From Flavobacteriia bacterium (GTDB lineage: Bacteria > Bacteroidota > Bacteroidia > Flavobacteriales > Schleiferiaceae), in NCBI GenBank assembly GCA_009921445.1, contig RFXV01000002.1, forward strand, positions 1 through 37,849: DNA of 37,849 bases, written 5' to 3'. Under the pieces are notes generated by a model, which worked only from the letters and a program-made list of their open reading frames with translations, did not search any database and was not told the origin of the DNA. Shown in pieces: positions 1 through 37,849 of the stretch. The position numbers were made by a program, and so were the translations under genes. Every line of letters starts with the position of its first letter. Position 1 is the stretch's first letter.

Positions 1-159
1 GAAAAAGAGCGATTCAGTTTGCGTTTTTTGGAAAGGGACATGCATGTGCCCATGGAAATGGACGGAATACGCATGTTCGATCCACGGCAGCTTCGTGTGG
101 TATCTTATCTCTTCATCAATCCAGAGATCATGGAGCGTCTGAACATCCGTGATCGTTGA
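1..159 (+). CDS. 3' end of an unidentified CDS (partial; ...ERDMHVPMEMDGIRMFDPRQLRVVSYLFINPEIMERLNIRDR*)
   Basis: Frame 1 is open from the window edge to TGA at 157-159; too short to assign a family. Confidence 0.55.
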   Translation, partial: EKERFSLRFLERDMHVPMEMDGIRMFDPRQLRVVSYLFINPEIMERLNIRDR

Positions 160-175
160 ATGGCCCTTAAGATGG

Positions 176-961
176 TTATTTGGATCGCTGTCTGAGGTGT
201 TCGTAAAGAACGACAGCTGCGGAGGCGGATAGATTCAAGGAATCCATTTCATTTGCCATGGGGATCTTTAGTGCATTCATTCCCGCATCTTCCCAGGCAG
301 CACTCAAGCCGGAATGCTCTGATCCAAATACAAAGGCTGCACGTTCCGTGAGTTTGGTCTCGAACAAGGAATTGCTTCCATCCAGTCGACTGGTCCAGAT
401 CGCCAGTTCCTGTGCCCTCAGGAGATCCTTGGCCTGCTCGGTCTCCAGATGCGCATGTGGCACGCGAAAGACGGTGCCAACCGAACTTCTGATGCAATTT
501 GGGTTGTAGAAATCCGTAGATGAGCCTACGGTGAGTACAAGGTCGCATCCAGTGGCCAATGCTGTGCGGAACAGTGCCCCCAGATTTCCGGGTTTTTCGA
601 TCTGCTCGAGAACCAGAACCTTGTCATAGACTCCTTCGGACAGGGCAGGCTTTGATTTGTTGACCATGATGGCCAGTGCCGGACTTGCAGATCCCCGAAC
701 GGCCAGTGAATCGAACAGTTCCTCTTTCAGTCTCCGGATTTCGCCACTGGAAGGGAATTCGGGAAAGAATTCTTCAATCGAACGGTCTCCGCGAAGCAGC
801 AGGTGTTTGGGCAAATAACCGCCCATCAATGCATAGCGGATCTCCTGTATGCCTTCCACGGCGAAAAGTCCCTCCCGCTGCCGGCTTCGCTTGCGCTCAT
901 GCAGCTCTGCATATAGCCGCACCACCGGATTCTGGGCGCTGTGTATGAGCTCGCTACTCAC
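176..961 (-). CDS. TrmH/SpoU-family RNA methyltransferase (GTG start)
   Basis: 261 aa; SPOUT motifs EKPGNLGALFRTA, FGSEHSGLS and IPMANEMDSLNLSASAAVVLYE. Confidence 0.9.
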   Translation of the reverse strand: MSSELIHSAQNPVVRLYAELHERKRSRQREGLFAVEGIQEIRYALMGGYLPKHLLLRGDRSIEEFFPEFPSSGEIRRLKEELFDSLAVRGSASPALAIMVNKSKPALSEGVYDKVLVLEQIEKPGNLGALFRTALATGCDLVLTVGSSTDFYNPNCIRSSVGTVFRVPHAHLETEQAKDLLRAQELAIWTSRLDGSNSLFETKLTERAAFVFGSEHSGLSAAWEDAGMNALKIPMANEMDSLNLSASAAVVLYEHLRQRSK

Positions 962-1022
962 TGCCTCTTGGCTGGGTCAGATGAAAGATGCTGAGAATGC
1001 GATCCGTAAAGAAAAAATGGCT

Positions 1023-1799
1023 TCAAAGGATGCGCTTGATCACCCGTAGGTCGTGGGTGTGTTTGTTTTCCCCCTTGTTGTAGATGCCGGTTTGATCGAT
1101 GGAATCGATGCGCACCTTTCCGCTGGCGTGCAGGATGCGATCGTTCTCCAGCAGGATGCCCACATGGATGATGCGGCCTTCTTCGTTTGCAAAGAAGGCA
1201 AGGTCGCCCGCCACGGATTCTTCGATGAAACTCAGTGCCTGACCGAGCTCGGCCTGATCTTTAGCATCCCGTGGGAGATTCACGCCTCCAAAGCGGTAGG
1301 CCATTTGGGTCAGACCGGAGCAATCGATACCAAAGGGTGATCGGCCGCCCCAGAGGTAGGGGGCATTCAGGTAGGTGAATGCCGCAGATATGATCTGTTC
1401 CCGCTGGTCAGAGGATGATCGGACAGCTCCTGAATACCCATAGCTTCGGCCTCCGATCCGGCCTTTTCCCGTATCGGTATCGAACCCGGGCAAGAGGGCG
1501 CCAAAGCAGATCAAGGATTGCTCCTCAGGATCTTCGAATTGCAGCACCTCCACGAGATCTGAGCAAATACGGCTCTTTTTGGATGCATTCTGAAAGACGG
1601 ATTCATCAACGGACATCCACTGCTTCGAGCACAGCCAGCCCTGGTAACCGTCGTGTGCACTGCGGATCTGTATCCATTTCTCCCGCTGCTGCAAGATCTC
1701 GAACGATTCGCCGAACAAGAGCTGGCTGACCATTTCAGAGGCGTCCGAAGGTTCGGCCCGGACAGGTACGACAGAGAGTGAAACGATCCCGAAGGCCAT
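1023..1799 (-). CDS. NlpC/P60 family cell-wall hydrolase with N-terminal SH3-like domain
   Basis: 258 aa; APYLWGGRSPFGIDCSGLTQ (catalytic Cys) and HVGILLENDRILHASG motifs; SH3b-like N-terminus. Confidence 0.88.
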   Translation of the reverse strand: MAFGIVSLSVVPVRAEPSDASEMVSQLLFGESFEILQQREKWIQIRSAHDGYQGWLCSKQWMSVDESVFQNASKKSRICSDLVEVLQFEDPEEQSLICFGALLPGFDTDTGKGRIGGRSYGYSGAVRSSSDQREQIISAAFTYLNAPYLWGGRSPFGIDCSGLTQMAYRFGGVNLPRDAKDQAELGQALSFIEESVAGDLAFFANEEGRIIHVGILLENDRILHASGKVRIDSIDQTGIYNKGENKHTHDLRVIKRIL

Positions 1800-1804
1800 T
1801 CAGA

Positions 1805-2980
1805 TCAGTTTCGCTCCAGAACCATGGCACTTGCGCCACCGCCTCCGTTGCAGATCCCTGCGGCTCCCAGACGCGCATTCTGTTGACGGAGTACATGGAT
1901 CAAACTCACCAGTATGCGGGCTCCAGAGCAGCCCAGAGGATGCCCAAGGGAAACAGCGCCGCCATTGATATTGGTCCGCGCGCCATCGATGCCCAGCAGT
2001 TTGATGTTCGCCAGTCCCACAACCGAGAAGGCTTCATTCAACTCAAAGTATTCGATATCCTCCATCGACAGCCCGGCCTTTTGGACGGCTATGGGCAGCG
2101 CCTTGGCCGGTGCAGTGGTGAACCACTCAGGCGCCTGTGCGGCATCTGCATAGGAACGAACGGAAGCCAGAACCTCAAGTTCCAGCGCTTCCGCTTTTTC
2201 TCGGCTCATCAGGATCAGTGCCGCTGCTCCGTCGTTCAGTGTGGATGCATTGGCTGCGGTGATGGTCCCATCTTTTTGAAATACAGGGCGCAAGGCAGGG
2301 ATCTTGTCAAAACGCACATTGCTGTATTCTTCATCGTGATCGAAGACGACCGGATCACCTTTTCGTTGCGGGATCTCCACCGGAACCACCTCATCGGCGA
2401 ACTTTCCGTTCTCCCAGGCTGCTGCGCTGCGCTTGTATGATTCGATGGCAAAGGCATCCTGTTCTTCCCTGCTGAAGTTGTGTTCTTTGGCACAAAGCTC
2501 TGAGCAATTGCCCATGTGGGTCTGGTTGTAGACGTCTGTTAAACCGTCCAGTACCATTCCGTCCCTCATCTTCACATCGCCAAGTTTCTGTCCGTTTCGG
2601 GCACTCACATAGTGCGGAACCTGACTCATGTTTTCCATTCCTCCTGCGATCACCACATCCACATCGCCGGAACGGATCGCCTGGGCCGCCATGCTCACAG
2701 CTTTCATTCCACTTGCGCAGACCTTGTTGATCGTCGTGCAGGGGACATCTTCTCCGATCCCCGCACCCATGGCCGCCTGACGCGCAGGTGCCTGTCCTGT
2801 TCCGGCCTGCAGCACATGACCCATATACACCTCCTCGATGAGTTCAGGGCTGATGCCCGCTTTTTCAAGCGCTCCTCGAATGGCTGTGGCGCCAAGTTTA
2901 GGAGCTGAGATACCGGAGAGACTTCCAAGGAAACTGCCGATGGGGGTGCGTACGGCAGACACGATGACCACTTCCTTCAT
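1805..2980 (-). CDS. acetyl-CoA C-acetyltransferase (thiolase)
   Basis: 391 aa; CASGMKAVSMAAQAI, NEAFSVV and GGAVSLGHPLGCSGARI thiolase signatures. Confidence 0.93.
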   Translation of the reverse strand: MKEVVIVSAVRTPIGSFLGSLSGISAPKLGATAIRGALEKAGISPELIEEVYMGHVLQAGTGQAPARQAAMGAGIGEDVPCTTINKVCASGMKAVSMAAQAIRSGDVDVVIAGGMENMSQVPHYVSARNGQKLGDVKMRDGMVLDGLTDVYNQTHMGNCSELCAKEHNFSREEQDAFAIESYKRSAAAWENGKFADEVVPVEIPQRKGDPVVFDHDEEYSNVRFDKIPALRPVFQKDGTITAANASTLNDGAAALILMSREKAEALELEVLASVRSYADAAQAPEWFTTAPAKALPIAVQKAGLSMEDIEYFELNEAFSVVGLANIKLLGIDGARTNINGGAVSLGHPLGCSGARILVSLIHVLRQQNARLGAAGICNGGGGASAMVLERN

Positions 2981-3029
2981 GGGGTTTGGTTTTTTGTTGT
3001 TCTAATAGGGTGAAGATAAGGCGGGTGGC

Positions 3030-5423
3030 TCATTGCCTCAATTCGGCTCCGAGCTGTTTTTTCACGAGCTGGATCACCTTTTCGATCCACGATTCGATCT
3101 CCTGATCGGTAAGGGTTTTCTCTTCACTTTGCAGCCAGAGATTCAGGGCATAGGAGATCTTTCCTTCAGGCAGTCCTTTGCCTTCATACACATCAAAGAG
3201 GCCAACGCTCTGAATAGGGCTTTTGGGCATTGATGCAATAAGCTGTTGCAGTTCGGAAAATGAAGTGGAACGATCCACCAAAAGGGCAATATCTCTTCGT
3301 GTCCCAGGAAATTTCGGCAGGTCTTTCAGCGATTTTGGCGCATCCAGTGCCAGGGTGCTCAGTCGCTCCCAGTCGAGTGCAGCGAAGTAGACTTTGCCTT
3401 CCAGTCCAAAGGCTTTCTTCTTCACCTTGCTGATGCACTCTGCATAGCCCACCTTTTGTTTGCCGACGGAGAACACAAGCCTGTTGTCTTTCTGTTTTTC
3501 CTTCAGCTCAAGGCCTAAAGTCGCTGCGCAACGATGGATGCCTTCTTTCAGGGTGAAGAGATCGGCCGACTGGGTCGCTCGGTTCCAGTTTTCAGGTTGG
3601 TCGTTGCCACAGACCCAAAAAGCCACGAAGCTGTTTTCCCAGTACCGCTCGTCCTTTCTGTGATAGGTCTTTCCAAATTCAAAGAGCTTCAGGTCGGTCA
3701 CCCGATGACTCTGGTTTCTGGAGATCGTTTCCAGTCCCGCAGGAAGCGGGTCGTTCCTAAGCACGTCCAGGTCGCTGCTCAAAGGGTTCAAAAGGCCTAC
3801 GCGTTGATCCTCCGCATAATGTGTGCTCTTGTGAAGGGAGTTGTGCAGGGTCTCCTGAAAGCCAAAAGCGACCAGAGCATCAGCCACCTTGTTCTTCAGT
3901 TCATGGGCGGGCTGAAAGGGGTCTGTGTCTGCCCGAAGCAGCACCTGTTCTGGGATCGGGATGCGGTCCAGTCCGTAGATGCGCAGAACTTCCTCCACGA
4001 TGTCCGCTTCTTCGCGCACATCCACCCGGTAGGGAGGGACCTGAAGTTTCCAGCTTTCGGGCGTTTCCTCCTCGATCTGTATCTCGAGAAGCTGCAGGAT
4101 CCTTTTCATGTCCTCTGACGGGATCTGGTGGCCGGCCAGTTTCTGGATCCGTTCGGGCTGAATGCGGACCTCGAAGTCTGGGAAGTGCTGCTGCCCACTG
4201 TCGATCACCTTGGAGGCCACCTTTCCACCAGCAACTTCCCCGAGCAGCAGAGCCGCACGTTTGAGTGCATAGCCGCTGATATTGGGATCGATCCCACGTT
4301 CGTAGCGATACGATGCATCGGTGTTCAGGCCCTGTCTCTTGGCTGTTTTTCGGATGCGCACCGGATCGAAATAGGCCGATTCCAGGAAGATGGTGGTCGT
4401 ACTTGGACGAACGCCGCTGTCCTGTCCGCCGAAGACCCCGCCAATGCACATGGCCTCTTCCTCGTTGCAGATAAGCAGATCATCCGGATGCAGGCTGCGC
4501 TCCTTTTCGTCCAGGGTGGTCAGCTTTTCACCCTCTCGGGCAGCACGGACAACGACTTTGTGCCCCTTGATGCGCTCATAATCAAAAGCGTGGAGCGGAT
4601 GCCCTGTTTCGTGAAGCACGAAATTGGTCACATCCACCACATTGTTGATCGGTTTGATCTGAATCGATTCCAAGGCTTTTTTCAGCCATTCAGGAGATTC
4701 TTTCACCTCCAATCCGCTGATCAGCAAACCGCAGTAGTGCGGACAACCCTCTGGGTCTTCAATGGTCAGTTCGATGGGCAGTTCCGCGGGCTTCTCCGAA
4801 AATCCTTCCACCGAAGGCAATTGCAGAGCGGAGTTTTTTCCTCTGTACTGAAGGGCGGCATGCAGGTCCCGGGCCACGCCATAGTGCCCCATCGCATCTG
4901 CCCGGTTGGGTGTCAGGCCGATCTCCAGGCAATGGTCCTGATCGCCTGAAAAGAGTGCAGCCGCGGGTGTTCCCGCTGCATGATGGTCCTCGAGCACGCA
5001 GATGCCCTCATGGCTGTCTCCGATCCCCATTTCATCCTCTGCACAGATCATTCCCTCAGAAACCTCTCCTCGGATCTTGCTTTTCTTGATCTTGAACGGA
5101 TCTCCATTATTCGGATACAGCGTGCATCCGACGGTCGCAACCAATACGGTCTGATCCGCTGCAACATTGGGTGCTCCGCAGACAATAGAAAGGGCTGATT
5201 CCTTCCCAACATCTACCTGGGTCAGTTTCAGGCGATCGGCATTGGGATGGGGCGTGCAACTCAGCACTTTACCGACGACCACTCCCTCAAGGCCACCTGG
5301 GAGGCCGCCGATCGTATGGATCTTCTCTGTTTCCAGACCGATCTCGGTCAGCAGTTCGCCCGTTTCGACCGCATTCAGGTCGAATTTCAGATACCTCTTC
5401 AGCCAGCTGTAGGAAATGTTCAT
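3030..5423 (-). CDS. pheT: phenylalanine--tRNA ligase beta subunit
   Basis: Starts MNISYSWLKRYLKFDLN; tRNA-binding domain, B3/B4 and C-terminal FDX-ACB-like domain. The ORF track's extra 26 N-terminal codons are probably not translated. Confidence 0.95.
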   Translation of the reverse strand: MNISYSWLKRYLKFDLNAVETGELLTEIGLETEKIHTIGGLPGGLEGVVVGKVLSCTPHPNADRLKLTQVDVGKESALSIVCGAPNVAADQTVLVATVGCTLYPNNGDPFKIKKSKIRGEVSEGMICAEDEMGIGDSHEGICVLEDHHAAGTPAAALFSGDQDHCLEIGLTPNRADAMGHYGVARDLHAALQYRGKNSALQLPSVEGFSEKPAELPIELTIEDPEGCPHYCGLLISGLEVKESPEWLKKALESIQIKPINNVVDVTNFVLHETGHPLHAFDYERIKGHKVVVRAAREGEKLTTLDEKERSLHPDDLLICNEEEAMCIGGVFGGQDSGVRPSTTTIFLESAYFDPVRIRKTAKRQGLNTDASYRYERGIDPNISGYALKRAALLLGEVAGGKVASKVIDSGQQHFPDFEVRIQPERIQKLAGHQIPSEDMKRILQLLEIQIEEETPESWKLQVPPYRVDVREEADIVEEVLRIYGLDRIPIPEQVLLRADTDPFQPAHELKNKVADALVAFGFQETLHNSLHKSTHYAEDQRVGLLNPLSSDLDVLRNDPLPAGLETISRNQSHRVTDLKLFEFGKTYHRKDERYWENSFVAFWVCGNDQPENWNRATQSADLFTLKEGIHRCAATLGLELKEKQKDNRLVFSVGKQKVGYAECISKVKKKAFGLEGKVYFAALDWERLSTLALDAPKSLKDLPKFPGTRRDIALLVDRSTSFSELQQLIASMPKSPIQSVGLFDVYEGKGLPEGKISYALNLWLQSEEKTLTDQEIESWIEKVIQLVKKQLGAELRQ

Positions 5424-5447
5424 TTGGGCCTTTATTATTGGGCGGAT

Positions 5448-5455
5448 CAAAGGTA
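5448..5455 (-). promoter_or_regulatory. Bacteroidota -7 box for pheT (TACCTTTG on minus strand)
   Basis: Exact match to TAnnTTTG, 24 nt upstream of the pheT ATG, in the pheT/rlmD divergent intergenic region. Confidence 0.55.
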
Positions 5456-5477
5456 ATGAGCCGACCCTACACCTAAG

Positions 5478-5485
5478 TATCTTTG
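5478..5485 (+). promoter_or_regulatory. -7 box for rlmD (TATCTTTG), N4 before ATG
   Basis: TATCTTTG-GGTC-ATG; exact match to TAnnTTTG. Confidence 0.6.
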
Positions 5486-5489
5486 GGTC

Positions 5490-6929
5490 ATGCCAAAACA
5501 CAAGCGTCTGATCCTTCCCGGCATTGCCTTACACAGCGCAGGGGCCAAGGGAGTTGCGATTGGAAGAACAGAAGAAGGGAAGGCCGTCATGGTCAAGGGA
5601 GCCGTGCCCGGTGACCTGGCCGATGTGCGCGTGGTCAAGAAAAAGAAAAGTCATCTGATGGGCGAAGTCGATCGGTTGATTGAACCCTCTCCCTCGAGGA
5701 CGGATCCGGCCTGTGTGCATTTCGAGCTTTGCGGTGGCTGCGTCTGGCAGAACATGGTCTACGAGGATCAACTGCGGTGGAAAGACGACGAAGTGGTTCA
5801 AAACCTCAGGCGCATCGGCGGAGTAGAACCGCTCGGGCGGTCGGGCATACTGCCTGCTCCCATGCCGTTCGGCTATCGGAACAAAATGGAATTCAGCTTT
5901 ACATCTGAACGCTGGCTGTCGGCAGAAGAGATCGACTCTGGCAGGGATATAGCCGATCGCCGCGCTCTGGGATTCCACATTCCCGGTCGGTGGGACCGCA
6001 TCTTCGAGGTAGAGAATTGTTTGCTGCAACCCGATCCTTCCAATGCCATACGCAATCAGGTGGGGAAGTGGGCCAGAGAACACAATTGGAGTTTCTATCA
6101 CCCCAGAGAACGAACAGGTTGGTTGCGCAACCTGATGATCCGAAACAATCGGGAAGGCGATTTCATGGTCATGGTCCAGACGGGATACCGGGAGGAGGCG
6201 GCACGAAAGATCCTTTCCGACCGACTGCTGGAGTCATTTCCCGAGATATCATCGCTTTGGTTCGCTGTGAATGAAAAGACGAATGACGCCTGGTATGATC
6301 TGGATATGGAACTGGTCAGTGGGCAGGAGGCGATCATCGAGAGGATGAAAGGTTGGAATGGGGGACCGGACATGCAGTTTCGCATCGGACCGAAATCCTT
6401 TTATCAGACCAATCCTGAACAGGCTTCCGAGCTTTATCGGATCGCTTTGGATATGTCGGGTATCGAAGAGGGGTCGATCGTATACGATCTGTACAGCGGA
6501 ACGGGAACCATCGCCCTGTATATGGCGCAGCGCGCAGCAAAGGTCATCGGTGTAGAAGGGGTAGAGGAGGCCGTCCAGGATGCGCAGAAGAATGCAGCCT
6601 TGAATGGGATCGAGAATACCCATTTCTTCGCTGGAGATATGCGCAAGGTGCTCAATGAGGAATTCTTTGTGCGCGAAGGCATTCCCGATGTGGTGATGAC
6701 CGATCCGCCCCGGGAGGGAATGCATCCCGATGTGGTCGCTCAGCTGCTCAGCGCAGCACCGAAGAGGATCGTTTACATCAGCTGTAATTCAGCTACTCAG
6801 GCGCGCGATGTCGCCTTGTTGAAGGAGGCCTATCAGGTCAGCAAAAGCCGGGCGGTGGACATGTTCCCTCAGACCGCCCACGTGGAGAATGTCCTTTGTC
6901 TTGATCGCTTGGATGGGTCAAAGCCTTAA
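5490..6929 (+). CDS. rlmD: 23S rRNA (uracil-C5)-methyltransferase, RlmD/TrmA family with TRAM domain
   Basis: 479 aa; CVHFELCGGCVWQNM Fe-S motif, YDLYSGTGTIALYMA SAM motif, DPPREGMHPDV and VYISCNSATQARD. Confidence 0.92.
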   Translation: MPKHKRLILPGIALHSAGAKGVAIGRTEEGKAVMVKGAVPGDLADVRVVKKKKSHLMGEVDRLIEPSPSRTDPACVHFELCGGCVWQNMVYEDQLRWKDDEVVQNLRRIGGVEPLGRSGILPAPMPFGYRNKMEFSFTSERWLSAEEIDSGRDIADRRALGFHIPGRWDRIFEVENCLLQPDPSNAIRNQVGKWAREHNWSFYHPRERTGWLRNLMIRNNREGDFMVMVQTGYREEAARKILSDRLLESFPEISSLWFAVNEKTNDAWYDLDMELVSGQEAIIERMKGWNGGPDMQFRIGPKSFYQTNPEQASELYRIALDMSGIEEGSIVYDLYSGTGTIALYMAQRAAKVIGVEGVEEAVQDAQKNAALNGIENTHFFAGDMRKVLNEEFFVREGIPDVVMTDPPREGMHPDVVAQLLSAAPKRIVYISCNSATQARDVALLKEAYQVSKSRAVDMFPQTAHVENVLCLDRLDGSKP

Positions 6930-6934
6930 TTTCG
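6927..6934 (+). promoter_or_regulatory. Near-consensus -7 box (TAATTTCG), N4 before ATG of the phosphoribosyltransferase
   Basis: TAATTTCG-CTTC-ATG; one mismatch to TAnnTTTG; overlaps the rlmD TAA stop. Confidence 0.35.
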
Positions 6935-6938
6935 CTTC

Positions 6939-7442
6939 ATGCAGGAACGATCACTGATCCTCGACGATCATCAGGTGAACCTCAGGCTCCAGCGGATGGC
7001 TTGGGAGATCCTGGAATTGGCTGGCGACCCATGCGATCTGGTCGTGGCTGGTATCCAGGGCATGGGCCATGTGCTGGCCGAGCAGCTGGCCGATCGGATC
7101 GAACGCTCGGGTACAACAGCCTGCTCGCTGACGCGCATCGAATTGGGCAGGCCCGAAATGGCGGGCGATCCATTCACTCTGAGTCAGCCATTGGATATGG
7201 TGGCCAACAAGTGGGTGGTCCTTGTGGATGATGTGACCAATACCGGCGTCACCCTGGCGCATGCGCTCACCCCCTTTCTTCAGCAACCCACCCGCGGCAT
7301 CAGCATGGCCGTTCTGGTCGACAGGGAACACCATCGCTACCCGGTTCGGGCAGATATACAGGGGCTTTCCCTGGCAACGACGCTGCAGGAGCATATCGAT
7401 GTGCAGTGGGACGGCAAGGCCTGGTCGGTCTACCTATCTTAG
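6939..7442 (+). CDS. phosphoribosyltransferase (PyrR/Apt-like)
   Basis: 167 aa; PRPP-binding motif VVLVDDVTNTGVTL. Confidence 0.85.
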   Translation: MQERSLILDDHQVNLRLQRMAWEILELAGDPCDLVVAGIQGMGHVLAEQLADRIERSGTTACSLTRIELGRPEMAGDPFTLSQPLDMVANKWVVLVDDVTNTGVTLAHALTPFLQQPTRGISMAVLVDREHHRYPVRADIQGLSLATTLQEHIDVQWDGKAWSVYLS

Positions 7443-7954
7443 GGTCTGAAGGAATCTAATCTGTCTACTAGTTCGTCGATCGACACGGACGCGGCTGAAA
7501 TGATCAGCTGGGCCTTTTGATAAAAAGCACGGCGTTCGAAGAGGTGCTTCCCGATGAATTCAGCGAGGTCTTCCTCTTGAATATGGGCGATCAGTGGTCT
7601 GTTTTGTTTGGACTGAAGCAGGCGGCTTTGAAGGAAGCCCGGAGTGGCATCGAGGTAGATGCACAGACCGTGAGTACGCATCAGTTCCATATTGTCGTAA
7701 TAGCAGGGCGTTCCTCCACCCGTGGCCAAAACAAAGGATCCTGTATTTAGAACGTCCAACAATACAGTGCGTTCTTCTTTGCGAAAGGCGAGTTCTCCAT
7801 GCTGCTCGATCCATTCAGCCGGGCTCTTTCCCGAGGCGCTTTGGATCGCCTCGTCGAGGTCGATGAATTTCAGCTTCATTGCCTTTGCGAGTTTCTTCCC
7901 GACAGAAGACTTCCCAGCGCCCATATATCCGACGAGGATCAGCTTGTTTCCCAT
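7439..7954 (-). CDS. aroK: shikimate kinase
   Basis: MGNKLILVGYMGAGKSSVGKKLA P-loop, FIDLDEAI, ATGGGTPCY; an alternative ATG 9 nt upstream is possible (7963). Confidence 0.92.
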   Translation of the reverse strand: MGNKLILVGYMGAGKSSVGKKLAKAMKLKFIDLDEAIQSASGKSPAEWIEQHGELAFRKEERTVLLDVLNTGSFVLATGGGTPCYYDNMELMRTHGLCIYLDATPGFLQSRLLQSKQNRPLIAHIQEEDLAEFIGKHLFERRAFYQKAQLIISAASVSIDELVDRLDSFRP

Positions 7955-8002
7955 GGCCGTCAATTTAATTCTAAATCCGTACAGCGAAGGCTAAATGAGC
8001 GT

Positions 8003-8010
8003 ATATTTGC
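8003..8010 (+). promoter_or_regulatory. -7 box of tRNA-Lys promoter (TATATTTG)
   Basis: Exact TAnnTTTG ending 13 nt before the tRNA-Lys 5' end. Confidence 0.55.
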
Positions 8011-8023
8011 AGCCCTAAAACCG

Positions 8024-8095
8024 ATCCGGTAGCTCAGTTGGTAGAGCACGACACTTTTAATGTTGGGGTCCTGGGTTCGAGCCCCAGCCGGATCA
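8024..8095 (+). tRNA. tRNA-Lys (anticodon TTT)
   Basis: Cloverleaf: acceptor GATCCGG/CCGGATC, D-stem GCTC/GAGC, anticodon arm CGACA-CTTTTAA-TGTTG, T-arm CTGGG-TTCGAGC-CCCAG. Confidence 0.96.
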
Positions 8096-8188
8096 CAAAA
8101 AGCCCAAGCGGCAGGCGTTCTTGAAGAGTGAAAGGGAAGAGCAGTGCAGCAGGTGTTCGCCTAGATCTTCCTTTTCCAAATCGCAAAA

Positions 8189-8207
8189 GCCTCTCTTCAA
8201 GGGAGGC
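8189..8207 (+). terminator. Hairpin between the two tRNAs (GCCTCTC-TTCAA-GGGAGGC)
   Basis: 7-bp inverted repeat (one G-T) with a 5-nt loop; weak T-tract (GTTTCT), so terminator or processing role is uncertain. Confidence 0.35.
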
Positions 8208-8215
8208 GTTTCTGA

Positions 8216-8303
8216 GCCCAGGTGGTGAAATTGGTAGACACGCCATCTTGAGGGGGTGGTGACTTTATAGTCGTGCAGGTTCAAGTCCTGTCCTGGGCAC
8301 CAA
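8216..8303 (+). tRNA. tRNA-Leu (anticodon GAG), 3' CCA encoded
   Basis: GCCCAGG/CCTGGGC acceptor, anticodon arm CCATC-TTGAGGG-GGTGG, long class II variable arm, GTTCAAGTC T-loop, discriminator A then CCA. Confidence 0.95.
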
Positions 8304-8337
8304 GAATTCCGATCAGCTGTTTGTAGATGTACCAAGA

Positions 8338-9195
8338 ATGAAGTTGCCCTTCGCTGTCCGGATCTTTTTCAAGATCCTCTCGTACATCACTCCTTCCCTG
8401 GCCGCCCGTGTGGCTGAACCACTTTTTTTTCGTCCTGTGAAATTTCCCATACCGGAACGGGAAAAAGAATTCCGCTCAACTTCCGAAAGCGGCAAGGGTC
8501 AACTTTCATCGGGCCGTATCCACTGGTTCAAAAAGGGCAGTTCAGGACCCAAGATCCTATTCATGCATGGGTGGAGCGGGAGAGGAAGTCAGTTCACGAA
8601 AATGATGGGTGCTTTTGTGGAGGCGGGTTTTGAAGTCTACACCTTTGATGCGCCTGGCCATGGAGATGAATGGCTGCCGCGGATCGATATGTTGTCGTTC
8701 ATAGAGGGGATCCACTGGATGGAAAGGAAGTTCGGGCCCTTTGACGGAGCCATTGGTCATTCCATCGGCGGAATGGCCTTGTGGAATGCGATACGGGAAG
8801 GAGCGGCCATCAAACGGCTTGTGGAAATAGGCAGTCCATCCTCCCTTTCGGGTGTGCTTAAGGATTTTGCCGCGGTTTTGAATGCACGGCCCGCTGTGGC
8901 TGAGATCCTCATGGGCAAACTCAGCGCGGATTATCAGGTGGCGGAAGATCTCTTCGATCCGGTCCGCATCGCAGGGCTTTATCCGGATGTCGATGGGCTG
9001 CTCATTCACGATGCCCAGGATGATGAAGTCCCGCTCGCTCATGCGCTGGAGATGGAGCGCGCATGGAAAAATGGCAGATTGGTCACCACAGAGGGCCTTG
9101 GTCATAGGAAACTACTGCGCGATCCTGGAGTCATCCAACTCTGTTTGGATTTTTTTGCGAACCGAAGTGGGGCGGCCAGGGTTAAGAAAGCATGA
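8338..9195 (+). CDS. alpha/beta hydrolase
   Basis: 285 aa; ILFMHGWSGRG, FDAPGHGDE and GHSIGGMA nucleophile elbow. Confidence 0.88.
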   Translation: MKLPFAVRIFFKILSYITPSLAARVAEPLFFRPVKFPIPEREKEFRSTSESGKGQLSSGRIHWFKKGSSGPKILFMHGWSGRGSQFTKMMGAFVEAGFEVYTFDAPGHGDEWLPRIDMLSFIEGIHWMERKFGPFDGAIGHSIGGMALWNAIREGAAIKRLVEIGSPSSLSGVLKDFAAVLNARPAVAEILMGKLSADYQVAEDLFDPVRIAGLYPDVDGLLIHDAQDDEVPLAHALEMERAWKNGRLVTTEGLGHRKLLRDPGVIQLCLDFFANRSGAARVKKA

Positions 9196-9707
9196 GATAT
9201 TTTGCCCAGATCCTTGGCGTTTCGCTTGGCCTAATGGCTTCGTGCAACGCACAGGATGCCCAAAACGAATCAAACTCCATGGAAAAGAAGACTTACCCTG
9301 TCCGTTTGACCCCAGCTCAATGGCAAGACAGTCTGAGCGATGAGCAGTACTACATTCTCCGCGAGAAGGGCACCGAGCGTCCAGGCACAGGGCAGTACTA
9401 TCTGCACACCGCTGAGGGCACCTACAGCTGTGCCGGATGCGGGTCGGAACTCTTCACCTCGGATATGAAATTCCAGTCGCACTGCGGCTGGCCCAGTTTC
9501 GATCGCGAGATCGAGGGCGGTAAGGTCGAACGCAAACTGGACAAGTCGCATGGGATGATGCGCACCGAGATCCTCTGTGCCAACTGCGGCGGACACCTGG
9601 GTCATGTGTTCAACGACGGGCCCACGTCTACTGGAGAACGCTATTGCGTGAACTCTCTTTCTCTCCAGTTCAGCCCTATTGAAAAGGAGGGGCAGACCAG
9701 TCCGTGA
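9192..9707 (+). CDS. msrB: peptide-methionine (R)-S-oxide reductase, predicted lipoprotein
   Basis: CAGCGSELF / CANCGGHLGHVF zinc motifs and RYCVNSLSL catalytic Cys; N-terminal lipobox LMASC. ATGA overlap with the preceding gene. Confidence 0.94.
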   Translation: MRYFAQILGVSLGLMASCNAQDAQNESNSMEKKTYPVRLTPAQWQDSLSDEQYYILREKGTERPGTGQYYLHTAEGTYSCAGCGSELFTSDMKFQSHCGWPSFDREIEGGKVERKLDKSHGMMRTEILCANCGGHLGHVFNDGPTSTGERYCVNSLSLQFSPIEKEGQTSP

Positions 9708-9743
9708 CCTCAGGCAGTGGAATCAACTTCACCTTGCATTCCG

Positions 9744-9751
9744 TACATTTG
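9744..9751 (+). promoter_or_regulatory. -7 box (TACATTTG) upstream of the coiled-coil/zapA operon
   Basis: Exact TAnnTTTG, 25 nt before the ATG at 9777. Confidence 0.45.
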
Positions 9752-9776
9752 AAAAAGATCCTCTGTTCAGAAAAAG

Positions 9777-10067
9777 ATGCAGAAGTTTAGCCAAAGATCC
9801 GAGGTGTTGACCGAAGAGGTCGACCGGATCCTGGGCCTGCTTCAGTCGCTGAAAAATGAGAACCAGGAGCTGAAGGCGCAACGATCAAAGGATGCGGCAT
9901 CCATAAGGGATGCCCGCGATCGAATCGCAGTCTTGGAACAGGAGATCGACAGCATGAAGGTGGCCAGTGCCCTTTCCGGAGATGATGTTCGAAGGAAGGA
10001 AGCGCGGGCCGAAGTAACTGGAATGCTGCGGGAAATTGATAAATGCCTGGCCTTGCTTCAGGATTGA
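9777..10067 (+). CDS. small coiled-coil protein encoded immediately upstream of zapA
   Basis: 96 aa; heptad-rich sequence (VDRILGLLQSLKNENQELKAQ...RIAVLEQEID). Confidence 0.75.
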   Translation: MQKFSQRSEVLTEEVDRILGLLQSLKNENQELKAQRSKDAASIRDARDRIAVLEQEIDSMKVASALSGDDVRRKEARAEVTGMLREIDKCLALLQD

Positions 10068-10077
10068 TCGAGTTGAG

Positions 10078-10371
10078 ATGTCGGAGGAGAGAACCATGAG
10101 GATGAAGTTGAAGGTCGCCAACAGGACCTATCCCCTCAACGTACGACTCGAAGAAGAAGCAAGCCTTAGAAATGCGAGCAAGCGCATCACGCAGATGATG
10201 GAAGAACTGGAGAAGGCCTATGCCGTATCCGATACACAGGATCTGCTGGCCATGACGGCCATTCAGCTTGCCTCGTCCCTTGAGCGTCAGCAGTCTACAT
10301 CGTCCCTGGACGAAGAGACCGTCGTTCAGGAATTGGATAAACTCATTGGAAAGCTGGGTGCTTTCAAGTGA
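10078..10371 (+). CDS. zapA: cell division protein ZapA-like
   Basis: MSEERTMRMKLKVANRTYPLNVRLEEEASLRNASKRITQMMEELE...DLLAMTAIQLA; chosen start at 10078 rather than the ORF-track start at 10036. Confidence 0.85.
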   Translation: MSEERTMRMKLKVANRTYPLNVRLEEEASLRNASKRITQMMEELEKAYAVSDTQDLLAMTAIQLASSLERQQSTSSLDEETVVQELDKLIGKLGAFK

Positions 10372-10416
10372 GTTGAAGCGTTCTTTTATAGCGATTTCCC
10401 GCATAGGCCTACCTGC

Positions 10417-10590
10417 TTTGGTAAACTCAACAGTTAACCTAAATAGGAGTCCAGCTCGTTGTGGAGATGTCATGCCCTTTTGGAAAAGCTCGGCTTTTTA
10501 CTGAGAGGGAAGACTGAAACTCAGCGGTGGATTCCGATCCTGTCTAATTGGAGTTTACGCAAACTCTGTGGTCTGTGCGGGTTTTTTTAA
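10417..10590 (+). ncRNA. ssrS: putative 6S-like RNA in the zapA-rny intergenic region (boundaries approximate)
   Basis: 232-nt non-coding gap with nested rod-like pairing: GTAAACTC(10421-10428)/GAGTTTAC(10551-10558), GGAGTCCA(10446-10453)/TGGATTCC(10528-10535), CCCTTTT(10475-10481)/GAGAGGG(10503-10509), apical AAAAGC-TCG-GCTTTT(10484-10498); T-tract at about 10581-10587. Confidence 0.65.
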
Positions 10591-10603
10591 TTCAGAAACA
10601 GAT

Positions 10604-12142
10604 ATGTCATACACCATCATCATTGCTGCCATTGGGTCGTTGCTTGCAGGATTCATAACTGCCACGCTCATCGCGCGTCAAAGGGAAAAGAAACAAGTTG
10701 GCGGATTGATGGCCGACGCCAAGAAAGAAGCAGAGGCTCTCAAGAAAGAAAAGATCCTACAGGCCAAGGAAAAGTTCATTGAGCTCAAGTCCGAGCACGA
10801 GAAGACCATTCAGTCCCGGGAGCGAAAAATGGGCGATGCGGAAAAGCGCATCAAGGACAAGGAGTCCAAAGTGAACAAACAGCTCGAGGAGCAGAAGCGA
10901 AAGGACAAGGACCTTCAGCGCCTCAAAGAGCGTCTCGAACGACAGATGACCGCTGTCGATAGCCGTTTGGAGGAGATCGAGAAAAGCCACCGTTCGCAGG
11001 TTGAACAGCTCGAAAAGATCTCTGGCCTTTCTGCGGAAGAAGCCAAGCAACAGATGGTGACCGCCTTGCGCGATGAAGCGCGTACCGAAGCAGCTGCCTT
11101 CATCCAGAACTCAATGGAGGAGGCCAAGTTGTCGGCCTCGGCCGAAGCGAAAAAGATCGTCATTCAGAGCATCCAACGGGTAGCTACGGAGCGAGCTATC
11201 GAAAATTCAGTTTCCGTATTCAACATCGACAGCGACGAAATGAAAGGCCGGATCATCGGCCGGGAGGGAAGGAACATCCGAGCCATTGAGGCCGCAACGG
11301 GCGTAGAGATCGTTGTGGATGATACGCCTGAGGCGATTCTGCTCTCTTGTTTCGATCCGGTTCGCAGGGAGATCGCCCGCCTGTCTCTTCACCGTTTGGT
11401 CACCGATGGCCGCATTCATCCGGCGCGAGTCGAAGAAGTGGTGCGAAAGGTGGAGAAGAACATTCAGGAGGAGATCAATGAATTGGGCAAGAAGACCATC
11501 ATCGATCTGGGCATTCACGGGCTTCACCCCGAACTGGTCAAAATGGTCGGTCGCATGAAGTACCGTTCATCCTACGGTCAGAATCTATTGCAGCACAGCA
11601 GGGAGGTGGCCAACCTCAGTGCCACCATGTCTTCAGAGTTGGGGCTGAATCCAAAACTGGCCAAGCGCGCTGGTCTGCTTCACGACATAGGGAAAGTGCC
11701 GCAGGAAGAGTCGGAACTTCCGCATGCCATTCTGGGGATGCAATTGGCGGAGAAATACGGAGAGAAACCCGAGGTGTGTAACGCCATTGGTGCGCACCAC
11801 GATGAGATCGAGATGACCAGTCTTTTGTCGCCCATCATTCAGGTCTGCGATGCGATCAGCGGGGCACGTCCTGGTGCGCGCAGGCAAGTGGTAGACTCCT
11901 ATATCCAGCGATTGAAAGACCTGGAGAACCTCGCCCTGAGCTATAAGGGAGTGTCCAAGGCCTTTGCCATTCAGGCGGGTCGCGAGTTGCGGGTCATGGT
12001 GGAGAGCGAGAAGGTGAATGATGCGGAGGCCGGCAGCCTGGCCCATGATATTTCCCAACGCATCCAGAATGAAATGACCTATCCAGGACAGGTGAAGATC
12101 ACCGTGATACGCGAGACGCGTGCGGTGAGCATGGCCCGCTAG
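10604..12142 (+). CDS. rny: ribonuclease Y
   Basis: N-terminal TM helix plus coiled coil, KH domain ([21 protein letters not shown]), HD domain (AGLLHDIGK). Confidence 0.96.
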
Positions 12143-13023
12143 AACAGCACGTCCAGGCTCTGATCGATCAGTCGTTTCACCGTTTTTTCCGGATCTGCAG
12201 AGGTTTGTCCGCTGGCGCGGTTGGCCAATAGAGCGGATACAGAGGCCATTCTGTGGCCGAAGACGGATCCGAGGTGAAACAAGGCGGCCGTTTCCATTTC
12301 CACATTGGTGATGCGGTCTTCACCGGAACGGAAAGCGCTGAGTCGGTCGAGCATCTGGTCTTGTGTTGCGCCCTCCCAGATCTTTCGCCCCTGGGGTCCA
12401 TAGAAGCCACATGCTGTATAAGTGATGCCTTGTTCCATGCCCGAGGAGATGAGCCGTTGGCTGACTGTTTTGTCGGGGTAAAAAGGGAGCAGTTTTGGAA
12501 ACCGGTAGCGGTTGGTGAACTCCTGCAGCGCAACGTTCAGGCCATCCGTTGCAGCCTGCGGGTAGAAGTGATGCAAACTGTCCATGGAGCAGGCGGCTGT
12601 GCTCACCAACAAGCGGTCGATCCCCAGATCTTCCTGTAAGGCGCCTGAAGTGCCCAATCGAATGATCTGAAGGCTCCGCCGCAGCCTATTGGGCAGGCGT
12701 TTTTCCAGATCCCAGTTCGCCACGAGTTCAAGCTCATTGAGTGCAATATCCACATTGTCCGAACCCATCCCCGTGGACAGTACCGTCACTTTATGTCCCC
12801 TGATCGTTCCGGTGACCGTTCGGAATTCTCTTTTTCGACGTTCCAGATCGACAGTGGCAAAATGAGGAAGAAGCTGATCGATCCTGTCAGGATCACCAAC
12901 AGTGAGTACAGTGTCTGCTACTTCTTCTCCGATCAGATCGAGGTGATAGGCTCTAAAGCCGGGCCCGGTCATGATCTGGGTTGGATCGAGCGAGGCGGAG
13001 GTGCTGTTCGGGTTCATTTGCAA
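12139..13023 (-). CDS. nucleoside phosphorylase (uridine phosphorylase-like)
   Basis: [22 protein letters not shown] and [18 protein letters not shown] motifs; start could be the ATG at 13017. Confidence 0.88.
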
Positions 13024-13123
13024 TGCGAATTAAAGGCGAGGCCTGTTCGGGGAAGCGGAGGGTTTGAAGTTCGATTTCAGTGCATACCGGAAATACATCC
13101 GAAGCTGAAAGCATACAAGAGGC

Positions 13124-16100
13124 TCAATTGCCTGGGCTGAGGTTGAAATACACGGAGCCATGATTGGAGGAGGAGGCGCTGTTCTGGCTGTAACGAGACA
13201 GGGGAGCACCGATCAGCACATTTCCTGCTCCTTCCGATAGATCGTGTCCGAAACGCATTCCCGCAGCGGCATCGGGAGCAGAGATGACCCCTTGATGGAT
13301 AAAACTGCTTCCGTTCCAAGTGTACTCATGCACCTGTCCAGCTCCCTGATCAGCACCTTCCGAACCCACCAAAAGCTTTCCGCTTTGGAGCGAGTAGGAC
13401 AAGGCGCTGCCAAAATGATCTCCGCCCTGGGGTTGTGGAGCCTGTAGGACCTGTGTTTCCATCCAGACCGAACCGATCAATTCAAAGAGATAGACCTTCT
13501 CTGCATTGGGGTCGCCCACAAGCAGTGTGCTTCCTGCACGGCAGACGGAATGTCCGAATCTCCTTCCGCTGCTCCCATCCGAGGCGAACAATTGCTGACT
13601 GATGGCCAGACTGCCATTGATCAGTCGATACAACACCACACTTCCCTGACCATTGTGACCAGGCGCGCCAACGACGAGCGTATCGTTCTTTAGGTCCATG
13701 GCCGCTCCGAATTCACTTGTACCCAGAGATGAGAAGGAAGTCTCAGTTGCTGTGAGCATCCATCCGCTCGTCTGCTTCTGGTAGATGAACAGCTTTGGCT
13801 GTACGGAAGGTGCAGCAACGATAAGGGAACTCCCATCCATCGCCAATTCCTGTCCAAAATCCTGACCGATCTGAAGACACCCATTGTCCAAGCGAATTCA
13901 AACGGTGGAGATACACCTTTCCACTGTTGGATTCTCCAGGTGCAGCCACAGCTAATCGATCGTCCTTGATCTGTACGGAAGCACCGAAGAGATCGCTTGC
14001 GGCTCTGTCCATGGCCTGAAGTCGCTGCCATTCGACCCATTGACCATTTTTTTGGTGGAAGACATACGCGGCCCCCACATCGCTCAGAAAACCGTGGTCG
14101 ATGGTGTCGTAGCGCTCTGCATAGTCACCTGTACGTCCCGGACTGCCGGACACGGCCCAGTTCTGATCGACATCCACGGCTTCACCGAACCGGTCGCGGA
14201 AAGGGGAATAACTGTATGGCACGATCTGCACGGCTGTCGGTGCACATGCTTGCAGGGTGTGGCTGCCCAGAGAGTCGTATGCATCGTTACTCAGCGCATG
14301 CCATTGCAACCTAAGACGCGACCAAAAGGCTGTTCCCACGCGAATGCTGTCTGCCCGCACCAGGGTGACGTTTTGAATATTGTGCACCACGCCATTGTCG
14401 ATGATGGTGTGGTTCACACCTCGATTGTTCGGATCGCCGATGCGGTCGATGGTATCGCCAGTGGCCAGCTCGATCAAGCTGGTGAGGTCATTTCCATTGA
14501 AGCTCAAAGCGCTTCCCGATCCAGAAACAGCATCGGCCCGGTTCAAAAAAGCAGGAGCAGCTGAACTGTTGCATACGACAAATTGTGCTCCGGCATTCAG
14601 CGTACCCGAAAGCGAAGTGCTGCCAGAATAGCCCGTGGCATTGTAGGCCGTATAAAGCACAAAATCGCCGAGATCGAGTGTGGAATCAGAGGTGTTGGTG
14701 AGCTCAAGGCACTTGTTGTTGGACGATCCCTCGATGTATTCAGAAATGATCAAGCCTCCAGAGCAATTCCCTGAACCGACCTGTCCGGGTGCACTTCGTG
14801 TTTGCATCTGAACCGAAAGTGCTGCGCCCATGGCATCGGTTGAACCGCTTTGAACGGCATAGAGGAACGCCTGTGCGTAATAGGTCGTGCCCGCTTGCAA
14901 TCCGGTCACCACCAGTTGCGCATCCTGCGCATTCTGGCTGTTGTACACGCAAAAGGCAGAGCCGCCGCTGACCGAAGCGCTGCTGCCTGCCCCCATTGAG
15001 GTAGAGGGAGAATACAGAGAAGCTTTTTGGCTGTTTTGCTGCCAGATACCATTGATCGGATGTTCCGAGAGGAAGACGATCGTTCCGTCCCAATCGACGC
15101 CATGACCCGAACCCGGTTTGTCCATGGTCAGAATGGCCTTGTCCGTCCCGCTGCTGTCTGCGCTGAATCCATCCAGGGCCGGAGGAGCAGGACCTCCGAC
15201 CATACCCCCTCCATTGGAAGCGATATATACCACGCGGTTGGGATGGCTCGGTGAGGAGATGTTCAGGGCCGTCGGGCCAAATGCTGAATTTCCTGTGGCA
15301 TTCACAGTCAGGCAATACGATTGGTAGGCAACGATCTGACTGGGAAGACTGCCCAGCTGAAAGTGGGTATTCTGCCCACTGCTTCCACTCAGTTGGAGGG
15401 TTTGATCGCCCGTATTGATCAGGCTGATGCATGCCTGTTCATTCTCGCTCAGCCAAAGGGTGTCGGGAAAGACCTGCCAGTCGCTCACCGGATTCAGGTT
15501 GGCCTGTCCAGTGAAGGATCCCAGGCGTTCTTCCATTTGGGGGTAATCCACCAATGGATTTCGATTGTTCTGCAACTGGTAAATACCCTGGTTTCGCGTC
15601 TTCTCTGCAGCGTCGGGAGGATCGTTCAGATGCCATTGCCTGAGTACGCTCTCCATCCCGGAAATGAAGTTCTGATAGTCGCCATAGCGCAGGGCGAAAT
15701 ACAGAAGAGCCCGAGCCGAATTGCCTTTTTGAACATCCCTGGGTTCGAACAGTCCGGATGCGTATTTCGAACCTCCGTTCTGCCAGGTGGGATTGGAGAC
15801 ATGTCCAAAAGGGTAGTTGCTTCGAACCGAATTGGCCGTGGCATCGCTCGGGAAGAGGCAGTGGATGTCGCTCTGCATCGGGAAGGCGCTGCCGAAATAG
15901 GATTGCGGCATGGTGTGCTCGCAATTGATGTTGTTCGCATTGGCCCCCGACCGTGTGCTGAAAAAGGCCGTGCGACCGGTGTAAACACAGCTGACTGCTC
16001 CCTGATTGTTGTCCAGCTGGGCGTACATATTATCCCGTGCACTGTTGTAGCTCAGTTGGTTGTAGTTCTGTGCCAGAAGGTTTTGAAGCTGATTCTTCAG

Positions 16101-16514
16101 CGCCTGACCGCTCAGTCCCTGGGTGCTGTTGTAGTAGGTCTTGGAATAGCTCCCTTGCCCCTGAAGGGTGACCGGGACGGATCCGTAATGAGAATCAGTG
16201 TGGAAGATCAGTGGAAGCGTATAGTCGATGTTCTGTCGCGGCCTGAAGTAGACCTGAACGTTTCTCTGCCCTCCGGCCGGAATGCTGAAGACCGAATCAC
16301 TCAGCCAGCAGATCTTTCCGCTGAACGGCCAAAAGGCATCGTAGCCATTCACTGAAACGGTTTGGTTGCCTTGGTTGTACAGGGTCAGTGTGCGGCTGAC
16401 CGTGGAGCTTTCCGTTGCTGTTCCAAAATTCGTTGAACCCGATACGATCAGGCTTTGTCCCCATACAGAAAGCGTACAAAAAACCGATGTGAGGATAGAC
16501 AGGAAGAATCTCAT
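13124..16514 (-). pseudogene. Secreted endonuclease I family protein with lamin-tail domain and FG-GAP-like repeats, split by a frameshift near 13861-13895
   Basis: ORF 13743..16514 (signal peptide, ASH-like domain, endonuclease I core NINCEHTMPQSYF...DIHCLFPSDATANSVRSNYPFG, lamin-tail LIISEYIEGSSNNKCLELTN, first FG-GAP repeats) loses its frame; the repeats continue in ORF 13124..13891. Confidence 0.75.
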
Positions 16515-16568
16515 AGTGCTTTCGAAGCTACGGAGATTTTAAAGCCTGTTCAAAGCGCTTTCAGGAAT

Positions 16569-18896
16569 CTACCAGCCAAAGACCAAACCCACCGTTGGCA
16601 TCACTGGCAGCTGATCCACGCGTTTGTTCTCGATGCGGTCGTAGTAGAAGATATTGTCGCGGTTCAGCATATTGGTGGCTCCGGCATTGAGCTCCAATCT
16701 GCTGTATTCGCCGAATTTCCAGGTCTTCTTCGCGCTGATGTCAAAACGGTGGTAATTGGGCAGACGAAAGCTATTCAGATCGCCATACAGATCCTTGATC
16801 TCTCCGTTTTCTGTGGTGAAATCGTAGTCCACTCCGGGCGTTCCATCCGACATGGTGAAGGGTTGCCCGTTGATCGATCCGCGTCTTGGGGTGAAGGGGA
16901 AGCCCGATCCAAAGTTGTAACGGGCGCTGACCTCCCATGAACGCTCTTTCCCAAAGGTGTACGTACTCACCAGATTGAGGTTGTGTCTGCGGTCGAAGGG
17001 TGGATAGTATTCGCGAACTCCATCGTCCCGGGTCACGATGCTATAGCTGTAGGCCGCCCAGAGGTACCACGATCGATACTCCGCCTTGACCAGAAGATCG
17101 ATCCCGCGGGCCAGTCCCTGTTCGACAATGAAGTCCTTTCGCAGGATCTCGGGCTTGGTAAAGTCGTCGCTGTCATACAGCTTGTTCCGGTTGATATTGG
17201 TGATCTGGTTGAAGTCCTTGACATAGACTTCGAGGTTGAGGTCGATGTGGTCGTCCACATCGTATTCGAAACCGAGGATGGCGTGACGTGCCAGTTGCAA
17301 ACGGTTATTCGAATACTCTGCTGGAATGTCTTCGGGGCCTGAGAGGAAGCCATAGAAGAGATTCACCACATCTCTGTCGGAATTGGCTGCCACGAGATTC
17401 TGAGAGTAGTATCCACCAGAGGCCTTGATGCGGAAGCGCTCATTGGCTCGGTATTTCATGCCGATCCGTGGTTCCAGAGAAAATTCACTCAAGCTGCCGT
17501 AGTAGTGGGCATGCACTCCGGGCTCGATCAGCCAGCGCTGACCCAGATCGGCCTTATAGCGAAAATAACCCGCCAGTTCGGTGGTGTTCTCCGTCTGGGA
17601 AATGGTGCGTCCCAACTGATTGCTGAAACGGAAATCCGTTCGGTATCCGATCGCCGTGAAACCATAACGGAATTCATCATTTTCCCTCAGGTAATAAGTG
17701 AAGTCCAAGCCGCCATTGAAGCCAGAGATCGAACTGCTCCTTGGCAGTCCATTGCTCTGCTGCTGCTCTATGGCGTAATTGGAGTAGGCCAGATTCCCTT
17801 TCAGGACAAGGGCGGAGGCGACGGGAATGGCCCGAAAGTCAAAGCCCATGCCCTGGCTGTCCCAGCCGATCCGATTGCCCATGCTGATCCGCACATCATC
17901 GACGAATTTGAAGCCGAAGAGATTCACATTGGAGCCATTGGTCGCCGTACTTGAGAGCTTGCCGTAGATGTCCGTGAAACTGAAAGGAAGTCCGTCAAAC
18001 TCGGTCTCGACATAGGGATAGAATACAGATGACGACTGGTCCAAATAGGATGTCTTCCCGGAGATCACATAGGAAACGCTCGATCGCTTGGCACCTTCTT
18101 TTTTGAACAACGGCCCCTCTAGCATGAGCTTGGCGCTGTAGGTGGAGGCACTTGCTTTTCCGGCAAAGCGTTTCTGATTTCCCGCCCGGGTACGGATGTC
18201 CATCACCGATGAGGTGCGCCCCCCATATTCGGCGTTGAAACCGCCGGTGTATACATCTGCGGACTGGATCAGATCCACATCAAAGACACTGAAAAAGCCA
18301 ATGGAGTGGAAGGGATTGTAAATGATCATATTGTCCAGCATGACCAGGTTCTGAATGGGTGCCCCACCACGTATGTAGAGCTGTCCTCCCTGATCGCCTG
18401 TGGTCACTACGCCCGGGAGGACCTGAATGGCGCGAACCAGGTCTGCATCGCCCCCGACAGAGAACTGAGTGATCTTCTTAGGGGAGAGCTGAACGACACT
18501 GGTCATCACCTGTTTTTTCAACTGCTGCCGGTCGGCTTTGACTTCCACATCCCGAAGTACGGTTTGTTCCTCCTCGAGAAAGAACTTGACATCGCTGATG
18601 CGATTGGCCCTGACAGTCACTTTCTGTGTCTGGTCCTTGTGGCCGATGAACTGGACGCGGAGGTTATGTTCTCCTTCGGGGATGTCGTTCAGGATGAACA
18701 AGCCATCTGCATTCGTCGTGGTCACCCACTGGGTGCCTTCGATGCGCACGGCGGCGTAGGGAATGGGGAGGTCGGTCGATGCCTCTTGAACGAATCCGCG
18801 AATCTTTCCGGTCGACTGGCCATGTGCGGTTTGCAAAGCAAGGCCGAACAATAACCACAATAGAAGCCTCCGGAAGGCCGGTGCTGTTTTTCTCAT
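16569..18896 (-). CDS. TonB-dependent outer-membrane receptor with CarboxypepD-regulatory-like domain
   Basis: GKIRGFVQEASTDLPIPYAAVRIEGTQWVTTTNADGLFILNDIPEGEH, plug motif GGQLYIRGGAPIQNLVMLD; ATG at 18896 preferred over the ORF-track TTG at 18905. Confidence 0.9.
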   Translation of the reverse strand: MRKTAPAFRRLLLWLLFGLALQTAHGQSTGKIRGFVQEASTDLPIPYAAVRIEGTQWVTTTNADGLFILNDIPEGEHNLRVQFIGHKDQTQKVTVRANRISDVKFFLEEEQTVLRDVEVKADRQQLKKQVMTSVVQLSPKKITQFSVGGDADLVRAIQVLPGVVTTGDQGGQLYIRGGAPIQNLVMLDNMIIYNPFHSIGFFSVFDVDLIQSADVYTGGFNAEYGGRTSSVMDIRTRAGNQKRFAGKASASTYSAKLMLEGPLFKKEGAKRSSVSYVISGKTSYLDQSSSVFYPYVETEFDGLPFSFTDIYGKLSSTATNGSNVNLFGFKFVDDVRISMGNRIGWDSQGMGFDFRAIPVASALVLKGNLAYSNYAIEQQQSNGLPRSSSISGFNGGLDFTYYLRENDEFRYGFTAIGYRTDFRFSNQLGRTISQTENTTELAGYFRYKADLGQRWLIEPGVHAHYYGSLSEFSLEPRIGMKYRANERFRIKASGGYYSQNLVAANSDRDVVNLFYGFLSGPEDIPAEYSNNRLQLARHAILGFEYDVDDHIDLNLEVYVKDFNQITNINRNKLYDSDDFTKPEILRKDFIVEQGLARGIDLLVKAEYRSWYLWAAYSYSIVTRDDGVREYYPPFDRRHNLNLVSTYTFGKERSWEVSARYNFGSGFPFTPRRGSINGQPFTMSDGTPGVDYDFTTENGEIKDLYGDLNSFRLPNYHRFDISAKKTWKFGEYSRLELNAGATNMLNRDNIFYYDRIENKRVDQLPVMPTVGLVFGW

Positions 18897-18902
18897 GCGG
18901 GG

Positions 18903-18910
18903 CAAAAATA
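18903..18910 (-). promoter_or_regulatory. -7 box (TATTTTTG on minus strand), N6 before the TonB-receptor ATG
   Basis: TATTTTTG-CCCCGC-ATG. Confidence 0.45.
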
Positions 18911-18915
18911 AGGCT

Positions 18916-19935
18916 TCAGGCGGCTTTCTGTAGATGGATGAGCAGAAGCAGCAATTCCTTGAGCCATTCAGAAGAAGAGGTGGTTCCGCTGTCCACTCCC
19001 TTGAGTTTTCTGTCGTATTTGAGAAGCAGTTTCATGGCGGCCACACTGGCCTTCAGAGGGAATCGCCTTGCGGCTTCCTGATACTCCTTAAGAATGAATG
19101 GAGCCACGCCGATCTCTGATGCTGCTTGACCTCTCTTCTCCGGGGCCACCGAATGCAGGCGGATGATCTTTTCGAAGTAGGTGAACAGAATGCTCACGAT
19201 CATGATGGGATTGAGTTCTTTAGGATTGGCGGCGGCATACAAAGCGATCTGGATGACTCTTTTCTGATCCCCCCGAGAGAGGGCTTTGGTCAGTTCGAAC
19301 ACATTGAAGTCCCGATGGATCCCGATCTGTTCAGCCACCTGTTGGCCATCGATGGGTTGCCCGTCTTTGGCAGCGATCTTGAGTTTTTCGATCTCTGAAT
19401 GGATGCGGCCGAGATCGCTGCCCAGATATTCTGCAATGATCCGAACGCCCAAGGGGTCCAGATGCAGTCCATTGCGCTGCGCTTGGGCTTCGATCCAGGA
19501 GGGCAGTTGATTGTCGTACAGCTTCTTGCTCTGGAAATAAACCGCAGATTTCTTGAGTGTCTTGCTGAGTTTCATTCGTCCGTCCAGCTTCTTTCCCTTG
19601 TATCCAAAGGCCAGTACAGTCGTTGGGTTGGGCCCGTCCAGGTAGTTCTCGAGAGACTCCAGATCCGATTTGCGCAGGTGCTGGGCTTCCCGGACAATTA
19701 CAAGCACGCGCTCTGACATCATGGGAAACCTTTTGGCCTCCGAGAGGATCTCGGCCATCTGGGTCTCTTTGCCGTAGAGGATACTTTGATTGAAGGATTT
19801 CTCTGCTTCGGAAACTACTTTCTCTTCGAGGTGATCCAGGATGTCGTCAATGAAAAAAGATTCATCCCCTTCCAGGAAATACACCGGAGAAAAGCGTCCA
19901 GCGTCTATGTCGGAGATGATCTGATCATGCGTCAT
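18916..19935 (-). CDS. holA: DNA polymerase III subunit delta
   Basis: 339 aa; VYFLEGDESFFIDDILDHLE, LDPLGVRIIAEYLGSDLGRIHSEIEKL, HolA architecture. Confidence 0.93.
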   Translation of the reverse strand: MTHDQIISDIDAGRFSPVYFLEGDESFFIDDILDHLEEKVVSEAEKSFNQSILYGKETQMAEILSEAKRFPMMSERVLVIVREAQHLRKSDLESLENYLDGPNPTTVLAFGYKGKKLDGRMKLSKTLKKSAVYFQSKKLYDNQLPSWIEAQAQRNGLHLDPLGVRIIAEYLGSDLGRIHSEIEKLKIAAKDGQPIDGQQVAEQIGIHRDFNVFELTKALSRGDQKRVIQIALYAAANPKELNPIMIVSILFTYFEKIIRLHSVAPEKRGQAASEIGVAPFILKEYQEAARRFPLKASVAAMKLLLKYDRKLKGVDSGTTSSSEWLKELLLLLIHLQKAA

Positions 19936-19939
19936 GCGT

Positions 19940-19947
19940 CAAAGGTA
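19940..19947 (-). promoter_or_regulatory. -7 box for holA (TACCTTTG on minus strand), N4 before ATG
   Basis: TACCTTTG-ACGC-ATG; exact TAnnTTTG. Confidence 0.6.
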
Positions 19948-19973
19948 GTCTGCTTCTTTGCGATCTTCGCCGC

Positions 19974-20426
19974 ATGCAATTGCCGGAATTGGAACTGCCC
20001 GAGCACCCTCAGCGTTTGCGGGAGACGGATGGGCTTCGGGAGATTTGGGATCCCATCAGGCGGCAATTCCTCAAGCTGACGCCAGAGGAATGGGTCCGTC
20101 AGAACTTGCGGGCGCACCTGGTCAGAGACAAAGGATTTCCGGAACAACTCATGCAGATGGAACGGGGTCTGAAGCTCAATGGCATGCAAAGAAGGACCGA
20201 TCTATGCGTCTATCGGCAGTCCCGCTGTGTGTTGCTCATCGAGTGCAAGGCGCCCAGTGTGCGGCTGGATCAAAAGGCATTCGATCAGCTCAACAGATAC
20301 AATCTGGTCGTCAAAGCGCCCTGGGTGCTTTTGAGCAATGGTATTCACCATATTGCGGCCCGTATAAAAGAGACGGGACCGGTTTTCGTCAAGGACATCC
20401 CTCATTACAATGATCTGACCCAATGA
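19974..20426 (+). CDS. stand-alone HsdR N-terminal-like domain protein (PD-(D/E)xK nuclease fold)
   Basis: 150 aa; D-x(n)-ExK signature RRTDLCVYRQSRCVLLIECKAP; no helicase domain attached. Confidence 0.8.
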   Translation: MQLPELELPEHPQRLRETDGLREIWDPIRRQFLKLTPEEWVRQNLRAHLVRDKGFPEQLMQMERGLKLNGMQRRTDLCVYRQSRCVLLIECKAPSVRLDQKAFDQLNRYNLVVKAPWVLLSNGIHHIAARIKETGPVFVKDIPHYNDLTQ

Positions 20427-21600
20427 AAAAGTGCTATCTAAAAAAAGGAAAGGACCGAAGCGTATTGCGTGGACATCCGTGGGTGTTCTCCGGAGCGCTC
20501 AAAGCCGAAGTGGAAACAGCGGGGGAGTGGATGGAACTCTGCGATCATCAGGGGACGTCCCTGGGTTTGGGCTTCACCGAGAAAGGAAGTATTGCCTTCA
20601 AGTGGATCGGAAGCGCTTTTTCTTCGCCTGCGCAGGCGATTGTTACAAGGCTGCAAGAGGCGCACAGGCTGCGAATGGACCAGGGGCTTGTGGATCGAAA
20701 GGATCTGGACATCTACCGCCTGTTCTTTGCAGAAGGAGATGGTCTTCCTGGACTGATCATCGACAGCTACGGCGCACATGCCGTTGTGCAGCTTCACTCC
20801 CGTGCCTATCTGGAACATCTCGAACTCATCACCGAACAACTGGCGCAGCTGGGTTATCGGTCGGTCTATCTCAGACAGCGAAGCAGTCTTCGGGATGAAA
20901 AGATGGAAGATGGCTATCTAAAAGGCAAAAGAGAAGAAGAAATCTTTTTGGAGAACGGCATTCCATTCCATGTAGACTGGGAACAGGGGCAGAAGACCGG
21001 CTTGACTGGGAACAGGGGCAGAAGACCGGCTTTTTTATCGATCAAAGAGACAATAGGCAGCTGGTCAGGCAGTTGGCATCGGGAAAGAATGTACTCAATG
21101 TGTTCTCCTACACCGGTGGCTTTTCTTCCTATGCGCTGAAGGGAGGAGCGCGATCAGTGGTGAGCTTGGACAGCTCCCAGAGTGCGGTAGAAATGGCCTG
21201 CAGGAATGCCGGTCTGCTCGATGCTGCCCATAAGCATACAGGCCTTACTGAGGACGCATTTGATTACCTGAAGAAAATGCCCGAGGGCTTCGATCTGGTC
21301 GTTCTCGATCCGCCTGCCTTTGTTAAAAGTCCGAGAAGTCGCCATCGGGCAGTGCAGGCCTACAAGCGGATCAACGCATGGGCCATGAAGGCCATGCCTT
21401 CTTCTTCCACCTTGCTCACCTTCTCGTGCAGTCAGCACTTGGGTCGCGAGTTGTTTGCTTCCACCGTCCGGGCGGCGGCCATCGAGAGCGGGAGGGAAGT
21501 TCGCTTGCTTCAACACCTTCAGCAGTCTGTGGACCATCCCAGCCGAATGGAACATCCGGAGGGCGAATACCTCAAGGGTTTGCTCCTGCATCTGAAGTGA
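20423..21600 (+). pseudogene. rlmI: RlmI-like class I SAM-dependent rRNA methyltransferase, frameshifted by a 29-bp tandem duplication
   Basis: ORF 20423..21139 (PUA: KGKDRSVLRGHPWVFSGAL...) and ORF 21073..21600 (GKNVLNVFSYTGGFSSYALKGGA..., LDPPAFVKSP) are one gene; removal of one 29-bp copy gives 1149 nt = 383 codons in frame with motif WEQGQKTGFFIDQR. Confidence 0.88.
20975..21032 (+). repeat. Perfect 29-bp direct tandem duplication (gactgggaacaggggcagaagaccggctt x2)
   Basis: Copies at 20975-21003 and 21004-21032 are identical. Confidence 0.98.
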
Positions 21601-21651
21601 TCGGATCGAGGGCTTTTTGTTTCTCAGATATTTTTCGTTCACCTTGGTCGG

Positions 21652-22518
21652 GTGATAAGATTGGCTCCAACACCGAGCGGTTATTTGCACAGGGGCAACC
21701 TTTTTTCCTTTTGGCTCACCCAGGAACTCTCTGCTCATCACGGGCAGGAACTTATGCTACGGGTGGATGACCTGGACACTTACCGCGTGCGGGAAGAGTA
21801 CGTGCAATTCATTTTTGAGGCTCTTCCGTTCTTTGGTATCCGCTGGCAAATAGGCCCGCGGTCGGTCGCTGATCTCGAGGCTCACTGGTCGCAGAAGCAT
21901 CGAATGCAGCAATACAACCATTGCATTGAGCGGCTGCAAAAGGATGGACATCTGTTCGCCTGTACATGCAGCCGAAAACAAATGCGTTCATCTGATGCGT
22001 CTTCCGGATGTGTGGGGGATTGCAAACTAATCACCCTTCAGGATCCCGAACTGCCGCACGCCCTACGACTGAAGACGGGAGGCGATCCCCAGTCCTTCTC
22101 GACCTTGGAAGGACAAGGATCCACCTTGCCTCCTTATCCTGAAATGAAAGATTTCGTTGTGCGCCGAAAGGACGGGTTGCCGGCCTATCAGATCGCTTCT
22201 CTGGTGGATGATCTGCACTTTGGCCCTTGGGGCATTGTTCGCGGATCGGATCTGCTCCCCTCCACATGGGCTCAGCTGCAGCTGGCCTCCTTGCTCAAGG
22301 AGCAGGCTTTTGCCCGTATCCACTTTGTCCACCACGGCCTGATCAACCGGGCCGATGAAGAGTTGCCCAATGAAAAGCTGTCCAAATCCCATACAGCTCC
22401 AGCGCTCCAACTCACTTCCTCTGCCCGAAGTGAATTGAAGGAGGAATATCTCGACTGGAAAAGAAAAGAGAAGGCAGCAGCCTATTTGGACCGCAGCCGC
22501 GGATCGATGAGGGCGTAG
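21652..22518 (+). CDS. glutamyl/glutaminyl-tRNA synthetase catalytic-domain protein, GluQ-like (GTG start)
   Basis: RLAPTPSGYLHRGNLFSFWLT, LRVDDLDTYRVREEYVQ, CTCSRKQMR...CVGDC, NEKLSKSH; no anticodon-binding domain. Confidence 0.87.
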   Translation: MIRLAPTPSGYLHRGNLFSFWLTQELSAHHGQELMLRVDDLDTYRVREEYVQFIFEALPFFGIRWQIGPRSVADLEAHWSQKHRMQQYNHCIERLQKDGHLFACTCSRKQMRSSDASSGCVGDCKLITLQDPELPHALRLKTGGDPQSFSTLEGQGSTLPPYPEMKDFVVRRKDGLPAYQIASLVDDLHFGPWGIVRGSDLLPSTWAQLQLASLLKEQAFARIHFVHHGLINRADEELPNEKLSKSHTAPALQLTSSARSELKEEYLDWKRKEKAAAYLDRSRGSMRA

Positions 22519-23552
22519 GTCAGATCGACTGCAATGTTGACCAGGACAAAGAGGAGACCAATGATCAATACTGCACCCATCACTACCGGCAGGTCCATTA
22601 GGTTCAATGCTTCCACCAGCGCCTTGCCCAGACCGTTCCATCCAAAGATGTACTCCACAAATACGGCCCCGGCGAGCATGCTCGCGAACCAGCCTGAAAT
22701 GGCCGTGACCACAGGGGTCAGTGCGTTGGGCAGAGCATGCAGCAAGAATACACGCCACTCTTCGATCCCCTTTGATCGGGCGGTGCGTATGTAATCGAGC
22801 TGCAGCACTTCCAATACGCTGCCTCGGGTGAGCTGAGTGATCACGCCCAAAGGACGTATTCCCAGGGTGAGCGCAGGCAGGATCAGATTTTTCCAGCGGA
22901 TGCGCACGTTCTCTCCATAGTCGTCCATCTCGTGTAGGCTCCCATTCATTTCAAGCCCGGTCCATTCGTGCCAGACAAAACCAAAAAGCCAGGCGATCAG
23001 AATGGCCGAGAAGAAGGAGGGAAGGCTCATACCCAAGGAACTCAACAGCACAAGTGCCCGATCCAGTGCGCCGTCTTTGAAACGAGCGGCCAACAGGCCC
23101 GTGGGAATGCCCAGCAAAATGGCGATCAGGATCGCGCTGCAGGCCAGAAGCAGTGTATTGGGAAGCACACCGCCCAAGATCCTGCCCACAGAAACACCCG
23201 AACGCTGAAAGGACTGACGGAGGTAGGGCCATTTGAGGGCGAGCGTCCAGCCTCCGATCTCGGTAATGGCCTTTCCCGAATACATATCGGCATCCCATTG
23301 GCCAAAACCGCTTTCGGGGTGCAGGCTGATGGGCGAGAGGTCATTCAGATAATAGAGGTATTGCTGCCCAAGCGGCTTGTCGAAGCCATAGCGTTTGTAG
23401 ATGACTTCCATCAATTCGCTGTCTTCTTGCTGGCCCATCATCATGCGGGCAGGGTCGCCAGGAAGAACCGAAAAGAGAAAGAAGACCACCGTCACCACCC
23501 CGAAGGCCACAAGGAGCGACTGACCGATCTGGCTGAACAGTTTACTCAGCAA
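22482..23552 (-). CDS. ABC transporter permease (DppB/OppB family)
   Basis: Binding-protein-dependent permease motif SFFSAILIAWLFG...LILPALTLGIRPLG...TRGSVLEVLQLDYIRTARSKGIEEWRVFLLHALPNAL. Confidence 0.92.
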   Translation of the reverse strand: MLSKLFSQIGQSLLVAFGVVTVVFFLFSVLPGDPARMMMGQQEDSELMEVIYKRYGFDKPLGQQYLYYLNDLSPISLHPESGFGQWDADMYSGKAITEIGGWTLALKWPYLRQSFQRSGVSVGRILGGVLPNTLLLACSAILIAILLGIPTGLLAARFKDGALDRALVLLSSLGMSLPSFFSAILIAWLFGFVWHEWTGLEMNGSLHEMDDYGENVRIRWKNLILPALTLGIRPLGVITQLTRGSVLEVLQLDYIRTARSKGIEEWRVFLLHALPNALTPVVTAISGWFASMLAGAVFVEYIFGWNGLGKALVEALNLMDLPVVMGAVLIIGLLFVLVNIAVDLTYALIDPRLRSK

Positions 23553-24695
23553 TCAGAGAAGATTCAGAAGTTCATCCACACTGGGCAGATCCACATGCGC
23601 CCATTTGCCGACCACTTTGCCCTCTTGCAAGAGCAGGACACCCGGATTGGTCCGCACCACTGTTTTCAATGTGGTCTCGTCCATCATGGCCATGGGGAAA
23701 TCCCACTGATGAGAAGTCCGGAATTCAGCGATCGTCTCTTCACTGCTTGCGCTGCCAGCGATGACTTGTATTCCATTGGCGGCACATTCCTGTGCCAGGA
23801 GCCCGATCGCACTGAGTGCATCGGCATTGGCTGTTTCCAGTTTGCGGCTCACGACGAACAGAACCGAGGGCGCAGAGAGATAAGCCTCCGTGCGGTCTTC
23901 ATCGTCGATCATGAATTCAAAATCGTGGATGGGCGGCTCATAGCCCTTCTTGATCAGCTTCTGTTCGGTCAGTTCGTCCTGTATGACCCACTCCGATCTT
24001 TTCCACCACTCATCTTCTATGTAGGCTTTGCTGTCCACCACCTGTAATTCCCCTGTCTGATCGTTTTTCAGAGTGTAGATCGTACCGTATTCGGTTGGAT
24101 CGAGTCCACGCTCCTCAGCACTCATCATTCCTTCTTTGATGCTCTTTCCCACTGCATAAGGGCGGAAATCTTTGAAAGGCAGGTGTTGCAATACGCTGTT
24201 GGCCAACAGGGAACAAGCCACCAAACACAGCAGCAGCATTCCTTCGATCCATCGTTTTTGGGACAGGCGTTGGATATGGCGCTGGCCCAGCCAGAGAATG
24301 AGAATGGCCAGGGACAGGATGACGTCCTTGTAGAAGCTCTGCCAGGGCGTGAGCGGGATGGCATCTCCAAAGCAACCGCAATCGGTCACTTTGTTGAAAT
24401 AAGCCGAATAGAAGGTCAGGAAGGTAAAAAAGACGATCATCCCACTGAGCAGCAGGAGAGTGCCCTTTTTTTGATAACCGAGCAGTAACGCCACGCCCAA
24501 AAGGACCTCGAGGATGATCACGAATAAGGCCAGTTCCAAGGTGAATGGGTTCAGCCACTCCATATTGAGTACGTCCGGCGCGAAATAGTCGTGCAATTTG
24601 AAACTCAGGCCCATGGGGTCGTTGAGTTTGACCAGACCGGAGAAAATGAACAGCGCTCCGACCAGGAAGCGGATCAGGTGAGTGAGGTACTTCAT
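23553..24695 (-). CDS. DoxX-like membrane protein with C-terminal thioredoxin-like domain (BT_3928-like)
   Basis: 380 aa; RFLVGALFIFSGLVKLNDPMGLSFKLHDYF, several TM helices, and a C-terminal PSVLFVVSRKL...MMDETTLKTVVRTNPGVLLLQEGKVVGKW segment. Confidence 0.82.
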   Translation of the reverse strand: MKYLTHLIRFLVGALFIFSGLVKLNDPMGLSFKLHDYFAPDVLNMEWLNPFTLELALFVIILEVLLGVALLLGYQKKGTLLLLSGMIVFFTFLTFYSAYFNKVTDCGCFGDAIPLTPWQSFYKDVILSLAILILWLGQRHIQRLSQKRWIEGMLLLCLVACSLLANSVLQHLPFKDFRPYAVGKSIKEGMMSAEERGLDPTEYGTIYTLKNDQTGELQVVDSKAYIEDEWWKRSEWVIQDELTEQKLIKKGYEPPIHDFEFMIDDEDRTEAYLSAPSVLFVVSRKLETANADALSAIGLLAQECAANGIQVIAGSASSEETIAEFRTSHQWDFPMAMMDETTLKTVVRTNPGVLLLQEGKVVGKWAHVDLPSVDELLNLL

Positions 24696-25237
24696 GCGTT
24701 CTTCCAGTTGAGTTTGATCAGCGCAAATACGCCGTAATTGACCATGTCGCTGTAGTTGGCCTCAACACCTTCGGATACGAGGGTGTGCCCATCGTTGTCC
24801 TCTATCTGTTTGATGCGAAGGAGTTTTTGCAAAATGAGATCGGTCAGCGAGGAGATGCGCATATCTCTCCAGGCCTCGCCATAGTCATGGTTCTTGTTCT
24901 TCATCAGCTCCAGACAGTGGGCTGAAGCTTCATCGAAATAGTTGAGCGCTTCTTCGGTGCTGAGGTCTGCTTCGTTGGACACACCCTTTCTGATCTGGAT
25001 CAGGGCCATCAGGCAATAATTCACGATGCCTACGTATTCGAATTCTCTTTGGTCGTTCACTTTCTGAACGCCCTTGTCTTCGATGGTTCGAAGGCGCTGT
25101 GCCTTGATGAAGATCTGATCGGTCAGGGAAGGCAGCCTTAGGATGCGCCAGACACTTCCGTAGTCGTGGGCCTTTTTTGAGAAGAGGCTTCGGCAGCCGC
25201 TGATCACCTCTTGATACTGGATTTCGGTATCTGTCAT
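24692..25237 (-). CDS. DUF1599-like protein with two internal repeats
   Basis: Repeat 1 KKAHDYGSVWRILRLPSLTDQIFIKAQRLRTIED; repeat 2 KNKNHDYGEAWRDMRISSLTDLILQKLLRIKQIED. Confidence 0.8.
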   Translation of the reverse strand: MTDTEIQYQEVISGCRSLFSKKAHDYGSVWRILRLPSLTDQIFIKAQRLRTIEDKGVQKVNDQREFEYVGIVNYCLMALIQIRKGVSNEADLSTEEALNYFDEASAHCLELMKNKNHDYGEAWRDMRISSLTDLILQKLLRIKQIEDNDGHTLVSEGVEANYSDMVNYGVFALIKLNWKNA

Positions 25238-25259
25238 TTTCTACATTTACCCCTGACAA

Positions 25260-26123
25260 GTGGAGCGCCCGAAAGATACTTCATTCCGTACGTTGAACCT
25301 CGCCGGACAACTCATGTCCTTTGCGCGCAGCCGGGTCATGGCCATTGTTAACCTTACGCCCGATTCTTTCTACGACGGCGGCCGGTGGGAGCTGCTCTCG
25401 GACGGACTGCGACAAGTGGAAAAGCTGGCCGCTGAGGGCGCGGATATCCTCGACCTTGGTGCCGCAAGCAGTCGTCCGGGTGCGGAGGAAGTGCCCTTGG
25501 AACTGGAATGGGATCGCTTAAAAGAGATCATCCCGGCCATTCAGAAGAGATTTCCAGAGCTGCCGATCTCCGTGGATACCTGGCGGGCAGAGATCGCAGA
25601 GCGTGCATTGGGCGAAGGGGTGGCCATGATCAACGACATTTCTGCGGGTCAATTGGATCCGGGGCTGTTGGACGTTGTGGAGCGATGGAAGGTGCCGTAT
25701 GTACTCATGCATATGCAGGGTACTCCCTCAAATATGCAAGAGGCACCGACCTATTCCAAGGTCGTCGACGATCAGTTGTTTTGGTTCAGCCAAAAAGTGG
25801 ATGCACTGGCTGAGCGGGGACTGAACGATGTGATTTTGGACCCAGGCTTTGGCTTTGGGAAGACGCTGGAGCACAATTACCAGATCCTCAATAGTCTGGA
25901 TCGGTATCGTCTGTTCGGAAGGCCGATCATGGTGGGTTTGAGTAGGAAATCCATGGTACAGAAAGTCTTGGAATGCGCCGCTGAAGACGCACTGAACGGA
26001 AGCACTGTACTTCATACCCTTGCACTGCTCAATGGGGCCGATCTGCTTCGGGTGCACGATGTGCGGGAAGCCAGGGAAGTCATCGCTTTGGTCGAGAAAT
26101 ACGAACTTCCCGTCCGTGATTGA
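25260..26123 (+). CDS. folP: dihydropteroate synthase (GTG start)
   Basis: RVMAIVNLTPDSFYDGGRW, LGAASSRPGAEEVP, INDISAGQLD, LDPGFGFGKTLEHN. Confidence 0.95.
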   Translation: MERPKDTSFRTLNLAGQLMSFARSRVMAIVNLTPDSFYDGGRWELLSDGLRQVEKLAAEGADILDLGAASSRPGAEEVPLELEWDRLKEIIPAIQKRFPELPISVDTWRAEIAERALGEGVAMINDISAGQLDPGLLDVVERWKVPYVLMHMQGTPSNMQEAPTYSKVVDDQLFWFSQKVDALAERGLNDVILDPGFGFGKTLEHNYQILNSLDRYRLFGRPIMVGLSRKSMVQKVLECAAEDALNGSTVLHTLALLNGADLLRVHDVREAREVIALVEKYELPVRD

Positions 26124-26895
26124 CCTGCTGGAATTTCGATTGATCGATCTGCTGGACATTTTGCTTCTGGCCTTTCTGCTGTATCAGCTCTATCGGCTGC
26201 TCAAGGGAACAGTGGCCATCAATATCATGGTGGGTGTCGGAGCTATTGTGGTCATATGGCGCTTTCTCGAATTCCTCAACATGGATCTGGTGGGCAGCTT
26301 TCTGGGCGCCTTTATCGAGGTAGGGGTGATCGCACTGATCGTGGTGTTCCAGCAGGAAGTGCGCAAATTTCTTCTCTATGTGGGAACGACCGATCTGGGA
26401 AGGAGAAAAGGCTTGCCGGCATGGTTGGGATGGAACAGCAAGGCTCCTCAGGACGATGTGGATTTTGAAATGATCGCCGAGGCGTGCAGGAACTTCAGTC
26501 AGACCAAAACAGGGGCCATTCTGGTGGTGGGCCGAAAGACAGGTCTGGGAAGTTTTGAAACGACAGGGGAAGCATTGGAGGCCAAGCTCAGTATCCGCAT
26601 GCTGGAAAGCATTTTTCAAAAAGAAAGTCCGCTACACGATGGGGCCGTTGTCATTTCGGGCGATCGGATCCGCTGCGCGAGGTGCATCCTACCGGTCAGT
26701 GACGAGCAGAGTCTGCCGAGTCGAATGGGCATGAGGCACCGGGCAGGTCTTGGATTGGCCGAACGAACAGATGCCCTTGTGGCCATCGTATCTGAACAGA
26801 CCGGAGACATTTCGCTCGCCTGCGATGGGCAATTGGAGAGCCGCCTGAGTCCGGAGGAATTGCAGGAGCGCATGCGCAGCCTATACACCTCCTGA
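26116..26895 (+). CDS. cdaA: diadenylate cyclase CdaA (DAC domain; GTG start overlapping folP)
   Basis: TM helices then DAC motifs LHDGAVVISGDRI and RHRAGLGLAERTDALVAIVSEQTGDIS; start assigned at GTG 26116 (VIDLLEFRLIDLLDIL). Confidence 0.93.
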   Translation: MIDLLEFRLIDLLDILLLAFLLYQLYRLLKGTVAINIMVGVGAIVVIWRFLEFLNMDLVGSFLGAFIEVGVIALIVVFQQEVRKFLLYVGTTDLGRRKGLPAWLGWNSKAPQDDVDFEMIAEACRNFSQTKTGAILVVGRKTGLGSFETTGEALEAKLSIRMLESIFQKESPLHDGAVVISGDRIRCARCILPVSDEQSLPSRMGMRHRAGLGLAERTDALVAIVSEQTGDISLACDGQLESRLSPEELQERMRSLYTS

Positions 26896-26947
26896 GTACC
26901 CGCTACAAGGATTTCATCCGGCTTGTTTTCAAGAAAAAGGACCTTAT

Positions 26948-26955
26948 TACTTTTG
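26948..26955 (+). promoter_or_regulatory. -7 box for corA (TACTTTTG), N4 before GTG
   Basis: TACTTTTG-GCCC-GTG; exact TAnnTTTG. Confidence 0.6.
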
Positions 26956-26959
26956 GCCC

Positions 26960-27910
26960 GTGCTGTATGTTCACTACACTGAAGACGATCAACTCAGGGA
27001 AACCCGATCCGCCGACCAGTTGCGCAGGCTCAAGCCTGAGCAGGTGGTATGGCTCGATCTGTTGAAGGCCGACGGGCAGGAACAGGATCTGGTCGAGGAA
27101 CTCTTTGGAGTGGATCTCTTCACGCGTCAGGAGGCACAGGAGATCGAGTCGAGTTCGCGTTACTCAGAGCTGGATGGCATCATTTCGATCAACACCAACT
27201 TTTTGGTGCGCAAAGGAGAGCGGTACAGCAATGAACCGGTCTCGTTCATCCTGGGCGACACCTTTCTCATTACCCAGCGCACCGTCGAACTCAAGACCTT
27301 TGACGATGCCCATCGTCGGATCTCCCTTTCCACTTTGGGAGCCGATCTCAATTATCGTCTGCTGACCGAGGTCTTCGAGACCCGCATCGATTTTGATGCA
27401 GATTTTCTCGAGGCCATTGCCCGGGACATAGCGGATCTTTCGAAAGAACTGACCGCAGAGCGAAAGCTTCAGGATGATGTGCTGATCCGCATCAACCATC
27501 TGCAGGAGGTCACCATGCTCATACGGGTGAACATCGTCGATAAGCAACGCATCATCTCGAGCATTTTAAAGAGCCAGCACTTTCCCGACGGGGAATACGC
27601 GAAGATCCGCGTGATGATCAAGGACGTGGGCTCCCTCTTGGAACACACCCAATTCAATTTTGCGCGGCTCGAATACCTTCAAAACACCTTTTTGGGGCTT
27701 CTGGACACCGACCAAAGCAAGGTGATCAAGATCTTTACCGTGGTGACCGTGGTCTTCATGCCGCCGACCTTGATCGCCAGTTTGTACGGTATGAATTTTC
27801 AGTATATGCCGGAACTCAGCCACAAATGGGGCTATCCCTTTGCGCTGATCCTGATGCTTCTTTCCTCGCTTGGAACGCTCTACTATTTCAAACGCAAGAA
27901 CTGGCTCTGA
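26960..27910 (+). CDS. corA: magnesium/cobalt transporter CorA (GTG start)
   Basis: 316 aa; C-terminal TM pair with GMN motif SLYGMNFQYMPEL. Confidence 0.95.
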   Translation: MLYVHYTEDDQLRETRSADQLRRLKPEQVVWLDLLKADGQEQDLVEELFGVDLFTRQEAQEIESSSRYSELDGIISINTNFLVRKGERYSNEPVSFILGDTFLITQRTVELKTFDDAHRRISLSTLGADLNYRLLTEVFETRIDFDADFLEAIARDIADLSKELTAERKLQDDVLIRINHLQEVTMLIRVNIVDKQRIISSILKSQHFPDGEYAKIRVMIKDVGSLLEHTQFNFARLEYLQNTFLGLLDTDQSKVIKIFTVVTVVFMPPTLIASLYGMNFQYMPELSHKWGYPFALILMLLSSLGTLYYFKRKNWL

Positions 27911-27915
27911 AGCCT

Positions 27916-28524
27916 TCAGCTGATGCGCTGGTCGTAGGTGGCGCCCATGCTTGGGTCCGTCCCCAATAGACGGTGCATGCATATCTTCTTCACCATATTG
28001 AAAACAGCCATATGCACATCTTCAGTGACTTCCATGTCGCTGACTTGCGCATGGATGACCAGGTCTGCACATTCTTTGAGCGCACCTCCGCCAAAACCAC
28101 ACATGCCCACGGTCATGGCGCCATTTGAGCGGGCATATTTCAAGGCCTTCAGGACGTTCTCGCTGTTGCCGCTTCCCGAGATGCCGATCACTAGGTCACC
28201 GGGCTCAAGAAAATTTTTCATGGGTTCCAGAAAGATGTCAGAGTAGCCAATGTCGTTGGCAATGGCCATCAGTGAAGGCATATTGTCGTTCAGGCAGATC
28301 ATCCGAAATCGCTTTTCCAGACCATAGGATGCGCCTTTGAGAAAGTCACCTGCCGCATGCGAGGCGGTCGCTCCGCTGCCGCCGTTGCCAAATGTCAGGA
28401 TGCGCTTGCCTTGCTCATGTGCATTGAGGAAGGCATCGGCCAGGCTGTTCACGGCCGAGCTGTCGATGCTGTTCAAAGCGTCGATCAAGGCGGTCCGGTA
28501 GTTCTCGGGGGTGTGCAGGGTCAT
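27916..28524 (-). CDS. SIS-domain phosphosugar isomerase (GmhA/DiaA-like)
   Basis: RILTFGNGGSGATASHAAGDFLKG, VIGISGSGNSENVLKAL. Confidence 0.9.
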   Translation of the reverse strand: MTLHTPENYRTALIDALNSIDSSAVNSLADAFLNAHEQGKRILTFGNGGSGATASHAAGDFLKGASYGLEKRFRMICLNDNMPSLMAIANDIGYSDIFLEPMKNFLEPGDLVIGISGSGNSENVLKALKYARSNGAMTVGMCGFGGGALKECADLVIHAQVSDMEVTEDVHMAVFNMVKKICMHRLLGTDPSMGATYDQRIS

Positions 28525-28559
28525 GGTGCGTTGGGCTTTGAAGGGGGCAGTAATTGGGA

Positions 28560-30674
28560 TCAGTTCAATCCTTTCTTCTCGAGCAGGTAAGCGGGATCCG
28601 GTTCTTGTCCTCTGAAGGCGACGTACAGGTCCATGCTCGGAGCCGAGCCTCCTTTGCTGAGCATGGTGCGGAAGCGCTCGGCAGTGGCCCGGTCCAAAAT
28701 GCCGTTTTCTTTGAAGGCTGCAAAGGCATCGGCGTCCAATACTTCGCTCCAGAGATAGGAGTAATAGCCCGATGCATAACCTCCGCCCCAGATATGGCCG
28801 AAATAGGTTGAGCGGTAGCGGGGAATGATCTCTTCGATCAGTCCGATGCGCTCCATGGCTTCCACTTCAAATGCATTGGTCTCGAGCTCCCGCTTTTCGG
28901 TCAGGGTATACCAGGCCATATCGAGATAGGCAGCTGCCATGTATTCCACGGTCGCAAAGCCGGTGTTGAATTGATTGGCAGCATTCATTCGGGCGATCAT
29001 TTCGTCCGGTATGACCTCGCCGGTTTGATAGTGGCGTGCATACATTTTGAGTATTTCGGGTTCGCTCATCCAGTTCTCCATGACCTGACTGGGAAATTCC
29101 ACAAAGTCGCGGGGTACGTTGGTTCCCGACTGGCTGGCGTATTTCACATTGCTGAAAAGACCGTGCAGTGCGTGGCCGAATTCGTGGAAAAGCGTTTGGG
29201 CTTCGGTGAAATTCAAAAGAGAAGGTCCGTCCTCAGTGGGCGGCGGGAAGTTGAAGTTGTTGGTCACAATGGGCGTGATAAAGCCACTGACATTCTGCTG
29301 CATCCGCAGTTCATTCATCCAGGCGCCTCCACGCTTGCTTTCGCGAGTGAAAAAGTCCATGTAAAGAATGCCCAAATGACTGCCGTCCTCATTCTTCACT
29401 TCGTAGACCTGTTGATCTTCGTGCCATACGGGCATATCGTTCAGGGGGTCGAACGACAAACCAAAGAGCTCATTGGCCAGCATGAAGCAGCCCTCGCGGA
29501 CAGCATTGAATTCAAAATAGGGTTTGGTCTCCTCCTCGTTGAACGCGTAACGCTCTGCACGGATCTTCTCCACATAGAAACGCCAATCCGATCCTTCAAA
29601 GGTCTCGTCGATGCCGTCAGCTTTCATCGCCGAACTCAGATCGGCACGCTCCTGCTTGGCCAATTCCAAAGCTTTGGGCCATACATTGTCCATGAAGCCG
29701 TAGACATTTTCCGGCGCCTTCGCCATTTGTTTGCTCAATACATAGTGTGCGTGGCTTTCGTATCCCAAAAGATTCGCCCGTTCCAAACTCAGCAGAGCGA
29801 TCTCCTCAATGATGTCCGTATTGTCGTTCTCATTGCCGTTGTTTCCGCGCATTGCATAGCCGTCGAAGATCTTTCTTCGCGCACTGCGGTCGGTAGAGGC
29901 CTGAAGAAAGGGATTGCAACTGGGACGTTGGGTAGTGAAGACCCATCCCTCTTTGTCTCTGGATTCGGCCTCCTGTCTTCCCAGGGCACGCAGACCATCA
30001 GGAAGGTCAGCCACTTGGGCTGAGTCGGTGAGATGCAGCTCAAAACCATTGGTCTCTGCCAGCAGATTTTCGCCAAAGGAAGCCCCCAATTCTGCCAGAC
30101 GGGCATTGATCTCTTTTAGCCGGGTCTTGTCATCTCCAGTCACCCGTGCGCCAGAGCGAACAAAATCCGTGTAGGTTTCCTCCAGCAGTAAAGCTTCCTC
30201 ATCGCTCAGATCCAGCGCATCCTTTTGTTCGTATACCGCCTGAATGCGTTCAAATAGATCGGGATTCAGGCTGATCGCATCGCCATGGGCTGCCATGAGT
30301 GGAGCTACTTCTTTGGCGGTTGCCTGCAGGGTTTCATTGGTGTGGGCTGCATTCACCGCATAGAATACATGTGCAACACGACTCAGAGTGGCGCCGCTGA
30401 GTTCCAAAGCTTCAACGCTGTTGGCAAAGCTGGGTGCATCCTCATTTTCCACGATCGCCTGGACCTCTTCGAGCTGCTCCTCCATGCCTGTTTTGAAGGC
30501 CGGGAGATAGTGAGAAGATTCGATCTGATCGAAGGGAGGCACGCCAAAAGGGGTGTTCCATTCGACGAGCAGCGGATTGGGTGAAGACTCCATATTGGAT
30601 TCAGTGTTTTTATCGGTGGGTCCGCAGGCCACAGCAGCCACTGCAAGCAAGAGGATGAATACTGGGTTTTTCAT
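28560..30674 (-). CDS. M3-family metallopeptidase (peptidyl-dipeptidase Dcp-like), predicted lipoprotein
   Basis: Zinc motif TLFHEFGHALHGLFS; lipobox AVAVAC-like (LLLAVAAVACGP). True start at ATG 30674; the ORF-track extension to 31304 is antisense read-through. Confidence 0.93.
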   Translation of the reverse strand: MKNPVFILLLAVAAVACGPTDKNTESNMESSPNPLLVEWNTPFGVPPFDQIESSHYLPAFKTGMEEQLEEVQAIVENEDAPSFANSVEALELSGATLSRVAHVFYAVNAAHTNETLQATAKEVAPLMAAHGDAISLNPDLFERIQAVYEQKDALDLSDEEALLLEETYTDFVRSGARVTGDDKTRLKEINARLAELGASFGENLLAETNGFELHLTDSAQVADLPDGLRALGRQEAESRDKEGWVFTTQRPSCNPFLQASTDRSARRKIFDGYAMRGNNGNENDNTDIIEEIALLSLERANLLGYESHAHYVLSKQMAKAPENVYGFMDNVWPKALELAKQERADLSSAMKADGIDETFEGSDWRFYVEKIRAERYAFNEEETKPYFEFNAVREGCFMLANELFGLSFDPLNDMPVWHEDQQVYEVKNEDGSHLGILYMDFFTRESKRGGAWMNELRMQQNVSGFITPIVTNNFNFPPPTEDGPSLLNFTEAQTLFHEFGHALHGLFSNVKYASQSGTNVPRDFVEFPSQVMENWMSEPEILKMYARHYQTGEVIPDEMIARMNAANQFNTGFATVEYMAAAYLDMAWYTLTEKRELETNAFEVEAMERIGLIEEIIPRYRSTYFGHIWGGGYASGYYSYLWSEVLDADAFAAFKENGILDRATAERFRTMLSKGGSAPSMDLYVAFRGQEPDPAYLLEKKGLN

Positions 30675-30742
30675 AGGGCAGAATTTCAAAGGAGCGTAAA
30701 AATAAGGATTCAAGTGAAGGCATGTATGTGGCCTTTGACCGC

Positions 30743-31642
30743 TCATTTCCTCAATGCCTTTCGGCTGCCGAGCACCACGCCGGTCAGGATCAGGAGCCCC
30801 CATCCGACCTGTGCCAGATGCGGCTGCTCCATCCCGCTCAAAAAGGCGAAGAAACCTGCGAGAAGCGGTTGGAGATAAATGTAGAGTCCCACCGTTCCAC
30901 TTCCGATGACAGAGATCGCAAAGAGATTGAGCAGGTAGACCAAAAATGTAGTGGCCACCACCACGAATGCGATCTTGGCGGCGATCAGGGTGGGCAGTTG
31001 TGTCCATTCCACTCGGAGGAATCCCTGCAGGCCGAAGGGAAGCACGATGATCAGACCGAAGAAGAACACCCATTGGATCACATCCAGTGGCGTGTATTTT
31101 TTCATCAAAGGCTGTACGAGCACCAAATAGCCCGCATACGAACTGGCGTTGGCCAGAACGAGCAGGTCGCCCAGTGGATGGCTCTCTATTGATGAGATCT
31201 TTCCGCCGGCCAGAATGAGTCCAAGTGCTCCTGCCGCAGCGAGAAAGAAGCCGATGCCCCGGCGCAAGTGAAAGCTTTCTGTTTTTTGAAGTACGCCAAA
31301 CCAAACGACCAGCATCGGAGAGATGATCATGATGATGCTCGCATTAATGGGCGAGGTCAGGTTCAGTCCGTGAAAGAACATCAGCTGATTGGCCGCCACA
31401 CCGAGCAGTCCGCACAGGGCGATCCTCGGAAGGTCTTTCCTGTCCGGCCAATTCCACTTGGCCCTGCTCCGAAGCAGAAGAAACAGGAAACTCGCACCCA
31501 GTATCCGGATCAATATAAAGGCCGAAGGTTCGACCCAAATGGGCATCACTTCTTTGGCCCAGATGTAATTGATGCCATAGGTGAGCGCGACCGTCCACAA
31601 GGCCAGATGTGCCCATACGGATCTCGAGGAAGAATTTTGCAC
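30743..31642 (-). CDS. EamA/DMT-family transporter (GTG start proposed at 31642)
   Basis: Ten-TM EamA pattern (AHLALWTVALTYGINYIWAKEVMP...); the GTG is preceded by a -7-like box at N4. Confidence 0.87.
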   Translation of the reverse strand: MQNSSSRSVWAHLALWTVALTYGINYIWAKEVMPIWVEPSAFILIRILGASFLFLLLRSRAKWNWPDRKDLPRIALCGLLGVAANQLMFFHGLNLTSPINASIIMIISPMLVVWFGVLQKTESFHLRRGIGFFLAAAGALGLILAGGKISSIESHPLGDLLVLANASSYAGYLVLVQPLMKKYTPLDVIQWVFFFGLIIVLPFGLQGFLRVEWTQLPTLIAAKIAFVVVATTFLVYLLNLFAISVIGSGTVGLYIYLQPLLAGFFAFLSGMEQPHLAQVGWGLLILTGVVLGSRKALRK

Positions 31643-31646
31643 GCAG

Positions 31647-31654
31647 CGAAAGTA
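31647..31654 (-). promoter_or_regulatory. Near-consensus -7 box (TACTTTCG on minus strand), N4 before the proposed EamA GTG
   Basis: TACTTTCG-CTGC-GTG; one mismatch to TAnnTTTG. Confidence 0.4.
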
Positions 31655-31700
31655 GATGAAGCATGACCCCTTTGCTACATTTACCGCCAAATCTCTTTCC

Positions 31701-32861
31701 ATGGATCAGGATCATTTAGGCTTTGGCACCAAGGCCATACACGGCGGTCAGGAGCCCGACCCCGCCTTCGGTGCAGTGATGCCCCCCGTTTATCTGACAT
31801 CGACCTATGCGCAGACCCGCCCAGGTGAGCACAAGGGTTATGAATATTCCCGCACGCACAATCCCACCCGTTCTGCGCTGGAACGCAACCTGGCTTCCAT
31901 AGAAAATGGGCGCTTCGGTTTGGCCTTCAGCAGCGGTCTGGCTGCTATCGATGCCATTGTGCGCCTTTTGGCTCCTGGAGATGAGGTGGTTTCCACCAAC
32001 GACCTTTACGGCGGAACCTACCGGCTCTTCACAAAGATCTTCGAGCGCTATGGCATCAAGTTCACCTTTGTTGACCTCACCACCGAGGGTGAACTCGAAG
32101 CGGCGATCACAGAACGAACACGTATGGTCTGGGTGGAAACGCCTTCCAATCCTATGATGCGCATCACCGATATACAGGCGGTGGCAGCACTGAAAAAGGA
32201 AAGGGACTTCCTTTTGGTGGTCGACAACACATTTGCTACGCCTTGTCTGCAAAGACCCCTTGAGTTTGGAGCGGATATCGTGATGCATTCCGCCACCAAG
32301 TACCTAGGCGGTCATTCAGATGTGGTTTTGGGTGCAGCTGTGGTTCGGTCGGAGGAATTGCATGAGCAGTTGGCCTTCAATCAAAATTCGGCGGGCGGCA
32401 CACCTGGTCCGCTGGACAGTTATTTGGTACTCCGCGGCATCAAAACCCTGCATTTGCGCATGGATCGGCACTGTGCTTCGGCCATGAATATCGCTCAATG
32501 GCTCGAGGCGCATCCAAAGGTGGACCTGGTCCATTATCCCGGTCTGAAGTCGCATAAAGGGCATGAGATCGCAGGGCGGCAGATGGCACAGTTTGGCGGG
32601 ATGCTTTCCTTCACACTGAAGTCGGATCGGCAGGACGACGCTTTCTCGCTGATCTCCTCACTGAAAATTTTCACCCTCGCTGAATCGCTGGGCGGTGTGG
32701 AGTCGCTCTGCGAACACCCTGCCAGCATGACCCATGCATCGATACCGGCTGAAGAGCGCGCCAAGGTGGGTCTTGGAGATTCTCTAATACGCCTGAGTGT
32801 GGGCATTGAAGATGAAAAAGACCTCATCGCCGATCTGGAACAAGGGCTAAGTTTGATCTGA
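31701..32861 (+). CDS. Cys/Met-metabolism PLP-dependent enzyme (cystathionine gamma-synthase/lyase-like)
   Basis: GYEYSRTHNPTRSALERNLASIE, VDNTFATPCLQRPLEFGADIVMHSATKYLGGHSDVV (PLP Lys). Confidence 0.93.
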   Translation: MDQDHLGFGTKAIHGGQEPDPAFGAVMPPVYLTSTYAQTRPGEHKGYEYSRTHNPTRSALERNLASIENGRFGLAFSSGLAAIDAIVRLLAPGDEVVSTNDLYGGTYRLFTKIFERYGIKFTFVDLTTEGELEAAITERTRMVWVETPSNPMMRITDIQAVAALKKERDFLLVVDNTFATPCLQRPLEFGADIVMHSATKYLGGHSDVVLGAAVVRSEELHEQLAFNQNSAGGTPGPLDSYLVLRGIKTLHLRMDRHCASAMNIAQWLEAHPKVDLVHYPGLKSHKGHEIAGRQMAQFGGMLSFTLKSDRQDDAFSLISSLKIFTLAESLGGVESLCEHPASMTHASIPAEERAKVGLGDSLIRLSVGIEDEKDLIADLEQGLSLI

Positions 32862-32862
32862 T

Positions 32863-33531
32863 ATGAACCAGAAATTCGGAGTCATTGGCTTGGGCCGATT
32901 TGGCCGATCCATTGCGCGTAAGCTCGCTGCCAAGGGAGCCGAGGTGATGGGGATGGACGTGCTGCAGGAAAAAGTGGATTCGGTCCACAATGACATCACT
33001 TTGGCCGTTCGGCTGGATTCTACGGACAAGCGTGCCCTGGAGTCTCAGAATGTAAATGATCTGGATGTGGTGGTCATTGCCATAGGCGCCAGCTTCGATG
33101 CCATGCTTCTGACCGTTTTTCTTCTTCAGGAACTCGGGGTAAAGCGGATCATTGCGCGCGCTCAGGATGAGACCCAAAAGGTCATACTCGAGAAGATGGG
33201 AGTGACCGAGATACTGAATCCAGAGGAGGAGGTCGGGAACAATATGGCCGAACTGCTCCTGAATCCGGGCGCACTGATGTGCATGCAGCTGCCGGATGAT
33301 TTTGAGATCATGGAAGTGACCGCACCGAGAAAGGTCTTGGGCCGATCCTTGAGCGATATCGGACTCCGCGAGAAATACAATCTGAATCTGGTTACCTTGC
33401 TCAGGAAGACGGACGATGCCCACCATATCATGGGCATACCTGATGCACGGACGCTGGTAGAAAAAGACGACCTCATTGTACTCTTTGGCAAGAACAGCGA
33501 TATCGATCGCTTCATAGACATCAATCAGTAA
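32863..33531 (+). CDS. RCK (TrkA-N/TrkA-C) K+ uptake regulatory protein, KtrA-like
   Basis: Rossmann GLGRFGRSIARKLAAKGAEVMGMD; C-terminal RCK_C-like segment. Confidence 0.92.
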   Translation: MNQKFGVIGLGRFGRSIARKLAAKGAEVMGMDVLQEKVDSVHNDITLAVRLDSTDKRALESQNVNDLDVVVIAIGASFDAMLLTVFLLQELGVKRIIARAQDETQKVILEKMGVTEILNPEEEVGNNMAELLLNPGALMCMQLPDDFEIMEVTAPRKVLGRSLSDIGLREKYNLNLVTLLRKTDDAHHIMGIPDARTLVEKDDLIVLFGKNSDIDRFIDINQ

Positions 33532-33540
33532 AACAGATAC

Positions 33541-34041
33541 ATGAAAAAATGGATCCCTTTTCTCGTTCTTGGTTTGGCCACCATGGCCTGCTCAGACGAC
33601 GATGAAGACAACGGCCCTGGCGGTCTTACAGGCAGGATGATCGGCACCTGGGACATGACGTCCCTGACCTATGCGACCTCCATTCCGAATCCTTTCGATC
33701 CCTTCAATCCCATCAATGCAGCCGGCGATGCGACCGGTGTGCAGGGCGTGTTCAATGTGCGTTACAATCCTGCGCAGGATCTGGATTACGACTATGAATT
33801 CACCATCGATGACGATGACTTGCCTGTACCCATTCCGATCAACCGAACCGGACAGGCAGACTGGCAGGTACTGGCCAACAACACAAAAGTGATGCTGATC
33901 GAAGACGGAGAGACGGTGATCTACGATGTCCTGATCAACGAGCCGAATCGTCAGGTTTGGTCTGGAGTGATCCCATTCACCATTTCCGCATTGAGCATCA
34001 CCGTAGATACGGACATCCAGTTCACATTGGAACGCCGTTGA
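33541..34041 (+). CDS. hypothetical lipoprotein with acidic post-Cys signal
   Basis: MKKWIPFLVLGLATMACSDDDEDNGPGG: signal peptide, lipobox, Asp-rich +2 region. Confidence 0.8.
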   Translation: MKKWIPFLVLGLATMACSDDDEDNGPGGLTGRMIGTWDMTSLTYATSIPNPFDPFNPINAAGDATGVQGVFNVRYNPAQDLDYDYEFTIDDDDLPVPIPINRTGQADWQVLANNTKVMLIEDGETVIYDVLINEPNRQVWSGVIPFTISALSITVDTDIQFTLERR

Positions 34042-34048
34042 GCCAATT

Positions 34049-34690
34049 TCAGCGCTTTCGGTGCTGGTAGTGGGCTTCGGTCAGTTCAAGGAGCCGATCC
34101 ACGTGCTCTTGCACTTCCGACCAGTCATAGTCGGCCTGAACGATGTTCAGGATGAATTCCCTTGCTTCTTCAATGTTTTCAAATGATTCGAGCTGAGAGC
34201 ATACCCGCATCAGGTCGGATGTATTCCCCTCGAAAAGGTGCTTGGAAAGTGCGATGCGGTCATTCAACCCCAATTGCCAGCCCGTTGCCGGCGCCTCTTT
34301 TTGATCGGCTTCTGCCCTCATTCCCTCCGCAGCAGGGACCGGTGGTTCTTTAGCTTGGATGGGCTGCGGTACAGGTGGACCTTCCGGATCCGGCAACACT
34401 TTGATCTCATCGCTGAATTCCAAAGCAGGCTGTTCTGCGATGACATTCTGTTCCGGGGCGGTTTCTGTGCTCAAGGCTTCAAGGTTTCGGATGCGCTCTT
34501 CCAACGCCTGTTCCCTTAAGATACTTCGCTCAGACTGTTCATTGAGGAACCGCTGCAGCTGAACTTCCTGCAGCAGATGCTCGCTTTGTTCGTTGAGCCT
34601 CGCCCAATCCACTTCTTCGGTCTTCAGTCCGTCCTGTATATCCTGAAGCCATTCGAGCAGTTGGTTGCGGGTGTCATCAAAAGAAGCCAT
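34049..34690 (-). CDS. hypothetical protein: N-terminal coiled coil, Pro-rich linker, C-terminal LNDRIALSKHLFEGN domain
   Basis: Start at ATG 34690 (MASFDDTRNQLLEWLQDIQ); the ORF-track extension runs into the tdk coding start. Confidence 0.75.
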   Translation of the reverse strand: MASFDDTRNQLLEWLQDIQDGLKTEEVDWARLNEQSEHLLQEVQLQRFLNEQSERSILREQALEERIRNLEALSTETAPEQNVIAEQPALEFSDEIKVLPDPEGPPVPQPIQAKEPPVPAAEGMRAEADQKEAPATGWQLGLNDRIALSKHLFEGNTSDLMRVCSQLESFENIEEAREFILNIVQADYDWSEVQEHVDRLLELTEAHYQHRKR

Positions 34691-34697
34691 CAACAGA

Positions 34698-34715
34698 TAA
34701 GTTTGGTTAGTTTTG
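34698..34715 (+). promoter_or_regulatory. Two consecutive -7 boxes upstream of tdk (TAAGTTTG, TAGTTTTG)
   Basis: 34698-34705 and 34708-34715 both exactly match TAnnTTTG. Confidence 0.45.
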
Positions 34716-34748
34716 AGCCTGAACGACAAGCCGTCGGAAAGTACTAAA

Positions 34749-35336
34749 ATGTTTCTAGAGCAAGGAGTCAATCCCCAGATGCAGGGAGGTTGGATCGAGG
34801 TCATTTGCGGTTGCATGTTCTCGGGCAAGACCGAAGAGTTGATCCGCCGTCTGCGGCGGGCCGAGATCGCGGGTCAGCGTGTGGTGATCTTCAAACCCAA
34901 GGTGGACGATCGTTACTCGGAAGACCATGTGGTCTCTCATGACAACCGTTCCATTCCCTCCGTGGCCATCGATCGGCCGGAGGCGGTCTGGGACCACAAA
35001 GACAGTTTTGATGTGGTGGGGATCGATGAGGCGCAGTTCTTCGACGTGTCCATCGTACAGGTCGTCAGTGAGTTGGCCGATAAGGGTCATCGCGTGGTGA
35101 TCGCAGGTCTCGATCTGGACTATACTGGCAAGCCGTTCGGGCCCATGCCCGAATTGCTCTGTTTGGCAGAATATGTTTCTAAGGTGCACGCCATTTGTCG
35201 CAGAACAGGCAATCTCGCTCATTACAGCCACCGAACCGATGAAAGTGATGAATTGATCGCTCTGGGGCATCAGGATCATTATGAACCGGTTTCCCGAAGG
35301 GTGTTCCTGGAATTGAAACGCACCCATGAAAAATGA
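34749..35336 (+). CDS. tdk: thymidine kinase
   Basis: GCMFSGKTEELIRRLRRAEIAGQRV P-loop, VGIDEAQFFD, RRTGNLAHYSHR. Confidence 0.95.
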   Translation: MFLEQGVNPQMQGGWIEVICGCMFSGKTEELIRRLRRAEIAGQRVVIFKPKVDDRYSEDHVVSHDNRSIPSVAIDRPEAVWDHKDSFDVVGIDEAQFFDVSIVQVVSELADKGHRVVIAGLDLDYTGKPFGPMPELLCLAEYVSKVHAICRRTGNLAHYSHRTDESDELIALGHQDHYEPVSRRVFLELKRTHEK

Positions 35337-37779
35337 TGGGATCGGGCTGAAGGAGATCGCCAAACGCATCAATGGCAGGGTGGAAGGGCCCTTGACCGAT
35401 GAACCCATCCGGCATTTGATCCTGGACAGCAGAAAATTCCAAGGCCGTCCCAATGCATTGTTCTTTGCGCTGAAAGGGGAGTCGCATGATGGGCATTTCT
35501 TTCTGGGCGAACTCTATCAAAAAGGCCAAAGACGATTTGTGGTGGAACGGATGCCTGAAATACCGCAGCCCGATGCCACCTATATTCTGGTGGAAGATGC
35601 GCTCAAGGCTTTACAGCAGCTTGCTGGCAGTCATCGCAAGCAATTCAATTGTCCCGTGTTGGCGATCACGGGCTCCAATGGCAAGACGGTCCTGAAGGAA
35701 TGGGCCCACCAGCTCATCGGCCCGGACAGGCGGATGGTGCGCAGTCCAAAGAGCTACAACTCTCAGGTAGGAGTTCCACTCTCCTTATGGGCCATGAGGG
35801 AAGACCACGAATTGGCGGTCATTGAGGCCGGCATCAGCCGACCTGGTGAAATGGAGAGGCTGGAACGCATGATCCGTCCGACCATTGGGATCATGAGCAA
35901 TATCGGCTCGGCCCATCAGGAACACTTTGCCAAGATCGGCGACAAGGTGAAGAGCAAAATGGCCCTTTTTCGTCGGGCGGAGTGCCTGATCTATTGCGCA
36001 GATCATCCGCTCATTCGCAAGAGAGCGCAAAAATCAGGAGTCGAGCGTCTGATCGACTGGTCCGCACAAGGTCAACCAGCGGAAGTTCAGTTGATCGACC
36101 AAAAGATCCGCAAGGGATTTACACATTTGAAGGTTCGGTCCGCCGGAACAGAGGTGGTTTTTCGCATTCCATTCACCGATCAGGCATCTGTTGAGAATGC
36201 CATGCACCTGTTCTGTTTGTGCAGAGAATGGGGTCTGTCCAAGCAGAAGATACAGCGTCGGATGTCTGCTCTTCAGGCGGTGGATATGCGCCTCGAACTG
36301 AAGGCGGCAAGGGAAGATGCATTGCTGATCAACGATTCCTATAATTCAGATCCCGAATCTCTTCGGATCGCATTGGATTTTATGGGCACCCACAAGAAGC
36401 GCCGTCCCTCCGTTCTGCTGCTTTCGGATATGGTGGACCAAATAGAAGAGGATTGGGTAGAACGTGTGGTGGCACTTGTAGAGGAAAAGAAGATCGATCT
36501 GTTCATCGGGGTCGGCCCGGTTCTTCAGCGGAACGCAGATCGATTTCCAGATTCTTCGCACTTTTTTTCGAACACTGCAGATCTGCTGGGTCGTTGGTCC
36601 GAGATCCACTGGTCATCCAAGATCATTCTGTTGAAAGGCGCCCGGCGCTTTGCCTTTGAGCAGATCCGCAACCGCCTGGAGTACAAACTGCATCAGACCG
36701 TTTTGCGCATCGATCTCAACGCCCTGTCGGAAAACCTCCAAAAGCTTCGGATGGCGCTGCGTCCAGAGGTGCGCATCATGGCGGTGGTGAAAGCCTTCAG
36801 TTATGGAGCGGGGAGTGTGGAAGTGGCTTCCTTGCTTCAGTTCAACAAAGTGGACCACTTGGCCGTGGCCTACGCGGATGAGGGCCTCGCCTTGCGTCGT
36901 TCGGGTGTTCGCCTGCCCATCATGGTGATGAATCCCGATGCGGACTCATTTCCAGCTATGATCGAAAATGAACTGGAGCCGGAGATCTACAGCTTTAGCG
37001 TGCTGCAGCAGTTCATAGATGCCCTGAAGCAGACCAATTACTCCGGCGAGCGCAGACCGGTACACATCAAGCTGGATACGGGCATGCACCGATTGGGTTT
37101 TGTCGAGGAGGATGTCCATGCACTCTGTTCCATTCTTCAAAGTGAATCCCAATTGCATGTGGCTTCTGTCTTTTCTCATTTGGCAGCCAGTGAAGATCCG
37201 TCGCTCAAGAGGGAGACTTTGATCCAGATCGAACGTTTTCGAGCCATGAGTGCGCAACTCAGTGAAGCCGTTCCCTATCCTGTCTGTCGGCACATACTCA
37301 ATTCAGCGGGCATTCGAAACTACCCGGAGGCTCAGTTCGATATGGTGCGCACAGGCATTGGCCTCCACGGATCAGGGGAGCAGAGCGGACGTCCCGTGGC
37401 CACTCTTTTGACGCGCATCAGCCAGATCAAGATGCTGCGCAAAGGCGATGGGGTGGGCTATGGTTTTTCCTACTCTGCACCAAATGACATGCGCATAGCT
37501 ACTTTGTCCATCGGGTATGCCGATGGCTTCGATCGTCGCTTGTCCAATGGAGTGGGGCAGGTCTACCTCAATGGACATCGCGCAGAGGTAGTGGGCAAGG
37601 TGTGCATGGATCTCTGCATGGTCGATGTGACCAATATTCCTTGTCAGGAGGGTGATGAGGTGGAAGTCTTCGGAACGAACATACGGGTGGAGGAGGTGGC
37701 TGAACGCATGGATACCATTCCCTATGAGGTTCTGACCTCCATTTCGCAACGGGTCAAGAGAATTTACGTTCAGGAGTGA
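35326..37779 (+). CDS. murF-alr: bifunctional UDP-N-acetylmuramoyl-tripeptide:D-Ala-D-Ala ligase / alanine racemase
   Basis: MurF part: LAITGSNGKTVLKEW, NDSYNSDPESLRIAL; Alr part: RIDLNALSENLQKLR...MAVVKAFSYGAGSVEVA, HIKLDTGMHRLGF, SIGYADGFDRRLSNG. Confidence 0.95.
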   Translation: MKNDGIGLKEIAKRINGRVEGPLTDEPIRHLILDSRKFQGRPNALFFALKGESHDGHFFLGELYQKGQRRFVVERMPEIPQPDATYILVEDALKALQQLAGSHRKQFNCPVLAITGSNGKTVLKEWAHQLIGPDRRMVRSPKSYNSQVGVPLSLWAMREDHELAVIEAGISRPGEMERLERMIRPTIGIMSNIGSAHQEHFAKIGDKVKSKMALFRRAECLIYCADHPLIRKRAQKSGVERLIDWSAQGQPAEVQLIDQKIRKGFTHLKVRSAGTEVVFRIPFTDQASVENAMHLFCLCREWGLSKQKIQRRMSALQAVDMRLELKAAREDALLINDSYNSDPESLRIALDFMGTHKKRRPSVLLLSDMVDQIEEDWVERVVALVEEKKIDLFIGVGPVLQRNADRFPDSSHFFSNTADLLGRWSEIHWSSKIILLKGARRFAFEQIRNRLEYKLHQTVLRIDLNALSENLQKLRMALRPEVRIMAVVKAFSYGAGSVEVASLLQFNKVDHLAVAYADEGLALRRSGVRLPIMVMNPDADSFPAMIENELEPEIYSFSVLQQFIDALKQTNYSGERRPVHIKLDTGMHRLGFVEEDVHALCSILQSESQLHVASVFSHLAASEDPSLKRETLIQIERFRAMSAQLSEAVPYPVCRHILNSAGIRNYPEAQFDMVRTGIGLHGSGEQSGRPVATLLTRISQIKMLRKGDGVGYGFSYSAPNDMRIATLSIGYADGFDRRLSNGVGQVYLNGHRAEVVGKVCMDLCMVDVTNIPCQEGDEVEVFGTNIRVEEVAERMDTIPYEVLTSISQRVKRIYVQE

Positions 37780-37780
37780 T

Positions 37781-37849
37781 ATGATAAAAAATCTCCTCGG
37801 CCAGCTTTCCCTTCTTTCCGTCGTTCAGGTGATCTCAACGCTGATACCG
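37781..37849 (+). CDS. 5' end of a membrane protein (partial; MIKNLLGQLSLLSVVQVISTLIP...)
   Basis: ATG one base after the murF-alr stop, hydrophobic N-terminus; resembles the start of polysaccharide flippases but too short to assign. Confidence 0.5.
   Translation, partial: MIKNLLGQLSLLSVVQVISTLIP

Follow-up and report, generated by a model that had tools for sequence, protein, structure and literature searches.

In the window, by which is meant the whole stretch of 37,849 nucleotides analyzed here, an RlmI-like methyltransferase gene is thrown out of frame by the doubling of 29 bp, and this doubling is probably an error made at an assembly junction (Table 1). Given that at least five other genes of the same draft genome, fabH included, are broken by gaps of 20–65 bases, a mistake in assembly is the most likely origin of the extra copy, not a switch. 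Two neighboring pieces sharing an overlap of 29 bp would have been butted end to end with the overlap retained twice, and the same fault, where the pieces were separated by a short stretch left unsequenced, would produce the 22–64 bp deletions that break the other genes. In the living cell, the methyltransferase gene is probably single-copy and intact.

Table 1. Features of the window and of other contigs of the draft; locations without a locus handle are window positions, and G002 is the sister genome
Feature	Location	Strand	Remark
29-bp unit, copy 1, GACTGGGAACAGGGGCAGAAGACCGGCTT	20975..21003	+	Tandem Repeats Finder and comparison with G002
29-bp unit, copy 2, identical to copy 1	21004..21032	+	Array of exactly 2.0 units
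RlmI-like methyltransferase gene as assembled, 5' part	20423..21139	+	PUA-like domain and linker, 238 aa
Methyltransferase gene, 3' part, original frame	21033..21600	+	SAM-binding methyltransferase domain, dN/dS 0.06
T TTT TTA heptamer	21031..21037	+	Phase lets a −1 shift regain the frame of the gene
HSDR_N-type gene, upstream of the methyltransferase gene	19974..20426	+	Stop overlaps the methyltransferase start (ATGA)
Endonuclease I/lamin-tail/FG-GAP protein gene, broken	13124..16514	−	Split here; open frame of 1151 aa in G002
26-bp deletion relative to G002	13877..13878	−	Breaks the endonuclease I/lamin-tail/FG-GAP gene
TPR protein gene, 44-bp frame-breaking deletion	L098:12312 (G000:C213)		Relative to G002
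PiT phosphate transporter gene, 22-bp frame-breaking deletion	L029:1758 (G000:C5)		Relative to G002
fabH, ~57–64 bp lost with frame change	L089 ~12378 (G000:C125)		FabH residues ~90–108 missing
Urocanase gene split near the N terminus, frame change	L085 ~17505 (G000:C91)		~8–14 residues lost

The array at 20975–21032 is the sole row returned by Tandem Repeats Finder for the window (period 29, 2.0 copies, 100% match), which bears out the original prediction of two identical units lying head to tail. By chance, a perfect 29-bp tandem would be expected only ~1.6 × 10−13 times in the window, which rules out a chance repeat. The array measures exactly 58 bp with an excess of 0, and the bases before and after it differ; comparison of these flanking bases revealed no microhomology (shared bases) at the ends of the duplication. 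There is no inverted repeat at the unit either, and a palindrome-driven duplication is thereby rejected. In ~934 kb sampled from the same genome, no further exact tandem repeat has units of 13 bp or longer, and a search of viral contigs for an independent sighting of the two-copy junction found none. The frameshift that had been proposed for the methyltransferase gene is likewise present, the distal half being open in another frame: the assembled reading frame is out of phase from the second repeat copy on, affecting its last ~44 aa. Deletion of one copy restores WEQGQKTGFFIDQR and leaves 382 residues plus a stop, so that the 383 codons given earlier are correct with the stop counted.

The interrupted gene, which is followed by gluQRS, matches PF17785 in its proximal part and PF10672 in its distal part, with a PUA-like domain preceding a SAM methyltransferase domain as in RlmI-like (COG1092) proteins. 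With the COG1092-type 23S rRNA m5C methyltransferases (NF011707, NF053718, NF033380), the gene shares the PUA-like N-terminal domain, the GQKTGFF.DQR motif, and the SAM-binding C-terminal domain, and its orthologue can be aligned with them over the full length; unlike them, it misses all equivalog cut-offs by a wide margin, and the gene is broken in the assembly. The intact orthologue of the sister genome G002 scores 236.4 bits against NF011707 (RlmI; cut-off 712) and 238.7 bits against NF053718 (23S C1962 methyltransferase; cut-off 575), and is thus not an RlmI equivalog by these models. It aligns full-length to the C1962, C2499, and RSP_2647 models while missing all curated cut-offs by far, and it is no nearer to the RlmI/C1962 models than to the C2499 enzyme. 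The rlmI label of the original prediction therefore survives as RlmI-like, a name that these model matches justify, but not as RlmI itself; since the scores lie far below the curated RlmI and C1962 cut-offs, they leave the target nucleotide unassigned. No second methyltransferase copy or paralogue that would cover the loss was found in this genome.

Among relatives, the sister genome (~89% DNA identity) has exactly one 29-bp copy at the same place in an open frame. The gene occurs in 24 of 88 family genomes (20 of the 56 good ones), and in all 23 of these genomes other than that of the window, it is a single open frame with no repeat at the site. Because it was not found in the remaining 36 of the 56 good genomes, the gene is dispensable in the family, and Escherichia coli tolerates the loss of its RlmI, although it then grows more slowly (PMC7056703). 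The dN/dS values against the sister genome are 0.08 before the repeat and 0.06 after it, with 0.04–0.22 in six neighboring genes; by this measure, neither side of the repeat shows relaxed selection, and the 3' part shows no decay.

The methyltransferase gene is not the only broken gene of the window. The endonuclease I/lamin-tail/FG-GAP protein gene, open in the sister genome and in three further genomes (G001, G003, and G004), is split by the 26-bp deletion, which lies 7.1 kb from the 29-bp repeat on the same contig. The deletion sits at an inverted repeat (CCTGAAG...CTTCAGG), and the segment of the sister genome that is lost corresponds to its loop and right arm. For each of the two breaks, selection appears intact in the sequence to either side. 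An alignment of 157 kb with the sister genome shows no indel above 12 bp apart from the 29-bp duplication and the 26-bp deletion; of the 115 orthologues tested against it, the two genes of the window are the only ones with a broken frame, neither through a 1-bp indel. As a separate observation, ~2.3 kb at L026:10053–12364 correspond to 27 bp in the sister genome (L142) and may be a mobile element. Elsewhere in the window, the ORF at 34755..35453 on the minus strand shows protein-level conservation in 31 of 37 relatives, yet has many stops in most of them, and probably only mirrors a gene read in a different frame.

A dicodon frame-switch scan, with the two window breaks as positive controls, covered 934 kb of this draft and 330 kb of the sister genome. 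Both controls were recovered, among 39 flags in the former compared with four in the latter; many of the 39 are natural gene overlaps, and the four in the sister genome all have out-of-frame tails of 50 bp or less. Four further genes proved to be broken, encoding a TPR protein, a PiT phosphate transporter, FabH, and urocanase. fabH, which serves fat synthesis and is normally essential, is intact as a 334-aa orthologue in G001, and its break could involve microhomology of at most 7 bp (GCAGCCG). A second FabH homologue, 40% identical, is encoded at G000:C230. Three other flags were rejected as breaks: L049:12900 aligns to the sister genome without a large indel, the oligopeptidase B at L053:4990 is complete, and L129:2182 marks two different adjoining genes. 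Companion indels of a size similar to the 29-bp repeat thus occur elsewhere in the draft and are commoner than in the sister genome used as a control, where the equivalent scan found no comparable event in its 330 kb.

The draft itself is a fragmented metagenome bin, with 276 contigs totalling 1.9 Mb and a completeness of 88.6%. Of its 63 contigs shorter than 8 kb, 31 are sized at exact multiples of 30, and 18 more deviate by one base in either direction, whereas none of the 40 contigs of the sister genome, of any size, falls on an exact multiple. This pattern shows that the draft was put together unusually. By inspection, no link was seen between the 30-base pattern and the positions of the breaks, and among the sampled contigs no end overlaps were found that would reveal the k-mer of the assembler.

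Taken together, six frame breaks of ~20–65 bp within roughly half of a single genome are hard to explain by biology. None of them is a single-base event, selection is normal where measured, and fabH is among the genes hit; a biological origin is therefore unlikely, and assembly junctions fit, with a gap lost at each of the five deletions and an overlap retained at the duplication. An array of exactly 2.0 units without microhomology is what an uncollapsed overlap is expected to leave. Assembly junction errors, whether from an uncollapsed overlap or a lost gap, resemble the present case in the exact duplication without microhomology, in the companion short deletions elsewhere, and in the unaffected selection signal; unlike joins seen directly in reads, those proposed here are inferred from the assembled sequence. 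Several points speak against an artefact. The draft is otherwise accurate, with no 1-bp frame break among the 115 genes, and most of the breaks are deletions, with the 29-bp repeat as the one duplication among them. De Bruijn assemblers working with a large k normally yield no 29-bp tandems without scaffolding or gap closing, steps that are undocumented for this draft. Inverted repeats commonly give rise to true deletions, and the one at the 26-bp deletion, together with the possible microhomology at fabH, favors real mutations. Several of the broken genes are also of dispensable types, and some of the breaks could be real.

Among the alternatives, a real but very recent and one-off loss of function deserves the most attention, even though it is rather unlikely. 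Here, a short tandem duplication arising through end joining or slippage would have frozen the gene out of frame too recently for decay or reversion, with no regulatory role. That the family can dispense with the gene, that E. coli tolerates the loss of RlmI, and that the downstream part is free of decay, as a fresh event predicts, all agree with this account. It would, however, require at least six mid-size frame breaks, that of fabH included, to have arisen freshly and independently in one genome, where the sister genome shows no comparable event in 330 kb; moreover, slippage lacks the microhomology it would use, and the Ku gene for end joining was not found in the draft, which is 88.6% complete. 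Far less probable is the reversible ON/OFF switch of the original prediction, taken here as a toggling of the methyltransferase when the two units slip or recombine with each other. A perfect 29-bp tandem can indeed collapse to one copy with exact restoration of the frame, and reversible mutations of the duplication type are known in other organisms, namely the microhomology-mediated tandem duplications reviewed for fission yeast (PMC13207564) and a duplication-plus-inversion revertant of Staphylococcus aureus (PMC6686034). The fission yeast events are similarly short, exact, frameshifting, and collapsible, but the present array, at its exact length, lacks the flanking microhomology pair that would enable the repeat to form anew. 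Simple-sequence contingency loci, which vary in phase through repeat slippage, likewise carry, within a reading frame, a unit whose length is not divisible by three; in contrast to their many short units, there are only two long ones here, without an array, and neither presence nor variation of a repeat was seen in the relatives, the 23 intact orthologues all lacking it. The ~934-kb genome sample offers no further repeat of this kind. To our knowledge, a housekeeping-type RNA methyltransferase is also not a usual contingency gene.

A broader version, in which the duplication is real and reversible, the population toggles, and the other mid-size indels mark a lineage prone to short events, is just as improbable as the switch. 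Least probable of all is that the break is bypassed by a programmed or leaky −1 frameshift at T_TTT_TTA, so that a full-length enzyme lengthened by ten residues would be made. The phase of the heptamer is right, and the predicted product is a continuous 392-aa frame, but the heptamer consists simply of the conserved Phe-Phe codons of GQKTGFF, the RNA downstream does not exceed its shuffles in structure (z = 0.32), and the added residues would land inside the invariant GQKTGFF.DQR motif. The heptamer is accordingly judged coincidental. Of the three interpretations that had been offered for the repeat, the assembly artefact is the best supported, through the companion frame breaks and fabH; the very recent event is less likely; and the switch finds no support, there being a single extra copy and no variation at the site across the 23 intact family orthologues.

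If the doubling is an assembly error, the draft breaks genes by indels of 20–65 bp, and the lesson is a practical one: losses and pseudogenes read from it, including those of fabH, the phosphate transporter, urocanase, and the methyltransferase, would need support from reads. If it is real, it would mean that an rRNA methyltransferase which the family can do without was freshly lost in a single event. Either way, the repeat is of little biological interest, and it is of use as a caution on the draft genome.
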